Source of the DNA: Halopiger goleimassiliensis | GTDB lineage: Archaea > Halobacteriota > Halobacteria > Halobacteriales > Natrialbaceae | Assembly: GCF_000455345.1 (NCBI RefSeq) | Contig: NZ_HG315690.1 | Span: 2,307,360 to 2,371,359 of the forward strand | Reading direction: 5' to 3' | DNA: 64,000 bases | In this document: piece by piece, positions 1 to 64,000 of the stretch | How positions within the stretch are numbered: the first letter of the stretch is position 1 | How the letters are laid out: each line of letters starts with the position of its first letter | Made by a program: the position numbers and the translations under genes | The notes under the pieces: generated by a model | What the model saw: only the letters and a program-made list of their open reading frames with translations | What the model was told of the DNA's origin: nothing | Databases searched by the model: none

Positions 1-124
1 CGGCGTATCCCCGCGGCTCTACGACGTCGTCGGGAACGTCGTCGAGCGCGACCTCGGTGTCACAGACGTGACAGCGATCGGTCGCGTAGGACCGTTCCTC
101 GGTGACGGCTGTTTTCCTCGACAT
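1..124 (-). CDS. small zinc-finger-like protein, 3' end cut by window edge
   Basis: Reading leftwards from the ATG at 122-124 gives 41 residues before the window ends. They include a single CxxC knuckle (RCHVCDTEV), and a second pair of cysteines may lie beyond the edge. The start lies two bases past the stop of the upstream gene on the same strand (127-435), which also carries CxxC motifs, so the two probably form one operon. The function is unknown. It could be a small treble-clef or zinc-ribbon protein, which are abundant in haloarchaea. Confidence 0.6.
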   Translation of the reverse strand, partial: MSRKTAVTEERSYATDRCHVCDTEVALDDVPDDVVEPRGYA

Positions 125-126
125 GG

Positions 127-435
127 TCACTCCGCGAAGCCGTAGACGGCATCGGCACAGGACCGACACATGTGTTGCTCGAGGAGGTCCCCATCCGACT
201 CGCCGAGGAACCACTTCACGAGAACCGTCGGCGTTCGGTACGTCTTCACTCGAGCCGTGCGATCCGTTCGTTCGACGGTCATGTGCTCGCCGCCACCGAC
301 GACGACGGTCACCCCCTCCGGAAGGTCGTCGACGTTGTCGACGTCGTCGTCCACGAACACCGCCTCACCGCAGTGGACGCACGTCGCCGTCTCGTATTCG
401 ACCGTCTTCGATATTGCCGTCTCCCGGTGTTCCAT
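127..435 (-). CDS. small CxxC zinc-binding-type haloarchaeal protein
   Basis: This 102-residue protein starts MEHRETAISK. It has an N-terminal CVHCG knuckle near residue 20 and a C-terminal CRSC near residue 93, a spacing that would suit one structural zinc site. Between them lies a beta-rich segment (GVTVVVGGGEHMTVERTDRTARVKTY). An upstream in-frame codon would add 33 residues, but those lack haloarchaeal codon bias, and a TATA-like box sits 27 bases before the chosen ATG. I do not recognise the family. The next gene downstream (1-124) is a second CxxC protein in the same operon. Confidence 0.65.
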   Translation of the reverse strand: MEHRETAISKTVEYETATCVHCGEAVFVDDDVDNVDDLPEGVTVVVGGGEHMTVERTDRTARVKTYRTPTVLVKWFLGESDGDLLEQHMCRSCADAVYGFAE

Positions 436-457
436 GACTGCCGGTCGCCCAGAGGGA

Positions 458-467
458 CTATTAAGAT
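458..467 (-). promoter_or_regulatory. TATA-like promoter of the zinc-finger pair
   Basis: On the minus strand this reads ATCTTAATAG, centred about 27 bases before the ATG at 435. That is the usual haloarchaeal distance for a leaderless transcript, and it supports the shorter start of the 127-435 gene. Confidence 0.5.
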
Positions 468-638
468 TGTTGCAGTTGGCCTCGTACGAGGAGAGACGAG
501 TTCCCGAGCACTGAGTCAGCCTACTGTCAGCCATAATTCGTCACTGCCAGGAACGACATTCAGCACGACCCGGGGTTTCGTTTTCCGTGATCAAATAAGA
601 TATAAATAGAGTTAGTTGAAACGAGTAATCGGTATACT

Positions 639-1850
639 ATGGGGGATGTAATGGACGAACTGTCGTGGTCGGAGCGATCGACCTACCAGGGAATCGCTTT
701 CGGACGAATATTTCCGCGCCGTTACACGTTTCTCTCGACGCTCCTTTCCGTGCTGATCGGGTGGGTCGGCGGAGTTGCAGCGCTCCTGTACTTCGGTTTC
801 ATCGACAGTGTGACGGACGTGAGCAGTACTGGCGAGTTGGCATCGGTATGGGCATTCGGCGTCTTTTTCCTGTGTATCGGACTCGGTTGTGGCCTGAGCG
901 CCTACCTCTGTTTTGGGCTGCTCTCACCGTCGGACATTCGAAACGAACTCGGAACTCTCAGAAACCCGGGCTACTACGTCGGTTACACGGGGATGCTGGT
1001 TGGTCTCGGGACCGTCGTCTTCGGGATCGTGCTCTTCATCGATTCCCTCTCGGCGGTATTGGCTGTTATCGTCGCTGCGTTCATCGCTACGTTCCGATAC
1101 ATAAACGACGGGTACATCATGTATTACGGTCGGAACAGGCGACAGACGATGGCGCTTTCAGCAGTCGTGCTCGTCGTTCCGATCCTCGGCTTCGGTGGCC
1201 TGTATTTGACGGGGCTGTTGCCGGACTGGTCATACAGCGAGTGGGCCGTCGGACTCATGTACGCGACGGCCGCGTACGTCGGAATTACCGGACCAGCCAA
1301 TGCCGCTGCTACCGTCGTCGACGACGAGATCGACCTCGTCGGCGGGACGGTCGCCTGTATCGACGCGTTCGAAGCGAGGAACGAAGCGTTGAAAGAAAAC
1401 GCCCCGGAAGGCGTGACGATCGACGTCGAACTCCCAGCATCGCCGGAGACGTACAGCGAGAGCATCGAGGCGATGGAAACCATTTCGACGACGGAGTATC
1501 CGGCGCTGTTCGACGCGTACGAGACGTACATCGCCGCCTACGACCGACTCCAGTCGGAGATCGACGGGACGGTCGAATCGCGAGCAGTCACCGGCGACGG
1601 GGACGAACTCGGGACGTTCGTGGCGCGACTGGCCCGGAACGTGCATCCGACCTACTACTCGGACAGCGAAGCGGCGAAGACGGCAGCGGAGACGCTTTCG
1701 TCCGTCGTCGACAACTACGTGAACGGATATCTCGAGGAGATCGCAGCAGATGTCGACCCAGCACAGCGCGAGCGACTCGGTGACGAGGAAGGGCCGGACG
1801 GAGAGCAGTTGCGTGCGATTCGGACCCAGTTCGACGCTGCATACGCCTGA
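639..1850 (+). CDS. multi-pass membrane protein of unknown function
   Basis: This protein has 403 residues. Roughly residues 30-220 hold about six hydrophobic segments in three hairpins (for example FLSTLLSVLIGWVGGVAALL, then segments near 70, 110, 130, 175 and 205). The C-terminal 180 residues are a soluble, acidic, helical region with a probable coiled coil. I recognise no family. An alternative ATG lies at 651. The AT-rich upstream tract with GATATAAATAG near 598-608 and TATACT just before the ATG is promoter-like. Codon use is visibly more AT-rich than in the neighbours, and the 3' end abuts a decayed gene on the other strand, so transfer by recombination is plausible. Confidence 0.75.
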   Translation: MGDVMDELSWSERSTYQGIAFGRIFPRRYTFLSTLLSVLIGWVGGVAALLYFGFIDSVTDVSSTGELASVWAFGVFFLCIGLGCGLSAYLCFGLLSPSDIRNELGTLRNPGYYVGYTGMLVGLGTVVFGIVLFIDSLSAVLAVIVAAFIATFRYINDGYIMYYGRNRRQTMALSAVVLVVPILGFGGLYLTGLLPDWSYSEWAVGLMYATAAYVGITGPANAAATVVDDEIDLVGGTVACIDAFEARNEALKENAPEGVTIDVELPASPETYSESIEAMETISTTEYPALFDAYETYIAAYDRLQSEIDGTVESRAVTGDGDELGTFVARLARNVHPTYYSDSEAAKTAAETLSSVVDNYVNGYLEEIAADVDPAQRERLGDEEGPDGEQLRAIRTQFDAAYA

Positions 1851-1854
1851 GCGC

Positions 1855-2163
1855 GCAAATTCCCGGAACTGGTCGACGGCCGTCTCGAACCGGTCGACCG
1901 CCGCGTTCGCTTCGTCGACGTCGTCGTCACTGCTCGGTTCGGCCTGCGCGGCGAGTGCGGCTAACAGCGGTTCGAGCGCGTCGTCGGCCGACGAGTCGCG
2001 ATCGGTGTTCGCCAACACGCTCTCGAGGCGTTGTACGAGGCCTTCGTCGATGCCGTCGGTCGTCGAGCGGTCGGCGTCCGCGGGTCACAGGGTACCGAAA
2101 CCCGGCGAGCAGCACCGGCAACTCCGGATCCGTCTCCCGGAGCCGGCTCCCTAGAGCGTTCCG
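1855..2163 (-). pseudogene. decayed remnant of a haloarchaeal protein gene
   Basis: Two minus-strand stretches in different frames carry typical acidic haloarchaeal coding sequence. One, near 2100-2160, reads SRLRETDPELPVLLAGF. The other, from 2084 to about 1855, reads PADADRSTTDGIDEGL and continues for about 75 residues. A frame change and a TGA at 2085-2087 separate them. The second frame then runs without a stop into the antisense of the 639-1850 gene, so its natural end is lost. This looks like a gene broken by a frameshift and truncated where the neighbouring DNA was joined. It lies directly downstream of the CARF-like regulator on the same strand. What the intact protein did is unknown. 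Confidence 0.4.
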
Positions 2164-3084
2164 TCACGCATCCAGCGAACCGCCGTCGCTGTCCGAGTGG
2201 GCGCGGACCCAGAGCTCGCCGATCCGTGAGAGGCGCGTCCGGTAGGATTTCCCGTGTTCCTCGCGCTCGATGTACCCCTTCCCGCCCGGACCCAGACGAT
2301 CGACGTTGTAGATCACCTTCGAGCGGAAGCTATCGGTGTACTCCTCGTTGAGTTCGCGCGCCAGCGACTCCGCGAGCTCCGACACCGAATCGAACTCGCC
2401 GTCCTCGCCGAGTTTGTAGAGGATGAGTTCCTCGAAGGGTTTGACGTTCGAGAAGGAGGCCACCGGAAGTTCGACGATGTGATCGCCGTCGATCTCCTTC
2501 GCGCCGATGGTCGTCCCGCGCTCGTCGAACTCCGAGAGCAGGTCCCGGGCGCTCTCGAGGCGGCGTCGAATCCGGTCCACGCCCACGTCGGCGTCGAGGT
2601 CAGCGTCCTCGAGGTCCTCCAGCAGGGCGATCTGTTCGCGCAGTTCCTCCGCGAGTTCGGTCTCGAGGTACTTCTCGGGGGCGGTGTAGTAGGTGTGAAT
2701 GTGTTCGCGATCGTCCTCGCGTTCGACCATCAGCGAGTGGGCGGCGTTCGCGAACGCGAAACTGACCGTCCGGGGCATCGCGGCGACGTTGACCCAGACC
2801 TCGTTGCCGCCGTCCAGTTCCGTCGTGATGAGTTCGTAGGCCTGTTCGAACGCCTCGTCGTAGTCGTAGACGTCCTCTAAGACGAACCGTTCGGTGTCGG
2901 CCCCCAGCAGGTTCTGGAAGTCCGTCTCGAGTTTCGTCGAGAGGTGCCGCGAGTACTCGACGTTGGCCTCGCTGCCGACGGCACCCTCGAGCAAGATGAC
3001 CTTGTCGACGTCGATCTGATCGCGGACGAGCGGCGCGATCAGCCGGTCGTAGTCGAATCCGACCGGGACGATGTGGGTCTGCAT
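2164..3084 (-). CDS. HFX_2341-like (DUF6293) transcriptional regulator with CARF-like N-terminus
   Basis: This 306-residue protein begins MQTHIVPVGFDYDRLIAPLV. That start, followed by KVILLEGAVGS and later EVWVNVAAMPRTVSFAFANAA, fits a Rossmann-like fold of the CARF/Csa3 type, which binds nucleotide ligands. The C-terminal third (about residues 215-300) fits a winged helix. I base the family name on similarity to the haloarchaeal HFX_2341/DUF6293 regulators. The promoter shows TTTATAAG about 25 bases before the ATG, so the mRNA is probably leaderless. No CRISPR locus is nearby, so its ligand and targets are open. The decayed gene at 1855-2163 lies just downstream and may once have been co-transcribed. 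Confidence 0.8.
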   Translation of the reverse strand: MQTHIVPVGFDYDRLIAPLVRDQIDVDKVILLEGAVGSEANVEYSRHLSTKLETDFQNLLGADTERFVLEDVYDYDEAFEQAYELITTELDGGNEVWVNVAAMPRTVSFAFANAAHSLMVEREDDREHIHTYYTAPEKYLETELAEELREQIALLEDLEDADLDADVGVDRIRRRLESARDLLSEFDERGTTIGAKEIDGDHIVELPVASFSNVKPFEELILYKLGEDGEFDSVSELAESLARELNEEYTDSFRSKVIYNVDRLGPGGKGYIEREEHGKSYRTRLSRIGELWVRAHSDSDGGSLDA

Positions 3085-3149
3085 ACGTGGACGTGGGGGC
3101 GGTGCTTATAAAAAACACCAGACTCACCACCGAGCCGCGAGGAACGCGC

Positions 3150-4499
3150 TTACGGATCCCGGAGTTCCCAGCCGCAGTTCCAGCAGTAGGACGGCGATTC
3201 GACGGCCGAGAGATCCGTCCCACAGTGCAGACACGTATCGTCAGTTTCCGGTTTCGTTCGCCGATGGGCCGTCTCGTCGTGATGTCCGAGCGTCGCTCGT
3301 CGGACTCGCGAGCCGCGACTGTTACCGGTACAGTCGGGGACGTCGACGGCTGCAACGCCGTTGGATCCACCGATGTAGACTGTGCCGTCGACGGCGATCG
3401 GTGCACAGCCACGGATCATGCCGACTGGTTCCATCCACGCCACGTCTCCGCCGTCGGTGTCGAGGCCGAACAGTCCTCCCTGGGCCGTCGCCGTGACGAC
3501 CTGATCGCCCACGACCGTCGGTGCGGCCGTCACGCGGGTCGGAGACTCGATACCGAGTTGTTGTTCCCACTGCAGTTCTCCCGTCCCGACGTCGGCGGCG
3601 AACAGCGTGCCGGCTTCGGTCCCCGCATAGAGGGTCCCGTCGGCGATCGTCGGCGTCGTCGTCGGTGGTGCCGGCGTCCCGATCTGTAGCCGCTTCTCAC
3701 CGGTCACGGCATCGAAACAGTAAATCGAGCCACCCGTTCCCGCCGCCTGTTCCCGTTCGACGCTCGGCGGAACGGACGTATCGTCGTCGGCTAACGCGTC
3801 GTAGGCCCGCGTCACGGCGGACTGGTATCGATCGAGGAGAAAGACCGCCGGGTGGTCGTCTGCCGCGTCGGTCGGGACTTCCCGCGAGGCAACCGCCGGT
3901 GCCGTCTCGAGCGGCGTCTCGGTCGTGTATCGCCAGCGTTCGGAGCCGTCACCAGCATCGAGCGCAACGAGCGAGGCGTCGTCCATGACGGGATCGACGG
4001 TGACCACGACCGTTCGCTCCGCCGGGCCGTCGATCACCGTCGGTGCCGTCTTGATCCCGCCGTCCATTTCGCGTCGCCACCGTACGGATCCCCCCTCGAC
4101 GTCGAGGGCACAGAGGTGAGGGGTCCCGTGTTCGTGCGTTCCGACGTAGGCGGTCCCGTCGAGGACTGCCGGGGACGGCATCTCGTACACCAGGGAATCG
4201 AAATCGTATCGCCACCGTTCGGTGCCGTCGGCCGCGTCGACTGCATAGCAGATCCCGTCCTCGCTCCCCACCAGGACGGTCCCGTCGACGACTGCCGGCG
4301 CTCCCGATATTTCGTCACCGGTTTCGAATCGCCATCGCTCGCTCCCGGTTTCGCTCTCGAACGCACAGAGGACTCCCGTCTCGGATCCGACTCCGTCGTC
4401 ACAGCCGACGTAGATCGTGTCATCGACGATCGTCGGAGCCGTATCGACCTGTTTCTCGAGATTCTCGAGATCCACCCGCCACTGTTTTTCAACTGACAT
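3150..4499 (-). CDS. PQQ-like beta-propeller repeat protein with C-terminal zinc ribbon
   Basis: This 449-residue protein contains about seven blades of the form W..D...........P...D..IYVG......LCAFE..TG...WRF, the signature of PQQ-enzyme-like propellers (BamB/WD40-like fold). The last 50 residues are linker plus a double-knuckle zinc ribbon (CLHCG, then CWNCG). No signal peptide or catalytic quinoprotein residues are visible, so it is probably an intracellular binding or scaffold protein. The open frame extends upstream, but ATCTTATG lies about 28 bases before the ATG at 4497-4499, so MSVEKQWRVD is the likely start. The 289 bases upstream of it hold nothing else I can identify. Confidence 0.8.
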   Translation of the reverse strand: MSVEKQWRVDLENLEKQVDTAPTIVDDTIYVGCDDGVGSETGVLCAFESETGSERWRFETGDEISGAPAVVDGTVLVGSEDGICYAVDAADGTERWRYDFDSLVYEMPSPAVLDGTAYVGTHEHGTPHLCALDVEGGSVRWRREMDGGIKTAPTVIDGPAERTVVVTVDPVMDDASLVALDAGDGSERWRYTTETPLETAPAVASREVPTDAADDHPAVFLLDRYQSAVTRAYDALADDDTSVPPSVEREQAAGTGGSIYCFDAVTGEKRLQIGTPAPPTTTPTIADGTLYAGTEAGTLFAADVGTGELQWEQQLGIESPTRVTAAPTVVGDQVVTATAQGGLFGLDTDGGDVAWMEPVGMIRGCAPIAVDGTVYIGGSNGVAAVDVPDCTGNSRGSRVRRATLGHHDETAHRRTKPETDDTCLHCGTDLSAVESPSYCWNCGWELRDP

Positions 4500-4788
4500 T
4501 ACCGGGCCGACGGCGCGTCCGGCCATAAGATTGCCGATCGATCGGGCGAGGAATCTATCCGAACGCCGGATATCCTCGGTCGAACTGGCGGCTGAACCCG
4601 CCGGCCCGCGTGACTCTGACGGGGACCGACCCCTGGTCTTGACTCCAGGCCGTCCGCGTATCGAGCGCGACGACGTCGGATTCGTTCGGTGAGCGAACCG
4701 GAGACGTTCGTTTCGTATGGATTGCTGTACCGATGTATTGGCGCATCCGCCGCCCGGGTCGGGTACGCCGGAAATACAGGAACTCGTA

Positions 4789-6828
4789 TCAGCGGCCGGG
4801 TCCGCTGGCTTCGTCCTCGAGGATCGTCTCGAAAACCTTCTCCTGGGCTGCCCGGAGGTGTTCGTGGAACGTCGCCGGCGTGACATCCAGCGTCTGGGCG
4901 ACGTCCTCCCCGGAACTGTTACGCGGCCACTCGAAGTAGCCGGCGGCGTAGGCCGTCTCGAGGGCCGTCCGCTGGCGATCGGTCAGCTTCTCGGAGAGGT
5001 ACTCCTGCAGCCGGTCGATCGACTCGGTCGCAGGGCTTCGCTGGCGGTGGGCGAGCGTCCGCGTCTCCGGGTAGACCTGTTTGATATCCTCGAGGAGCGA
5101 GCGGACGTCGGTCCCGGCCGGGAGGTGCAGCGTCGTCACGTAATCGCCGTCGTGGATCGCCGCCTCGTCGACGTAGCCGCCGTAGGCGTCGACGAGCGAG
5201 AACAGCGGCGGATCGTCGATCTGGAGTTCGAAGGTGATTCGATCCCGCGACTCCTCGACGACCGAAACCGACTCCCAGTGGGGGACACAGTCGACCAGTT
5301 CCTCGATTGCCGGATACGTCTCGGGAGCGGTCGACCCGTACTCGAGGTACTCCCCGTCGCCGATTCGGACGACGCGATCGAACTGGATCGTCCGATCGGT
5401 CATCGGCGGGCCGTCGAACAGCGTGGTCGCGTCGTCGATGACGAGTTCGAGTTCGGTCACCGCGTCCCCGAGCAGCACGCGGCGACGCTCGAGGGCGGCG
5501 ATCGCGTGGCCCAGGATCTCGCCGAGTTGGGCGACGACGTCACACTCCTCGTCGGTGAAGGCGTTCGAGCGGCCGCTCGCGATCCCGAGGATGCCGTAGA
5601 GGACCCCGTCGTGGACGATAGGGATGGCGGCGGCCGAGCGATAGCCGAACTCCCGGGCGGCGTCCCGCCAGGGTTCGAAGGCGGGGTCGTCGAAGACGTC
5701 GTTCACGACCTGAACCTCCTGGGTCCGGACGGCCTGTCCGACCGGCCCGCGACCGATCGGCTCGTCGGCGTCCGTCGACAGGTCGATCGAGGCGAGATAG
5801 CCGTCGACGCCGGCCTCGACGCGTTCGGAGATTGCGCCGGTCGCGGCGTCGACCTCGAGAACGAACGCGAACTCGTACGACGGGGAACTCGCGAGCGTCT
5901 CACAGGTCAGGTGTTCGAGTTCGTCACGGTTGGAACCGTCGACGATGGCGGCGTTGATCTCGCGGACGACGCGGTTGACGTGATCGAGCGCCGCGAGGCG
6001 TTCGCGTTGGCGTTCGAGTTCCCGCTCGCGCTTCCGGGCCTCCGTCACGTCCCGGAGGATCGACATGTGCGTCCCCGGAAGGACGTGCGCGACCGCGTTG
6101 TACTCGACGATACGTTCCTCGCCGTCCGGTCGATCGATGGAGCGGGAGCCGCGCTGTCGACCCTCTTCGAGGAACGTTTCCCAGGCTTCGCGGAAGTCCG
6201 AGTCGTCGTCGAGGAACTCCGTGAACGAACGGCCGTACAGTTCCTCGCGCTCGAGACCGAGCAGTTCGGACGCGGCGGGGTTCGCCGCCGTGATCCCGTC
6301 GTCGTCGCCGAGCAGGATCGCGTCGTGGGCGTCCTCGAAGATCGACCGAAGGCGGCGGTTCCCCTCTTCGAGTTCCAGTTCCCGCCGTTTGCGATCCGTC
6401 ACGTCGCGCACGTAGACGGTGACGCCGTCGTCGTCCGGGAAACACCGTCCCTCGAACCACGCGTCGGCGGGTTCGTAGTACGTTTCCGTCGTGACCGGCT
6501 GCCCGTGCTCGAGCGCGCGGCGGTGTGACTCCGCGAAGGGGAGCGACGGGTCGTCCCCGTCGGCGCGTTCCTCGCTCGTACGGACGTCCGTCCCACCGTC
6601 CGAGTCGAGTACGTCGTCCGGTTCGACGTCGAACTGCTCGCGAGCGGCGTCGTTGGCGTACGTACAGCGAGAGGCCTCGTCGACGGCGTACACCGGATCG
6701 TCGATCCGCTCGAGTACGGGCGCTCGCGGCGGCGCGTCGACCACCGGGCCACACCGTGACCGGCGAGTCGACGATCCGGCGGCCGGCTTCGGCGGGTCGT
6801 CCTCGATCGGATGCGACTCCTCACACAT
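4789..6828 (-). CDS. PAS-PAS-GAF bacterio-opsin-activator-type HTH-10 regulator
   Basis: This 679-residue protein reads in order: a PAS domain (about 40-145), a second PAS (about 150-270, with VRDVTDRKRRELEL and LRDVTEARKRERELE as PAC-type exits), a GAF domain (about 290-450), the haloarchaeal bat-type domain (about 455-610) and an HTH-10 DNA-binding domain (LTDRQRTALETAYAAGYFEW to the end). It has no receiver or kinase domain. It is therefore a one-component sensor-regulator that probably reads a small ligand or redox/light cue and acts on transcription directly. GGCTTATCTC about 28 bases before the ATG supports the start. Its targets cannot be told from context. Confidence 0.9.
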   Translation of the reverse strand: MCEESHPIEDDPPKPAAGSSTRRSRCGPVVDAPPRAPVLERIDDPVYAVDEASRCTYANDAAREQFDVEPDDVLDSDGGTDVRTSEERADGDDPSLPFAESHRRALEHGQPVTTETYYEPADAWFEGRCFPDDDGVTVYVRDVTDRKRRELELEEGNRRLRSIFEDAHDAILLGDDDGITAANPAASELLGLEREELYGRSFTEFLDDDSDFREAWETFLEEGRQRGSRSIDRPDGEERIVEYNAVAHVLPGTHMSILRDVTEARKRERELERQRERLAALDHVNRVVREINAAIVDGSNRDELEHLTCETLASSPSYEFAFVLEVDAATGAISERVEAGVDGYLASIDLSTDADEPIGRGPVGQAVRTQEVQVVNDVFDDPAFEPWRDAAREFGYRSAAAIPIVHDGVLYGILGIASGRSNAFTDEECDVVAQLGEILGHAIAALERRRVLLGDAVTELELVIDDATTLFDGPPMTDRTIQFDRVVRIGDGEYLEYGSTAPETYPAIEELVDCVPHWESVSVVEESRDRITFELQIDDPPLFSLVDAYGGYVDEAAIHDGDYVTTLHLPAGTDVRSLLEDIKQVYPETRTLAHRQRSPATESIDRLQEYLSEKLTDRQRTALETAYAAGYFEWPRNSSGEDVAQTLDVTPATFHEHLRAAQEKVFETILEDEASGPGR

Positions 6829-6939
6829 GGTCGCCCCCAGTTAATCGGTAGAGATAAGCCTAGCGGGTAACCGCGGATTTCCTTCGGGCGGGCTGACGAG
6901 CCGTCGATGCGCGAAACTCGAGTCCAGCCGGCCGAAAGA

Positions 6940-7578
6940 CTACCCGTCGTCGGAATCGAGCGGCGAATTCGCGCCCTGGGACGCGTCCACATCGCTCGAG
7001 TCACCCGTACCGTCCCCGAGCGTACGCGTCAGTCGGGCGATCCGGTCCCGGTCGCGGTCACGATTCGGGGAGACGTCCGCGACGGTCTCGAGCGGGAGGG
7101 TGCCGCCGGCCACGCCGAAACTCGTCTCGGTCGGCCAGACGACGACGTGCGCCTCGGCGTCGACACGGGCAGCGGTCCCGTCGGTTCCGTCCCCCGGGAG
7201 CGGGAAGGTCACGTCGAGGACGTACCACTTGCCCGGTTCGCCCGACGGGCTCTCGAACGGGAGGGTATCCCGGACGCCGTCGACGTCCAGCCCCTCGTCC
7301 TCGGCGAGTTCGACGAAGCTGTCCTTGGCCTTCAGCGCGGCCATCGAGAGCACCCCGGTCGGTTCGATGCCGACCATCGACAGCGGCGGCGAGATATCCA
7401 GGTCCACGACGAACAGCGATCGCAACGGGAGGTCACCGGTAGCTGGCGTCGCGGCTCCGGCCGGCTCGTAGACGGTCGTGGCTGCCTCGAGCGTGACGAG
7501 GGTGACACTGCGCTCGTCGGTCAGGGTCGTGACCGGCTCCCACTCGTCGGCGAACGAGTCCGGCAGATCGACGGTCAT
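6940..7578 (-). CDS. conserved haloarchaeal hypothetical protein
   Basis: This 212-residue soluble, acidic protein has strong haloarchaeal codon bias. The body (about 1-170) is beta-rich with no recognisable catalytic motif (for example SLFVVDLDISPPLSMVG, KWYVLDVTFPLPG, AEAHVVVWPTETSFGVAGG). The last 35 residues are a charged, disordered tail rich in D, S and R. The gene follows the small gene at 7595-7786 by 16 bases on the same strand, suggesting co-transcription. I cannot assign a function. Confidence 0.75.
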   Translation of the reverse strand: MTVDLPDSFADEWEPVTTLTDERSVTLVTLEAATTVYEPAGAATPATGDLPLRSLFVVDLDISPPLSMVGIEPTGVLSMAALKAKDSFVELAEDEGLDVDGVRDTLPFESPSGEPGKWYVLDVTFPLPGDGTDGTAARVDAEAHVVVWPTETSFGVAGGTLPLETVADVSPNRDRDRDRIARLTRTLGDGTGDSSDVDASQGANSPLDSDDG

Positions 7579-7594
7579 CGTCGGTCGTTCGACG

Positions 7595-7786
7595 TCAGGG
7601 GGTTTCGGTCTGGCGGTTCCGGCGGGCGCGTTCGGTGAGGGCTGCTTTGGCGGTTCGCGACGTACTCGAGCGTTCGTACGGACCGCTGGTGGTCACGTTC
7701 GGCAACTCGCGAGTCTGATCAACGCACGACAGTAGCTCCGTGGCGGCCGACGACTCTCGAGCAATCGTTTCCGCGCTGGCCTCCAA
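7595..7786 (-). CDS. small haloarchaeal protein, start uncertain (TTG proposed)
   Basis: The frame ending at 7595 has nearly pure G/C third positions over its last 35 codons (ACC GCC AAA GCA GCC CTC ACC GAA CGC GCC), which marks it as real. No ATG exists. The open frame reaches a GTG at 7870, but that upstream part is AT-rich and holds a TATA-like box (GAATATAC at 7819-7826). A TTG at 7784-7786, about 37 bases after the box, is a better start and gives 63 residues beginning (M)EASAETIARESSAATELL. The C-terminus is basic (RTAKAALTERARRNR). The family is unknown. It is probably co-transcribed with 6940-7578. Confidence 0.5.
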   Translation of the reverse strand: MEASAETIARESSAATELLSCVDQTRELPNVTTSGPYERSSTSRTAKAALTERARRNRQTETP

Positions 7787-7870
7787 TACGGAGCGATCGA
7801 TAGACCTGCTGTCGATTGGTATATTCGGAGATTTGAATGGGAAAACGAAGCGCGCTGCTATCGTGGACAC

Positions 7871-8200
7871 GGGGAGTGGCCACGCCGCTCACGGGTCACT
7901 CCGTTCCCCGTTCGCATTTCGAGGCGCTCACTCCGTTCGCGCCTCGCCCTCCCCAGCCGATTTCTGCTCACGGGCGCGGCGGGGCGGCGCAGCCGCCCCG
8001 ACATCGCGGCGCGTAGCGCCGCGCTCTGCCCGTTCGCATGGTTCGCGGAACCAGAGGTTCCGCGCTAACGCTCGGTCGCTACGCTCCCTCACTCATCCAC
8101 TGGAAGACGCAAGCGTCTTCCAAGCCTTCGTTCGCTTCGTGTCGCGCGGCTGCGCCGCGCGATCAGTTCGCGGGACCTGGCGGTCCCGCGCAGCTCACGA
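7871..8200. repeat. hairpin-rich intergenic repeat block, related to the 62.6-63.2 kb element
   Basis: The 568 bases between 7787 and 8354 hold no believable gene. They contain a chain of short perfect or near-perfect hairpins: CGGGGCGGC/GCCGCCCCG, GCGGCGC/GCGCCGC, GCGGAACC/GGTTCCGC, GGAAGACGC/GCGTCTTCC, GCGCGGC/GCCGCGC and GCGGGACC/GGTCCCGC. Two segments, 7948-7974 and 8029-8073, recur almost exactly at 62756-62782 and 62792-62836. The sequence at 7881-7930 (GCTCACGGGTCACTCCGTTC and following) also recurs near 62885-62925. Open frames across this block are by-products of its composition. Confidence 0.7.
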
Positions 8201-8354
8201 AGACCTCGCACGGCTTCATCGACTGGCCTCACAGTCGTTCGGGCAGTCGACAGCGCGCGCCACCCCAGGTGACCTGTATCCATCGTCGAGAACTATCGTC
8301 GATAGACGCAAGCGGCGTTATATCGCTTCAATTCTCGCTCGAGCGTCGAATACG

Positions 8355-9908
8355 TCAGTCGGCCCGCAGCCCCTCGAAGTAGATCGCTTGCCGTTCGTCG
8401 GCCGCCGGCGACGTGAGAAGCGACGCGCCGACGGTGACGACCAGGCCGAGCAACATGCCGACGATGCCGGCCGTCCACCCGGCGTAGGTCGGCCGGAAGA
8501 CCGTCGTGAGGACGGCGATCAGCGAGGGGGTGACCGCGCCGACCACCGGCAGCGTCGCCAGCGCCTCGAGAGCGGCGACGATGGTGCCGCGGAACAACGT
8601 CGTGAGGTAGAACGCCTGGCTCACGACGATGCCGGCGGTCATGCCCGCTCTGGTCGTGCGACGCCAGTAGAGCGCGAGCAACACCGGGAGCGCGAGCTGG
8701 GCGAAGCCGCTGAAGGCCGCGTCGCCGAGTTCGAACAGCGTCGCGGGATTGAAGAGAGTCGCGACGAACGCGGCCGTCGCGAACAGCACGACGACGAGGC
8801 GGGCGATCAGGTCCTCGGCCCGTTCCGAGAGTCCGCGGTCGACGAACGGCCGGTAGAGGTCCCGCGTGAAGTACGACGAGCCCGACAGCAGCATCGAGTC
8901 CGAGGAGGACATCATCGCGGCCATCGCGCCGGCGACGACGACCGCGGCGAACCAGGCGGGCGTGAACTCGCCGAGCATCGCCGGGAGGACGTTGCCGCCC
9001 TCGGGGAAGGTCACGCCGAGCCCTCGAGCCCACGCGCCCAGCATGAACGAGGGGACGAACAGCAACACACAGAGGATCGGCCACAGCGCGAACGAGCGCT
9101 TGAGTACCGTCCGCGACCCGGCCGCGAAGAAGCGCTGGTTCACCTGCGGGAACATCGCCACGCCGAACCCGATCGTGATCGCGGTCGAGAGCATCCACTG
9201 GGGCGTGTAGAGGCCGCCGCCCAGCGAGAGGTGGCCCGCGGCTTCGGCCTCGAGCGCCGCGGTCGCCGCGGACGGCCCGCCGACGACGGCGAGCACCCAC
9301 ACCAGCGCGACCCAGGTGGTGACGAGCATGAACGCGCCCTGGAGGGTGTCGGTCCAGGCGATGCCGCGCATCCCGGCGACGACGACGTAGAGGATCATGA
9401 ACGCGGTGATGAGTCCGGCACCGGCGGCGTAGGGGACTGCGCCGTCGGTCAGCGCCGACAGCGCCGTCCCCGCACCGGCCTGCTGGAGCATGACGTAGGG
9501 GAAGAGCCAGAGCAGGCTGACGCCGGCGATGAGGGCACGGAGGCGCGTCGATCCGAACCGGTCGCCGAGCATCTCGCCGAGGGTCACGTAGTCGCGTTGC
9601 TGGCCGAGCAGCCACTGCTTGTAGCCGATCAGGTACCAGAGGATCGCGAAGATGATCCCGTCCATCAGCCCCATCACGAGCACCCACGCGGGGCCTTCCT
9701 CGTAGGCGACGTCGGGGCCGGCGAAGAAGGTAAACGCCGACAGCAGGGTCGCGAACGTCGTGAACAACAACACGACCGTCCCCAGCGTTCGGCTGGCCAG
9801 GTAGAAGTCCTCCGCGGTCCGCTCGGCGACGCGGTAGGCGACCGCGCCGACCAGCAGCGCCAGCACGAGGTAGCCGACGATGATCCCCAGTTGCAGCGCC
9901 AGACTCAC
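8355..9908 (-). CDS. sodium:solute symporter family (SSS) transporter
   Basis: This 517-residue protein has about 13 transmembrane helices. The N-terminus GIIVGYLVLALLVGAVAYRV is followed by the SSS signature region (DFYLASRTLG, then TLLSAFTFFAGPDVAYEEG), and MSSSDSMLLSGSSYFTRDLY lies in the region of the conserved sodium-site helix. It should import a small organic anion or amino acid with sodium across the cell membrane. It starts with GTG, overlapping the stop of the DUF3311 gene by four bases, and this pairing of a short DUF3311 subunit with an SSS transporter is common. The substrate cannot be inferred. Confidence 0.9.
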   Translation of the reverse strand: MSLALQLGIIVGYLVLALLVGAVAYRVAERTAEDFYLASRTLGTVVLLFTTFATLLSAFTFFAGPDVAYEEGPAWVLVMGLMDGIIFAILWYLIGYKQWLLGQQRDYVTLGEMLGDRFGSTRLRALIAGVSLLWLFPYVMLQQAGAGTALSALTDGAVPYAAGAGLITAFMILYVVVAGMRGIAWTDTLQGAFMLVTTWVALVWVLAVVGGPSAATAALEAEAAGHLSLGGGLYTPQWMLSTAITIGFGVAMFPQVNQRFFAAGSRTVLKRSFALWPILCVLLFVPSFMLGAWARGLGVTFPEGGNVLPAMLGEFTPAWFAAVVVAGAMAAMMSSSDSMLLSGSSYFTRDLYRPFVDRGLSERAEDLIARLVVVLFATAAFVATLFNPATLFELGDAAFSGFAQLALPVLLALYWRRTTRAGMTAGIVVSQAFYLTTLFRGTIVAALEALATLPVVGAVTPSLIAVLTTVFRPTYAGWTAGIVGMLLGLVVTVGASLLTSPAADERQAIYFEGLRAD

Positions 9909-10150
9909 GGACGGTCACCTCCGGACTCGCTTGCGGACGCCGTGGCGTCCGGTTCGATTCCCACTCCCCACGCCCGACGGGCGAACAGCCAGAAGACGGC
10001 CGAAGCGAGGACCATCCAGCCGACGTGCCACCAGAGCCACAGCGGCAGTCCGGCGACGATCGTGGCGTCCCCCCACAGGAACCAGGGGATCGCGAACGCA
10101 CAGAGGACGAGCGCGACCGCCAGCCACCCCCACTGCTCGATCCGTTTCAT
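9905..10150 (-). CDS. DUF3311 small membrane protein, partner of the symporter
   Basis: This 81-residue protein has two transmembrane helices (WGWLAVALVLCAFAIPWFLW and LWLWWHVGWMVLASAVFWLF), the pattern of DUF3311, which is regularly encoded just before SSS symporters. The longer open frame upstream is not used: TAATATTT at 10176-10183 lies 30 bases before the ATG at 10148-10150. Its stop overlaps the symporter start (GTGA), so the two are translationally coupled. It probably assists assembly or function of the transporter. Confidence 0.85.
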   Translation of the reverse strand: MKRIEQWGWLAVALVLCAFAIPWFLWGDATIVAGLPLWLWWHVGWMVLASAVFWLFARRAWGVGIEPDATASASESGGDRP

Positions 10151-10325
10151 AGCCGGTGGTCGTGGTCGAATTGGGTAATATTTTTCCTTCGACAGTCGCG
10201 TTCGAAGACGAAGATTCATCGATCGGTACCGCCACGCCGCCGGTCGATTTGTCGTAGCTAAAACCGCTCTTTCACGTAGGAAAAGGCGTATATGCCCCGC
10301 CCGGCGAATGAAAGCAAGCGACGAT

Positions 10326-11159
10326 ATGGCTCGTTTGTTCCCGCTCCGATCCGAGACGCCCTCCAAGGACGGGGTCCCTCGCGTCGTCGACCTCGAGGGC
10401 GAAGACGCCGACGCCGTCTTCAGCGCGCTCTCCTCGACCACTGCACGGGAGATCTACACGCGACTCGACGAGGAACCCGGCACCCCCAGCGACGTCGCGG
10501 ACGCGATCGACTCCTCAATTCAGAACGTCCGCTACCACCTCGAGAACCTCGAAGACGCGGGCCTCGTCGAGGTCGTCGACACGTGGTACTCCTCGCGTGG
10601 CAACGAGATGAGCGTCTACGCGACGACCGACAGCGCCCTCATCGTCACCAGCGACGAGTCGACCGGCTCCCAGCTCAAGGAGGCCATCTCGCGGCTGATC
10701 GGCGGGATCGGAGCGCTGGCCGGGGGTAGCCTCCTGGTGCAGTACGGCCTCACCCGCTGGTTCGGCGGTCCCACGACGGGTGCGGACGGCGCGGCCCAGG
10801 GTGGCAGCGAACCCGAATACTTCCACTCGGACGACGACGCTGGCGACGGCGGGGCGGACGCAGGCAACGGCGAATCCGACGCGGACGCCGAGAGTGGTGA
10901 CGACGTCGGTAGCTTGGAGATCGAGGAGGACGCGGCCGACGCTGGCGACGTAACGCCGGATGGCGGCGACACGCTCGTAGGTGATGAGGTCCCCGTCGAC
11001 GCTGACCCGACCGCAGCCCCGGGCGACGCCGACGGCGTCCTCGAGGGGGCCGACGCGGTCTTCTCGACGATCCCGCCGGGCCTGCTGTTCTTCCTCGGCG
11101 GGCTGGTGGTGTTGCTCGTGGTCACGGCCTACTGGTACTGGTACCGGCCGAACTACTGA
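10326..11159 (+). CDS. ArsR-like winged-helix protein with C-terminal membrane anchor
   Basis: This 277-residue protein begins MARLFPLRSETPSKDG. Residues 25-100 form a winged HTH (TAREIYTRLDEEPGTPSDVADAI, then VRYHLENLEDAGLVEVVDTWYS). A hydrophobic segment follows near 135-150, then a long acidic disordered linker, then a final transmembrane helix (GLLFFLGGLVVLLVVTAYWYWY). It looks like a membrane-tethered DNA-binding regulator, a design frequent in haloarchaea. An ATG at 10308 is possible, but GTATATG at 10289-10295 places transcription start after it, so I chose 10326. Confidence 0.8.
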   Translation: MARLFPLRSETPSKDGVPRVVDLEGEDADAVFSALSSTTAREIYTRLDEEPGTPSDVADAIDSSIQNVRYHLENLEDAGLVEVVDTWYSSRGNEMSVYATTDSALIVTSDESTGSQLKEAISRLIGGIGALAGGSLLVQYGLTRWFGGPTTGADGAAQGGSEPEYFHSDDDAGDGGADAGNGESDADAESGDDVGSLEIEEDAADAGDVTPDGGDTLVGDEVPVDADPTAAPGDADGVLEGADAVFSTIPPGLLFFLGGLVVLLVVTAYWYWYRPNY

Positions 11160-11346
11160 TCGAAGCCGACCGAACCGCTCGTCGGCGTCACCACTGGCGA
11201 TCGGGGAGAGAGATCGCTCGAGACCACCGACGCGGCGGGATCGACGGGACAACAGCTATTTGCCTCTCACGATCCTAGGTTTCCGCAAATCGGTTGCCGT
11301 ACGCGATATCCGGCCACCGCTTCCCCCTCCGGGGAACGGATCTCAC

Positions 11347-12759
11347 ATGGAAGACACCTCGAAATACCTCATCCACGCGGACGTTACGGCTGACGGGGTC
11401 GTCGAGCGCAGCGACGTCGTCGGCGCGATCTTCGGCCAGACCGAAGGCCTGCTCGGCGACGAGCTCGATCTCCGCGATCTCCGCCAGTCACAGAAAGTCG
11501 GACGCATCGACGTCGAGATAGCCAGCACTGCCGGCCAGTCACACGGCACGGTGACGATCGCGACCAGCCTGGACAAGGTCGAGACTGCGACGCTGGCCGC
11601 CTCGCTCGAGACGATCACCCGGGTGGGTCCCTGCCGGGCCGACCTCCAGGTCACCGAGATCGAGGACGTCCGGGCGGCAAAGCGCAAGGAGGTCGTCGAG
11701 CGCGCGAAGGAACTGCTCGAGACGGGCTTCGACGACAGCGTGATGACCTCCGAGGAGATCCTCGCGGAGGTCCGCGAACACGTCCGCGTCGAGGACATCA
11801 CCGAGTACGAGGGACTGCCGGCCGGCCCCCGGGTGACCGACAGCGACGCCATCATCGTCGTCGAGGGACGGGCCGACGTGCTCACCCTGCTCAAGTACGG
11901 CATCAAGAACGGGATCGCGGTCGAGGGGACGAACGTCCCCGACGCGGTGGCCGAACTCACGCGCCACCGCACCGTCACGGCCTTCCTCGACGGCGACCGC
12001 GGGGGTGACCTCATCCTCGAGGAACTCGCCCAGGTCGGCGACGTCGACTACGTCGCCTTCGCCCCCTCCGGCGAATCCGTCGAGGAACTCGACCACCACG
12101 AACTGTTCGCGGCGCTGCGCAACAAGGTTCCCTACGACTCCGTCTCCGGCCTGAACGAACCCCGGGAAGCCGTCGCCGCGACCGACGGCAGTTCGACGCC
12201 CGCGCCCGCACCGACCCGCAGCGAACCGCGCTCGCCCTCGATCGACGCACCCGAGACCACGCCGCGAGAGGACGACGTGACCGCGACCGATCCCGCGAAC
12301 GAGGGGCAGCGGGAACTGGGCACACCGACTGACCTCGAGACGCCCGACCAGCCACAGGTCGACGAGCCGGGATCCGAGGCGACCGCCGCTACCGACGTTG
12401 CGGACTCCGCCGAATCGACCGCAGAACCGGCAGAGCCGGGCACACCCGAGACCGTTTACGGACACGCGAACGAGGTCATCCGCGAGGGAACCGACCGCGT
12501 TCGGTTTCTCGACGCCGACGGCGAGACGATCGAGGAGACCGACGCCAGCGACGCCGACGACGCGCTCGAGTCGCTCGAGGAGGTCCCGACGACGGTCGTC
12601 CTCGACGCTATTTTGAGCCAGCGCCTGCTCGATCTGGCCGCGGACCGGGGGGTCGACCGGATCGTCGCCCGCTCGCTGGGCCAGTTCACGAAGCGTCCGA
12701 CCGACGTCAGCGTCCACGCGATCACCGACGTCGCCGAGGAGCCGCCAGCGACGGAGTGA
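11347..12759 (+). CDS. dnaG: archaeal DnaG-type primase
   Basis: This 470-residue protein opens MEDTSKYLIHADVTADGVVE, the conserved archaeal DnaG start. A TOPRIM domain spans about 165-260, with Glu173 in AIIVVEGRADV and the DGDRGGD motif near 215. A linker rich in T, P, E and D (about 270-375) precedes a conserved C-terminal segment (ATVVLDAILSQRLLDLAADRGVDRIVARSLGQF-like). Archaeal DnaG makes short RNAs in vitro and associates with the exosome. Its exact role in replication versus RNA decay is unsettled. No operon partner is evident. Confidence 0.93.
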   Translation: MEDTSKYLIHADVTADGVVERSDVVGAIFGQTEGLLGDELDLRDLRQSQKVGRIDVEIASTAGQSHGTVTIATSLDKVETATLAASLETITRVGPCRADLQVTEIEDVRAAKRKEVVERAKELLETGFDDSVMTSEEILAEVREHVRVEDITEYEGLPAGPRVTDSDAIIVVEGRADVLTLLKYGIKNGIAVEGTNVPDAVAELTRHRTVTAFLDGDRGGDLILEELAQVGDVDYVAFAPSGESVEELDHHELFAALRNKVPYDSVSGLNEPREAVAATDGSSTPAPAPTRSEPRSPSIDAPETTPREDDVTATDPANEGQRELGTPTDLETPDQPQVDEPGSEATAATDVADSAESTAEPAEPGTPETVYGHANEVIREGTDRVRFLDADGETIEETDASDADDALESLEEVPTTVVLDAILSQRLLDLAADRGVDRIVARSLGQFTKRPTDVSVHAITDVAEEPPATE

Positions 12760-12830
12760 CGAACGAAATTCCCACGCGGTGGTAGTCGACCGGAGCGTTC
12801 ATAGCCGGGTAGTGCCGAGTGTCGCTCGAG

Positions 12831-13031
12831 ATGAGTCCCTCACCGATAGTCGCGCTCGTGCTGGTGGGCGTCTGGGCGGTCGTGATGATCGCGGTGACGA
12901 ACGCCGCAGGTGCGGCCCAGCGACGCGACGCGGACGCCGTTACCGATCCGGGCCGAACCGACGCGGACGACCGCCGATCCGGGGATCGAACGCCGACCGC
13001 GGAGCGGTACCCCGCGGTTTCCGACGACTGA
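12831..13031 (+). CDS. small single-span membrane protein
   Basis: This 66-residue protein has one N-terminal transmembrane helix (IVALVLVGVWAVVMIAVTNA) followed by a charged, disordered tail rich in D, R and T. The ATG at 12831 is preferred over an upstream GTG because TTCATAGCC lies about 23-28 bases upstream. The function is unknown. It sits alone between dnaG and the convergent DUF92 gene. Confidence 0.65.
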   Translation: MSPSPIVALVLVGVWAVVMIAVTNAAGAAQRRDADAVTDPGRTDADDRRSGDRTPTAERYPAVSDD

Positions 13032-13124
13032 TCCTTCGCTCACGTACTTGCGGTTCACGAGCCCACGATTCGCCTACTCCCGGCTTCCTCGCTCACGGCT
13101 CACTCGCTACGATCGCCCCTCGCA

Positions 13125-14456
13125 CTACCCGAGAACGGCGAACGAGAGCACGAGCAACGCACAGATCAGCGCGCCCGAGAGCGTCGCGAGGAAGTTCACG
13201 CCCTGATTGCCCAGGACGGAGCCCTCGAGGGTCGCGCCCAGCAGGCTGTCGACGGTCATCCCGACGAAGCCGGCGGCGACGATGATCGCCGCGCCGACCG
13301 CTTCGACTTCCGGGAACAGAGCGAAGGAGATGGTGGCGACGATCGCCGCGCCGACGATCCCCGCAATTTCGCCCTGCCAGGTGATCCCCCCGTCGGTGCC
13401 CGGCTCGACCGGTTCGAACGTCGTGATGAGCCGGGGGGTCTCGAAGACGCTGCCGATCTCGCTCGAGAGGGTGTCGCTCATCGCCGTCGCGATAGAGCCC
13501 GTGAACGCGAACAGAAAGAGCATGGGGGGGAGATCGACCGGCAGCAGCGAGGTCGAACTGGCCGCGTACCCGAGGACGGCCACGAGCGCGACGGCGGCGT
13601 TCCCGAGGACGTTGCCGGTGCCGCGAGCGCCGTTGTTGTCCTCGGCCACGCCGAGTTCCGCCTTCCGCTCGTAGCGGAACTTCGTCGAGAGGCCGCCGAT
13701 CGCGAAGAAGGCGATGAGGACGGCGAACCAGCCGTAGCCACCGAGGACGATCGTCACCAGGCCGAGCAGAACGCCGGTCAGCATGCCGGCGATCGAGGCC
13801 GTCTCGAGCGCGTAGGAGACGACCCCGAGCGCGATAGTGACGGCGAGCGCGACCGCGATTTCGACGGTGCCGATCGCCGGCTCGAGTTCGGCCAGCAGCC
13901 ACAGCAGGAAGCCGACCGAGAGCATCACGATCGGATCGTCGTACAGCAGGAGGACGTCACGGAGCAACGCGGCCAGTAGGGCTCCGCTGGCTGCGAGAAA
14001 GACCACGCCCGGGAGGACGGTCTCGAACGAGGGGCTCGCTGTTCCCAGCACGACGAGCTGTCCGGCGACGGCGGCGACCGTCGCGACCAGACAGAAGACC
14101 GCCACGACGGCGGCGTCGTGATCCGTCCACAGCCGGGCGGCCTGCTCGCCGAGGTTGCCGTAGCCGACGAGCAGTACGGTCCCGACGAAGACGGCGATCG
14201 ACATCGACGTCCCCACGGCGATGAGTCCGAGCGCGATGCCGGCGAGGACGAACGTAATCACTCCGTAGAGGCGTTCGTCCTCGTAGTCGCCGGGATAGGC
14301 CAGCAGCTCGAACAGGGGGCCGTCGCGCACGACGAACGCGCCGACCAGAACGACCGCGGCCAGCGCCGCTCCCGCCATCGGTCCGAACACCGGAACGACG
14401 AGCGAGAGCGTCGAAAGGACGGCGAAGACGGCAGCTCGCCGAACTGGGGGTGTCAC
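13125..14456 (-). CDS. DUF92 family integral membrane protein, candidate prenyl-phosphate kinase
   Basis: This 443-residue protein has about a dozen transmembrane helices. Its C-terminal half carries the DUF92 signature (KFRYERKAELGVAEDNNGARG, GNVLGNAAVALV, TGSIATAMSDTLSSEIGS). Plant and cyanobacterial DUF92 members (VTE6) phosphorylate phytyl phosphate. Here the gene neighbours two cis-prenyltransferase-like genes, so a role in polyprenyl or geranylgeranyl phosphate metabolism is a reasonable inference. It starts with GTG. The 93 bases between this gene and 13031 hold a GC-rich tract resembling pieces of the dispersed hairpin repeats. Confidence 0.85.
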   Translation of the reverse strand: MTPPVRRAAVFAVLSTLSLVVPVFGPMAGAALAAVVLVGAFVVRDGPLFELLAYPGDYEDERLYGVITFVLAGIALGLIAVGTSMSIAVFVGTVLLVGYGNLGEQAARLWTDHDAAVVAVFCLVATVAAVAGQLVVLGTASPSFETVLPGVVFLAASGALLAALLRDVLLLYDDPIVMLSVGFLLWLLAELEPAIGTVEIAVALAVTIALGVVSYALETASIAGMLTGVLLGLVTIVLGGYGWFAVLIAFFAIGGLSTKFRYERKAELGVAEDNNGARGTGNVLGNAAVALVAVLGYAASSTSLLPVDLPPMLFLFAFTGSIATAMSDTLSSEIGSVFETPRLITTFEPVEPGTDGGITWQGEIAGIVGAAIVATISFALFPEVEAVGAAIIVAAGFVGMTVDSLLGATLEGSVLGNQGVNFLATLSGALICALLVLSFAVLG

Positions 14457-14645
14457 GATACGGGGTTCTTTCTGTGGCGGTCACTTGAAGGTTCCCGAAC
14501 TCCGATCGGGGTCGATACCAGCCCCTGCAGCGTCTGAGCCGTGGCATTCGTCTCGGAAACCGGGGCCGATCCGAGGGCCATCGTCTCGAGACGACCGGCT
14601 GTCCTCCGGGAGTCTCGACTCGAGTCGCAAAGACCCGAAACCGGT

Positions 14646-15278
14646 ATGGGAACCGACGTGATAGCCGACCACGTGGGAGTCTACGAACGGTATCTCGCCC
14701 ATCGGATCCGCCGCCACGACGGGCAGCCGCCCGAACACGTCGCCCTCGTCATCACCGAGCGCGACCTCTTGGAGCGTGGGGCGTACGAGACGCTAACGGA
14801 GTTCTTCGAGTGGACTTTCGAGTACGCCTCGCAACTCTCGGTCTACGTGAGCGTCCTCGACACCGGCGCGGTCCCCGCGTTACGCCGCGAACTCGAGGCG
14901 ATCGACGCCCCGCGGGAGGTGGCCGTTCGCGGCCCCGGCGATCGAGCACGGGCGGACGCGCCGATCCGGATCGCCGTCGGCCTCGGCGGGAAACACGAGT
15001 TCACGAGCGCCGTGCAGACGGTCGCCGAGCGCGTCGACGGCGGCGAACTCGCGCCCGAGGAGATCGAGGACGAACACGTCGAACGCCATCTCGTCTTTCC
15101 CGAGGAGCCCGACCTGGTGATCAAGACCGGCGCGGAGCGGCTCTCGGATTTCATGATCTGGCAGTCCGTCTACTCCGAACTCTACTTCACCGACGTCAAC
15201 TGGCGGGACTTCCGGAAACGCGACTTCCTCCGGGCAGTCCGGGAGTACTGCAACCGGTCCCGGCGGTTCGGTCGCTGA
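14646..15278 (+). CDS. cis-prenyltransferase-like protein lacking the catalytic DGN motif
   Basis: This 210-residue protein clearly belongs to the undecaprenyl diphosphate synthase family. The C-terminal region PDLVIKTGAERLSDFMIWQ, followed by YSELYFTDVNWRDF, is close to the classical signature. The N-terminal region has lost the catalytic motif: where active enzymes read HVAxIMDGNxRWA, this reads HVALVITERDLLERGA, and the YxFSxENW segment is VYVSVLDTG. It resembles the non-catalytic subunit of heteromeric cis-prenyltransferases (NgBR/Nus1 type). The ATG at 14646 matches the protein start. The active-type paralogue lies convergent, 47 bases away. Confidence 0.85.
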   Translation: MGTDVIADHVGVYERYLAHRIRRHDGQPPEHVALVITERDLLERGAYETLTEFFEWTFEYASQLSVYVSVLDTGAVPALRRELEAIDAPREVAVRGPGDRARADAPIRIAVGLGGKHEFTSAVQTVAERVDGGELAPEEIEDEHVERHLVFPEEPDLVIKTGAERLSDFMIWQSVYSELYFTDVNWRDFRKRDFLRAVREYCNRSRRFGR

Positions 15279-15325
15279 TCGGCGTCGGGACCGTCGAAGA
15301 ACGGCCTCCGCCTCGAGCGGATCAC

Positions 15326-16267
15326 TCAGTCGGCGACCGTTTCCGCCCCGTCCAGTTCCTCGCCGACCCGCAGGTCCTCGTCGACCGGCCGTTCGCCGGT
15401 CGGCAGCGAGTCCCGAAACCGGGCGACGATCGACCGGGCCTCGGGGAGATCCGTATCGCCGAGTGCGCCCAGCAGCGCCATCGCACGGCGAGCGCGGGTC
15501 CGCCGCCAGGACTCCGCGCGGTGTTCGTACGTGCGGATCCCCCGCAGGAAGTCGGTCTTCGAGAACTCCGGCCAGTAGGGCGTACAGAAGAAGACCGCGG
15601 CCTCGTTGCCGTTGGCGTGCCACGGCAGGAAGTTCGAGGTCCGTTCCTCGCCGGCGGGTCGGATGATCAGGTCGACGTCGCGGACCGGCTGGTCGTACAA
15701 CCGCTGTTCGATCGTTTCGACGTCGATATCGCCGGGATCGAGATCGCCGTCGTCGACCTCGCTGGCGACGTCGCGAGCGGCCTCGAGCAGTCGCGAGCGG
15801 CCGCCGTACGCGAGTGCGATGTTCAGGACGAACCGGTCGTACTCCTCGGTTCGGCGTTCGGCGTAGTCGACGGCCTCCTGGACGCGTTCGGGGAGCATGT
15901 CGATCTCGCCGATCGCGCGGATGCCGACCTCGTTCTCGTGAACCCGTTCGGCGTCGGCGAACTCCCGGAGTTTCTCGCAGATGAGGTCGAACAACGCCTC
16001 CTTCTGTTCGGGCGGTCGGTCGAAGTTCTCCGTCGAGAACGTATACAGCGTCAGTTCCTCGACGCCGACCTCCTGGCACCACTCGAGGACGCGTTCGGTC
16101 GTCTCGGCTCCCGCGCGATGGCCCTCGTGGGCGTCGCCGCCGCGTCGACGCGCGTAGCGTCGGTTGCCGTCCTGAATCACTGCGACGTGGGTCGGCGCGC
16201 CGGAGATCTCTCTGGTGAGCACCCGTTCGTACACCGCGTCGACGCGCTGCCGGAGCCACCGTTTCAT
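15326..16267 (-). CDS. uppS: polyprenyl diphosphate synthase (cis-prenyltransferase, UppS family)
   Basis: This 313-residue protein carries the catalytic Asp in HVAVIQDGNRRYARRRGG, the LTLYTFSTENFDRP motif, LNIALAYGGR, and DLIIRPAGEERTSNFLPW. It condenses isopentenyl diphosphate in cis to make the long lipid carrier (dolichyl type in archaea) for protein N-glycosylation. The stretch that normally reads ELYFTDVLWPDF is diverged here (EAAVFFCTPYWPEF), whereas the neighbouring paralogue keeps ELYFTD but lacks DGN. A C-terminal extension of about 40 residues is acidic and probably disordered. An ATAAG-type box lies about 28-35 bases before the ATG. Confidence 0.92.
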   Translation of the reverse strand: MKRWLRQRVDAVYERVLTREISGAPTHVAVIQDGNRRYARRRGGDAHEGHRAGAETTERVLEWCQEVGVEELTLYTFSTENFDRPPEQKEALFDLICEKLREFADAERVHENEVGIRAIGEIDMLPERVQEAVDYAERRTEEYDRFVLNIALAYGGRSRLLEAARDVASEVDDGDLDPGDIDVETIEQRLYDQPVRDVDLIIRPAGEERTSNFLPWHANGNEAAVFFCTPYWPEFSKTDFLRGIRTYEHRAESWRRTRARRAMALLGALGDTDLPEARSIVARFRDSLPTGERPVDEDLRVGEELDGAETVAD

Positions 16268-16445
16268 CGGTCGAATCGACGACAGCGACGCCTATGTGTC
16301 TTATGTGTGACTCTCGCCCACTGATACGAGTCACCATGCCAACAAGAGCTGGGATCAGCGAGATCAGTAGGGAACCCGTCGAACGACGGGTCGGCTCGCC
16401 GACGGAATCGTGAGTCCTATGCGTTCGGACCGTCTCCGGTCGGGC

Positions 16446-16850
16446 ATGACCGACGCGATCGACCAGGACCTCTACCAGCGGACGAAGGCGTTGCTCGAGC
16501 CCGGCGAGATCGAACTCAACGGGGCGATCATCCGCACCGAGTACGGCAACGACGAGGACGTCCAGATGATGCAGGCGACGATCGACATCGGCGACATCAT
16601 CGCGGAACACGCCGGTTACGATCCCGCCGACTGTTACGTCTACTCGGGCAACGACGACCCGGAGTTCTCCTCGAACCAGCACCAGGGGCTGACCCTCGAG
16701 GACGACGAGTTCGTCTGGGAGTGCCAGCAACTGCTGCGAGAGGGCACCTTCGACATCGTCATCTACTACGAGGCCAGCGCCGACCACGAGGCGATCCTCG
16801 AGGAGATCAGCGACCTGGGCTACGAGGTCACCGGCGTCGAAGGTTCGTAA
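16446..16850 (+). CDS. DUF5778-type conserved haloarchaeal protein
   Basis: This 134-residue acidic, soluble protein begins MTDAIDQDLYQRTKALLEPG and ends DHEAILEEISDLGYEVTGVEGS. The sequence matches my memory of the haloarchaeal DUF5778 family. No catalytic motif is evident. The C-terminal beta-alpha-beta part (FDIVIYYEAS, then HEAILEEISDLGYEVTGV) resembles ferredoxin-like folds. CCTATGC about 28 bases before the ATG at 16446 supports this start over an upstream GTG. Confidence 0.75.
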   Translation: MTDAIDQDLYQRTKALLEPGEIELNGAIIRTEYGNDEDVQMMQATIDIGDIIAEHAGYDPADCYVYSGNDDPEFSSNQHQGLTLEDDEFVWECQQLLREGTFDIVIYYEASADHEAILEEISDLGYEVTGVEGS

Positions 16851-17191
16851 TCGCGGGCACGGTTTCGGTTCCACGTGGGCGTTCGTCCCGACTCGAGGCG
16901 TTCCAGACGCGTGGGAGGAGCCGAGTCCCTTATGTGCCAGTCACGACGATCCACCCGTATGAACGGGGTCGTCGGTCGGGACAGCCGCGAGACGCCGGTC
17001 CCTGTCGTCCTGCACGGGAGACCAGCGCCGCCGGGCCACTCGCCGCGAGTGGCCGGCCGCATCCGTCGCGACCGACTACCGGAACGGGCGCGAAACGACG
17101 CAAAAATTGTGCCACACCGGCATTCGTTTTGGCGATCGGGAGAACGAACAGACGAACGTCTCGAGGAAACGACCACGAACGGACAGCTTCG
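16851..17191. other. intergenic region, no gene seen
   Basis: This 341-base stretch holds the end of the DUF5778 transcript and the promoter region of the siroheme synthase gene (an A-rich CAAAAATTG tract near 17101-17109). A plus-strand frame from 16959 and its reverse shadows lack haloarchaeal third-position bias. I see no RNA gene or repeat. Confidence 0.5.
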
Positions 17192-17848
17192 ATGATTCCA
17201 CTCGCTCACGATTTCACGGACGCGACCGTACTCGTCTTCGGGGGTGGCCCCGTCGGCGCGCGGAAGGCCCGTCGGTTCGCTCGCGAGGCCGAGACCATCG
17301 TCGTCAGCCCCGAGTTCGCCGATCGGGAGTTCGGCTCGGCGACGTTGATCCGGGCCGCACCCGAGCCGTCCGCGGTCGCGGGCTGGCTCGAGCGGACCGA
17401 CCCGGCGCTCGTCGTCGCTGCGACCGACGACGAACGGGTCAACGAGGCAATCGACGCGGCCGCACGCGAGCGAAACGTCCTCCGAAACCGGGCTGACCGT
17501 GCGGGAGCGCGCGATCCGGGCAGCGTGGTCGTTCCCGCGACGGTCCGCGAGGACCCCGTCGTGGCTGCCATCTCGACCGGCGGGCGAGCGCCGGCGCTGA
17601 GCAAGTATCTACGGGGAGAACTCGAGGAAACGCTCGCCGGTGCCGGTGAGATGGCCCGCCTCTGTGACCAGCTTCGAACGGAACTGAAACGCCGCGAGGT
17701 CGCCGGCCCGCGCCGGCGCGCGATCGTCACCGACGTCGTCAGTTCCCCGGAGCTTTGGACAGCTTTACGTAGCGGTACTGCCAACACTCGCCAAGTGATC
17801 GACGACGTGCTCGAGGAGGAACTCTCTACTGGGGGTGAGACGGCGTGA
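17192..17848 (+). CDS. precorrin-2 dehydrogenase / sirohydrochlorin ferrochelatase (siroheme synthase)
   Basis: This 218-residue protein opens MIPLAHDFTDATVLVFGGGPVGARKARRFA, an NAD-binding Rossmann start typical of the CysG-N/Met8p family. Residues 105-160 hold the second conserved segment (GSVVVPATVREDPVVAAISTGGRAPALSKYLR). It should oxidise precorrin-2 to sirohydrochlorin and may insert iron, giving siroheme or entering the archaeal haem pathway. The stop overlaps the hemA start in a GTGA, so the genes are coupled, as in other haloarchaea. Confidence 0.9.
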   Translation: MIPLAHDFTDATVLVFGGGPVGARKARRFAREAETIVVSPEFADREFGSATLIRAAPEPSAVAGWLERTDPALVVAATDDERVNEAIDAAARERNVLRNRADRAGARDPGSVVVPATVREDPVVAAISTGGRAPALSKYLRGELEETLAGAGEMARLCDQLRTELKRREVAGPRRRAIVTDVVSSPELWTALRSGTANTRQVIDDVLEEELSTGGETA

Positions 17849-19170
17849 GGTCTGCCGGGGTGGTCATCGGCGCACGCGTCACCCACGAGACGGGAAGCGT
17901 CGACGACCTCGCAGCGGCCAGTCCGGAGAGCCAGTCGGCCGCCGTCGACGGCCTGCTCGAGATCCCCGACGTCGAGGAGGCGTTCGTCCTCTCGACGTGT
18001 AACCGGGTGGAAGCCTACGTCGTCGCACCGGACCCGGCGGTCGGGCAGGCCGCGCTCAGGGAGTTTTTCGCCGGGAGCGAGGAGGGCCTCGTCGTCACCG
18101 ACCACGACGAGAGCCTGCGACACCTGCTCCGGGTCGCCGCCGGCCTCGAGTCGGTCGTCCTCGGCGAGGACCAGATCATCGGCCAGGTGCGCGACGCCTA
18201 CGAGGACGCCCGCAGCGCCGGCGGCATCGGCGACATGCTCGAGGCCGCCGTCACGAAGGCGATCCACGTCGGCGAACGTGCCCGGACCGAGACGGCGATC
18301 AACGAGGGCGTCGTCTCGCTCGGTTCGGCCGCGGCCCGACTCGCCGCCGACGACGTCCCGCTCGAGGGGGCGACCGGCCTGATCGTCGGTGCCGGCGAGA
18401 TGGGCCAACTCGCAGCCCGGAGCCTCGCCGACGCCGACGTGGACGAACTCGTCGTCGCCAACCGGACGCTCTCCCGGGCCGAACACCTGGCGTCCGAACT
18501 CGCGGTCGACGCCGACGCCGTCCCGCTGACCGCACTCGAGTCGGTCGCCTCGGAGGCGGACGTCGTCGTGACCGCGACTGGCAGCACCGAACCGGTGCTC
18601 GAACCCGACCACCTCGACGCCGAGGACGCCGACGGAAGCGACCCCGAACGGGTCGTCGTCGACCTCGGCCAGCCGCGGGACGTCGACCCGGCGGCCGACG
18701 ACCTCGAGTCGGTCGCGGTGTACGATCTCGACGACCTCGAACGGGTCACCGAGCGGACCCGCGAGCGGCGCGTCGACGCCGCCCGCGAGGTCGAGGCGAT
18801 GATCGACCGGGAGTTCGAACTGCTGTGCGATCAGTACAAGCGTGCCCGGGCGGACGAGGTCATCGCCGCGATGTACGAGTCGGCCGAGCGGCTGAAACGC
18901 CGCGAACTCGAGACGGCGCTATCCCGGCTCGAGGGCGAGGAGTTCACCGCCGAGCAACGCGACATCGTCGAGTCGATGGCCGACGCACTGGTCAACCAGT
19001 TGCTCGCGCCGCCGACCAAGAGCCTCCGGCAGGCCGCCGCCGAGGACGACTGGAGCACGATCAACACGGCCTTACAGCTGTTCGATCCCGACTTCGAGGA
19101 CGGGAGGCCGTCCCCGGCCGGAACGGCGAGCAACGTCGACCAGCCCATCGGAGCGACCGACGACGACTGA
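17845..19170 (+). CDS. hemA: glutamyl-tRNA reductase
   Basis: This 441-residue protein carries the catalytic Cys52 in VLSTCNRVEAYV, the signature HLLRVAAGLESVVLGEDQI, an NADPH-binding GLIVGAGEMGQLAARSL, and a C-terminal helical dimerisation domain. It reduces glutamyl-tRNA to glutamate-1-semialdehyde, the first committed step of tetrapyrrole synthesis. It starts with GTG inside the stop of the siroheme synthase gene. The last 45 residues are a disordered acidic tail. It feeds the pathway that the upstream gene branches from. Confidence 0.95.
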   Translation: MRSAGVVIGARVTHETGSVDDLAAASPESQSAAVDGLLEIPDVEEAFVLSTCNRVEAYVVAPDPAVGQAALREFFAGSEEGLVVTDHDESLRHLLRVAAGLESVVLGEDQIIGQVRDAYEDARSAGGIGDMLEAAVTKAIHVGERARTETAINEGVVSLGSAAARLAADDVPLEGATGLIVGAGEMGQLAARSLADADVDELVVANRTLSRAEHLASELAVDADAVPLTALESVASEADVVVTATGSTEPVLEPDHLDAEDADGSDPERVVVDLGQPRDVDPAADDLESVAVYDLDDLERVTERTRERRVDAAREVEAMIDREFELLCDQYKRARADEVIAAMYESAERLKRRELETALSRLEGEEFTAEQRDIVESMADALVNQLLAPPTKSLRQAAAEDDWSTINTALQLFDPDFEDGRPSPAGTASNVDQPIGATDDD

Positions 19171-19215
19171 GACGGAACCCGGAGTCGATTCGTCAGCCCC
19201 ACGAACGAGGCGAGG

Positions 19216-19572
19216 TTACCCGATCGTTTCGACGAGCGACGTCTCCGACAGCAAGAGGAACACGTTGTTGACCACCAGGAAGGTGTAGACGAGAACGACG
19301 ACGGTGACGAACCCCGTGTCGGCGGGGTCGGGGAGGACGTTGCCCACGGCGATGACGATCACCGCGTAACAGAGGGCAGCGAGGGCGACACCGGGCAGTC
19401 CGAACAGGTCGTAGGTGAACACGGTGACGGGGTTGAGTTCGGTCGCGTACGGCACGAGAAAGAAGAGACAGGCCGCGATCATGTCGACGAGCCAGAGGAC
19501 GAGAAACGACCGCCGCAGCCGAGGGCTTCCCGGCGGATCGACCTGCAGCCGTCCGTCCTGTATCGCACTCAT
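19216..19572 (-). CDS. small four-helix membrane protein, DUF5658-like
   Basis: This 118-residue protein has about four transmembrane segments. The pattern LWLVDMIAACLFFLVPYATE followed by LNPVTVFTYDLFGLPGVALA resembles the haloarchaeal DUF5658 family, though I assign the name from memory. The ATG at 19570-19572 is preferred because the 21 residues upstream in the open frame are not hydrophobic or conserved-looking. The function is unknown, and it converges with hemA. Confidence 0.7.
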   Translation of the reverse strand: MSAIQDGRLQVDPPGSPRLRRSFLVLWLVDMIAACLFFLVPYATELNPVTVFTYDLFGLPGVALAALCYAVIVIAVGNVLPDPADTGFVTVVVLVYTFLVVNNVFLLLSETSLVETIG

Positions 19573-19727
19573 TATCGGAGTCCAGTGGCCTAACGAGGCT
19601 AACGCGTGCCCCTGCAGACGCCGGTCGTGAGACACTCACACCACTCGCTTCGCGGACGGCCTGTCGCTGCCGGCTGCCGATTCGGTGTAGCACAATCGTT
19701 ATTTACGTCGCTTCCGTTCGGGACACT

Positions 19728-20009
19728 ATGGGCGACGTACTCTCTGACGACGAAATCGAGGCGCAGTTGCCGGCGGAGTGGCAGCGCGAGGGCGACGAGA
19801 TCGTTCGCGTCTACGAGTTCGACGACTACCTTCGCGGCGTGAACTTCGCCCAGATGGTCGGCGAAATCGCCGAATCCCAGTTCCACCACCCCGAGATCGT
19901 CATCCGATACCAGGAAGTAGAGATCCGGCTCACGAGCCACGAAGCCGGCGGTATCACCGACGACGACATCGAGATGGCCGAACTGATCGAGACCGAACGG
20001 AACGCCTAG
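19728..20009 (+). CDS. 4a-hydroxytetrahydrobiopterin dehydratase (PCD/DCoH family)
   Basis: This 93-residue protein shows the family core FDDYLRGVNFAQMVGEIAE followed by the catalytic histidine motif QFHHPEIVIRYQEV and LTSHEAGGITDDDIEMA. It dehydrates 4a-carbinolamine pterins, recycling the cofactor of aromatic amino-acid hydroxylases. In archaea it may also serve molybdopterin-related metabolism. The promoter box GTTATTTACG lies about 28 bases before the ATG. The downstream gene follows by 24 bases on the same strand. Confidence 0.92.
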   Translation: MGDVLSDDEIEAQLPAEWQREGDEIVRVYEFDDYLRGVNFAQMVGEIAESQFHHPEIVIRYQEVEIRLTSHEAGGITDDDIEMAELIETERNA

Positions 20010-20033
20010 GTTCGACCCGGCCGTCACCAATCG

Positions 20034-20420
20034 ATGGACGGACGATACGTCTTCCGCGTCGATTGCCGACTCGAGGCGGCCCACGAGGCCGTCTCGATCG
20101 AGCCATCGAGCGCCGAGACGACGGTCACGGTCGTCCGCACGGCCCCGGAGCCGGGAACCGACGGTTGGCTGTTCTTCCGGGATACGTGCTGGCGGGGCGA
20201 GCTGTCGGACCCCGACTACGGCCGCCGGCTGGCCGAGGAGTGGCTCGAGCAGCCCGTCGAGAGCGTCTCGTTCCGGGAGCTACAGGTCGACGAGGCCTAC
20301 TTCGAGGCGTTCAAGACGGCGATCGCGGACGACCTCGAGGCGTTCAACGCCGAGAACGTCGACGAAGTCCTCTCGAAGTACCTCGGATCGAGCATCCGCG
20401 TCCGCTCGGATCCCGACTGA
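20034..20420 (+). CDS. LWR-salt-like conserved haloarchaeal protein
   Basis: This 128-residue protein contains DGWLFFRDTCWRGELSDPDYGRRLAEEWLE, which matches the haloarchaeal family named after a DNLWRGEL motif; here Leu of the LWR triplet is Cys. It has an N-terminal beta-rich half and a C-terminal helical half (EAYFEAFKTAIADDLEAFNAE). The function is unknown. It lies between the pterin dehydratase and the NAD kinase fusion in the same direction. Confidence 0.75.
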   Translation: MDGRYVFRVDCRLEAAHEAVSIEPSSAETTVTVVRTAPEPGTDGWLFFRDTCWRGELSDPDYGRRLAEEWLEQPVESVSFRELQVDEAYFEAFKTAIADDLEAFNAENVDEVLSKYLGSSIRVRSDPD

Positions 20421-20483
20421 AGGCGTCGGTACCGGGGACGCGAGTGGGCAACTATTTCAGCCACTACCGACAGGTACCCCACA

Positions 20484-22190
20484 ATGCACGGGCGACGACT
20501 GGCGACGACCGACGAGATCATCGCCGTCGCGAGTCCCGATACCGACGGCCCGCTCGAGCGACTCCGAGCCTGGGCCGTGGACCGAGGCATCGGCTTTACG
20601 GCCGTCGCGATCGGCGAGGACGTCGGCGACGTCTACGAGGAGAGTCGCGCCACGCTCGGCGTGACCATCGGCGGCGACGGCACCTTCCTCGAGGGGATCA
20701 AGACGTTCGCGCCGCGGGGGATTCCGCTGTTGGGGATCAACGCCGGGACGCTCGCGTTCCTCGCTCGCGTCGAGGTGGAGAACCTGGAGGCGGCGCTCGA
20801 CGAGGTGATCCGCGGGCGAGCGACCGTCGACAGTCGTCAACAGATCCACGTCGAGACGGCCGGTCTCGAGGCGACGGGGATCAACGATCTGACTGTCGAA
20901 CACGTGCCGCCCGAGAACCCCTTCGATCGGAAGGTGACTCGACTCGAGGTGTTCGCCGACGGCGAGTACGTCGGCGAGTTCGAGGGCACCGGTCTGGCCG
21001 TCTCGACGCCGACCGGATCGACGGGCATCTCGCTGTCGGCCGACGGGCCGGTCCACTACCCCGTGAACAACCACACGCTCCAGATAGTCCCCCTGCACAC
21101 CCACCGGATGGGCGTCCGTCCGCTGGTCGTCGCCCCCACGACGGACATCAGGATCGTGACCCGTGGAACCGCGAGCGCGCTCGTCGATGGCGGTCGAGCC
21201 CACACGGTCCTGGACGAGGGGACGGTGATCGAGGTGACGGGCGCTGACACCCGGGCTCACGTCGTCCGGACCAGTTACGACGACCCGTTCTTCACGGCGA
21301 TCACGAACAAACTCAACTGGGGTGCCCGCGACGTCGACGAGTCCGGGCCGACGGCCATGCTCGAAGACGAGCCTCCGAACGACGAGCGCGAATTGGGGGT
21401 GGTCGAACGCGCTCGCGACATCGCGGTCGAGGCCGCCCGCAGCGCCGGCGAACCGCTCCAGGAACTCCACGGGCAGATCGAGTCCGTGGACTACAAGACC
21501 GACAAATCCGACATCGTTACCGAGGCCGACCAGCAGGCCGATCGGATCATCACGACCGTCGTCCGCAACGAGTTCCCCGAGCACAGCATCTTCTCGGAGG
21601 AGAGCACCTTCGTCGACGGCGACAGCCCATACACGTGGGTGATCGATCCGCTCGACGGAACCGGGAACTTCGCTCACGGGAACCCCAACTACTCGGTCTC
21701 GATCGCACTGCTCGAGGACGGTCGCCCGGTCGTGGGCGTCGTCCACGTCCCCGAGACCGACGAAACCTTCCACGCCATCGCCGGCGAGGCAGCCTATGAG
21801 GGAGAGACGCGCATCGAGACGACCGACCGCGAGACGCTGGACGAGAGTATGCTCCTCTCGGGGTACGATCCCGACGGCTCCTTCCTGGCTCACTACTACG
21901 CACAGGCCCGCGGCGTCCGCCGGCTCGGCTCCGCTGCGCTCAACCTCTGTTACCTCGCCAGCGGCAGCGCGGACGCCGTCTGGGAGTACGACACCTATCC
22001 CTGGGACGTCGCCGCCGGGGTCGTCATCGCCCGAACGGCGGGTGCGACCGTCACCGACGAAACAGGCGATCCGTACGTCGTCGAGTTCGACGCCGACCGC
22101 CGGAAGGGACTGCTCGGCTCGAACGGTCCGCTGCACCCTGCCCTGCTCGAGCACCTCCGCCAGGACGGTGCCGGGCTTGCCGACGACTGA
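20484..22190 (+). CDS. NAD kinase fused to inositol monophosphatase/FBPase-type phosphatase
   Basis: This 568-residue protein has two domains. Residues 1-280 form an NAD kinase with GGDGTFLE (63-70), GINAGTLAFLA and the INDLTVEH ligand motif (133-140). Residues 305-568 form an IMPase-superfamily phosphatase with metal-binding SEES (371-374), WVIDPLDGTGNFAHG (386-399) and a C-terminal WDVAAGVVIARTAGA. The first half makes NADP; the second could remove phosphate from NADP, inositol phosphate or fructose bisphosphate. Similar fusions exist in archaea. The linker (280-305) is short and acidic. It has its own start 63 bases after the upstream gene. Confidence 0.93.
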   Translation: MHGRRLATTDEIIAVASPDTDGPLERLRAWAVDRGIGFTAVAIGEDVGDVYEESRATLGVTIGGDGTFLEGIKTFAPRGIPLLGINAGTLAFLARVEVENLEAALDEVIRGRATVDSRQQIHVETAGLEATGINDLTVEHVPPENPFDRKVTRLEVFADGEYVGEFEGTGLAVSTPTGSTGISLSADGPVHYPVNNHTLQIVPLHTHRMGVRPLVVAPTTDIRIVTRGTASALVDGGRAHTVLDEGTVIEVTGADTRAHVVRTSYDDPFFTAITNKLNWGARDVDESGPTAMLEDEPPNDERELGVVERARDIAVEAARSAGEPLQELHGQIESVDYKTDKSDIVTEADQQADRIITTVVRNEFPEHSIFSEESTFVDGDSPYTWVIDPLDGTGNFAHGNPNYSVSIALLEDGRPVVGVVHVPETDETFHAIAGEAAYEGETRIETTDRETLDESMLLSGYDPDGSFLAHYYAQARGVRRLGSAALNLCYLASGSADAVWEYDTYPWDVAAGVVIARTAGATVTDETGDPYVVEFDADRRKGLLGSNGPLHPALLEHLRQDGAGLADD

Positions 22191-22290
22191 GCGGCGGCGG
22201 TCGACGGCACGGCCGATCGTGGAACCCGTTCTCGCGGCGGACAGTCGAACAACAGACATATACTGGAGAATCCCGTAGGTACCCGTCCCG

Positions 22291-22932
22291 ATGGCCACGG
22301 ATCCCCGCGAGGAGTACGACTACTGGCTGCTCGACCTCGACGGAACGCTCGTCGACGTCGAGTGGTCCTACACCCGGGACGTGTTCGACCGGGTCGGCGA
22401 CCGCCTCGGGCGGGAGTTCACGGACCGCGAGGCCGACATCATCTGGAACGGCCTGACAGGATCGCGCGACCATCAGCTCCGGGAGTGGGGCGTCGACCCC
22501 GAGGCGTTCTGGGAGGCGTTCCACGACGAGGAGGATCCGCTGGTGCGCGCAGAACAGACCTACCTCCACGAGGACGCCGCGTTCGTCGGCGACCTCGACG
22601 TGCCGGTGGGGCTGGTCACCCACTGCCAGGAGTTCCTCGCCGAACCCGTCCTCGAGCACGTCGGCATCCGCGACTGGTTCGACGCCCGCCTCTGCTGTAC
22701 GGAACAGACGGGCTGGAAGCCCGACCCCGAACCGGTCCAGTACGTCGAGAAGGAACTCGGCGTCGGCTACAACGGCCACGTGGGCGTGCTCGCCGGCGAC
22801 GGGGCCTGCGACGTCGGCGCGGCCTGGAACGCCGGACTGGACGCCATCCACGTCGAACGCGTCGGTCACGAACGCCGCGGCCGGTGTGTCCGCGGTGATT
22901 ATCGCGTGCGCTCGTTCGACGACCTATTCTGA
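22291..22932 (+). CDS. HAD-superfamily phosphatase
   Basis: This 213-residue protein carries HAD motif I in YWLLDLDGTLVDVEWSY, motif II in PVGLVTHCQEF, motif III at the lysine of QTGWKPDPEPVQY, and motif IV in VGVLAGDGACDVGAAWNAG. The helical cap after motif I places it in the phosphoglycolate phosphatase-like group. It is a cytosolic phosphatase of small phosphate esters; the substrate is not deducible. TATACTGG about 30 bases upstream may serve as the promoter. The last residues (RVRSFDDLF) complete the fold. Confidence 0.9.
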   Translation: MATDPREEYDYWLLDLDGTLVDVEWSYTRDVFDRVGDRLGREFTDREADIIWNGLTGSRDHQLREWGVDPEAFWEAFHDEEDPLVRAEQTYLHEDAAFVGDLDVPVGLVTHCQEFLAEPVLEHVGIRDWFDARLCCTEQTGWKPDPEPVQYVEKELGVGYNGHVGVLAGDGACDVGAAWNAGLDAIHVERVGHERRGRCVRGDYRVRSFDDLF

Positions 22933-23109
22933 TCGCGCTCGAAGAAGGACAAACCGAGCATCCAACGCCCGGTTTCGTAGCAACCGTTGGTCGTCGGAGT
23001 ACCCGCCTGACCATGGACTGATCACGTTCCCGTACTGTCGGGAGGGAGGCGACGGCACAGGAGCTCACCTGGCGATGCAACGTTCCGGGAGGGAACGCGG
23101 AACGGTTCG

Positions 23110-23131
23110 ACACTCCGGTCACCCGGAGTGT
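23110..23131 (-). ncRNA. possible 5' hairpin of an unannotated small RNA
   Basis: ACACTCCGG and CCGGAGTGT pair perfectly around a four-base loop that reads GTGA on the minus strand, a GNRA-type tetraloop. The hairpin lies where a transcript from the operator-bearing promoter at 23155-23197 would begin. A second imperfect stem (CGTTCCG/CGGAACG, 23080-23104) follows. No open frame fits, so an RNA product is a guess. Confidence 0.25.
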
Positions 23132-23154
23132 ACTCGAGCTATTCGGAACCTGAG

Positions 23155-23197
23155 CTTGAATGTTGCTAAGACTAATAGAGAAGGTAGACGTGTCTAA
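23155..23197 (-). promoter_or_regulatory. third copy of the bipartite metalloregulator operator
   Basis: GTTGCTAAGACTAATA at 23162-23177 and GTAGACGTGTCTAA at 23184-23197 resemble the paired sites upstream of the ABC importer and of its DtxR/MntR-type regulator. The first-base-to-first-base spacing is 22, the same as at the regulator promoter. A weak TATA-like ATTCAAG (minus strand) at 23155-23161 occupies the position of the TATA boxes at the other two copies. The target would be transcribed leftwards, where no gene is recognised. Confidence 0.45.
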
Positions 23198-23326
23198 GCC
23201 ACCAGTAGGTAACGAAAGACGGAATCACGGATGAGGACGTACCGACGGACGGGTGATCCAGCCGATTCCGTTCGGGCAGTCGGTGTTGGCAGACCTCCGT
23301 CGTGGTCGCCTCGACACTAGCGTCGG

Positions 23327-24313
23327 TCAGTCGGCCAGTCGGTCGCCGGACGTCGTCTGCGTATCGGTTAGTAAGTCGTCGTCCGACTGGACCTTCCCCA
23401 GCAGGACGGTGCCCACGTAGATTACGACGCCGACGAGAACGATCGTCCCACCCGCGGTGGTCTCGTACTGGTACGAGAGGGTGATGCCTGTGAGCACCGC
23501 GAGCTGGGCGAGAACGACGGACGCCAGCATCGCTTCCTTGAACCCTCGAGCGAGCTGTGCCGCACTCGCGACCGGAACGACCAGCATCGCAGCGACGAGG
23601 ATGACGCCCATAATCTGCATGGCACCGACGACGACCAGCGCGGTGAGTACCGACGTCAGCCGGTTGTACCACGGGACACTGAGCCCGGCGACTCGGGCAG
23701 CAGTCTCGTCGAACGTCACGTACAGTAGCTGCTTGTAGGTCACCGTGACGACCAGGGAAACGATAGCAAAGAGGGCGACGAGAACGATCGCACTCTCTCG
23801 AGAGACAGTCGCCAAGTTCCCGAACAGGTACTGATTGATACCGACCGCCATTCCACCCGTATTCAGGCTGATCAACACAGCCCCGAGTGCAAACCCGGTC
23901 GAGAGTACGATCGCCATCGAGACGTCGTTGTAGGCGTCCGTGATCTCGGAGATCAACTCGATTGCGAGCGCTGCGACCATTGCGACGACGATCGCCGTAA
24001 TATACGGCGAGATACCGGTTCCAAACGCCGCGTTGACGAAGAGACCGACCGCAACTCCCGCGAATGCGGTGTGTGCCAGCGCGTCGCCGATGAGCGCAAG
24101 CTGTCGATGCACCAGGAAGGTCCCAATTAGCGGTGCCATGACGGCGATGAGCATACCGACGAGAAACGCGTGATGCATGAACGTATACTCGAGCATCTCG
24201 ATGCCGTATTTCGCACCGAACTCCCCGAGTTCTTCGCTCCAGCGCTGGATCAACCAGTCGAGTACGTCGTAGGGGACGCTCGTAATCCCAATTCCGACAG
24301 CAGTGCCGGTCAT
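23327..24313 (-). CDS. metal ABC transporter permease (ZnuB/MntB family)
   Basis: This 328-residue protein has about nine transmembrane helices. It carries the ABC-3 family signature region: HHAFLVGMLIAVMAPLIGTFLVHRQLALIGDALAHTAFAG and later GVILVAAMLVVPVASAAQLARG. It forms the membrane channel of a zinc or manganese importer with the ATPase and binding protein upstream. Its ATG overlaps the ATPase stop (ATGA). The C-terminal 30 residues are a polar tail. It is the last gene of the three-gene operon. Confidence 0.92.
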   Translation of the reverse strand: MTGTAVGIGITSVPYDVLDWLIQRWSEELGEFGAKYGIEMLEYTFMHHAFLVGMLIAVMAPLIGTFLVHRQLALIGDALAHTAFAGVAVGLFVNAAFGTGISPYITAIVVAMVAALAIELISEITDAYNDVSMAIVLSTGFALGAVLISLNTGGMAVGINQYLFGNLATVSRESAIVLVALFAIVSLVVTVTYKQLLYVTFDETAARVAGLSVPWYNRLTSVLTALVVVGAMQIMGVILVAAMLVVPVASAAQLARGFKEAMLASVVLAQLAVLTGITLSYQYETTAGGTIVLVGVVIYVGTVLLGKVQSDDDLLTDTQTTSGDRLAD

Positions 24314-25092
24314 GATACCACCGCCTCATCATCACGTCGGACGGTCGTTCCGTAAGCACGCTCCAGTGCGTCGCTGTCCGCGAACGCAACGGGGTCGCCG
24401 TCGAAGTACAGTTCCCGGTTGAGACAGACCACACGAGACGTATGCTCGATGACGGCTCCGATATCGTGTTCGACCAACAGAATCGTCATCCCGTCGTCGT
24501 TGAGGTCCCCGAGTAAATCGAAAAACGCGTCTACGGACTCCGCGTCGACGCCGACCGTCGGTTCGTCGAGGACGAGGAGTTCCGCCTCGCTGGCGAGTGC
24601 CCGGGCGATGTAGGTCCGCTGTCGCTGGCCACCGGAGAGTTGCGTTACTTTTCGATCGGCGAGATGTTCGATCCCCACGGTCTGGAGAGCCTGGCGAGCG
24701 TGTTCACGGTCGGTACCCGTAACGCGCCCGAAACCGGCGTGGGGAAAGCGTCCCATCAAAACGACTTCCTCGACTGTGATCGGCATTCGCTTCGTGTTTT
24801 CGGTTACGTCCTGTGCGACGTAACCCACCTTCTCGCGTTCGGCAAACGCCCGTGCGGGATGACCGAGCAGTTCGACGTCTCCGTCGTCGGGTTCGTGTAA
24901 GCCGAGAATCAGCCGCAACAGCGTACTCTTCCCTGAGCCGTTCGGGCCGACGATCCCGACGTACTCGCCGCGATCGACCGTAAGCGAAACGTTCGTGACC
25001 ACGTCTGTCGACGTATAGCCGAACGAGACGGCGTCGACGCTCACGAGGGGTTCCGACCGATCTTCGGAGTCGTGTGGGGTGGGAGGACACAT
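24310..25092 (-). CDS. metal ABC transporter ATP-binding protein (ZnuC/MntA family)
   Basis: This 260-residue protein has Walker A GIVGPNGSGKSTLLRLILGL, the signature LSGGQRQRTYIARAL, Walker B ELLVLDEPTVGVD and the switch His in LVEHDIGAVIEHT. It energises import through the 23327-24313 permease. The start is six bases after the stop of the binding-protein gene. The first 20 residues are a short extension before the ABC core. Expression should follow the operator upstream of the first gene. Confidence 0.95.
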   Translation of the reverse strand: MCPPTPHDSEDRSEPLVSVDAVSFGYTSTDVVTNVSLTVDRGEYVGIVGPNGSGKSTLLRLILGLHEPDDGDVELLGHPARAFAEREKVGYVAQDVTENTKRMPITVEEVVLMGRFPHAGFGRVTGTDREHARQALQTVGIEHLADRKVTQLSGGQRQRTYIARALASEAELLVLDEPTVGVDAESVDAFFDLLGDLNDDGMTILLVEHDIGAVIEHTSRVVCLNRELYFDGDPVAFADSDALERAYGTTVRRDDEAVVS

Positions 25093-25098
25093 GGTTGC

Positions 25099-26160
25099 TT
25101 ACGGTTCGAAGTTACGACCGTAGTCGACGAACTCGACAGTCTCGGGTGACTCGACATCCAGAAGGATCCGGAACGTCGGCATGTTGACGTTGCGTGCGAT
25201 GTCGAAATAGCCCCAGCCCCGCTGGATCCACGATTCGGCCGTCCCCGCGTACGGTGTCACCGGATAGTACGCCTGGACGGCCGTTTGCTCGAGTAACTGC
25301 CGCGCTGGACGGATCGGTTCGAAGACGGCCGCACCGATGTGCTCGATGTCGTTGTCCGCTATCGTCTCCTGTGCACGTTGCATATCCGCTGGGCGGACGT
25401 CGTCGTTGGCGGCGAGATTGACGACGAGCGGTTCGATCGTTGCGTCGTACCGATCGGCCACGTACTCGAAGGCGTTGTGGGCGGCCAGGAAGACGACGTC
25501 ACGCTCCGCGAGGTCGAACAGGTCCTGCCACTCCTCGGCGAGGGCCTCGAGGTCCGCTTGGAGGGCGTCCACGTTCTCGTCGAAGGCGTCCTCGTAGGAC
25601 GGCGCGATTTCCATCAACCCCTCAGCAATGTTGTCGACCGACCGGGTTGCTCGTTCGGGATCGAGCCAGAAGTGTGGATCCTTCGCGTCTCCGACAGCCT
25701 CGTCGTCTTCGACGGTGTCGGCGAGGTCGATCAGATCGATTCCCTCTCGAACGTTGATCAGGTGCGTGTCCTGGTTCTCGTCCTCGAGGGTAGCTCTCGC
25801 CCGATCAGCCCACGGCTGGAAATCGGGACCGACGTGGATAAACGCGTCTGCGTCGGTGATGTCCCGCTGGACGGACGGGTCCGGCTCCCAACCGTGACCG
25901 TGCATTCCCGTCGGGACCAGGTTCTCGACCGAAACCGGCGTCCCGTCGGCAATCCGTCTCGCGAAGTCGTAAAAGGTGAAAAACGACGCGACTGCGACTG
26001 TCCGGCCGGTGTCTTCCGCCTGACTGGTTCCATCGCCCCCCTCCGAACGGGTGCCGAAACAACCGGCCAGCCCGGTCGTTACCGCACTCGTTCCGAGAGC
26101 GACTGCCCGTCGACGGGAAACGACTTGACGATCGCTGTGGATCGATTGATCAGCTGTCAT
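25099..26160 (-). CDS. Zn/Mn ABC transporter substrate-binding lipoprotein (ZnuA-like)
   Basis: This 353-residue protein has a twin-arginine-type signal (SRRRAVALGTSAVTTGLAGC) with the lipobox cysteine at 34, so it is exported folded and anchored outside. Probable metal ligands are His87 and His89 in TGMHGHGWEPDP, His163 in KDPHFWLDP and His228 in FLAAHNAFEYVADRY. In manganese-type proteins the third ligand is usually Glu, so His228 favours zinc. The usual C-terminal Asp ligand is not obvious (VTPYAGTAES), and Glu281 in AAVFEPIRP may take part. It is the first gene of the operon, with ACTAATATA about 28 bases before the ATG. Confidence 0.92.
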   Translation of the reverse strand: MTADQSIHSDRQVVSRRRAVALGTSAVTTGLAGCFGTRSEGGDGTSQAEDTGRTVAVASFFTFYDFARRIADGTPVSVENLVPTGMHGHGWEPDPSVQRDITDADAFIHVGPDFQPWADRARATLEDENQDTHLINVREGIDLIDLADTVEDDEAVGDAKDPHFWLDPERATRSVDNIAEGLMEIAPSYEDAFDENVDALQADLEALAEEWQDLFDLAERDVVFLAAHNAFEYVADRYDATIEPLVVNLAANDDVRPADMQRAQETIADNDIEHIGAAVFEPIRPARQLLEQTAVQAYYPVTPYAGTAESWIQRGWGYFDIARNVNMPTFRILLDVESPETVEFVDYGRNFEP

Positions 26161-26182
26161 CGATTCCGGATTTCAGGCAACC

Positions 26183-26230
26183 ACTAATATAGTTTGCTAG
26201 CACAAACATGAAAATTAGACTCGTCTAATT
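26183..26230 (-). promoter_or_regulatory. promoter and bipartite operator of the Zn/Mn importer operon
   Basis: A TATA-like box (ACTAATATA, 26183-26191) is followed upstream by the dyad GTTTGCTAGCACAAAC (26192-26207) and by TTAGACTCGTCTAA (26215-26228), whose arms extend to AATTAGAC/GTCTAATT. The second site overlaps the stop codon of the regulator gene. Very similar paired motifs lie before that regulator, which makes it the likely binding protein. Confidence 0.6.
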
Positions 26231-26905
26231 AGAGGTCCCGTCGGCCGCTCGAACACCGAGGCGTCGTGCGACGTGGGTCGGCAACGGGACCGACGCGTCG
26301 CCGGAGGCGGGGAAAACCGTGACGAGATCGATCGGTGGGGCGTCCTCGACGGACAGTCGCGTCCCCGGACCGATACCCTGTCGGGTCAGATACTCACGAA
26401 CGTCCGGATCACGATGGGGGACCTGTTCGACGACCACTGTCTCTCCCGGTCCGTATTCGGTAAGCGGGGCGAACGGACCCTCAGTCGGAATCGAGAGGCT
26501 CGAATCCGGGATCGGATCGCCGTGTGGGTCCGTCGTCGGTTCCCCCAGAAACGCCTCGAGTCGCGAGACGAATTCGTCACTGACGTGGTGTTCGAGTCGA
26601 TCCGCTTCGTCGTGGACTTCCGACCAGGGATAGTCGAGACACTCGACGAGAAACGTCTCGAGCAGTCTGTGATTCCTGACGAGGCGAAGCACGACCGATT
26701 CGCCCTCCGCACTCAGTTCGACGCCCTCGTACGGCGTATACTCGACGAATCCCTGTTCGTCCAGCGTCTCGAGCATGCTGGTGACCGATGGAGGCGTCAC
26801 ACCGAGGTCCTCGCTGATCTCCGCAGTTCCCACCGCCCGTTCGTGTTCGGTCTGGAGGTAATAGATCGCCGTAAGGTAGTCCTCCGCGATCGGACTGAGG
26901 GTCAT
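26225..26905 (-). CDS. DtxR/MntR (SirR)-family metal-dependent regulator
   Basis: This 226-residue protein has an N-terminal winged helix (MTLSPIAEDYLTAIYYLQ, GTAEISEDLGVTPPSVTSML), a metal-binding dimerisation domain with ligand candidates Asp9, the His of VRNHRLLETFL and the E/H cluster in DEADRLEHHVSDE, and a C-terminal FeoA/SH3-like domain (about 150-220). It should repress the adjacent importer when Zn or Mn is plentiful. The open frame starts six codons earlier, but CATATTAATG 25-30 bases upstream places the start at MTLSPIAED. The stop codon lies inside the importer operator. Confidence 0.92.
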   Translation of the reverse strand: MTLSPIAEDYLTAIYYLQTEHERAVGTAEISEDLGVTPPSVTSMLETLDEQGFVEYTPYEGVELSAEGESVVLRLVRNHRLLETFLVECLDYPWSEVHDEADRLEHHVSDEFVSRLEAFLGEPTTDPHGDPIPDSSLSIPTEGPFAPLTEYGPGETVVVEQVPHRDPDVREYLTRQGIGPGTRLSVEDAPPIDLVTVFPASGDASVPLPTHVARRLGVRAADGTSN

Positions 26906-26928
26906 CGCTGAGTGCTTCTCCAACGACC

Positions 26929-26974
26929 CATATTAATGTTTGCTGGGCTAATAAAATAATTTGACTAGTCTAAA
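26929..26974 (-). promoter_or_regulatory. promoter and bipartite operator of the metalloregulator
   Basis: CATATTAAT (26929-26936 core) is the TATA-like box. Upstream of it lie GTTTGCTGGGCTAATA (26938-26953) and TTTGACTAGTCTAA (26960-26973). The latter matches the importer site TTAGACTCGTCTAA at 12 of 14 positions. Autoregulation by the DtxR/MntR-type protein is the simplest reading. Confidence 0.6.
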
Positions 26975-27031
26975 ATAGTTCTTCTGACGATCGGATCGGC
27001 TGGAGTGCGTCTGTTCTGATGGCTGAACGCC

Positions 27032-27145
27032 TCAGTTCGAGTGACCGGCCCCGGACCGGCGGTACAACCGGACCCAGTATGTCAGAGCCAGGACGCCCGT
27101 GACGAGGAACGCGGCCAGCAGCAGAGTCGCGACGGGTGCGTCCAT
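27032..27145 (-). CDS. 37-residue single-span membrane protein
   Basis: ATG at 27143-27145 opens a frame reading MDAPVATLLLAAFLVTGVLA, then LTYWVRLYRRSGAGHSN and TGA. Third positions are almost all G or C, as in real genes here. One transmembrane helix is followed by a short basic tail, giving an N-out/C-in topology. It lies between the metalloregulator and dph5. The function is unknown; it could be a small subunit or regulatory peptide of a membrane complex. Confidence 0.65.
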   Translation of the reverse strand: MDAPVATLLLAAFLVTGVLALTYWVRLYRRSGAGHSN

Positions 27146-27285
27146 CCCGGGAGGCCCCCACCGGTCCCACGTCGCCCCGGCGACGATTCCGGTACCGACA
27201 ACCCGATTCCGTCCGCCGGTCGCGGTCCCGCCTCGACGGCCCGCGACTCGAAACCTTGACCCGCCGCCTGCGAGTACGGGAAGCC

Positions 27286-28074
27286 ATGCTCACGTTCATC
27301 GGTCTCGGCCTCTACGACGAGCGCTCGATCACCGTCGAGGGCCAGGAGGCGCTACGAAGCGCCGACCGCGCGTACGCCGAGTTCTACACCAGCAAACTGC
27401 TCGGCACCTCGGTGGCCGAACTCGAGTCCTACCACGACGTCGAGATCGAGGTCCGCGACCGCGCGGGCGTCGAGCGGGACCCCGAGGAGATCCTCGCGAC
27501 GGCCGAAAGCGAAGACGTCGCGTTCCTCACTGCGGGCGATACGATGATCTCGACGACCCACGTCGACCTCCGACTGCGTGCTCACGAGCGGGGCATCGAG
27601 ACTCGCGTGATCCACGGCGTTACCGCCCAGACCGCCGCGAGCGCGCTGACGGGGCTGCAGAACTACCGGTTCGGCAAGGCGACGACCCTCCCCTTTCCCT
27701 ACGCCCACGGGGCCGACGGGCTCCCCGCGAGCGTCACCGAAACGATCGACGCGAACCGCGCGGACGGCCTCCACACCGTCGTCTACCTCGACATCAAAGT
27801 CGGCCACGAGCGCGCCGACGAGGACGAATTCATGACCGCCGACGTCGGTGCTGAACTCCTGTCCGAGGAGTACCCCGACCTCGTGGGCGTCGTCGTCGCC
27901 CGGGCGGGGAGTCCCGACCCGCTCGTGGAAGCGGGACCGATGACCGAACTGGCCGACCGGAAGTTCGGCGACCCGCTCCACCTGCTCGTGATCCCCGGCG
28001 AGTGTCACCTGCTCGAGGCCGACGCGCTGGTCGAACTCGCCGGCGCGGACCGCGACGACCTCGATATCGACTGA
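27286..28074 (+). CDS. dph5: diphthine synthase
   Basis: This 262-residue protein starts MLTFIGLGLYDERSITVEGQ, the hallmark of Dph5, with the SAM-site segment DVAFLTAGDTMISTTHVDLRL and the VIHGVTAQTAASALTGLQNYRFGKATTLPFP motif. It methylates the modified histidine of elongation factor 2 on the way to diphthamide. The ATG at 27286 is fixed by the conserved N-terminus. It stands alone, with divergent transcription from the small membrane protein gene upstream. Confidence 0.95.
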   Translation: MLTFIGLGLYDERSITVEGQEALRSADRAYAEFYTSKLLGTSVAELESYHDVEIEVRDRAGVERDPEEILATAESEDVAFLTAGDTMISTTHVDLRLRAHERGIETRVIHGVTAQTAASALTGLQNYRFGKATTLPFPYAHGADGLPASVTETIDANRADGLHTVVYLDIKVGHERADEDEFMTADVGAELLSEEYPDLVGVVVARAGSPDPLVEAGPMTELADRKFGDPLHLLVIPGECHLLEADALVELAGADRDDLDID

Positions 28075-28160
28075 TTCGGAACTGCTCGATCGGGAACGGA
28101 AAACCGGTGACCCGCTCCGGGACCCCCACCCCTATTGGGAAAAAGAACTACGATCGTAGT

Positions 28161-30311
28161 ATGGAGGAAGAGGTTTCGCGGCTGGTCGACCGGCTCACGC
28201 TCGAGGAGAAACTCCGGCTGATCCGCGGGGCGGCCGATCCGGAGGGGACGGCGACGGGGTACGTGCCGGGCGTCGAACGGCTCGATATCCCACCGTTGCG
28301 ACTGGTGGACGGACCGCTCGGGGTACGGGCGATGGGCGAACGCGCGACGGCGTTTCCGTCGTCGATCGCGCTCGCGTCGACGTGGGATCCCGACCTCGCG
28401 CGCGAGTTCGGTGCGGCCCTCGGCCGGGAGGCGGCCGCCCACGGACAGGACGTGGTGCTCGGGCCGGGGATGAACCTGATCCGGGTGCCTCACTGCGGAC
28501 GGAACTTCGAGTACTACAGCGAGGACCCACACCTCACCGCACGGATCGGCGTCCCCACGATCGACGGGATCCAGTCGGAAGGCGTCGCGGCGACGGCCAA
28601 ACACTACGTCGCGAACAACCAGGAGACGAATCGCTACGACGTCAGCGCAGACGTGAGCGAGCGCGCGCTGCGCGAACTGTACCTCCCCGGGTTCCGTGCG
28701 GCGGTCGAGGACGGCGACGTGCTGTCCGTGATGAGCGCCTACAACCGCGTCAACGGGACCCACATGAGCGATCACGAGCGCCTCCTGCAGGACGTGCTCA
28801 AAGACGAGTGGGGGTTCGACGGGGTCGTCGTCTCCGACTGGTGGGGCACCCGCAGCGCCGTCGCGGCCGCCGAGGCGGGACTCGACCTCGAGATGCCCGG
28901 CGTGGGGATCGAGGCGTTCCTGCCGGAGGAGATGCCAGCTCAGGGAGCGGACGACGGTGGGGCCGAACTGCCCGATCTCGACGACCTCGAGGGGATGGTC
29001 GATTCGGTCGACGCCGACGCGGGCGGCGGTCCGCTTCCGCCGATCCCGGAGTTCCCGGCGTACTTCGGCGATCCGCTTCGGGAGGCGATCGAGTCGGGCG
29101 ACGTCGACGAGGCCGTCGTCGACGAGAAGGTCCGCCGCGTACTCCGGCTCGTGGACCGACTGGGTCGGCTCGAGGGCGACGCACCGGAAGGCACACTCGA
29201 CACGCCCGAACACCGCCGACTGGCCCGCGACGTCGCCGTCGAGGGGTCGGTCCTGCTGGCCAACGACGGAGTCCTTCCCCTCGACGGGGGCGACTCGATC
29301 GGCGTGATCGGCCCGAACGCCGACGCCGCGAAACTGGGCGGCGGCGGCTCCTCCGAGGTGTCGCCGCTCGTCGAGACGAGCCCGCTCGAGGGGCTCGCGG
29401 AGCGGTTCGACGAGGTGGCGTTCGAACGAGGTGCGGAGCCGATCGCAGAGTCGTCGTTTTTCAACCCGACCGAGGACGGGCAGGCGGACGCGGACGCGAG
29501 CATCGAGGACGCGGTCGCCCTCGCGGAATCGGTCGACTGTGCCGTCGTCGTCGCCCAGGACGACGCGACGGAGTTCAGGGACCGCCCCGACCTCGCGTTG
29601 CCGGGCGAGCAGGACGCCCTGATCGAGGCGGTTGCGGACGCCGCCGAGCGGACCGTCGTCGTTCTCCGGACCAGCGGCCCCGTCACGATGCCGTGGCTCG
29701 AGTCGGTCGACGCCGTTCTCGAGACGTGGTACCCCGGCCAGGCCGACGGTGAGGCGCTCGCGGCCGTCCTCAGCGGGGACGCCGACCCCGGCGGCCGCCT
29801 GCCGGTGACGTTCGGACGGTCGGCCGACGACTACCCGACGGCCGGCGAGGAGGCCTTTCCGGGGGTCGACGGCGTCGCGAGCTACGACGAGGGCGTCTTC
29901 GTCGGCTACCGCCACTTCGACGCCGCCGACGTCGATCCACTGTTCCCGTTCGGGCACGGCCTTTCGTACGCGACCGTCGAGTACGGGGACGTCACCGTGA
30001 CGGAGACGGAGGACGGGTTCGAGGTGGCCGCTACCGTCCGGAACGTCGGCGACCGGGCCGGTACGGAGGTCGTCCAGGTCTACGCAGGCACGGCAGCCGC
30101 GCCGGTCCCCTGCCCGGAACGCGAACTCGTCGGCTTCGAGGCCGTCTCGCTCGAGCCCGGGACCGAAACGACCGTTCGAATCCCGGTTGAACGGGAGGCG
30201 TTCGCGTACTACGACGACGCCGACGGCTGGACCGTCCCCGACGGGACGAACGATCTCGTCGTCGGCCGTTCCTCGCGGGACATCGAGGCGGCGTTCCGGG
30301 TGGAGTGCTGA
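28161..30311 (+). CDS. glycoside hydrolase family 3 beta-glucosidase/xylosidase
   Basis: This 716-residue protein has an N-terminal GH3 barrel (LTLEEKLRLIRGAADPEG, KHYVANNQETNRYDV) with the catalytic nucleophile Asp226 in GVVVSDWWGTR. It continues with the alpha/beta sandwich domain (about 390-560) and a C-terminal fibronectin-III-like domain (about 620-716, with VQVYAGTAA). There is no signal peptide, so it is cytoplasmic and probably hydrolyses imported oligosaccharides or glycosides. The last 22 codons before the stop read cleanly. Its downstream neighbour is convergent. Confidence 0.93.
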   Translation: MEEEVSRLVDRLTLEEKLRLIRGAADPEGTATGYVPGVERLDIPPLRLVDGPLGVRAMGERATAFPSSIALASTWDPDLAREFGAALGREAAAHGQDVVLGPGMNLIRVPHCGRNFEYYSEDPHLTARIGVPTIDGIQSEGVAATAKHYVANNQETNRYDVSADVSERALRELYLPGFRAAVEDGDVLSVMSAYNRVNGTHMSDHERLLQDVLKDEWGFDGVVVSDWWGTRSAVAAAEAGLDLEMPGVGIEAFLPEEMPAQGADDGGAELPDLDDLEGMVDSVDADAGGGPLPPIPEFPAYFGDPLREAIESGDVDEAVVDEKVRRVLRLVDRLGRLEGDAPEGTLDTPEHRRLARDVAVEGSVLLANDGVLPLDGGDSIGVIGPNADAAKLGGGGSSEVSPLVETSPLEGLAERFDEVAFERGAEPIAESSFFNPTEDGQADADASIEDAVALAESVDCAVVVAQDDATEFRDRPDLALPGEQDALIEAVADAAERTVVVLRTSGPVTMPWLESVDAVLETWYPGQADGEALAAVLSGDADPGGRLPVTFGRSADDYPTAGEEAFPGVDGVASYDEGVFVGYRHFDAADVDPLFPFGHGLSYATVEYGDVTVTETEDGFEVAATVRNVGDRAGTEVVQVYAGTAAAPVPCPERELVGFEAVSLEPGTETTVRIPVEREAFAYYDDADGWTVPDGTNDLVVGRSSRDIEAAFRVEC

Positions 30312-30333
30312 TCGCCGCCGACGCGAGCGCCGG

Positions 30334-31407
30334 TTACTCCTCGAGAACGCTCTCGATGCGCTCGAGGAAGTCGCCGGGCATCTCGACGTGGGGCGAGTGG
30401 CCCGTGTTACCGAAGACGTCCTCCTCGTACGTCCCGCCCCGATCCGCGTAGGTTTCGAAGACGGCGCGGGTCTGGTCGATCATCGGCTGGGGCGGGAAGA
30501 CGTCCTCGCCCGGCCAGCCGGGTACCTCGCCCATGCGGCCCAGCGTCCCGAGGTCGAACAGCGACTCGTTGGAGACGATCTGATCGGAGTCGCCACGGAT
30601 CCACAGCAGCGGCGGCTTCTCGGCGGGATCGATCTCGGTGATCGCCTCGAGCTGACAGTACTTCGGCGACAGCGCGTTGTTGACGCCGGTGTCGCCGGGA
30701 GCGACGCCAGGCCAGTTCTCGCTCTCGGTCGCGGAGCCGGGGTAGTTCTCGTCGCCGGTGGCCGTATCGAGCATCCCCGTCAGGTACGACTCCTCGCGCT
30801 CGTCGTCGAACGTGTGGGAGGGGTCGACGTAGTACGTCCGCAGGATCCGCCGCGCGGACGTCTCGCCCTCCCCTCGATCGCGCTCGGCGAGTGACGATAC
30901 GAACGCGTCGTTCCCGATACCGCCGCCGGAGCCCGCGTAGTCGTCGAAACAGGGCGTCCCCTCGACGTCCTTCGTGCCGCCGAAGCCGTACGGCGAGACG
31001 GGGTTGACGAGTACGAGCGAGTCGACGTCGGTCGGCGTCTCGATCGTATACCGCATCGCGACGCCGCCGCCTTTCGACCAGCCGACCAGCGTGAACGGCG
31101 TCGGAACCTCGAGCGCCTCACACAGCGCCTCGAGGTCGCGGACGAAGTCGCCCAGCCCGTTCGTCGCGTCGACGGGTTTCGTCTCCGAATCGCCGTAGCC
31201 GCGCATATCCGGGGCGACGGCGTAGTGGTCGTCCGACAGGTCGGCCAGGACGTGTTCGTAAAAGCGCGACGAGGAGACGTTTCCGTGGAGAAAGACGATC
31301 GGCTCGCCACCGCCGTCGGGGTCGCCCGACTCCAGGAGGTGCGTCTCGAGGCGGTCGGTTTCGATCGTCCGCGAGCGGACGCCGTCGAGGGTGTCGGCTC
31401 GTGACAT
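30334..31407 (-). CDS. alpha/beta-fold hydrolase
   Basis: This 357-residue protein has the oxyanion-hole motif PIVFLHGNVSSSRFY, the nucleophile elbow LVGWSKGGGVAMRY (Ser111), and a C-terminal His in FGNTGHSPHVEMPGDF. The Asp lies in LLWIRGDSDQIVSN. A cap insertion of about 100 residues (about 135-245) is larger than in simple esterases. The start at 31405-31407 is supported by ATAGTTATC 27 bases upstream; the longer open frame is not used. It could be an epoxide hydrolase, haloperoxidase-like enzyme or esterase. Confidence 0.88.
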   Translation of the reverse strand: MSRADTLDGVRSRTIETDRLETHLLESGDPDGGGEPIVFLHGNVSSSRFYEHVLADLSDDHYAVAPDMRGYGDSETKPVDATNGLGDFVRDLEALCEALEVPTPFTLVGWSKGGGVAMRYTIETPTDVDSLVLVNPVSPYGFGGTKDVEGTPCFDDYAGSGGGIGNDAFVSSLAERDRGEGETSARRILRTYYVDPSHTFDDEREESYLTGMLDTATGDENYPGSATESENWPGVAPGDTGVNNALSPKYCQLEAITEIDPAEKPPLLWIRGDSDQIVSNESLFDLGTLGRMGEVPGWPGEDVFPPQPMIDQTRAVFETYADRGGTYEEDVFGNTGHSPHVEMPGDFLERIESVLEE

Positions 31408-31539
31408 AGCCCCCCGTACCACGGCCCCCGTGATAACTATCAGGCCCGGGACCGATCCCCGGCGCAGGCGGTAGTCGCGGGTCGACCCCTCCAGCGGCGG
31501 ACCGGAGCTATAAACCGCCGCGGCCCGACCCGTCGAACC

Positions 31540-31959
31540 ATGGGCGACTCCGATTCCGACCCGTCGGCGATCCGGTCGCTCGCGGTCTCGCCCGACGACG
31601 CCGTCGATGCCTTCGTCTACACGCGGGAGAACCCCGGCGAGGCGGTCCTCCGGGTGACGCCGCCGTTTCACGGGCGGATGCGCGCCCGCCTGCACGTCTA
31701 CCGCGTCGACGACGCGCCGCTGACCGGTGCGGTCCACGTCGACCCAGCTGCGATCATCGACGACCAGGTCGTCGCCGACTACCCCGAACTGGACGACCGA
31801 CTCGAGTCGGTCGACTCCGAGGAGACCGAACGCCTCCGCGAACGTCACGCCGAAGCGGTCGAATCGTGGCGGACGCGCGCCCGGGACGCGCTGCTCGAGA
31901 CGGTCACGATCGAGACTCCCGACGGACCGCAGGAGGTTCGGATCACGCCGCTCGGGTGA
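31540..31959 (+). CDS. conserved haloarchaeal hypothetical protein
   Basis: This 139-residue acidic protein has a beta-rich first half (EAVLRVTPPFHGRMRARLHV, then APLTGAVHVDPAAIIDD) and a helical second half (SEETERLRERHAEAVESWRTRARDALLETVTI). CTATAAACC lies about 28 bases before the ATG. I recognise no family and see no motif for catalysis or metal binding. Confidence 0.7.
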   Translation: MGDSDSDPSAIRSLAVSPDDAVDAFVYTRENPGEAVLRVTPPFHGRMRARLHVYRVDDAPLTGAVHVDPAAIIDDQVVADYPELDDRLESVDSEETERLRERHAEAVESWRTRARDALLETVTIETPDGPQEVRITPLG

Positions 31960-32098
31960 CGACGATCCGCGGCCGGTTCACGGTAGCCGCTCGAGTGCTC
32001 TGTCCCCCGCCGTGCGACCGCCATCACCGCTCTGTCGGCTACTTTCACTTTCACCACGGACGGATCGGTTTGACGTACCGTCACTCCAACGTGGGGAT

Positions 32099-32299
32099 AT
32101 GACGCTGATCGTCGATCGAACCAGTGACCGGGAGGCACGCACGGACGACCGTTCCGAGGCGACCGAATCGCGACGCCGCATCGACGTCACCGACGTCCAC
32201 ACCGGCGGCATCGAGGGCTTCGTCGACTCGAGCGTCGACACCGACTGCGTCTCCCTCGAACACCGCGGCGGTCGTACCTACCTCCTGCTCGAGGAGTAA
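32099..32299 (+). CDS. small haloarchaeal protein
   Basis: This 66-residue protein begins MTLIVDRTSDREARTDDRSE and ends SLEHRGGRTYLLLEE. The N-terminal half is charged and likely disordered. The C-terminal half (VHTGGIEGFVDSSVDT, CVSLEHRGGRTYLLL) is compact and beta-like with one Cys. The codons are strongly GC3-biased. The function is unknown. Confidence 0.6.
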   Translation: MTLIVDRTSDREARTDDRSEATESRRRIDVTDVHTGGIEGFVDSSVDTDCVSLEHRGGRTYLLLEE

Positions 32300-32471
32300 C
32301 GACGGCCGTCACGGACGGGGGTGACAGAGGGGTCGGCTGCCGGAGAGACGGCCGGCCCTGGCGACGAAACCCTCGCGTAGAATCGCCCGTTCGTGACCGT
32401 CATTCTGCCTTGAACGTCGCGTTCGAAATATTGGCATAAGTTCTTAACCTACCATCGCCCACTCGAGACGT

Positions 32472-32777
32472 ATGCACGCAGATCCATGGACGAAAACGAC
32501 GGTCGTCGACGAGCGACGGCCGAGTATGGCGGTCATCGACGTCGTCGCCTCGCTCGAAGGCGTCGATCCCCTCGATCTCGATCCGCTGTACGATTCGATG
32601 GACCCCGATGCGCTCGATTCGATCTGTCGTGAGGACGGCTTCACGGAACTCGCGTTTACCTACTGCAACCGTTCGATCACCATCGACGGCACCGGCGACG
32701 CCCTCGAGATCGCGGTCGAGGACGTCCCCGCCGTCGAGGGGGCAACCGAGGTCGCAGACACCGAGCGATCCGCCTAG
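32472..32777 (+). CDS. HalOD1 output-domain protein
   Basis: This 101-residue protein is a single HalOD1 domain: SMAVIDVVASLEGVDPLDLDPLYDSMDPDALDSI, then LAFTYCNRSITIDGTGDALEIAV. HalOD1 is a haloarchaeal output domain found alone or after sensor domains in signalling proteins; its activity is not known. TTCTTAACC about 28 bases before the ATG serves as promoter. Its stop overlaps the end of the convergent methylase gene by four bases. Confidence 0.88.
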   Translation: MHADPWTKTTVVDERRPSMAVIDVVASLEGVDPLDLDPLYDSMDPDALDSICREDGFTELAFTYCNRSITIDGTGDALEIAVEDVPAVEGATEVADTERSA

Positions 32778-35700
32778 GCGGTCCGGTCGCTCCCGAACTC
32801 GTCGCGGACGACGGCTCGTTCGTCCGCCGGAATCCCGTACAGCGAGCAGACGCGCTCGTGAATCGTCCGGTCGACGGCGGCGACGTCCGCCTCGAGGTCG
32901 GCCAGACGCTTGCGCGCGTCGCGAAACGCCGCGAGCGCCCCGCCGGCGGTCGTCGGCAGGCGGACGGCCCGAAGCCGATCCAGGGGCGACGTAGTCGCCG
33001 TGACCGGCCGTCTGAACCCGGCGAACCCGTCCGCGCGCTCGACCGCCCGGGGGACGAACGCCTCGAGTAGCGTGGCGAGATCGTCATCGGACGTGGTAAT
33101 CCGGAGCGCGGGGATGGGATCGGTCCGCGCGTACCCCCAGCCGTCGGTCGCCGTGTGGTCGTCGTCGGGTTTGTACCGCAGTTCGATCGAGAGCCGCGTG
33201 GCCGTCTCTCCGTCGGTTCGCTCCGTCGTAGCCGTGACCGCGTCGACCTTGAGCGAGGGACGACTGTCGCCCGTCTCGGTGAGAAGCGTCCCCTCGACGT
33301 CGTCGACCGGCCGAGACGCCTCGAGCGACCCGAGGGTCGGGCCGTCGACCGCGTCGGGGAGGTACGCGAGGACGTCCGCCTCGATCCCATCGCGGTCGGT
33401 CGTGAGCGCGAGTCGCTCCTCCACGGCTTCGACGAGCGTCGGGTCCGGGCCGTCGGGCATCGCGATCGGCAGGCGTTCGAACGTCGACTGGTTGATCTGC
33501 GGGAACACCGACCGGTATGCCGCGTGGACGTAGTGGTGGTAGTAGTTCAAAAGCGGCGACTGGAGCACGCCCAGCAGGTGTGCGAGCAACTGTCGTTCTG
33601 TCCGGGTCCGATCGACACTGGACCCGTCACCAGCCGCGTCGCCCCGTCGCTCGTTCTGCCACGCGTCGACGACAGTCTCGAGCGGGCGAATCGTGTAGGC
33701 CGACTTGATCGTACACACCTCGTCGGTCAGCGTGCCCACGAACGCGTCGCCGGTCTGCCTGAACACCAGTTTCGGCCCCCGATACTGGGCGGGGTCCTTC
33801 TCGAGGGTCTCCGGCTCAACGTACCGCAAGGCCGACTCGTCGATCCCGTAGGGAACGATCGCACCGCCCGGTGCGATCGGTCGCCGATCCGCCGCCGGCG
33901 TCGTCTCGAGACGCGAATCGTTCTTTCCGATCTCCTCGCCGCGAGCGATCGTCACGAACCGCTCGAGGGGTGGCCATCGCTCGAGTCGCTCGACGATCGA
34001 CTGCGCCGTCTCGTCCAGCGACGGGAGAAAGCGCGTTTTCGGGCGGGACGCGAAGACCGACGCCGGAATCTCGGTGTAGGAGAGGTTCTCGAGACGGTCG
34101 CGATCGGTCGCGTCCGCACAGCGTACCGCGTCGGTGTCGCCGCTGTCGGTGTCACCCCCGGTCACGATGGCGACCGCACCGGTCTCGACGTCCTCGAACC
34201 GAGCGCCGAGGCGGACGATCCGCGACAGCGACGTCCGGTCACAGATCGCCGATCTGATGGGTTCGTTGCTCTCCCGCGCCAGAATCGCGTCCGGGACGAC
34301 GATCCCGACGCGGCCGTTCCGGGCGAGCGCGAGCGCGCGCTCGTAAACCGCCACGTAGCAGTCGAACTGGTTCTCGGTCGTGTCGAAAGCGTCTGCGAGG
34401 TACTCGCGGAGCTCCGACTCCATACACGCGCTGACGTCCGCCCGACCGGCCGTCGCGACCCACGGCGGGTTTCCGAGCACCGCATCGAACCCCGACGCTG
34501 GACCCTTCGCGTCGTCGCCACCGTTCCGACACGACGACGCGCCGAGGACGTCGGGATACGCGAGCGGCCAGTGGAGGTACCGCCCGGCCGCGGCCCACTC
34601 CTGGGCGCGTTCGAACCAGCCCGTCGCGGACAGTCGCTCCCACCGACCGTCGTCGTCGACGGCTTCGAACAGCCGCTCGACGGCGTCGTCAGGAACGCAC
34701 TCGAGTCCGAACGCACTGGCAGTTCGGACGTTCGCGGCCGCCCCGAGCCGGGTCCGTCGCGTCGACTCGGCTTCGCCGCCCTCGAGGAGCGCGTCCCGAA
34801 TCCGCCCGTCGGGATCGGCTCCGACGATGGCGTTGCCGGACCGGAGCGTCGTGGCGAGTCCGTCACGCGGGCCGGTGGCCCCCTCGGCGTCGGCGCGCAT
34901 GGTCCGGAGCCACAGCGACGCGGTCGCGACTTCGACCGCGAGCGGGTCCAGATCGACCCCGAAGAGGGCCGTCGTCGCAATCCGACGCCGAAGTTCCCCA
35001 ACGGATCGTCCGCCATCGATCGCGCCGGGGTCGCCTCGAGCGGCCGCCCGCTCCCGTCCGCGGACTGCCTCGCGGGTGAGGAACTCGCTCGCTCGCAGGA
35101 GAAAGTGACCGCTCCCCATCGCCGGATCGAGAAGCCGTAGCGCGGTGAGGCGATCGACGAATCCGGTGTCGTCAGCCGACTGCTGGAGAGACGGCTGCCG
35201 ATCGTCGCCACCTCCGGACGACAGTTGCCGAATCTCCGCACAGAGCGGAGACATGGTCTCTCGAACGACGTAGTCGACCACGTCCGCCGGCGTGTAGTAG
35301 GCACCCGTCGCCTTCCGTCCCCGACAGTCGCTCTCGAGGTACGGGTCCCCGGGACCGATCGCCGCCGCGTCGTCCTGGGTCGGCACGTAGGTGCCGTCCT
35401 CGAGCGCCAGCGGCTCGCTCGCGACGGCGAGCTCCCACGCCAGCAGCCCCTCGTAGAGCCGGCCGAGTTGTCGCGGGGCCAGGGCCGCGTAGTCGATCGG
35501 TCGCCAGCCCCCGTCGTCGCCGGGCCGGTGCGTGGCCAGGAGGATGGCTCGAGCGACCGCCGCCTCGTCCACGCGATCGATCGGGAGCGTCGCAGTGTCG
35601 GGCGCTGTCGCTCGGTCACCGGACTCGCCGAGCAGCCAGCCGTCGTAGGCGACGCCGCCGTCCGGTCCGGCCGCGACGGCCGCGACCGCCCGCTCCAGAC

Positions 35701-36763
35701 GGGGACCGATCTCGAGGTGGCCGACGGCAGCCGCGACTGACCCGCCGTCGACGACGGCGTCGACCCCCTCGAGCAGCCCGTCGTCCTCGAGCCGCGAAGC
35801 GACCTCACGGCCGAGTCCACCGACCGTGGAGTGGGGCGTCCCTCGTTCGCCGAAGGTAACCCCGGCTCGACTCTCGGCAAACCGGCAGACGACGAGTCGA
35901 AGGACGAACCCTGCGGCGCGTTCGAACGCCGCCGCGCGGTCGCGACCGGTCGGGGCCTCACCCCCGGCTCGGCGGTCCCGGTCGCTCGCGCGGGCGACGA
36001 TTCCGGCTGCCCGGGCGAGGTGCTCCGGGAGCGTCTCGAGGAGTCGTTCGACGGCAACCGCCCGCTCGTCGATCAGTGACTCGAGGAACGGATCACGACC
36101 CTCCGTACCCGCTACTGCTTCGTATCGGAACGTCGCGACGAACTCGCGACCCGCCCTGGAATCCTCCCGCTCGAGGAGTGTCGCCAGATCGAGTTCGTAG
36201 TAGCAATCGAGTCGCTCGCTCGTCTCGGCGTGGTAGAGTCGCCACCGTCGCCCGTCGGTGAGCAGCCCCCACCGAGCACCCGTCGCCTCGAGGTGGGCGT
36301 GCATCCGGGCCGCCGGAACCTCGGCCGCCCGGTCGGTATCGCGCCGATCGACGTCGTCGAACGGCCGTCCGGGACGGTAGACGTTCACGACCGCGACCGG
36401 GTCGTCGTCCGACGACCGATCCGGTCTCGCCGCCGGCGGTAGATCTTCCGAACTCACAGTCGGAACGAGCACGTCGGGCGCGTTTCGGAGTTGCCCGTCC
36501 CCCGCGTCGTCGTCAGGACGATCGGGCGAAACGGGATAGCCGAGCACCCGCAGGACCGGCCGGACGAAGGCGGTCTCGAGGCGACGCCCGGATCGCTCGT
36601 TCGCGGGGGGATCTACTCGCTCCCACAGCCCCTCGATCGCCTCGAACGCCGACGTCGGATCCCTCGCCTCCTCGAAGTGTGCTTCGGTCGCGAACCGCTC
36701 GCTCGTCAGCGACGAGCGGGCGAACAGGCCGCGGTTCGTCCGGTAGGAAGGAGCGCGTGCCAT
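32774..36763 (-). CDS. Eco57I/type IIG-like adenine methyltransferase with degenerate N-terminal nuclease domain
   Basis: This 1,329-residue protein has an N-terminal part (about 40-200) resembling the fused nuclease/HsdR-N domain of type IIG enzymes. NAPDVLV (94-100) and GARWGLLTDGRRWRLYH (162-178) are typical, but the catalytic ExK segment reads VNVYRPG (126-132), so cleavage looks lost. The methylase core has TGAYYTP (486-492), SAM motif DPAMGSGHFL (546-555), GVDLDP (602-607) and catalytic NPPW (765-768), pointing to N6-adenine methylation. The C-terminal 450 residues would recognise the target. A stop codon just upstream fixes the start. A TATA-like GTATATTT lies near 36858-36865, implying a leader of about 70 bases. 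The PD-(D/E)XK gene lies upstream. Confidence 0.88.
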   Translation of the reverse strand: MARAPSYRTNRGLFARSSLTSERFATEAHFEEARDPTSAFEAIEGLWERVDPPANERSGRRLETAFVRPVLRVLGYPVSPDRPDDDAGDGQLRNAPDVLVPTVSSEDLPPAARPDRSSDDDPVAVVNVYRPGRPFDDVDRRDTDRAAEVPAARMHAHLEATGARWGLLTDGRRWRLYHAETSERLDCYYELDLATLLEREDSRAGREFVATFRYEAVAGTEGRDPFLESLIDERAVAVERLLETLPEHLARAAGIVARASDRDRRAGGEAPTGRDRAAAFERAAGFVLRLVVCRFAESRAGVTFGERGTPHSTVGGLGREVASRLEDDGLLEGVDAVVDGGSVAAAVGHLEIGPRLERAVAAVAAGPDGGVAYDGWLLGESGDRATAPDTATLPIDRVDEAAVARAILLATHRPGDDGGWRPIDYAALAPRQLGRLYEGLLAWELAVASEPLALEDGTYVPTQDDAAAIGPGDPYLESDCRGRKATGAYYTPADVVDYVVRETMSPLCAEIRQLSSGGGDDRQPSLQQSADDTGFVDRLTALRLLDPAMGSGHFLLRASEFLTREAVRGRERAAARGDPGAIDGGRSVGELRRRIATTALFGVDLDPLAVEVATASLWLRTMRADAEGATGPRDGLATTLRSGNAIVGADPDGRIRDALLEGGEAESTRRTRLGAAANVRTASAFGLECVPDDAVERLFEAVDDDGRWERLSATGWFERAQEWAAAGRYLHWPLAYPDVLGASSCRNGGDDAKGPASGFDAVLGNPPWVATAGRADVSACMESELREYLADAFDTTENQFDCYVAVYERALALARNGRVGIVVPDAILARESNEPIRSAICDRTSLSRIVRLGARFEDVETGAVAIVTGGDTDSGDTDAVRCADATDRDRLENLSYTEIPASVFASRPKTRFLPSLDETAQSIVERLERWPPLERFVTIARGEEIGKNDSRLETTPAADRRPIAPGGAIVPYGIDESALRYVEPETLEKDPAQYRGPKLVFRQTGDAFVGTLTDEVCTIKSAYTIRPLETVVDAWQNERRGDAAGDGSSVDRTRTERQLLAHLLGVLQSPLLNYYHHYVHAAYRSVFPQINQSTFERLPIAMPDGPDPTLVEAVEERLALTTDRDGIEADVLAYLPDAVDGPTLGSLEASRPVDDVEGTLLTETGDSRPSLKVDAVTATTERTDGETATRLSIELRYKPDDDHTATDGWGYARTDPIPALRITTSDDDLATLLEAFVPRAVERADGFAGFRRPVTATTSPLDRLRAVRLPTTAGGALAAFRDARKRLADLEADVAAVDRTIHERVCSLYGIPADERAVVRDEFGSDRTA

Positions 36764-36929
36764 CGGTCTTCCCTACCCGACGCCCGTCGCGACCGGCGTT
36801 TCGCGCTCGTGACAGTTCCGTGTCATCGCTACTCCGTCACACAGTCACGATCCGGACGGAAAAATATACATGATCGATATAGGGTATTGTGACGGTCTCC
36901 GGACTCGAGAACGACCGAACCGGGTCGCA

Positions 36930-38165
36930 CTAGACGGGCTCCCGGAGCGCCCAGCCGTCGTCGGTCGGCTCGAGGCGATGGGGTTCGGTGCCCCTGTCGG
37001 CCAGGATCCCGGTGTGATACAGCATCGTCTTCAGCTGGAACACGGTCGGAGCGTGGTAGATCTCGCCGTCGGTCAGCGCGTCCCGGCGTAACGAGCCGTC
37101 CTCGGTGAGAACGCGACGCCGGACGGACTCGTCGCCGCGAACGAACAGCTCGACCGCAAAGGACGGATGGAGTTCGTGCATGTGGGTCACCAGCTCGACG
37201 AGGGTCGGCTCCGCGTTCCAGTCGTCGTGCATCGTCTGGAGTTCCTCGACGAGCAGTTCCGTCGCCGGATACGCGAACACGACGCGCCTCGCGAGTTGGC
37301 CCCACGCGGGCGCGAGGTCGACGAACCGCTTCCGGGAACGGTACCAGTCCGCGAACTCCTCGAGGGCCGCCGTCACCGAGCCACAGCGGTCGATAGCGAA
37401 CCGGACGACTTCCCGACCGAGTCCCGTCAGTTCCACCCGGGGGCCGTCCGTGATCAACCCCAGAAACGCAGCGCCGCGTCGCGCGTCCTCGACTGCACCC
37501 ACCACGTCGTACTCGTCGAGCAGCGACGCCGTCTCGCCGTCGGCGTACTGCGCCAGCGGATAGCCGAGGTAGTTCTTCGGATGGTTCAGGCCGAACGACT
37601 GGTCCGCCACGCCCTGTGCGCTCGCCTGGAAGCGGATCGCGTTCGCTTCGCCCGTCGTCGTGTTCCCGACGACACGGGGGACCTCGAGCACGGCGACGTC
37701 CCCGCCGGCGTCGACGCCGAGCACGCCGACGTTCAGCTCCCGTGCGAGGGTCCGGTCGGTGCCCGAGATGGCGGCCGTCGGCGCGGCGACGTAGGCCGCG
37801 TTCGCCTCGTGGAGTCGGTCGTGTGCCTGGACGATCCCGCGTTCGGTGTCGACGCCTCCGCTCGCGTACCCCTTGGCCTCGACGGCGACCAACGGCGGCT
37901 CGTCGCCGAGGCGATCGACCGCGAGTAGCTCCGACTCGAGGGGCGCGACGCCGACGAGGTCGGGGTAGCCGCCGCCGACCCGGACGTGGTTGAACGGCGC
38001 GAGCACCTCGCGGACCGCGTCGTCGACCGGCCGCCCCGGCAGCCACTCCCGCTGTGCGAACTGGGTGTCGGCGACCACGTACGACGACTCCGTCTCGGGG
38101 AACAGCCGCTCTTTGGTGTGAGCCAGCACCTGCGGTTCCGACAGCGACGCGGCCGAACTGCCCAT
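36930..38165 (-). CDS. PD-(D/E)XK-type putative restriction nuclease partner
   Basis: This 411-residue protein has a nuclease core near residues 60-140: the Asp of GGGYPDLVGVAPL, the ExK of PLVAVEAKGYASG, and the following helix GIVQAHDRLHEANAAYVAAP. Together these match the PD-(D/E)XK fold. The middle and C-terminus (about 215-411) are helical and contain possible winged-helix segments. The start MGSSAASLSEPQV is supported by ATCTTGAAA 27 bases upstream. It lies 166 bases before the methylase gene on the same strand. It probably supplies, or senses DNA for, the cleavage missing in that protein. I know of no named family for it. Confidence 0.78.
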   Translation of the reverse strand: MGSSAASLSEPQVLAHTKERLFPETESSYVVADTQFAQREWLPGRPVDDAVREVLAPFNHVRVGGGYPDLVGVAPLESELLAVDRLGDEPPLVAVEAKGYASGGVDTERGIVQAHDRLHEANAAYVAAPTAAISGTDRTLARELNVGVLGVDAGGDVAVLEVPRVVGNTTTGEANAIRFQASAQGVADQSFGLNHPKNYLGYPLAQYADGETASLLDEYDVVGAVEDARRGAAFLGLITDGPRVELTGLGREVVRFAIDRCGSVTAALEEFADWYRSRKRFVDLAPAWGQLARRVVFAYPATELLVEELQTMHDDWNAEPTLVELVTHMHELHPSFAVELFVRGDESVRRRVLTEDGSLRRDALTDGEIYHAPTVFQLKTMLYHTGILADRGTEPHRLEPTDDGWALREPV

Positions 38166-38310
38166 ACCCTCGAATGCGCGAGGGGTTTCAAGATCCTTTC
38201 GACGGATCGACCCCCTCGCCGGAGACGGAGAGCACGGGTGACGCGGGCGAATCCGACGCGTCCGACCGGCACGCACTGACACCTATAGGACTCGAGTCCG
38301 TGACTCCGGT

Positions 38311-38709
38311 ATGGAGCGCGATACGTTCGTCTACGACGACGATTGCGGGTTCTGTACCTGGTGGGCCGACCGCTTCGCCGACCGTACCGACCTCCGGATC
38401 GTCGGCTTCAGCGAACTGCCGCCCGACCTGCGAGTGCGACTGCCCGCCGAATACGAGTCCTGTTCGCACCTGGTGACCGACGAGCGGGTCTACTCCTGCG
38501 GGGCGTCGATCGAGGAGGCGATCCGCCGAACGGACCTCCTCGAAGAGCAACTCGCGCCCGCGGCGGACGTCCTCGACTTTCTCCGGCAGTTCGAGGACTA
38601 CGAACGGCTGCGGGAGCGGGCGTACCGACGCGTCGCCGACCGGCGCGATCGCTGGGGACAACTCCTCTCGAAGACCCCGCCGGCCCGACGGGACTCGAGC
38701 GAGGAGTAA
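38311..38709 (+). CDS. DCC family (DUF393) thiol-disulfide oxidoreductase-like protein
   Basis: This 132-residue protein opens with the family motif FVYDDDCGFCTWWADRFADRT (DxxCxxC) and carries ESCSHLVTDERVYSCGASIEEAI. The fold is thioredoxin-like. The role is probably in thiol chemistry, but no substrate is known for the family. CACCTATAG about 28 bases before the ATG suggests a leaderless mRNA. It converges with the aldolase gene. Confidence 0.88.
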   Translation: MERDTFVYDDDCGFCTWWADRFADRTDLRIVGFSELPPDLRVRLPAEYESCSHLVTDERVYSCGASIEEAIRRTDLLEEQLAPAADVLDFLRQFEDYERLRERAYRRVADRRDRWGQLLSKTPPARRDSSEE

Positions 38710-38718
38710 CTGCTCCCG

Positions 38719-39513
38719 TCAGTCGCGTTCGCCCCGATACTCGGTGTACCACGACTGCACGACGCCCTGTAACGCGCCGGTCGTGCTCCCCAGGTTCAGC
38801 AACTGGTAGCCGGTATCGGCCTTCTCGTTGACGTCGTCCATCCCGAAGCCCAGGCCGCCGAGGGGCACGTCGGTCTCGACCGTCGTCGCGCGGATCTCCT
38901 CGATCAGGTCCGCGACCTCCTCGTGGTCCGGTTCCCCGGGGTGGCCCGTCGCGACCGCCAGATCGAGCGGGCCAGCGAAGACGAATCCCAGCTCCGGCAC
39001 CTCGAGGATCGACTCGAGGTTCGCCACTGCGGCCGGGCTCTCGATCGTCGCGCCGACGACGACCTCCTCGTCCTCGGTACCCGCGTAGTCGTCGGTCGTC
39101 CCCCAGCGACTCGCTCGTGGGCTGGCGAAGCCGCGTTTCCCGGAATCGCCGTCGAACTCGAACCGGGCGGCCTCGACGGCCCGTCGCACGTCGTCGGCCG
39201 TCTCTACGCGGGAGACGAAGAGGTTGCGCACGCCGACGTCGAGCGCCTTGCGAACCATCCCCGGGTCGGGTTCGGGGATGCGAACCAGCAGTTCCGTCCC
39301 CGAGACGTCGGCCGCCCGCAGCAGGTCCTCGAGTCGGTCGCCGTCGAACGGGCTCGGGCCGCCGTGCTCGAGGTCGATCCAGACGAAATCGAGGCCGCAC
39401 TCGCCGTAGAACTCCACGAGCGTCGGATCGTACGCGTTCTCGAGGATGCCGAGCGCGACGTCCCCGTCCGCGAGGGTTCGCCGGAGCGCGTTCGTTCGCG
39501 GTGCCGTAACCAT
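38719..39513 (-). CDS. HpcH/HpaI family aldolase
   Basis: This 264-residue protein shows the family pattern ALGILENAYDPTLVEFYGECGLDFVWIDLEHG, then LLVRIPEPDPGMVRKALDVGVRNLFVSRVETADDVRRAVEAAR and VGATIESPAAVANLESIL. It is a divalent-metal class II pyruvate aldolase of the 2-keto-3-deoxy-acid type. The start at 39511-39513 is supported by GGGTTATCGG about 28 bases upstream. The natural substrate is unclear; no catabolic genes lie nearby. Confidence 0.9.
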   Translation of the reverse strand: MVTAPRTNALRRTLADGDVALGILENAYDPTLVEFYGECGLDFVWIDLEHGGPSPFDGDRLEDLLRAADVSGTELLVRIPEPDPGMVRKALDVGVRNLFVSRVETADDVRRAVEAARFEFDGDSGKRGFASPRASRWGTTDDYAGTEDEEVVVGATIESPAAVANLESILEVPELGFVFAGPLDLAVATGHPGEPDHEEVADLIEEIRATTVETDVPLGGLGFGMDDVNEKADTGYQLLNLGSTTGALQGVVQSWYTEYRGERD

Positions 39514-39641
39514 GGGCGCTCGACACCGACGACGCCGATAACCCTTCAGGGCGCGTGTGCCGGCGTTCGGTTTCCTGCCCCGCGAACACCGCGTTCTGAC
39601 ACCGGACCAATCACTTTGAGCGAAGCCATCCAACGACCGGT

Positions 39642-40184
39642 ATGGAACACGTCGCGTTCGACGCCGTCGATCCCCAGCCCTACGACGGCGACTGGCAGAC
39701 GGATCGTCGTCCCCTCACGGAGTCGCTCGGAGCAGAACACGTCGCGATCACGCGATACGTCCTCGATCCGGGCGAACGGCTCAGCGGCTCCGTCCACGCC
39801 CACGCCGACCAGGAGGAGATCTTCGTCGTCCTCGCGGGAGAGGCGACGTTCGAGGTGGAGGCTCCGGACGAGACAGCGAGCGAGAGCGATGCCGACGAAG
39901 CCAGCGACGGGGGTCTCGAGGAGATTCGGGTCGCCGCCGACGAGGCGATCCGGTTCGCGCCCGGCGAGTTCCAGTCCGGCCGCAACGACGGCGGCGACCC
40001 GGTCGTCGCGCTCGCGCTGGGTGCGCCGCGAGACAGCGACGACGTCAGGATCAGTCGGATTCCGGTGCTCGAGGATCGCGACGTCTCCTGTCCCGACTGC
40101 GAGTGCGATCATATGCGGGTCGGGTCCGACGTCGACGCCGAGTTCGTCTGTCCGGCGTGTGGGGCGACGATGGACCTCGAGTGA
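39642..40184 (+). CDS. cupin-domain protein with C-terminal zinc ribbon
   Basis: This 180-residue protein has a cupin barrel (about 35-140) with the metal-binding motif GSVHAHADQEEIFVVLAGEATFEV and a second motif RFAPGEFQSGRNDGG. An acidic insertion (ETASESDADEASD) sits between the strands. The last 40 residues form a zinc ribbon (CPDCECDHM, then CPACG). Such proteins often bind a small ligand. Whether it is an enzyme or a regulator is not visible. It is divergent from the aldolase gene. Confidence 0.85.
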   Translation: MEHVAFDAVDPQPYDGDWQTDRRPLTESLGAEHVAITRYVLDPGERLSGSVHAHADQEEIFVVLAGEATFEVEAPDETASESDADEASDGGLEEIRVAADEAIRFAPGEFQSGRNDGGDPVVALALGAPRDSDDVRISRIPVLEDRDVSCPDCECDHMRVGSDVDAEFVCPACGATMDLE

Positions 40185-40187
40185 CCG

Positions 40188-41414
40188 CTAGGGTCGTCTG
40201 GCCCACAGCGCCGCGCCCGAGCCGGCGATCACGAGTCCCGACGCCGCGAGCAAGGCGAGACCTGGGGCGAACGAGCCGGTCACGTCGTGGAGGGTCCCGA
40301 TGAGCATCGGGCCGAAGAAGCCGCCGATCTCGCCGACGGCGAAGATGAAGCCCACCGCCGTGCCGGTCAGCCGCGCGCCGATCCCCTCGAGCGCCGGCGG
40401 GATCGCCCGGACGAGGGGCGAGACGCCGCCGGTTCCGACGCCCGCGACGACGATGCCAGCGACGACGAGCGGTCCGGACCCGCCCGAGACGATGCCGACG
40501 ACGCCGACGAACGCGACGAGGCCGCAGCCGACGAGTGCGAGTCGCCGGACGCCGAACCGGTCGGCCAGTTCGGGGACCGAGAGCACGCCGACGACGTAGG
40601 CGAGGACGAACAGGCTCGTCGCCTGGCCGGCGAGTCCGGCCGCGATCCCGCGGGACTCGAGCACGGTCGGGAGCCAGCCCTGGACGCCGTGGTTGAGAAA
40701 CAGGTACATCGTCCCGACGACGACCACCAGCTGGAGGTCGCGGTGAGAGAGGACCAGGCGGAGATCCGCGCGGATCGACTCGAGGGCCAGCCCGTCCTCG
40801 CCCGTCCGGTCGTCGATGCCGGTTCGGACGGCGACCGCGAGCCACGCGAGGCCGTAGCCGACGGCGACGACGCCGCTCCAGAAAAAGAGCGGCCGCCAGC
40901 CGCCGAGCGCGGGGCCGAGGATCGGTCGGCCGACGGCGAAGACGAACGCCGAACCGGCCGACGCGCCCACGAGGTAGATCGCCGACGGCCGACCCGTCTC
41001 CTCGGGCGGGAACAGCACCGAAACCAGCTTCGGGAGGCCGAACGTGATCGTCGTCGCACCGACGCCGATCGACAGGGTCGTCAGGAGCAGCGTCGGGAAC
41101 CCGGACGCGGCGCTCCGGGCGATCCCCCCGAGGCCGTAGCAGAGGACGCCGACGCCGACGATCCGGCCCGGGCCGATCCGATCGACGGCCAGCCCCGAGA
41201 ACAGCGCCAGCGGGATGTACGTCACCGGCACCGCGCCCGCGAGCACGCCGGCTTCCGTGCTCGAGAGGCCGACGTCGGCGATGATCGTCGTGAGGTACGC
41301 GGGCAGCGAGAACCAGACGACCATCAGGAGCGTGTACCCGAGCGTCGCCGAACACACCAGTCCGTAGGCCCGTCGCCGGTCGAACGGCGCGTTCGCCTCC
41401 GCGTCCGCCGTCAC
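40188..41414 (-). CDS. MFS transporter
   Basis: This 408-residue protein has twelve transmembrane helices and the MFS loop 2-3 motif region (GLAVDRIGPGRIVGVGVLCYG) repeated as ELADRFGVRRLALVGCGLV after helix 8. It resembles organic-anion or drug exporters, and the substrate is not predictable. It starts with GTG, with CTTAAGTGG about 28-30 bases upstream as promoter, and converges with the cupin gene four bases away. Confidence 0.9.
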   Translation of the reverse strand: MTADAEANAPFDRRRAYGLVCSATLGYTLLMVVWFSLPAYLTTIIADVGLSSTEAGVLAGAVPVTYIPLALFSGLAVDRIGPGRIVGVGVLCYGLGGIARSAASGFPTLLLTTLSIGVGATTITFGLPKLVSVLFPPEETGRPSAIYLVGASAGSAFVFAVGRPILGPALGGWRPLFFWSGVVAVGYGLAWLAVAVRTGIDDRTGEDGLALESIRADLRLVLSHRDLQLVVVVGTMYLFLNHGVQGWLPTVLESRGIAAGLAGQATSLFVLAYVVGVLSVPELADRFGVRRLALVGCGLVAFVGVVGIVSGGSGPLVVAGIVVAGVGTGGVSPLVRAIPPALEGIGARLTGTAVGFIFAVGEIGGFFGPMLIGTLHDVTGSFAPGLALLAASGLVIAGSGAALWARRP

Positions 41415-41487
41415 TGGTCGACCGATCCCGCGAGAACCACTTAAGGCCGGCTACCGCGGCAGCGCTGACTGCGACCTGGCGGAACGG

Positions 41488-41823
41488 TTACGGACGGCTC
41501 GCGGCCGAACTCGGGTGTCGGACCCTCGAGCGGCGCGTCCCGAGGTCGACCGTCAGGACGCCGTTGTTGCAGAACGCTCGCCGATCGTCGGTGAAGACCC
41601 GATCCGACGGCGGCTCGACGTAGCCGTCGAGGGACCTGCCGTCGCGGGAGACCGTCACTCGTAGACGCCTCGAGCCGACGGCTACCCGGACGTCGTCGAC
41701 GGTGGCAGGGAAGACGTCGGCCACGAGCGTCAGCCGTTCGGTTTCCGGGTCGAACGCGGTCCGTACGGGAATCGTCTCCGAATCGATCGATCGGGAGGGC
41801 ACGGCTACCGCTCGCGCCAGCAC
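41488..41823 (-). CDS. Hsp20/alpha-crystallin-like domain protein
   Basis: The conserved-looking part is about 80 residues: LTLVADVFPATVDDVRVAVG, SRRLRVTVSRDGRSLDGYVE and FCNNGVLTVDLGTRR, which follow the Hsp20-like sandwich (A/V-D-P-V start, NGVL near the end). No ATG exists. I chose GTG at 41821-41823 because ACTATCAAT (41857-41865) lies about 37 bases upstream, giving 111 residues. The C-terminal tail is short and basic. It could be a small chaperone or an Hsp20-like adaptor. Confidence 0.65.
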   Translation of the reverse strand: MLARAVAVPSRSIDSETIPVRTAFDPETERLTLVADVFPATVDDVRVAVGSRRLRVTVSRDGRSLDGYVEPPSDRVFTDDRRAFCNNGVLTVDLGTRRSRVRHPSSAASRP

Positions 41824-41905
41824 CGAGAAGTCAGTCCGCCTGTCCGTGTGAACGATTGATAGTCCCGGGTGGCTTCCACGTGGGGCTCGCCGGTATCGAG
41901 ACGGC

Positions 41906-43393
41906 TCAGAGGTACCCCAGGTCGGCCAGCCGCTCTTTCGTCCCCTCGCGCATCTCGACCGAGCCGTCGGTATCGGCCTCCTCGAGCGGATCGAACCGAC
42001 CCTCGAGACGCGAACGAAGTTGTCGGACCCGATCGGTCTCGGTCGCCGAGAGGTCCGTGCGCTCGCCGGGGTCGGTCTCGAGGTCGTGCAGCCGTTCGTA
42101 GCCGTCGTCGCCGCGGACGTACTTGGACGCGCGGGTCCGGACGGCTCGCAGTCGGCGGTCGTACTCGTAGACGTGCTCGGGCAGGTCGCCGAAACGGTTC
42201 TCGAGGCGATCGATCGACGGCTGGGGCGCGACGTACTCGGCGAAGACCGCCTCCCGAGAGTCGCTCGTCGCCGCGGGGTAGAAGGGGCGGCCGGCGGATT
42301 GCTCGCGCAACGCCGGATCGTCGACGCCGACGGTCTCGAGCAGGGTGTCGGGGAGGTCGAGCAACTGGACGAGGTCGCGCCGGCGGTCACCGTCGGTGAA
42401 CGGCCCGCCGTGACAGACCAGCGGGACGTGGACGAGCGTGTCGTAGAGGTTGTACTGGTGACCGAAGAAGCCGCGTTCGCCGATGTGCTCTCCGTGATCG
42501 CCACAGACGACCAGCAGGGTGTCCTCCCACTCGTCGGCGTCCTCGAGCGCGGTCCGGAGCTCGCCGAGCTGGTCGTCGACGTAGGCGAGTTCGGCCCGGT
42601 AGAGGCCACGCAACAGGTCGAACTCTCGATCCGTCAGATCGTACTCCTCGCAGTCGAACGCGCGCGGATCCTGCCGGATCGACGTGGCCTCGCCGTAGCC
42701 GGCGTCGTCGGGGAGGAACGTCTCGGCGTACTCGCGCGGCGGGTCGTACTCGACGTGGGGCTCGATGAAGTTACAGAACAGAAAGAACGGTCGATCGTCG
42801 TCGCGGTCGACCAGCCAGTCGGCGATCCAGTCGGTCGAGCGGTCGGCACCGTCGTCGCCGGTCGGCTGCAACACCTCGCTGTAGAGGATGTTCGCCGCGT
42901 TTACGAGCGGGTTACCGTCGAAAATGCGTCGTCGAGTGGCCGCCAGTTTCTCCCGCAGGTCCTCGCCGCGGACGACCGCGCCCATGTCGGCGTCGGACTG
43001 GACGTATTGCCAGCCTTTCCGCAACTCGTCGAAGCCGCGGTCGAAGCCGAACTCCGCGGTGATCCAGGTGTTGTTCGAGACGCCGACGGTCTCGTAGCCG
43101 GCGTCGGCAAACGCCTCGGGCAGTGTCCGCAGATCGTCGTCGAGATAGGTGTGGCCGCCGTGAGCGCCGTGTTCGGAAGGGTAAGTTCCGGTGAACAACG
43201 AAGCGTGAGAAGGCAGCGTCCAGGGCGCGGTCGCGAAGGCGTTGTCGAACGCGGTTCCCGCGGCGGCCAGTTCGCACAGCGTCGGCGTCGTCTCCGGACC
43301 GACGCTCCGAGCGCGAGCCGTATCGAACACCACGAGAACCACGTTCCGGACCGTCGTATGTGACTCGTCATCACGTCCGTTGGAATCGTCCAT
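41906..43393 (-). CDS. sulfatase-family hydrolase without the formylglycine motif
   Basis: This 495-residue protein has the alkaline-phosphatase-superfamily fold: NVVLVVFDTARARSVG as first metal ligand, EPHVEYDPP, and VVCGDHGEHIGERGFFGH with the second metal site. Where true sulfatases read C/S-x-P-x-R, this reads TLPSHASLFTG (residues 59-69), so no formylglycine can form and Thr59 or Ser62 may act as nucleophile. Such haloarchaeal proteins may be phosphodiesterases or phosphoethanolamine/phosphoglycerol-type transferases. It is cytoplasmic by the lack of a signal sequence. The start is supported by the conserved N-terminus. Confidence 0.85.
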   Translation of the reverse strand: MDDSNGRDDESHTTVRNVVLVVFDTARARSVGPETTPTLCELAAAGTAFDNAFATAPWTLPSHASLFTGTYPSEHGAHGGHTYLDDDLRTLPEAFADAGYETVGVSNNTWITAEFGFDRGFDELRKGWQYVQSDADMGAVVRGEDLREKLAATRRRIFDGNPLVNAANILYSEVLQPTGDDGADRSTDWIADWLVDRDDDRPFFLFCNFIEPHVEYDPPREYAETFLPDDAGYGEATSIRQDPRAFDCEEYDLTDREFDLLRGLYRAELAYVDDQLGELRTALEDADEWEDTLLVVCGDHGEHIGERGFFGHQYNLYDTLVHVPLVCHGGPFTDGDRRRDLVQLLDLPDTLLETVGVDDPALREQSAGRPFYPAATSDSREAVFAEYVAPQPSIDRLENRFGDLPEHVYEYDRRLRAVRTRASKYVRGDDGYERLHDLETDPGERTDLSATETDRVRQLRSRLEGRFDPLEEADTDGSVEMREGTKERLADLGYL

Positions 43394-43586
43394 GCGTGAC
43401 TCTCACTCCGCCCCTCGTGCGGAAGGTCACCGGCCCGGATTATGCAGGGATTTCAGGCCGTCGCGTCACGATATTGGAACGCAGATCGCCGTACGGGTCG
43501 GCCGACCCAACTGTCCGCAGGAAGCGACAGTCGGCCGACTCGAGACGTGCGAACCCTTACTCCGGCGGTAGCCGTACGGTGGCGAC

Positions 43587-44996
43587 ATGCCGCCCAGTAT
43601 CGTGTTGATCCACACCCACGACCTCGGGACCTACCTCGGGTGTTACGGTGCGGCCGTCGAGACGCCCCGGATCGACGATCTCGCGGCCGACGGCGTCCGC
43701 TTCGATCGCCACTTCGTCACCGCCCCCCAGTGTTCGCCCAGTCGCTCGAGCCTGGTGACGGGTCGCCACCCCCACCAGAACGGGCTGCTCGGGCTGGCAC
43801 ACGAGAACTGGGAGATAAGCGAGGACGAACGGTTCCTGCCGGATCTGCTGGGCGAGGTGGGTTACGAGACGCACCTGTTCGGCCTCCAGCACGTGACCGA
43901 GTATCCCGATCGGCTGGGCTACGATCGCATCCACACCGACCAGCCGTTAACAGCCGAGAGAGACCCCGCCGTTCACGAGACGTCTCGAGCGCGCGCCGTC
44001 GCCGACGAGTTCGAGCGCGTCGTGACCGAGGAGGGACTCGGCGATCCGTTCTTCGCCTCGGTCGGCTTCTTCGAACTCCACCGCGTCGAGGAGAACGGCG
44101 GCTTCGGCTTCGACGGCGAGCGGTACGACGCGCCGGATCCCGAGAGCGTCGAGCCCCTCGAGTTCCTCCCCGATCGCCCGGGGATCCGCTCGGACATCGC
44201 GGGCATGCAGGGGATGCTCCACGCGATCGACGACGCCGTCGGAACGGTCCGCGACGCGCTCGCGGCGGTCGACCGCGCCGACGACACGCTCGTCGTCTTC
44301 ACGACCGAACACGGGCTGGCGATGCCCCGCGCGAAAGGCACGTGTTTCGATCCCGGCATCGAGGCCGCGCTGGTCCTCGCTCACCCGACTGCCGTCGAGG
44401 GTGGCCGGGTCGTCGACGACCTCGTGAGCAACGTCGACGTCTTCGCCACGTTGCTCGACGTCGCCGACGCGCCGATCCCCGACGTCGAGACCGGCGGGAA
44501 GCCCATCGCCGGGCAGAGCGTCGCACCGCTGTTGCTCGAAGGCCGAGATGCCGACGGCTACGAACCCCGTGACAGACTGTTCGCCGGGATGACCTGGCAC
44601 GATCGGTACAACCCGATCCGGGCGATCCGCACCGAGCGCTGGAAGTACGTCCGCAACTTCTGGCCCCTGCCGGAGGTCTACCTGACGACGGACATCTACT
44701 GCAGCGACGCCGGCCGCGAGGTCCGCGAGGACTTCTACGGCAAACAACGCCCCTACGAGGAACTGTTCGACCTCGAGAACGACCCCCTCGAGGTGGACAA
44801 CCTCGCCGTCGCTGCCCGGAACGCCGACGCGTCGATGGAGACGGCCCCGGACGATCCGGACCTCGAAGCGGTCCGCGACCGCCTCCGGGAGGAACTGCTC
44901 GCGTGGATGCGCGAGACCGACGACCCGCTACTCGAGGGACCCGTCCGCCCCAGCGACTGGGAGCGGATTCAGCCGCGATCGGACGACGACCGGTAG
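43587..44996 (+). CDS. sulfatase (formylglycine-type)
   Basis: This 469-residue protein carries the classical motif APQCSPSRSSLVTGRHPHQNG with Cys49 as formylglycine precursor. Metal ligands include IHTHDLGTYLG (Asp12 region) and VVFTTEHGLAMPRAKGTCFDPG. It resembles heparan N-sulfatase-like enzymes that release sulfate from sugars or esters. There is no signal peptide. It is divergent from the other sulfatase-like gene; the two differ in the active-site motif, so they are not recent copies. GATTTTTGGC after the stop (45010-45019) may act as terminator. Confidence 0.92.
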   Translation: MPPSIVLIHTHDLGTYLGCYGAAVETPRIDDLAADGVRFDRHFVTAPQCSPSRSSLVTGRHPHQNGLLGLAHENWEISEDERFLPDLLGEVGYETHLFGLQHVTEYPDRLGYDRIHTDQPLTAERDPAVHETSRARAVADEFERVVTEEGLGDPFFASVGFFELHRVEENGGFGFDGERYDAPDPESVEPLEFLPDRPGIRSDIAGMQGMLHAIDDAVGTVRDALAAVDRADDTLVVFTTEHGLAMPRAKGTCFDPGIEAALVLAHPTAVEGGRVVDDLVSNVDVFATLLDVADAPIPDVETGGKPIAGQSVAPLLLEGRDADGYEPRDRLFAGMTWHDRYNPIRAIRTERWKYVRNFWPLPEVYLTTDIYCSDAGREVREDFYGKQRPYEELFDLENDPLEVDNLAVAARNADASMETAPDDPDLEAVRDRLREELLAWMRETDDPLLEGPVRPSDWERIQPRSDDDR

Positions 44997-45103
44997 ATGC
45001 GCGTGTGGCGATTTTTGGCCGTCCGTCACGCTCGGGAGAGACGACAGGTAGAACGAGATCAAGTACCTACAGACGAGCAAACACACATATGCTATCCTCG
45101 AGC

Positions 45104-45140
45104 AAATTTATTGAGTTGCAGGTGTAACACGCACCTGTAA
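45104..45140 (+). promoter_or_regulatory. promoter and dyad operator of the first TA-like pair
   Basis: AAATTTAT at 45104-45111 is the TATA-like box. The dyad TTGCAGGTG-N7-CACCTGTAA at 45116-45140 (arms match at 8 of 9 positions) covers the expected transcription start and touches the ATG. This is a position suited to autorepression by the HTH protein encoded next. Confidence 0.55.
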
Positions 45141-45661
45141 TGAGCGAGGACCCACCCGGCGTGAACGCGTGGACGGAAGAAACGAGTGCGTTCGATCGTG
45201 TAAGGGCCGTGGCCGGGACGCTGTCGGAACCAACCTCGGCTCAGGAGATCGCTGTGGAGGCCCACGTCGCTGAGAACACGGCACGGGAGCATCTTGACCG
45301 GCTCGTCGAGATGGGAATCTTGTTAGAGAGCACGGAGGGGAGATCAACCGTGTACTCCCCTGACCCTCTACACACGCGGATGCAAACGCTCAGAGACCTC
45401 CTCGAGGAACACGATCACGATGAACTCATCGAACTGAAGGCAGACATGCAGGATCGAATCGAGCAGTGGCAGGATGAGTATGGCGTCGACGGGCCAGCAG
45501 ACCTCAGAGAAGTAGCTGCAACCACTGAGAACGCAACTGAGACGAGAGATATTATGAAGACAGCCAGTGACTGGGAGCTTCTCGAGTATCGGTTGGACGT
45601 CGTCGAGGATGCGATCGAGCGCTACTCGACGTACAGTCGGGACTATCGGGCCAACGCATAG
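45140..45661 (+). CDS. DUF7342-like winged-helix protein, probable antitoxin/regulator
   Basis: This 173-residue protein has a winged helix at about 20-80 (SAQEIAVEAHVAENTAREHLDRLVEMGILLE, STVYSPDP) followed by a helical dimerisation segment (MQTLRDLLEEHDHDELIELKADMQDRIEQW). It matches the haloarchaeal DUF7342 type. It is followed two bases later by a gene for a small TumE-like protein, so a toxin-antitoxin role is likely, with this protein as DNA-binding antitoxin. The gene is AT-richer than its neighbours, and the dyad overlapping its start suggests autoregulation. Confidence 0.8.
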   Translation: MSEDPPGVNAWTEETSAFDRVRAVAGTLSEPTSAQEIAVEAHVAENTAREHLDRLVEMGILLESTEGRSTVYSPDPLHTRMQTLRDLLEEHDHDELIELKADMQDRIEQWQDEYGVDGPADLREVAATTENATETRDIMKTASDWELLEYRLDVVEDAIERYSTYSRDYRANA

Positions 45662-45663
45662 GC

Positions 45664-46089
45664 ATGGTCGGTGATCGATCGTATTCCCCCGGTGAAGCGT
45701 CACACCGGGCTCTGCGGGCCATTCAGCGGGAGCTCGAGCGTCACCCGGTCGTCGTCTCGACGCAGGGCTTTCCAAGCGGGCAATTCACGGAGATCGTTGC
45801 TGAGATCGCGACGGATCGACTCGAGATCGACACCGAAGAAGCGACGCTCACTGCTCGGTGGTTCGCGGGAGAGCGTCGCGACGATCGCTCGGAGTTCGTC
45901 TTTCATTTCAGTTACGACGACGGCGATTGTGGATGGCATCACGAACCGAACCCCCACGTCGACGGCTGGGGACACTTTCAGGAACGCTCATCGGGAAAAG
46001 AGTACAGCTACGAACCGTACGAGTTTGGATCGACGACGCCCAGTAGAGTCGTTTGGGAAGTTCTCGAGCAGGTCGAACGCTATGAGTGA
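45664..46089 (+). CDS. TumE/DUF6516-like putative toxin
   Basis: This 141-residue protein has a beta-rich core (ATLTARWFAGERRDDRSEFV, FHFSYDDGDCGWHHEPNPHV, DGWGHFQERSS). The HHEPNPHV-HFQ pattern recalls the F-H-Y...NxPHH segment of TumE-type (DUF6516) toxins. It starts two bases after the HTH gene and is surely co-transcribed. The target is unknown. Base composition is lower in GC than the flanks, fitting an acquired module. Confidence 0.65.
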   Translation: MVGDRSYSPGEASHRALRAIQRELERHPVVVSTQGFPSGQFTEIVAEIATDRLEIDTEEATLTARWFAGERRDDRSEFVFHFSYDDGDCGWHHEPNPHVDGWGHFQERSSGKEYSYEPYEFGSTTPSRVVWEVLEQVERYE

Positions 46090-46217
46090 CTCGAGAAGGC
46101 AACCTACCGCTATCGCAGTTCCCAAACGTCACCGACACTCGTGCCCGTCGCCTCGACTGCCACGCGTTGGACGCGCCTCGAGCCCTCCGTCATGCTCGTG
46201 GGAGATGACGGGGGCAG

Positions 46218-47177
46218 TCACTCCGGAACGCTGACGTCAACTCGTTCTACCAGCCGCTCGAGCGAGCCACCGACGAGCGCCCGAAACCGCTCGTAGTCGG
46301 CCGCCACGGCGACGCGACCGTTCGGCTCCCGGCCCGTCACGCCGTCGGCGTCGGCGACGAGCGCGCCACGAGCGAGGCCGTCGTCGGCTCCGACCTCGAG
46401 CGGGTAGGGGTCGGTCTCGAGGACCCTGTCGTCGGCGACGGCCGCGAGGACGAGCGCGTCGTGGAGCGCGGCCGCGTCGATGCGGTTGCGCTCGAGGTCC
46501 TCGGGGCCGTAGTAGGTGAGCCAGGCGTCGATGGACCGGCCCAGCGGATCGTCCCGCGGGAGGCCGTCGATGCGTTCGGGTGGTAGCGTCGCTCGGCGCG
46601 TCACGTCGAGGCCGACGACCGTCGGACGGGCGTCCCGGACGACGCGCTTCGCGGCGTGTGGATCGGAGTGGACGTTCGCCTCCGCGAGCGGCGTCACGTT
46701 GCCGCGGGTGAACGCGGCCCCACCCATGAAAACGAGTTCGTCCAGCAGGTCCGGCAGTGCAGGCTCCATGGCCAGCGCCAGCGCAACGTTCGTCAGCGGA
46801 CCGATAGCCGCGAGCACGAGGTCGCCGGTGTGGGCGCGAGCCTGCTCGACGATGAATCGGGCACCGTGGACGTCGATCGGTCGGGTCGCTGCGGTCGGTT
46901 CCGGCAGGTCGCCCTGAATGCCACCCTCGCCGTGAATGTGCTCGGCCGTCTCGAGGTCCACGAGCAGCGGTCGGTCCGCACCGCGCGCGACGGGGACGTC
47001 CGTGCGACCCACCAACTCGAGGATTCTTCTGGCGTTTTCGGTCGTCTCCGCGACGGGCGCGTTGCCGTGGACCGTCGAGAGACCCACGACCTCGAGATCG
47101 GGGCGCTCGAGCGCGTGGAGGAGGGCCACGGCGTCGTCACAGCCTGGATCGGTATCGATCAGGACGGGGCGGCTCAT
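46218..47177 (-). CDS. nucleoside hydrolase (IunH family)
   Basis: This 319-residue protein starts MSRPVLIDTDPGCDDAVALL, the calcium-binding DTDPGxDDA motif, with VVGLSTVHGNAPVAETTENA, VLAAIGPLTNVALAL and the EANVHSDPHAAKRVV segment. It cleaves the N-glycosidic bond of nucleosides for base salvage. The catalytic His region (NRIDAAALHDALVLA) is present. The longer open frame adds 39 residues before the conserved start and is not used. Confidence 0.92.
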   Translation of the reverse strand: MSRPVLIDTDPGCDDAVALLHALERPDLEVVGLSTVHGNAPVAETTENARRILELVGRTDVPVARGADRPLLVDLETAEHIHGEGGIQGDLPEPTAATRPIDVHGARFIVEQARAHTGDLVLAAIGPLTNVALALAMEPALPDLLDELVFMGGAAFTRGNVTPLAEANVHSDPHAAKRVVRDARPTVVGLDVTRRATLPPERIDGLPRDDPLGRSIDAWLTYYGPEDLERNRIDAAALHDALVLAAVADDRVLETDPYPLEVGADDGLARGALVADADGVTGREPNGRVAVAADYERFRALVGGSLERLVERVDVSVPE

Positions 47178-47317
47178 CGGGGCCGTTTCGCCCCCGCCCG
47201 GGATAAGCCGACGGGCGGAAAGAGACGGCCTCGATCGGGGGATCGACGGCACTGGCAAACCCCCGTCGTCGCCCGCGGTCGATGCGTCTAACACGCTGGC
47301 GTCCCACGCTCGAGTCG

Positions 47318-48178
47318 ATGCCGACCCGTGCGTTCCGGATCGCCTACGACGGCACCAGGTATCGGGGCTTCCAGCGTCAGCCCGACGTTGCGACCGTCGA
47401 GGACGCCGTTTTCGACGCGCTTCGAGACCTGGGAGCGCTCCCGGCCGATGCGGACAAACCCGACGGCTACGCCGCCGCGGGCCGGACCGACGCCGGCGTC
47501 TCGGCGCTCGCCCAGACGGTCGCCTTCGACGCGCCCGACTGGCTCACGCCGCGGGCGCTCAACGCCGAACTGCCCCCCGACGTCCGAGCGTGGGCCGTCG
47601 CCGAACCGGACGCGGGCTTTCACGCCACCCACGACGCCGTCCGCCGAGAGTACACCTATCACCTGTACGCGCCGCCCAACGAAGGCGACTCGAGCCGACG
47701 CCGACGACCGATCGCCGCCGAGCACGCGGTCGACGACGATCGCGTGCGAGTTGCCTGCGACCGCCTCTCCGGCCCCCACGACTTCCACAACCTCACGCCC
47801 GACGAGCGCAACACCGAGCGCTCGCCCGCCATCGAGGCCGTCCGCGACGGGGACTACCTCGTGCTCACCGTCACCGCCGGCGGCTTCGCGCGCGAACTCG
47901 TCCGCCGGCTCGTCTCGCTGATCCACGCGGTGGGAACCGGCGACGCGTCCCTCGAGACGGTCGACCGCGCCCTCGAACCCGACCCGCTCCCGGGTCACGA
48001 GGGCATCGCGCCCGCGCCACCCGAACCGCTCGTGCTCACCGACGTCGTCTACCCGGACCTGTCGTTCGAGGCCGATCCGGAAGCGGCCGCGAGCGCTCGA
48101 GCGGTCTTCGACGCCAGAGCGGTCGATCGACGGACGGGCGCTCGCGTGGCGCGCCGGATCGTCGACGGGATGCGGTAA
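47318..48178 (+). CDS. truA: tRNA pseudouridine(38-40) synthase
   Basis: This 286-residue protein begins MPTRAFRIAYDGTRYRGFQRQP with the catalytic Asp58 in AAGRTDAGVSALAQ and the second-domain motif DFHNLTPDERNTERSPAIEAV. It converts uridines in the tRNA anticodon arm to pseudouridine. The chosen ATG follows an in-frame GTG-initiated extension of 12 residues that is not conserved-looking. Upstream, the nucleoside hydrolase gene is divergent. Confidence 0.93.
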   Translation: MPTRAFRIAYDGTRYRGFQRQPDVATVEDAVFDALRDLGALPADADKPDGYAAAGRTDAGVSALAQTVAFDAPDWLTPRALNAELPPDVRAWAVAEPDAGFHATHDAVRREYTYHLYAPPNEGDSSRRRRPIAAEHAVDDDRVRVACDRLSGPHDFHNLTPDERNTERSPAIEAVRDGDYLVLTVTAGGFARELVRRLVSLIHAVGTGDASLETVDRALEPDPLPGHEGIAPAPPEPLVLTDVVYPDLSFEADPEAAASARAVFDARAVDRRTGARVARRIVDGMR

Positions 48179-48236
48179 GGAGCGACTGACGGCGCGGTTC
48201 GCTATTCCTTTGACCCGGGCGGACACACGTCGGCGT

Positions 48237-48482
48237 ATGGAACTGTCGCCCGAGGAGTACGGCGCGTACTGGCGCGCGTCGATCTACGTCGCGGCGGGGT
48301 CACTGTTCGTCTTCCTCAGCTACCGGTTCGTGATCGCGTCGCTGTTCGGCTACGGCGAGGCAGGTGCAGTGATCGTAGGGATCTTCATGCTGGCAGCGGT
48401 CACCTTCGCGGGGACGTTCGTCGCGATGCTCGGCCTCGCCCGGGCCGTCCGGACGGCCGTCGACGCGGAGATGCGGGGCTGA
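48237..48482 (+). CDS. small two-helix membrane protein
   Basis: This 81-residue protein has two transmembrane helices (IYVAAGSLFVFLSYRFVIASL and AGAVIVGIFMLAAVTFAGTFVAML) with a short acidic N-terminus (MELSPEEYGAYWRAS). GCTATTCCT about 30 bases before the ATG supports the start. It may be co-transcribed with truA, 58 bases upstream. The function is unknown. Confidence 0.7.
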   Translation: MELSPEEYGAYWRASIYVAAGSLFVFLSYRFVIASLFGYGEAGAVIVGIFMLAAVTFAGTFVAMLGLARAVRTAVDAEMRG

Positions 48483-48489
48483 CCGCGGA

Positions 48490-49584
48490 TCACTCGTCCC
48501 CGGCGGGCGGTGAACCGCCGTCGGAGGCGACCGCCCGACCCCTCGGCTCGACGCGGTGACGCCGCCGGTGATCGTACAGGCCCATCGCGAGCGCCCCTAG
48601 CCCGAGGAGAAACACAACCAGGTTCAACAGCCCCCCGACGAACGGGATTCGGACGAGGACTGCCGCGCCGGCCAGGCCAACGACCAGCGCCAGCCAACGG
48701 TTGTCGACGTCGATCGCCCCGAGCAGCCAGGCCGCGACGGCGAACCGGCCGTAGACCAGCCCGATCCAGGCCACCAGTGCGAACAGGAATGCCCCGGCGA
48801 CCGACAGCGGAATACCGACGACCGTGATCGCGATGGCGATCAGTAGAATCGGCACACCGACGAGCGCGACCAGGCCGGCGACGCCCGTCCGAACGGGGTC
48901 GCCTGCCACCCGCTCGGCGACGCCGCTCGAGAACCGCGGGAAGAGCACGAGCAAGGCGGCCCCCAGGAGCAGGTTGAGCGCGAGCGTGTAGAGCGCGAAC
49001 AGCCACTCCGTGAACGGTTGGATCGTCGGCAGCAACTCCAGGCCGAGCGAGGGGTCGTAGGTGACCTCGCCGGCGACCGCGTCGGTGTCGCCCTCGAGCG
49101 AGCCGCCGTAGCGCAGGTCGCCCGCGATCGAGGCGTCGTCCCCCAGGACGACGGTATCCGCTCCGACGCTCACGTCGCCCTCGACGGTACCGTCCAGTTG
49201 CACCGTCCCGGCACCGGCCTCGAGCGAGCCGCCCACGGTCGCGTCCTCGGCGACGACGACGTTGCCCGCGGCACCGGCGACGTCCCCCTCGACCTCCCCG
49301 AGAACGCGGACGTTGCCGGCAGCCGTGCTTACGTCGCCCTCGACAGTCCCCCCGATGCGAACGTCGCCCGCCAACGCGTTCACGTCGCCGGTGACCGTGC
49401 CGCCCTCTTCGACGGTCACGCTCCCCGCGATGCCCTCGATACTGTCGACGGTTTCGCCGTCCGCGACGACGACCTCGCCGCCGATACCCGTCTCCGACTG
49501 CGCGCTGGCGATCGGAGCGATCGTCCCCAGGAGGAGCGACGCCACGATCACCGCGATACCGAATCTGACCGTTCGCCTGCGCAT
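48490..49584 (-). CDS. bactofilin-like (polymer-forming) repeat protein with C-terminal membrane domain
   Basis: This 364-residue protein has a signal-type N-terminus (MRRRTVRFGIAVIVASLLLG, cleavage after AQS). It continues with about ten short repeats of the G-V-x-G-D-V type (about 30-175: GSVTVEEGGTVTGDV, GDVRIGGTVEGDV, GSLEAGAGTVQLDGTV) that build a left-handed beta-helix. The second half has about five transmembrane helices. The repeats would face the cell surface. Haloarchaeal proteins of this kind may organise the envelope. GTTTTTATC at 27 bases upstream supports the start over an earlier codon. It converges with 48237-48482. Confidence 0.85.
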   Translation of the reverse strand: MRRRTVRFGIAVIVASLLLGTIAPIASAQSETGIGGEVVVADGETVDSIEGIAGSVTVEEGGTVTGDVNALAGDVRIGGTVEGDVSTAAGNVRVLGEVEGDVAGAAGNVVVAEDATVGGSLEAGAGTVQLDGTVEGDVSVGADTVVLGDDASIAGDLRYGGSLEGDTDAVAGEVTYDPSLGLELLPTIQPFTEWLFALYTLALNLLLGAALLVLFPRFSSGVAERVAGDPVRTGVAGLVALVGVPILLIAIAITVVGIPLSVAGAFLFALVAWIGLVYGRFAVAAWLLGAIDVDNRWLALVVGLAGAAVLVRIPFVGGLLNLVVFLLGLGALAMGLYDHRRRHRVEPRGRAVASDGGSPPAGDE

Positions 49585-49605
49585 GCCTCTCGCCACCTCG
49601 AGGAG

Positions 49606-49678
49606 CGCGATAAAAACCGATCCCACGTGACACGACCGGAGAGTGTTCTCTCCAACGTGATACGACTGGAGAGTGTTC
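49606..49678 (-). promoter_or_regulatory. promoter with two 24-bp direct repeats upstream of the bactofilin-like gene
   Basis: The TATA-like GTTTTTATC lies at about 49606-49616. Beyond it, ACGTGACACGACCGGAGAGTGTTC (written in parts: ACGTGACACGACC, GGAGAGTGTTC) at 49625-49648 repeats at 49655-49678 with 22 of 24 bases identical. The period is 30 bases, close to three helical turns, so two regulator molecules could bind the same face. GAGAGTGTTCTCTC between them is a small dyad. Confidence 0.45.
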
Positions 49679-49750
49679 GGCGTCGAACGATCACGAAAAC
49701 GGGCGGGTGGGCCGGCAGCGGCGATAGGGGTCCCGCCTCGATGCGGCCAG

Positions 49751-50818
49751 TCACTCCAGTCGGTACCGCAGCAGTGCGGCGATCCCGCCGAGATTCGACA
49801 GCTGTTGGCCGGGCGGGAACTCGCTCGAGAAGACGGTCACCTCGCCGCCTTTCTGCTCGGTCGTGCGGACGATGTCGTCGACGTCGACGGCCCACTCGCC
49901 GTCGGGGCCGCGCTCTTTCCGCAGACGGTCATCGAGGATCAGCAGTTGCTCGATCGCGCCGAACTCGGCGGCCTGTTTCACTTCCTCGGGGCCGTAGGCG
50001 GCTTTCGCACCCTGGGCGATGCGTTCGGTCAGTTCGTCGATGTACTCGGCCTCGCGCTCGATGCGGGTCTCCTGCTGGACGTCCGCGACGGCACCGCGCT
50101 TCAGGACTTCGTGGACCCCGCGGTCGCCGACGCTCGCGGTGTCGACCATCGTGACCTTCTCGGCGACCTCGGGGACCTCGTCCTCGACGTACTTGTAGGC
50201 GTCTTGCTTCGTGAAGCCGGGTCCGGCGAGGATGATCGCGTCGGCGTCCTGGCGCTTCAGCACGTCCGCGAGTTCGGCGAACAGTTCCGAGCGGTCGCGG
50301 GCGTACTCCCCCTTGCCCGTCGGCCCGGTGATCGTCGCCCGTTCCTCAGCGCCGTACTGGGCGACCGTGTGGACGTGGGCTTTCCCCTCCTCGACCGTCG
50401 CGATGGCGACGTCGGGGTTCTCGGTGGCCTCCTCGGCCTCCTCGAGGCGGGCCTCCTGATCGGGTTTGAAGCGCTTCTCGATGGAGATCTCGTCGCGCTC
50501 CTCGACGTTCAGCGTGTGATGAAAGCCCAGTTGGTCCTCCCGCGAGCAGGCGACGATCTCGCCGCCGACCCGCAGGCGGTTGGCGAACCGGTGGAACTCG
50601 ATATCGTCGACGGCGATGGCGACCCACATGTGTTCGCGCTCGCCGCCCGTGTCCCGCATCTGGTCGTCGTTGCGCTGAATCCGCCGGGTCGTATCCCCCG
50701 CGACGCGGTCGCCGGGCTCGAGGACGTACTGCAGGTGCCAGAGGTCGTCGACGCTCTCCGGGACGAGGGTCACCCGCTCGCGTCCACCCTCGAGTTGCTC
50801 CCGGTCGTTGATCTGCAT
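49751..50818 (-). CDS. pelA: mRNA surveillance protein Pelota
   Basis: This 355-residue protein has the N-terminal Sm-like domain ([50 protein letters not shown]), the central eRF1-like domain (about 130-260, [21 protein letters not shown]) and the C-terminal domain ([18 protein letters not shown]). It lacks the GGQ motif, as Pelota does. With ABCE1 it splits ribosomes stalled on broken mRNAs. The RqcH gene, which acts on the resulting 50S complexes, lies 840 bases away on the same strand. Confidence 0.95.
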
Positions 50819-50980
50819 GCCCGTGGGTTCTCGCGGTGGGGCTAAGTGGCCTGCGATCCCTCGAGCGAGGCCGGCCGCCCCCGTCGGGCGGTCACGAACG
50901 CGGCGTCGGGAGAGTGGTCGCCCGTCCGGCCCGATACCAGCGGCGACCGTCGGTCGTCACGGCTGTGACAGGAATGGTTG

Positions 50981-51057
50981 TATGAATGACAGGTTTGTCC
51001 GGACGACTGACCGTCACGAGATAGCCGTGACATTCATATTCGACAGATATATTTGTC
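50981..51057 (+). promoter_or_regulatory. operator region of the PadR regulator gene
   Basis: TATGAATGACA (50981-50991) and TGACATTCATA (51028-51038) form a nearly perfect inverted repeat 36 bases apart. GACAGATATATTTGTC (51042-51057) is a second dyad that overlaps the TATA-like ATATATTT lying 28-35 bases before the ATG. PadR proteins commonly repress their own promoters through such dyads. Confidence 0.5.
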
Positions 51058-51081
51058 TTTCTTATCTATCCATACGTAGAT

Positions 51082-51366
51082 ATGTACGACCTGACCGGTT
51101 TCCAGCGCGACCTGTTGTACGTGATCGGCGGCCTCGACGAACCCCACGGCCTCGCGATCAAGGAGGAACTCGAGAAGTACTACGAGAAAGAGATTCACCA
51201 CGGCCGGCTGTATCCGAACCTGGACACGCTCGTCGACAAAGGCCTCGTCGAGAAGGGTACCCGGGACCGGCGCACGAACTTCTATACCGTCACCCGGCGC
51301 GGTCAGCGCGAACTCGAGGACCGACGCCAGTGGGAAGACCAGTACGTCGAAGAACTCGTCGAGTGA
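51082..51366 (+). CDS. PadR-family transcriptional regulator
   Basis: This 94-residue protein is a minimal PadR winged helix: YDLTGFQRDLLYVIGGLDEPHGLAIKEELEKYYEKEIHHGRLYPNLDTLVDKGLVEKG, then TVTRRGQRELEDRRQWEDQY. Small haloarchaeal PadR proteins act as dimers. Its promoter holds two dyads, which suggests autoregulation. It sits between pelA and rqcH but on the opposite strand, so a link to ribosome rescue is not shown. The 291 bases after it hold no feature I can identify. Confidence 0.9.
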   Translation: MYDLTGFQRDLLYVIGGLDEPHGLAIKEELEKYYEKEIHHGRLYPNLDTLVDKGLVEKGTRDRRTNFYTVTRRGQRELEDRRQWEDQYVEELVE

Positions 51367-51657
51367 TCGGCGACGGCCACACTCGCCCTATCGGTTTCGG
51401 TGACCTCCTCCCGGCGATCGGTGTCCCTGCTGCCCCGTCCACCCCTCGACCCCCGCGGTGCCGGCCGGGCCGCCGATTCTCCGACTCCACTACGTCATCG
51501 AACCCGCCCGAACGATCACTCAGTTTTCTTTGCATTTTGCCGAACCGGTATTCGTTCGAACTCGTCCGTGACGGATAGAAACTTGCGCTCGGACGGCTGT
51601 CAGCCGTTACCATACCCCAGACCTGCGATGGCCGATCCGTCGGGGCAACCGGTCGCG

Positions 51658-53814
51658 TCACTCCTCCGCGATCCGACTGCCACCCGGCGGCATGAAATGT
51701 TGGATACGATCCGGACTCGCGATCTTCCGGACGAACGCCTCGTCCTCGAAGCGCTCGCGGAACCGCCGGTAGCACCGTTTCGCCGCGTCGGCCTGGGCGT
51801 ACCGACCGGGCTCGAGTTCGATCGTCGTCGCGGCCTGGTCCTCGATGGCCGACGGCGGACCGCCGATGACGCGCGTGTAGGGCTCGCACTGGATGCCGAC
51901 GGCGACGCCGACCGGCGTATCCCGGTAGTACGTGCGGTCGCCGCGGACCGCGAACCCGCCCTTCTCGAGGTACTCGCCGCTTTCGGGGGTCTTCGTCACC
52001 TGGTCGGCGTCGACGGCGTAGACGTCGCCGGCGTAGCGGCCGTCCTTCCAGACCGACGCGTAGGAGACGGCGAACTGGGCGGCTTCCTCGATGCTCGACT
52101 CGGGCAGTTCGATGTCCGGTGAGGACGATTCGCTCGGGTCCGTCGCCTTCAACACGGTGACCGGGCCGCCGTGGGCCTGCGTGTGGAGGACTTTATCGCC
52201 CGGCTCGAGGTACTTCTTGACGAGTTCCTCGTTCTGGTCGGCGTTGCGGCCACCGATCACGAGGTAGTCGTCGCTGGTGTGGAACCACCGAAAGCGGTCG
52301 TACCAGGGTTCGTTCTCCCGGATCGGCACGGAGGCCATCGAGAGCCAGTCGCGATCCGCCTCGTCGTCGTCTTCGTCGTCCGTGTCGGTGTCGTCGGCGT
52401 CGTCGGCCTCCCACCGCTCGCGGCGACGTTTGACCGCCTCGAGGTCCTCGCGGGTGTCCTCGATGGCCGCGAGCGCGCCGTCCTTCTTCTCCTCGACGGC
52501 CTTCGCTTCCGTGTAGAGGCGGTCGGCGTTCTGCTCGACGCCCTGGTCGACCTCGAGGTCGACGTGTGCGCCGTCGACCTCGACCGTCACCGTCCCCTCG
52601 CTGCCGTCGACGTCGACGACGGCCTCGGCCGCCGGGATGCCGCGTTCTTTCCCCTCCTCGAAGCGCTCTTCGATCTCGTCCCACGGGCGGTCCTGCTCGC
52701 GAGCCGTCCGGATCGTCGAGAGGATCTCGTCGACCAGGTCGTAGTGGGCGTACAGCGATTCGGCCTGCTCGCGGAGCGCTTCGGCCTGCTGTTCGAACCC
52801 TTCGATCGCTCCCTGCTGTTGTTCGATGATCCGCTCGTGTTTGGCGATCTCCTCCTCGAAGTCGGGGCGTTGCTCTGTCGGATCCGGCTCCTCCTCCTCG
52901 TCGAGTTCCAGCCGGAAGAAGTAGTCGTCTAACGCCTCGAGGAACGAGTCGTAGGCCTCGGCGGCCAGCCCCTCGGCTTCGTGTTCCTCGAGCGGGAAGG
53001 GGGTGACGTCGACGACGCGTTCCGTCGCAGCTTCGTCGTCTGAGTCTCCGTCTTCGTCGCTCTCGCGCTCGAGGTAGAGCCGCGGGTCGACGTTCCCGTT
53101 CCGGATGTCGAGCGCGAGCCGTTCGATCGCCTCGTAGACCCGATCGTAGACGCCCTCGTCGGCCTCCGCGATGTCCAGGGCTTTCTCGACCCCGGCGCGG
53201 GTACAGAGCTCCTCGGCGTAGAGGCCGCCGAAGTTGAGCTGGGTCGCGAGCGTCCGGACGACGTCCGTATCCGAATCGTCCATCTCGTGGGAGAACGCTT
53301 CCCGCGATATCGTGAGGGGGTTCGTCCGCGTCTCGGGGAACTCGTAGCGCGAGCCGGGCACCACCGTGCGGGACTTCAGCCGGACCGTCTCGAGACAATC
53401 GATCACCTCGTACTCGCCGTCCGTGACCGCGACGTTGCCCTGTCCGAACAGTTCGACGATGATCCGGGTGGTGCCGTCCTCGCGCTCGAAGACGAACTCG
53501 AGGATGCGGTCGAACTCGTACTGCTCGACGCCGACGAAGTCCGCGCCGGAGAGTCGATTCCGGAGCATCATCGCGAACTGCGGCGGCCGCCCCGGGGCGT
53601 CCGGTACCCGCTCGGGGGCGACCGTGTGGGCGCGTTTGACCTCGCCCACCTCGAGCAGCAACTCGACCCGCCCGCGGTCGAAATCCCGCATCTTGAGCCG
53701 GACGAGGTCGTCGCCGTAGAGGTAGGCCTTGTCGACCTTCGCGCCCTCGTAGGCCCCGAGTTCCCTGACGATGGCGGCGAGGTCGACGCTCGTAAGCTCC
53801 CGCTTCGGATCCAT
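51658..53814 (-). CDS. rqcH: ribosome rescue protein RqcH (NFACT family)
   Basis: This 718-residue protein opens MDPKRELTSVDLAAIVRELG with the NFACT-N domain (FAMMLRNRLSGADFVGVEQYEFDRILEF), a helix-hairpin-helix middle, a long coiled coil (about 320-480), and the NFACT-R domain (RFRWFHTSDDYLVIGGRNADQNEELVKKYL, GDKVLHTQAHGGPVTVLKA). It binds 50S subunits carrying stalled peptides and recruits alanyl-tRNA to add a degradation tail in bacteria and archaea. An acidic insertion (DADDTDTDDEDDDEADRDW) is a haloarchaeal adaptation. Confidence 0.94.
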   Translation of the reverse strand: MDPKRELTSVDLAAIVRELGAYEGAKVDKAYLYGDDLVRLKMRDFDRGRVELLLEVGEVKRAHTVAPERVPDAPGRPPQFAMMLRNRLSGADFVGVEQYEFDRILEFVFEREDGTTRIIVELFGQGNVAVTDGEYEVIDCLETVRLKSRTVVPGSRYEFPETRTNPLTISREAFSHEMDDSDTDVVRTLATQLNFGGLYAEELCTRAGVEKALDIAEADEGVYDRVYEAIERLALDIRNGNVDPRLYLERESDEDGDSDDEAATERVVDVTPFPLEEHEAEGLAAEAYDSFLEALDDYFFRLELDEEEEPDPTEQRPDFEEEIAKHERIIEQQQGAIEGFEQQAEALREQAESLYAHYDLVDEILSTIRTAREQDRPWDEIEERFEEGKERGIPAAEAVVDVDGSEGTVTVEVDGAHVDLEVDQGVEQNADRLYTEAKAVEEKKDGALAAIEDTREDLEAVKRRRERWEADDADDTDTDDEDDDEADRDWLSMASVPIRENEPWYDRFRWFHTSDDYLVIGGRNADQNEELVKKYLEPGDKVLHTQAHGGPVTVLKATDPSESSSPDIELPESSIEEAAQFAVSYASVWKDGRYAGDVYAVDADQVTKTPESGEYLEKGGFAVRGDRTYYRDTPVGVAVGIQCEPYTRVIGGPPSAIEDQAATTIELEPGRYAQADAAKRCYRRFRERFEDEAFVRKIASPDRIQHFMPPGGSRIAEE

Positions 53815-53905
53815 ACCGTAGACTGCCCGGCGCTGTCAAAAAGACGTGTCGCTCCTAGTTGCACCGATTCGAGTTCGTACGGACGGACCTGCAGTCGGGA
53901 TTACC

Positions 53906-54168
53906 AACACCACGAAAGCCCCTGCCTCGCTCGACCACCCGGGGCTCGTTGCGGTCCTCGCTTCGCTGCGGTCCTTACGTCGCCCGGGGAGGATCGAGCG
54001 AGGCAGCCCCTTTCATTCCCACCCCGCGGTGGCCAGTCCGGTCAGCCGACACGGGTGGGAATGAAAGGGGCTGGCGCTCTCGGTAGACGAGACGACGCAA
54101 GCACCGGAGTGAAACGAGGAGCGCAGCGAGTCGCAGTCAGCGAGAGCGCCAGGGGCTTTCGTGGTGTT
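53906..54168. repeat. intergenic cruciform element, perfect four-way junction
   Basis: The 470 bases between rqcH and 54285 contain a complete set of nested inverted repeats with no unpaired base at the junction. The outer stem is AACACCACGAAAGCCCC (53906-53922) with its complement at 54152-54168, 17 bp perfect. Arm A is TGCCTCGCTCGA (53923-53934) with 53994-54005. The middle arm is GCCCCTTTCATTCCCACCC (54006-54024) with 54053-54071. Arm B is TGGCGCTCTCG (54072-54082) with 54141-54151. It encodes no protein, and no target-site duplication is visible. The element at 62633-63155 has the same plan. Confidence 0.8.
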
Positions 54169-54284
54169 CTCGAGTACGCGAACCTCGACGATGACGAATC
54201 CAACCGATCTCGAGCAGGAGAGTCGGAACGCCTAACCGGCCCGCTCCCGGACCGTTCGGACATGAACCTCGGTCACGGAGGCCG

Positions 54285-54950
54285 ATGCCCGTGAGCGCGC
54301 CGACGGACCAGCGCGGCTGGCAGGACCTGCTCGAGTTGCCCGAGTTCCTCGACCAGCTCGAGGAGCGCGGCGGACTGCCCGTCATGGAGCTACTCGAGGA
54401 CCTGAACGACCAGGCCGACCTCGGGCTGGAGGCCGACGGCGTCGTCTACCACGACCGCGGGATTCGGGTGCCGGGATACGACGCCACGTTCGTCCACGAG
54501 CGGACGGGCGCACGCGGCCGGCCCGCGTTCAGCGTCGAGATCAACACCGTCGGCCCGCGGAACGCGTGGGCGAAGTTCGACCGGACGCTCGAGTGGGACG
54601 TCTACCTCCTGCGAACAGAGGGGCTGGCGGCTATCGCCTGGCTCAGCGACGAGGAGTACCAGGTCGAGGAGTCCGAGATGTTCGACTCGAAGGAGCAAGC
54701 CGCCCTCGCGGGCCGCTTTTCCTTCGGCGTCTACTGCTACGCCGGCGACGCCTGGGCGGAACAGCGCGAGCGCATCCAGCGCACCGACGCGCCGGCCTAT
54801 CTCCAGCGCGAGGACGGCTCCGTCATGTTGCCCTCGACCCAGTCTGAGTTCTACCAACTGGTCGACTCCTCGCCGACCGAGTTCCGCACCAGCGGCGGCA
54901 ACGCACCCTCCTATCTCGGCGTGCTCGAACTCGAGATCACCATCGACTGA
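54285..54950 (+). CDS. conserved haloarchaeal hypothetical protein
   Basis: This 221-residue soluble protein contains WQDLLELPEFLDQLEERGGL, FVHERTGARGRPAFSVEINTVGPRNAWAKFDRTLEWDVYLLRTEG, AYLQREDGSVMLPSTQSEFYQLVD and a C-terminal LGVLELEITID. I know no family with a function. One Cys (VYCYAGDAW) is present. It starts just after the cruciform element and stands alone. Confidence 0.72.
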   Translation: MPVSAPTDQRGWQDLLELPEFLDQLEERGGLPVMELLEDLNDQADLGLEADGVVYHDRGIRVPGYDATFVHERTGARGRPAFSVEINTVGPRNAWAKFDRTLEWDVYLLRTEGLAAIAWLSDEEYQVEESEMFDSKEQAALAGRFSFGVYCYAGDAWAEQRERIQRTDAPAYLQREDGSVMLPSTQSEFYQLVDSSPTEFRTSGGNAPSYLGVLELEITID

Positions 54951-54974
54951 GCGAGCGCTCCGTCCATCGAGTCA

Positions 54975-55304
54975 CTACGCCTCGACCCGATACGGCCCGT
55001 CCACGGTCTCGAACCGATCGATCTCGAGCACGCGCTCGAGGTCGCGAACGGAGTCGCTACCCGCCGATTCGTCCGGGGCGTCGGGATCGACGTGCAGCGT
55101 CAGCCGACAGTCGACTGAGACTGCCAGTCCCGACTCACCCGCATCGACCTCGCCGATCTCGCGGACGTCCGCGTACCGGACGACCGCTAGCGACTCGAGG
55201 GCGTCCTGCGCGCCGGCGGCCAGTTCGTCGCCGCGCTCGATCGGCACGTCGACGACGAGCGCCGCCTCGGCGATGGTTTCGGTGACGACGTCGCGACGGA
55301 CCAT
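54975..55304 (-). CDS. small haloarchaeal hypothetical protein
   Basis: This 109-residue acidic protein begins MVRRDVVTETIAEAALVVDV. It alternates beta strands and helices (GDELAAGAQDALESLAVV, LAVSVDCRLTLHVDP, LERVLEIDRFETVDGPYRVEA). The ATG at 55302-55304 is preferred to an in-frame start 18 codons earlier, which lies close to the end of the aminotransferase gene. That gene is 64 bases upstream on the same strand, so the pair may be an operon. The function is unknown. Confidence 0.65.
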   Translation of the reverse strand: MVRRDVVTETIAEAALVVDVPIERGDELAAGAQDALESLAVVRYADVREIGEVDAGESGLAVSVDCRLTLHVDPDAPDESAGSDSVRDLERVLEIDRFETVDGPYRVEA

Positions 55305-55368
55305 GGTCCGACGTAGGGGGCCGAGCCCCGAGAACGATTCGCTCGAGTCGCCCGCCACGCCTGGAGCG

Positions 55369-56430
55369 TTACCGGCTCTCGAGCACGCCCTCGATCCGCT
55401 CGAGTCCCGTCTCGAGTTCCCCGGTCGGGAGGCCGAACCCGATCCGGAACCGGTCGGGGTGGCCGAAGAACTCGCCGGGCGCGAGGACGACCCCCTCCTC
55501 GAGGACCGCCTCGCAGAACGCGCGGCCGCTCTCGAACCCCTCGGGGATCGTCACGAAGACGTTGACGCCCACCGGTTCGTACCACTCGAGGTCGTGGCGG
55601 TCGACGAACTCCCGGACGCGCTCGCGGTGGTCGACCGCGTGCGCGCGGTTTTCCGCGAGGATCTCGTCCTCGCGCTCGAGGGCCTGGCTCGCGACGTGCT
55701 GGCTGATCGTCGGCGGCGAGATCGTGGTGTAGTCCTTCCAGTTCCAGGCGGCGTCGATCACCTCGCGGTCGGCGACGAGCCAGCCGAAGCGGAGGCCGGC
55801 GAGGCCGTAGGCCTTCGAGAGCCCCGCCGTCGAGATGGCGCGGGGACCGAGGCTCGCAGCCGGCGGATGGGGCTGCTCGGCCAGTTTGCGATAGACCTCG
55901 TCGCAGAACAGGTACGCGTCCGCGTCCGACGCGAGGTCGTACAGCGCCTCGAGCGTCTCCCTCGGGTGGTAGCGCCCGGTCGGGTTGTTCGGGTTGTTCA
56001 CCACGATCAATTCCGTCTCGGGGCGGACGGCCTCCGATACCGCATCGACCGACAGCTCCCAGGTCGGCGGCTCGAGTTCGACCGTCGTCACGTCGCAGAT
56101 GGTCTCCGGAATCGTCCGGAGCGACTGGTAGGTCGGCGTGACGACGACCGCGTGATCGTCGGGCTCGAGGAGCGTGTGAAACGCGAGGAAGTTCGCCTCC
56201 TGCGTGCCGCAGGTGCACAGCACCTCGTCGGCGTCGCGGTCGTAGCGGGCGGCGATCCGCTCGCGGATCTCGGGATCGCCGTTCGTCGGGATGACGTACC
56301 CCAGTTCGCCGGGATCGGTGTCGAACCGGCCGCTCTCGAGGCTCCGAACCCCGCTCTCGGCGAGCATGAGATCGGCGTCGTGTTCGTGTGCGGCGAACCA
56401 GCGCTCGAGGGCGAAGTCGTCGATCTGCAT
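55369..56430 (-). CDS. PLP-dependent class I/II aminotransferase
   Basis: This 353-residue protein has the class I fold with VVVNNPNNPTGRYHPRETLEAL, AYLFCDEVYRKLAEQP, and the PLP lysine in AISTAGLSKAYGLAGLRFGWL. FRIGFGLPTGELETGLERIEGVL holds the substrate-binding Arg near the C-terminus. It resembles haloarchaeal aspartate/capreomycidine-synthase-like transaminases; the substrate is open. The gene is followed by the small unknown gene at 54975-55304. Confidence 0.9.
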   Translation of the reverse strand: MQIDDFALERWFAAHEHDADLMLAESGVRSLESGRFDTDPGELGYVIPTNGDPEIRERIAARYDRDADEVLCTCGTQEANFLAFHTLLEPDDHAVVVTPTYQSLRTIPETICDVTTVELEPPTWELSVDAVSEAVRPETELIVVNNPNNPTGRYHPRETLEALYDLASDADAYLFCDEVYRKLAEQPHPPAASLGPRAISTAGLSKAYGLAGLRFGWLVADREVIDAAWNWKDYTTISPPTISQHVASQALEREDEILAENRAHAVDHRERVREFVDRHDLEWYEPVGVNVFVTIPEGFESGRAFCEAVLEEGVVLAPGEFFGHPDRFRIGFGLPTGELETGLERIEGVLESR

Positions 56431-56548
56431 GGGCGGCTATTTGCGCGAGCCATACATGCACCTTCGGCTTCGCCGAGCCGACGTTCTCGGCGGGTCGTCC
56501 CACCGAAAACACCAGAAAGGGCCGTACGGCATTGCTGACTGCACAGCT

Positions 56549-56677
56549 ATGGGAGTGAAGCGAGACGTGACGAACGGTTTCGGTAACTGGGCGGATACGG
56601 ACCTTCGTGCCGAAGTCGAGTCGTATCGAACCGAACTGAACTGCGATCTGGTGGAGCAGGTCGATCGGTTTGCGTGA
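56549..56677 (+). CDS. possible 42-residue peptide or gene fragment
   Basis: The frame reads MGVKRDVTNGFGNWADTDLR, then AEVESYRTELNCDLVEQVDRFA and TGA. The composition is acidic and plausible for a haloarchaeal protein, but the codons are less GC3-biased than in neighbours and no clear promoter is visible. It may be a remnant of an antitoxin- or transposase-like gene, given the toxin-antitoxin pair that begins nearby. The confidence is low. Confidence 0.3.
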   Translation: MGVKRDVTNGFGNWADTDLRAEVESYRTELNCDLVEQVDRFA

Positions 56678-56705
56678 CGCGGCGCGGTCGCTTCGAACGA
56701 AAGCC

Positions 56706-57104
56706 TTACGCCGGAGCAACGTCCGGCGAGTGCTTGCCGAGCGGAATGTCGACATCGATCTCGTCGTACCAGATGGTCGGCCGCTTTGCCCGTCCGTTCG
56801 GTTCGAGTTCGACTAACCCGTAGTCGGAAAGTTCGGTCACGTTCTGGGTTACTTCAGGCGGATGTCGATCGACGAGCCGTGCGAGCTCACGAATGCTCTC
56901 CGGTTCGTGGTTCGCGATCGCCTCGAGCAACTCGAGGTTCGTCGGCCGGAAGATGCGGCCAAACGTCTCGAGATCGTCGACAGTAAGCGTCGACGGCTTC
57001 GGATCGACGGCCTCGGTTCCGTCGGCATCGAGGGTTGCGAGGGTGTCCTCGAGATCGTTGCGATCGGACGACGAGCCGATTCGGACGTGAAGTGTTCGGG
57101 TCAT
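56706..57104 (-). CDS. HVO_A0114-type winged-helix protein, probable antitoxin (TumA-like)
   Basis: This 132-residue protein begins MTRTLHVRIGSSSDRNDLED. Its winged helix spans about 60-125 (RPTNLELLEAIANHEPESIRELARLVDRHPPEVTQNVTELSDYGLVELEPNG, then RPTIWYDEIDVDIPL), the pattern of the HVO_A0114 family. Its ATG overlaps the stop of the toxin gene (ATGA). In such pairs the HTH protein is the antitoxin and represses the operon. The longer open frame upstream overlaps the toxin and is not used. Confidence 0.85.
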   Translation of the reverse strand: MTRTLHVRIGSSSDRNDLEDTLATLDADGTEAVDPKPSTLTVDDLETFGRIFRPTNLELLEAIANHEPESIRELARLVDRHPPEVTQNVTELSDYGLVELEPNGRAKRPTIWYDEIDVDIPLGKHSPDVAPA

Positions 57105-57427
57105 GATTGGATTTGGGGTCGGGACATCGTTACCAGTCGGATCGTTTCTCCGCGGGGGAGTGCCGCACGCCACGCGCGGTAGAGCGGTTGCAACCCGGGG
57201 AAATCGATTTCGAAGACCTCCGAGTCGAGGTGTAGTTCGTTGATGCCGTGGTGATTGTCGAATCGGATGATCGGGTCGTCAGCGCCCGCCTCCCCGTAGT
57301 GGTACGCGTACTTGATGCCGTCTGGAAACGTCTCCGACTCGGGGACGGCGAGCACTCGAACCCGGGCAACAGTGCCGTCCGAATACGCTTCGATCTCGTC
57401 GCGGACGACGACTACGTCGTCGCTCAT
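57101..57427 (-). CDS. DUF6516 family putative toxin (TumE-like)
   Basis: This 108-residue protein contains the family core FPDGIKYAYHYGEAGADDPIIRFDNHHGINELHLDSEVFEIDFPGLQPLYRAW, including the R-F/Y-D-N-H-H segment. It precedes the HTH antitoxin with a four-base overlap. Toxin-first order is usual for this family. The molecular target is not visible from sequence. The repeated operators upstream suggest tight autoregulation. Confidence 0.82.
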   Translation of the reverse strand: MSDDVVVVRDEIEAYSDGTVARVRVLAVPESETFPDGIKYAYHYGEAGADDPIIRFDNHHGINELHLDSEVFEIDFPGLQPLYRAWRAALPRGETIRLVTMSRPQIQS

Positions 57428-57432
57428 CCTCG

Positions 57433-57484
57433 TTTGTTAGTTCGAACCCTAACACAATAAGCGTTATCTTTGATCCTAACACAA
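57433..57484 (-). promoter_or_regulatory. promoter with repeated operator of the TumE-like pair
   Basis: CCTAACACAA occurs at 57448-57457 and again at 57475-57484, 27 bases apart. TTTGTTAG at 57433-57440 is an inverted partner of the first copy (GTTAG-N8-CTAAC). The copies flank the TATA-like region near 57455, about 28 bases before the toxin ATG. Binding of the antitoxin here would block transcription. Confidence 0.55.
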
Positions 57485-57611
57485 CTGTTACAGCCGGACC
57501 GAGATGCGTCGAACTGCTCCGGCCGAACAGCGACTCAGCCAAGTGTTGGAACGATTTACTGGCGCAACTACGATCTGGGTAGCGATTGCGAAGGTCTTGC
57601 TGGAATCCGTC

Positions 57612-58724
57612 TCAGTCCCGTCCCACGTTCCACCGAAAACCGACCGGATCGGCCGACGGCTCGAGCGGACTCGCCGGCAGCCCCTCCCCCACGTCGGGAT
57701 CGTTGTACGCCCGCGGGGCGACGTCGTTGGGGCCGTCGGGATAGAACAGCGAGGCGAGCGTCTGGATCTGCCCGCGGCCGACGCCGAGTTCGAACTGGCC
57801 GCCGCCGTAGAGCCGAATCCCGCGCTCCGCGCAGTACTCGATCGTCTCGAGCAGCGACGCGAGCGAGCCAAAGCGCGAGGGTTTGACGTTGAGCCAGTCG
57901 GGCTCCCATGGGAGCGCCTCGACGTCCTCGAGGCCGTGGATCGGCGCGTCCCAGGACACCCGGGAGCGAACGTCGGGATCCTCGAACAGCGGCTCCGTCT
58001 CGGGCGTCAGCGCCGGATCCTCGATCACCGCCTCGGGGAACCCCTCGAGGACCCGCTCGTAGAGGTCGGGATCGGCGGGGACGTCGACGTCGGTCCCCTC
58101 GTACTGCCCCTTGAGGTCGAGGATGCGGACGGCCCCGGTGCCGACGGTCTCGTCGATGGCGTCGACGACCGCGTCGTCCCAGTCCGGCGTCGGGTCGAGT
58201 TTGAACTCGAGGTCGGGCACCGCCGCGCGCAGTCGCTCGAGCCGATCGGTCGTCGGCGGGTCGCCCAGCCGGGTGCTGGCGACGAACCGAACGGGCTCGA
58301 GCGAACGGTCGAGCAATCCCGCGAGATCCGTGCCGGCCTGGCGCAGCGCCAGATCGAGCGCCGCGCTCTCGAGTCCCCACCGACGGTAGTTCCGGAACTC
58401 CTCGCGGTCGGGTCCGTCGCCGGGAAAGAGCTCGAGATCACCGACGTACTCGGAGAACGACGCCAGCGTGTACTCGCCGGTCAGATCCGGCAGGCCGGAC
58501 GCCGCGAGGGCGTCGTGTTCGGCGGCCTCGTAGGTGACGTCCTCTCCCTTGCCACGGACGGTATCGGCGTTCCCCGTCCCACCGACGGTATCGGCGTCGG
58601 GGGCGGGACCCGTGAGGGTGAACTCGGTGGTGACGCGCGTAAACTCGCTCGAGGTCTCGCGCTCGCGGCGCTCCCGTGAGACGTCCGTGATCGACAGCGA
58701 CAGGTCGGCGAGGCGGTCGTCCAT
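57612..58724 (-). CDS. enolase-superfamily protein (muconate lactonizing enzyme / MenC-like)
   Basis: This 370-residue protein has the modified barrel with candidates for the catalytic lysine in DLEFKLDPTPDWDD, metal ligands in VRILDLKGQYEG, VIEDPALTP and SRVSWDAPIHG, and the second lysine in WLNVKPSRFGSLASLL. The N-terminal capping domain (about 1-120) is present. The usual KxK motif is reduced to a single K. It may be an o-succinylbenzoate synthase, dipeptide epimerase or racemase; no menaquinone genes lie nearby. The 127 bases before 57612 separate it from the TA promoter. Confidence 0.85.
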   Translation of the reverse strand: MDDRLADLSLSITDVSRERRERETSSEFTRVTTEFTLTGPAPDADTVGGTGNADTVRGKGEDVTYEAAEHDALAASGLPDLTGEYTLASFSEYVGDLELFPGDGPDREEFRNYRRWGLESAALDLALRQAGTDLAGLLDRSLEPVRFVASTRLGDPPTTDRLERLRAAVPDLEFKLDPTPDWDDAVVDAIDETVGTGAVRILDLKGQYEGTDVDVPADPDLYERVLEGFPEAVIEDPALTPETEPLFEDPDVRSRVSWDAPIHGLEDVEALPWEPDWLNVKPSRFGSLASLLETIEYCAERGIRLYGGGQFELGVGRGQIQTLASLFYPDGPNDVAPRAYNDPDVGEGLPASPLEPSADPVGFRWNVGRD

Positions 58725-58847
58725 ACCCGTCTGATTCGCGGGCCGTCCGTATAGCTCCGGTGCCGGGTCACGAACGCGACGCGCTCGAGGCCCGTGCCGG
58801 ACCGGAACGATCGGACTCGACGCTCTCGAGGCCGTCGCCGAATCGGC

Positions 58848-60365
58848 TCACTCGTCCCCGCCGCGGCGCTTGCGCAGGTTCTGGCGGGTGAACTGGGGTT
58901 TGACGCGCATCCCCTTCTTCTCCTTGAAGCTTCGGTAGAGGACGATCAGGAACACCACCGAGAGCGCGCCGGCGACGGCCGCCGCCTCGGGGGCCTCGAG
59001 CGCGTAGAGCAGCCCCGTCGAGAACAGCGACGTGGAGAGCAACATGCCGTAGACGAGTCGCTTGGCGAGCTGGGTGGCGACGTCCTCGGGGTCCTCCAGC
59101 CCCATCCGCACGTAGAGGTCGTCGCGCTCGAGGCGGTCGAGCGCGCGTTCGGTCTTTGGGGCGATCCGCGTGAGCGACTCGCCCGAGCGTCGCACCTGCT
59201 GGGCGGTCTCCGAGAGGTACTGGCGGACGGACTCCTCGCGGTAGCCCCGTTCGGTGAGGAAGTCGGTCGCGACCGAGATGAAGTCGAAGTCCTGATCGAG
59301 GGTGACGCAGACCCCTTCGACGACCGTCGCCACGCGCAGGACGAGCGCGAGGTTCTTCGGGAGGCGGAAGGGGAAATCGTAGATCGAGTCCTCGATCTGG
59401 CCGACGATCTGGTTGACGCGGTACTGTTCGACGTCCTCCCCGCGGGCGTCCCGGATGGCGATCTCCATCACCTCGGCCATCACGGCCCGGTCGGCCTCGG
59501 GGCTGAGCGTGCCAACCTCGATCAGGACGTCGAGGATCGCGTCGATGTCCTGGTTCGCGACCGCGACGTAGAACTCGACGATCTTCCCCTGGACGAACTC
59601 GTCGACGCGGCCGGACATCCCGAAGTCGTAGAAGACGATCCGGCCGTCGTCGGTCACCGCCAGATTCCCCGGGTGGGGGTCGGCGTGGAAGACCCCGTCG
59701 TCGATCACCATCTGCAGGTAGGCCCGCTCCAGCCGTTCGGCGAGTCGCGTCCGGTCGATCCCCTTGCGCTCGAGTTCCTCGAGGTCGTTGATCTTCGTCC
59801 CCTCGACGTACTCCATCGTCAGGACCCGCGACCCCGAGTGGCTCTCGAGGTGGTCGGGGACGACGAACCGGTCGTCGCCCGCGAAGTTCGATCGGATCTC
59901 CGCGAGCATCGCCGCCTCGCGCTCGTAGTCCATCTCCTCGCGGATCGTGCGGGCGAACTCGTCGGCCAGGTTCTCGAGCGAGAACGACCGGGCGTCGTCG
60001 ACGAAGTAGAGGATGATCGGCAGCGACCACCGGATCACCCGGAGGTCGGTCTCGACGATGGACTCGACGTTCGGGCGGCGAACCTTCACCGCGACGGGCT
60101 GGCCGTCGACCTCGGCCCGGTAGACCTGCCCGAGGCTCGCGCCGCTGATCGCCTCCGTCTCGAACGCGTCGAACCGTTCGTCGACGGGTCCGAGTTCGTC
60201 CTCGATCACCGCCTTCGCCGACTCCCACTCGGCCGGGGGAACCTCGTCCTGCAGCGCCGAGAGGACCTCGATGTACGCCGGCGGGAGCACGTCCGGCCGC
60301 GTCGAGAGCAACTGGCCGAGTTTGATGAACGTCGGCCCCAGCTCGAGCAAGGAGTCGAGCAACAC
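58848..60365 (-). CDS. ABC1 kinase (UbiB/AarF family), 5' end unclear
   Basis: From a GTG at 60365 the frame gives 505 residues with LGPTFIKLGQLLSTRPD, SGASLGQVYRAEVDGQPVAVKV, HADPHPGN and the metal-binding VFYDFG, the signature set of UbiB-type atypical kinases. Two C-terminal helices (about 445-490) anchor it in the membrane. The family is tied to quinone biosynthesis. Conserved-looking sequence extends 52 codons further upstream (AYWRFVVVARQFLPLL, YARDRRRFLLFG) with no ATG, GTG or TTG, back to the UGA stop of hsp20 in the same reading frame. The true start may be CTG near 60513-60515, or the genes may be read through. Confidence 0.88.
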   Translation of the reverse strand: MLLDSLLELGPTFIKLGQLLSTRPDVLPPAYIEVLSALQDEVPPAEWESAKAVIEDELGPVDERFDAFETEAISGASLGQVYRAEVDGQPVAVKVRRPNVESIVETDLRVIRWSLPIILYFVDDARSFSLENLADEFARTIREEMDYEREAAMLAEIRSNFAGDDRFVVPDHLESHSGSRVLTMEYVEGTKINDLEELERKGIDRTRLAERLERAYLQMVIDDGVFHADPHPGNLAVTDDGRIVFYDFGMSGRVDEFVQGKIVEFYVAVANQDIDAILDVLIEVGTLSPEADRAVMAEVMEIAIRDARGEDVEQYRVNQIVGQIEDSIYDFPFRLPKNLALVLRVATVVEGVCVTLDQDFDFISVATDFLTERGYREESVRQYLSETAQQVRRSGESLTRIAPKTERALDRLERDDLYVRMGLEDPEDVATQLAKRLVYGMLLSTSLFSTGLLYALEAPEAAAVAGALSVVFLIVLYRSFKEKKGMRVKPQFTRQNLRKRRGGDE

Positions 60366-60521
60366 CTCCGCACGGCGACGGTGGACCTCCGGCCCGGGAC
60401 GTCTCGAGCGCCCGAACAGGAGAAAGCGCCGGCGGTCACGCGCGTACGCGATCAGCAGCGGCAGGAACTGCCGGGCGACGACGACGAACCGCCAGTACGC
60501 ACGGAGAGCCGGCAGGATCGG

Positions 60522-60986
60522 TCACCTCGGTTCGGCGTCGTCGGTCGGCGGCGTCTCTCCGTCGGTGCCCGTGCGTGGCTCCGCTGCACTGGTGTCGTCG
60601 GTGTCCGCGGTCGCGTCGCCGTCAGTCGCGTCGGCCCCGGTGTCCCCGCCGCCAGTCGCATCGGCCGCGTCCCGCTTCGGAACGTGAATCTCGAGGACGC
60701 CGCGGTCGACGTCCATCGAGAGGCCGTCGCCGCTCGCGTCCTCGGGCAGGGGCAACTCGACGTCGAGGAACACCGGCCGGTTCTCCTCGACGTACTGGAA
60801 CTCGCCCGGGAGGGACTTCTCCCGCTTGGCCTCCAGTCGTACCGTGTCGCCCTCGACGGCGAGGTCGATCGCGTCGGCGCGCACCCCCGGAACGTCGAGG
60901 ACGAGGAGATAGGCGTCCTCGCTCTCGAGTAGATCGAAGAAGACGTCGTCTGCGAGGTCCCGCAACGCGTCGCGGAGCGTTGACAT
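60522..60986 (-). CDS. Hsp20/alpha-crystallin family small heat-shock protein
   Basis: This 154-residue protein begins MSTLRDALRDLADDVFFDLL and holds an alpha-crystallin domain (about 25-105: AYLLVLDVPGVRADAIDLAV, EFQYVEENRPVFLDVELPLPED, MDVDRGVLEIHVPKRD). The last 45 residues are a disordered acidic tail rich in T, D and G. It should act as a holdase chaperone. The ATG at 60984-60986 is preferred to an earlier codon. The stop UGA is followed in frame by the ABC1 kinase sequence with no gap. Confidence 0.88.
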   Translation of the reverse strand: MSTLRDALRDLADDVFFDLLESEDAYLLVLDVPGVRADAIDLAVEGDTVRLEAKREKSLPGEFQYVEENRPVFLDVELPLPEDASGDGLSMDVDRGVLEIHVPKRDAADATGGGDTGADATDGDATADTDDTSAAEPRTGTDGETPPTDDAEPR

Positions 60987-61167
60987 AGCTTCGGGTTCGA
61001 ACGCCGATACGAAAAAGCCCGCGGTCGCGGGATTTCCCACCTGAACCCCTCGAACGCGCGCGGCCCAGCGTCAGCGGTTCGGTGGAACGGTCCCCGGCGG
61101 CGACTCGAGTCGCGTGGCTCGGCGGCGGTCCCCCACGCTTTTGCCGTCCGGCGACCCCCGTTCACGT

Positions 61168-62481
61168 ATGAAAGGTGCCGATCGCGAGCGGACGGAGGCC
61201 GGCTTCAAGGTACGAACGCCGGCCGCCGAGGCCCGCCGGATCCTCCGGGAGGCGATCCTCGAGCGTGCGCCGACGGACCCGGCGGCGGACGACGAGGCGA
61301 CCGATCCCCCCACCGGCTCGGAGACCATCGACGTCGAACGCGCCGACGGCCGCGTCCTCGCCGCGCCGGTCGAAGCCGCACGCGACGTTCCCCACTACCG
61401 CCGGGCGGCGATGGACGGCTACGCCGTCCGCGCCGCGGACACGTTCGGAGCCAGCGAGCGCTCGCCGGCCGTCCTGCGGGTCGCCGACGGTACCGGGGCG
61501 GAGGCCTCGGTCGGACCCGAGACGGCCGCTCGCGTCCACACTGGCAGCGCACTTCCCGACGGGGCCGAGGCCGTCGTACGGATCGAGCGCGTCACCGAAC
61601 TCGAGTCGGCCGGCGAACTCGAGGTCGAGGCCGCCGTCGCCGAGGGGGAGAACGTCGCCCCCGTCGGCGAAGACGTCGCGGAGGGACAGCACCTCTACGA
61701 CGCGGGTCACCGGCTCCGTCCCTCGGATCTCGGCCTCCTGCGGTCGGCCGGCTACGCCCGCCTCGCGGTCGCCCAGCGGCCGCGGGTGAGCGTGATCCCG
61801 ACCGGCGAGGAACTCGTCGCGGGCGACCCCGATCCGGGCGAAGTGGTCGAAACCAACGGACTGACCGTCTCCCGACTGGCAGAACGCTGGGGGGCCCGCA
61901 CCACCTCCCGCGAGGTCGTCACCGACGACCCCGAGTCGCTGCGTGTGGCGATCCAGCGCGACCTCGCGAAGGACGTCGTCGTCACCACCGGCGGCTCCTC
62001 CGTCGGCGAGCGCGACCTCCTGCCCGAAGTGATCGACGACCTCGGCGAGGTGCTCGTCCACGGCGTCGGGATCAAACCCGGCCACCCCGTCTGTCTCGGC
62101 GTCGTCGAGGAGACCCCCGTCCTCGCGCTGCCCGGCTACCCCGTCGCCTGTCTCGTCAACGCCGTCCAGTTCCTCCGTCCCGCGCTGCGCTGGCTCGAGG
62201 GCACCACCCCCGACTCCTACCCCACAACGCGGGCCGTCCTCGAGCGTAAGATTCCCAGCGAACCCGGCACCCGAACCTTCGCCCGGGTGCGGCTCGAGCG
62301 CCGCGACGACGAACTCGAGGACGACGAACCGCAGTACCGGGCCGTGCCGACCCGGGCCAGCGGCGCGGGCGTCCTCTCGAGCGTCGCCCTCGCGGACGGC
62401 TGGGTCGTCGTCGACGACGACCGCGAGGGAATTCCCGAAGGCGAGGTCGTCCAGGTCCAGGACTGGGAACCCGATCCGTAA
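61168..62481 (+). CDS. moeA: molybdopterin molybdenumtransferase MoeA-like
   Basis: This 437-residue protein shows the MoeA order: DGRVLAAPVEAARDVPHYRRAAMDGYAV, SALPDGAEAVVRIER, VSVIPTGEELVAGDPDPGEVVETNG, VVVTTGGSSVGERDLLPEVI, VHGVGIKPGHPVCLG and LALPGYPVACLVNAVQFLRPAL. It inserts molybdate or tungstate into molybdopterin. Haloarchaea often have two copies, one fused to a periplasmic-type domain; this one is not fused. The start at 61168 follows CACGT with no clear box. It is divergent from hsp20. Confidence 0.93.
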   Translation: MKGADRERTEAGFKVRTPAAEARRILREAILERAPTDPAADDEATDPPTGSETIDVERADGRVLAAPVEAARDVPHYRRAAMDGYAVRAADTFGASERSPAVLRVADGTGAEASVGPETAARVHTGSALPDGAEAVVRIERVTELESAGELEVEAAVAEGENVAPVGEDVAEGQHLYDAGHRLRPSDLGLLRSAGYARLAVAQRPRVSVIPTGEELVAGDPDPGEVVETNGLTVSRLAERWGARTTSREVVTDDPESLRVAIQRDLAKDVVVTTGGSSVGERDLLPEVIDDLGEVLVHGVGIKPGHPVCLGVVEETPVLALPGYPVACLVNAVQFLRPALRWLEGTTPDSYPTTRAVLERKIPSEPGTRTFARVRLERRDDELEDDEPQYRAVPTRASGAGVLSSVALADGWVVVDDDREGIPEGEVVQVQDWEPDP

Positions 62482-62632
62482 CAGTGCTCGAGTTCGAACC
62501 CGCACTCGTGGCGGCGATGTGTCGCCTGTCTTGTTCAATCCCTGGTGTGGATTTATCGATGGTGCCACGATAGCAGCGGAACGGATGTCAACGTCTGGAT
62601 CGGGCTATCGACGACTGGATCGAGAACGCGAT

Positions 62633-63155
62633 GAAAGCCCCCGGCCATCTCGAGTCGGGGGGCTCGCTGCGCGCCTCGGTCTTCGACCTGCGGTGCTTGC
62701 ATCGCCCGCCTTCCTCGAGATGGCCGGCCCCTTTCAGTCCCGCCCAGACCCTCGTCCTCCCCAGCCGACTTCTGCTCACGGGTGCGCAGCACCCGTTCGC
62801 ATGGTTCGCGGAACCGAAGGTTCCGCGCTAACGCTCACGCTGTTCGCTCGTCCCTCGCGAGATAGCGAGACGACCTCGCATCTGCTCACGGCTCACTCCG
62901 TTCGCCGTTCGCGTTCCGAGGTGCTCCCGTTGGTCGCACCTCGCTTTGCTCGGCCGTCTCGCCAGCGCGCCACTCGGCCGGGAGCGCGGCTCCGCGCCTG
63001 TCACGCGGAGCCGTGCGACCCGGGGAAGGGCAGGCTCCTCCCTGGTGGACTGAAAGGGCGAGCCGCTGTGGCGTAACGTGTAGTCGCCTCAGCGACCCCT
63101 ATCCGCGCTTGCGCGGATATGTCGCTGAGCGACCGCCACAGCGGCGAGGGCTTTC
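62633..63155. repeat. large intergenic cruciform element with hairpin cargo
   Basis: The 811 bases between moeA and 63293 contain this element. The outer stem is GAAAGCCC (62633-62640) with GGGCTTTC (63148-63155). Arm A is CCGGCCATCTCGAG (62641-62654) with 62714-62727. The middle arm is CCCTTTCAGTCC (62729-62740) with GGACTGAAAGGG (63047-63058). Arm B is GCCGCTGTGGCG (63062-63073) with 63134-63145, extended by CTCAGCGAC/GTCGCTGAG and ATCCGCGC/GCGCGGAT. The middle loop of about 300 bases holds short hairpins and two segments also found at 7948-8073. No protein gene is credible inside. Confidence 0.78.
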
Positions 63156-63292
63156 GAGGGGTCCGACGTTCGAGTGCTCGCCGCACTCACGAAAACCAAA
63201 TCGCCAACTCGCTCCCGAAGTGATCGATTCACACCCGAGCTGTACCGACGAGTCACCGTTCCTTTTGCTCGCGGAGCGCCAAACGGGAACCG

Positions 63293-63409
63293 ATGACCGA
63301 CAGCTGGGGTGACCTCTTCGAGCGGGCGACGGCGTACGACGTAGATCTCGAACGGATCCGGGCCGCAGACGAGCGACTGCGGGAGGGAGGTGACGAAACG
63401 GATGCCTGA
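63293..63409 (+). CDS. 38-residue acidic protein upstream of the PIN-like gene
   Basis: The frame reads MTDSWGDLFERATAYDVDLE, then RIRAADERLREGGDETDA and TGA. It is highly charged and helical. Its end overlaps the start of the next gene by eight bases, and the strong GGAGGTGA just before that ATG lies inside this frame, so the two are translationally coupled. A short gene before a PIN-like protein could be an antitoxin, but no DNA-binding motif is visible. Confidence 0.55.
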   Translation: MTDSWGDLFERATAYDVDLERIRAADERLREGGDETDA

Positions 63410-63875
63410 CCGGCCGAACCCCGCCCGCGTCGTCGCGTCGCCCGCGGTGCTGGCCGCGGACCTCCTCGCCGGCGGCGCGGCCCGCGAGGCGCTGGATCAC
63501 GTGCGCCGACACTCGTGGGTCGAACTCGTCGCGAGCGACGCGCTGCTCGAGCGCACCGAAACCCTCGTCGCGTCGCTGGCCGATCCGGATCTCGCGGCGG
63601 CCCACCGGGAGCGACTCGAGGCCGAGCGCGTCGCGGTCGAGCACCCGCCGGAGGACCACCCGGCGCTGGCCTCGGCCTACCGGGGACGGGCGGCGCATCT
63701 GCTCTCGTACGACGAGAACCTGACCTCGGCACAGGCGGGGCTCTCCCTGCAGCCGCGCGTCCCGGTCAGCGTCAGGCCGCCAGAGGCGTTCGCCCGCCTG
63801 TTCGACCCGGAGAGCCTGTACGAAGCGGTCGAAGGCGGCTCGTATCCGGGGCCGGACCGGGATCCCAGAGCGTGA
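63402..63875 (+). CDS. PIN-like (DUF7384-type) haloarchaeal protein
   Basis: This 157-residue protein begins MPDRPNPARVVASPAVLAADLL. The fold pattern is PIN-like: an N-terminal strand, helices (REALDHVRRHSWVELVASDALL), and HLLSYDENLTSAQAGLSLQPRVPVSV with the acidic DE of the fourth motif. The first acidic residue expected after the first strand is replaced (VVASPAV), so nuclease activity is doubtful. The ATG at 63402 lies 12 bases after GGAGG at 63385-63389; a GTG at 63390 inside the ribosome-binding site is less likely. I recall the DUF7384 name from haloarchaeal annotation. Confidence 0.75.
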   Translation: MPDRPNPARVVASPAVLAADLLAGGAAREALDHVRRHSWVELVASDALLERTETLVASLADPDLAAAHRERLEAERVAVEHPPEDHPALASAYRGRAAHLLSYDENLTSAQAGLSLQPRVPVSVRPPEAFARLFDPESLYEAVEGGSYPGPDRDPRA

Positions 63876-63930
63876 TCGTTCACGAGAAGGGGTGATCGGG
63901 CTCGAGTGACGCGAGAGGGAACGTCGCGAC

Positions 63931-63972
63931 GTCGAGTCGACGAGCAGGTCGCGATGGTCGAGTCGACGAGCA
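63931..63972. repeat. short direct repeat near the window end
   Basis: GTCGAGTCGACGAGCA occurs at 63931-63946 and 63957-63972. Each copy contains the near-palindrome GTCGAGTCGAC. The last 125 bases hold no gene start that I can support. The repeat could belong to a promoter of a gene beyond the window. Confidence 0.3.
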
Positions 63973-64000
63973 AGATACGACCTCGAGCGACCCCTAGTGC

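Follow-up and report, generated by a model that had tools for sequence, protein, structure and literature searches.

The perfect four-way junction that an earlier note had described at positions 53906-54168 of the window, a 64,000-nucleotide stretch of the Halopiger goleimassiliensis genome, is the inner portion of a MITE of about 345 bp. We consider it probable that the observations as a whole are best explained by a MITE that is mobilized in trans by a DDE transposase and guided to promoters upon insertion, whose arms are rewritten over time and whose copy in the window is a relic.

Fold, ends and identity of the element

The claimed junction was recovered base for base, with stems of 17, 12, 19 and 11 bp that are all perfect and contiguous and leave no unpaired base at the branch point. 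The outer stem is formed by the inner inverted repeat AACACCACGAAAGCCCC (53906-53922), which is 93% identical among copies, and by GGGGCTTTCGTGGTGTT (54152-54168). It encloses arm 1 (53923-54005; 12-bp stem of 53923-53934 with 53994-54005, loop inside), a central hairpin (54006-54071; 19-bp stem of 54006-54024 with 54053-54071, loop inside), the stem of which is 91-93% identical among copies, and arm 3 (54072-54151; 11-bp stem of 54072-54082 with 54141-54151), an inverted homologue of arm 1 that belongs to a different class. TG at the start and CA at the end of both arms give the junction a sliding range of about 2 bp, and in an alternative reading the outer stem comprises 19 bp.

The chance of such a fold had been called negligible, and indeed none of the dinucleotide shuffles folds equally well (z of -10.3 as DNA and -11.7/-12.1 as RNA). 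Compared to its own reverse complement, the 263-bp segment is an imperfect palindrome (72%) with arms that are inverted relatives, so that a single long hairpin is possible as well; when G-T/G-U pairs are permitted, this hairpin and not the four-way form is the minimum-energy fold. If DNA parameters are used and G-T pairs are excluded, the window copy has its energy minimum in the four-way fold, but the same holds for only 15 of the 35 full copies. The element might serve as a substrate for a Holliday-junction resolvase. In-place inversions of the whole element or of one arm, which were found at orthologous loci (L047 versus L049 and L002 versus L059), would fit such a role without proving it.

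The outer ends of the element, GGCCGTGTTCARATAC... and ...TCTGAACACCGTC, are located about 48 bp outward of the inner repeat, and the motif ATCTGAACAC keeps a constant distance of 34 bp outward from the inner repeat, irrespective of whether a side faces a start or a stop. The terminal repeats of the ~345-bp element are GGCCGTGTTCAGA/GACGGTGTTCAGA. In about ten copies, the ends are flanked by 8-bp target-site duplications that are identical at 8/8 positions (L164, L170, L165 with two, L178, L163 and L141, as well as the full-length copies L076 and L042 of 340/341 bp); in the window's own genome, the duplication at locus L008 reads TTCGACCT...TTCGACCT. The elements are short (80-345 bp) and non-coding with the inverted ends GGCCGTGTTCARATAC / GACGGTGTTCAGA, they are dispersed, and orthologous sites without them exist. 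In genome G089 the outer end occurs 18 times, often in elements of about 80 bp that consist of the two ends alone; these shorter versions look like internal deletions of the full element. Thus, the defined ends and the 8-bp duplications identify a MITE of ~345 bp, of which the 263 bp are the inner portion. In its architecture, two subterminal parts enclose the outer stem, the conserved central hairpin and a pair of hairpin arms that vary.

Target duplications of 8 bp are a mark of DDE transposases, and the element would be mobilized by such an enzyme acting in trans. The earlier note had instead considered TnpA-REP. A REP/BIME-type element, mobilized via single-stranded DNA by this IS200/IS605-like HUH enzyme, would likewise be palindromic, intergenic and multicopy; however, the terminal inverted repeats and the 8-bp duplications contradict this assignment and argue for a DDE-moved MITE, so that we regard a REP as extremely improbable. 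IS200/IS605-type transposition is not known to produce either of these features.

In the window, the whole element is placed at 53863-54211 (about 345-349 bp, +/- 3 bp because the ends of this copy are degenerate), an extent that rests on the 48 bp between inner repeat and outer end in most copies and on the full copies of 340-341 bp with 8-bp duplications. The degenerate left subterminal part (53863-53905; accgattcgagttcgtacgg ~ GGCCGTGTTCAGATACTACC) contains the motif 34 bp outside the inner repeat, as seen on start and stop sides, and the equally degenerate right part (54169-54211; atgacgaatccaaccgatc ~ GTGTAATCTGAACACCGTC) contains it at the same fixed +34 bp. An 8-bp duplication is not visible around this worn copy.

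On the left, the element is followed by a 48-bp core promoter interval (53815-53862, minus strand, with a T-run at 53837-53844), which is kept in relatives both with and without the element, and by the gene of an RqcH-like NFACT-family protein (51658-53814, minus strand; Pfam PF05833/PF05670). On the right lies the gene of a 221-aa protein without Pfam match (54285-54950, plus strand), the orthologues of which come from Natrialbaceae; both genes are transcribed away from the element. A conserved leader ORF of 10 codons (54262-54294, plus strand), whose ATG is separated from the right end of the element by about 50 bp, encodes MNLGHGGRCP and overlaps the start of the 221-aa gene. The empty site L068 and also L084 show an equivalent arrangement, and a role in translational coupling or attenuation is possible. 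With both core promoters intact, the insertion would be tolerated by the neighbouring genes. The window copy itself is probably an old, immobile relic.

Distribution of the family and variation of its arms

Homologous DNA was found in 105 of 125 Natrialbaceae genomes, with about 13 family loci in the window's own genome. As had been claimed for a repeated intergenic element of mobile type, the copies are dispersed in relatives and lie between genes, and their gene neighbours vary from copy to copy. Copies with the same arm plan, whose absence from related genomes would have counted against the earlier note, are present there, and occupied as well as empty sites were found. The site orthologous to the window locus is empty in three relatives with the same two genes and the same core promoter (L068, L070, L071) and occupied in L084, a genome from another genus. 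Other loci are also occupied across genera, with arms that belong to different classes. This persistence across genera could mean that the element is useful.

Positions facing gene starts are far commoner than convergent contexts (n=7). A terminator was rejected as an identity of the element, because it precedes gene starts far more often than it sits between convergent genes.

The repeat at 62.6 kb, which had been taken for a second copy, does share the central stem and the arm style, but belongs to a longer sister family with a different central region. This family (62631-63156 in the window; also L017 and L027) has an identical outer repeat, GAAAGCCC, similar arms, the core stem TGAAAGGG and a central region of about 250-300 bp with conserved stretches of its own (TGAGCAGATGCGA...). 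In addition, a half-element consisting of the core strand and one arm is present in the plasmid records L236, L237, L238 and L239. It is located about 530-590 bp from a gene annotated as 'DNA-binding protein' or hypothetical, its relative place is constant across several haloarchaeal plasmids, and the plasmids concerned carry mating-pair-formation typing; it is perhaps a piece of a replication or transfer region.

For the analysis of the arms, 60 elements were parsed with their inner repeats and core. While inner repeat and central stem show 91-93% identity among copies, the 12-bp arm stems are only 58% identical, and yet 89% of their positions are Watson-Crick paired, as compared to 58% with shuffled partners. 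At one vertically inherited locus in eight genomes, the stem varies by paired substitutions at two positions. Arm 1 is in '+' orientation in 43 of 44 cases and arm 3 in '-' orientation in 45 of 47; the arms are thus inverted copies of one module, which makes the element alike on both strands. Arms of equal class never occur together in any of the 35 full elements, although 7-9 such cases are expected, and chimeras of arms drawn from different elements form a long hairpin in 59% of cases, against 11 of 35 real elements. We infer that pairing may survive sequence change through rewriting of the hairpins by template switching or conversion. On a simple, as yet unproven reading, elements with matching arms would be lost because a long unstable palindrome would form.

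Within the arm loops of many copies (L118, L006, L085, L141, L100 and L117), additional small hairpins are inserted that have perfect stems of 7-9 bp and loops of 3 nt (e.g. GGCGGCTTCGCCGCC and GAGAGACCTTCGGTCTCTC) and recur across elements and genomes. They look like a separate class of mobile or template-switch hairpins.

A structured non-coding RNA, also suggested by the earlier note, might be read from the strong folding of both strands and from the base-pair compensation within the arms. However, the two strands are alike owing to the inverted arm modules, target duplications are present and many copies lie upstream of divergent genes; moreover, an Rfam search of the element returned sub-threshold microRNA matches only and none above the gathering threshold. 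We therefore consider an RNA very unlikely.

Spacing to gene starts and its possible causes

Distances to gene starts were determined with start codons predicted by codon scoring trained on the window, with important cases checked by eye, and not with annotation or RNA data. With descent-related copies cut to one per locus, which leaves a deeper dependence among copies, 31 of 79 independent start-facing sides are 90-99 bp from the inner repeat; the range of 89-100 bp contains 28 of 59 sides, whereas 8.5 are expected for uniform placement and the simulated maximum was 19. As revealed by the motif search, about 48 bp of this ~95-bp spacing are part of the element, so that it is not a pure gap. 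Measured from the true ends, 10 of 30 start-facing sides terminate 47-50 bp upstream of the start codon versus 1.6 expected, a count that reached at most 7 in 50,000 simulations. Counted per element, 20 have a start-facing neighbour no more than 400 bp away, and in 10 of these one side lies at 45-52 bp; about half of the elements fall outside the favoured distance. Distances of 142-151 bp form a second cluster, some 100 bp past the main peak (e.g. L098, L115, L167), which stems mostly from divergent gene pairs whose near side is at ~48 bp and whose far side falls into this range. Stop-facing sides are often 0-40 bp from the stop codon.

Where promoter and start codon differ, the spacing tracks the promoter: on its right side, the window copy keeps a distance of about 50 bp to the conserved leader ORF and not to the predicted start, and at locus V a TATA-like box is found at the usual place, followed by a long leader. 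A+T content peaks at a distance of 66-70 bp to the inner repeat. Leaderless species make up 72% of the protein-coding transcripts in Haloferax volcanii (PMC4983044). As haloarchaeal transcripts are mostly leaderless, position -48 relative to the start codon falls immediately upstream of BRE/TATA. At locus V (L075, L085, L118), a well-conserved stretch of about 145 nt extends beside the element from the promoter-like box to the start codon; it is possibly a regulatory leader RNA.

The ~48-bp spacing in about half of the clear-ended copies suggests that the element is steered to promoters. At insertion, the element would be directed to where the TBP/TFB preinitiation complex has its upstream edge. 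The factors of TBP/TFIIB type by which yeast Ty3 is led to safe sites are also those that archaeal promoters employ. We tentatively put forward that an archaeal machinery reads this complex and inserts a MITE with covarying, mutually avoiding arms so that the element end and the transcription start are 48 +/- 2 bp apart, as a prokaryotic counterpart of Ty3/TFIIIB. A search of the open-access literature for promoter-spaced archaeal MITEs found nothing relevant.

The same MITE could alternatively insert at random between genes, with the -48 spacing made by later selection, since insertions closer than about 45 bp would kill the promoter and short intergenic regions would limit the room further out. 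In line with this, ends nearer than 41 bp to a start are hardly seen, intergenic regions are short and convergent contexts number just 7. A lower limit alone would however lead to a spread and not to a pile-up within 4 bp: when pure selection was simulated, solely as uniform placement with a minimum distance of 40 bp, 1.6 sides were obtained as against the 10 seen. Furthermore, the spacing is present in young copies with perfect duplications (47/48 bp in L042 and 48 bp in L076). Selection on random insertions thus appears unlikely to us, and guided insertion is favoured in view of a peak that spans just a few bases and already exists in such copies.

We assign a similarly low likelihood to the recruitment of the element as a regulatory or insulating device upstream of promoters, for instance as a cruciform that absorbs negative supercoiling, with copies at -48 kept by selection. 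Such a device would agree with loci at which elements have persisted in several genera at equal spacing although the flanks have diverged (the NFACT side measures 96 and 96 bp in L001 and L084) and with stem pairing that is kept despite sequence change. Against it stand the neighbour genes, which vary between copies, the relatives without the element at the same promoter and the many copies that have shrunk to ~80 bp.

Candidate transposase and comparison with known systems

We propose an IS5-family element as the best candidate for the partner of the MITE. It encodes an NF033579/PF01609 transposase, spans 935-980 bp and has the TIR GGCCGTGTTTAGACGC and 8-bp duplications; 13 of its 16 terminal bases match those of the MITE, and the duplication length is equal. 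IS5-family relatives are present in 97 of 125 Natrialbaceae genomes. Neither the candidate transposase nor PF01609 or PF12762 proteins were found in a search of the window's genome, and the copies there are therefore probably relics. In contrast to the MITE, the candidate IS copies have their own target sequences (GCGCCCTG, AGAGCATG), and promoter spacing, which was sought among them, was not seen. Thus, either the MITE is moved by a different transposase, or the candidate transposase does not itself confer the targeting. DDE_Tnp_IS1595 was rejected as a partner, with few matches and ends that do not match. A pattern search of the 125 genomes for long autonomous copies bearing the exact MITE ends found none.

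With prokaryotic MITEs (reviewed in PMC10969869; for Haloquadratum see PMC3119063), the element has in common that it is short, non-coding, intergenic and multicopy, with terminal inverted repeats, target duplications and strong folding. A position directly upstream of genes as well as inversion has likewise been reported for the neisserial Correia element. What sets the element apart from prokaryotic MITEs is its four-way junction core, its covarying arms, of which the two never match, and a distance to the core promoter that about half of the copies keep to within a few bp. SMR-A/B of Haloquadratum walsbyi are also haloarchaeal and short, with inverted terminal repeats and no coding capacity, but according to their description (PMC3119063) they target other mobile elements and have no target duplications. 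Because of its 8-bp duplications, the element was not assigned to the SMRs. The integration of Ty3 with TFIIIB is similarly confined to a narrow stretch upstream of genes, where TBP and a TFIIB-related factor form a complex (PMC8632968). Ty3 is however a eukaryotic retrotransposon connected to RNA polymerase III, and its likeness to the MITE would be one of pattern only.

If promoter-guided insertion is true, the origin and mechanism of transcription-factor-guided transposition would become testable in tractable haloarchaea. Furthermore, a cruciform-prone element at a known place upstream of many core promoters offers a natural test of its effect on archaeal transcription. Finally, the covarying but never matching arms warn against taking base-pair compensation in such repeats as a certain sign of RNA.
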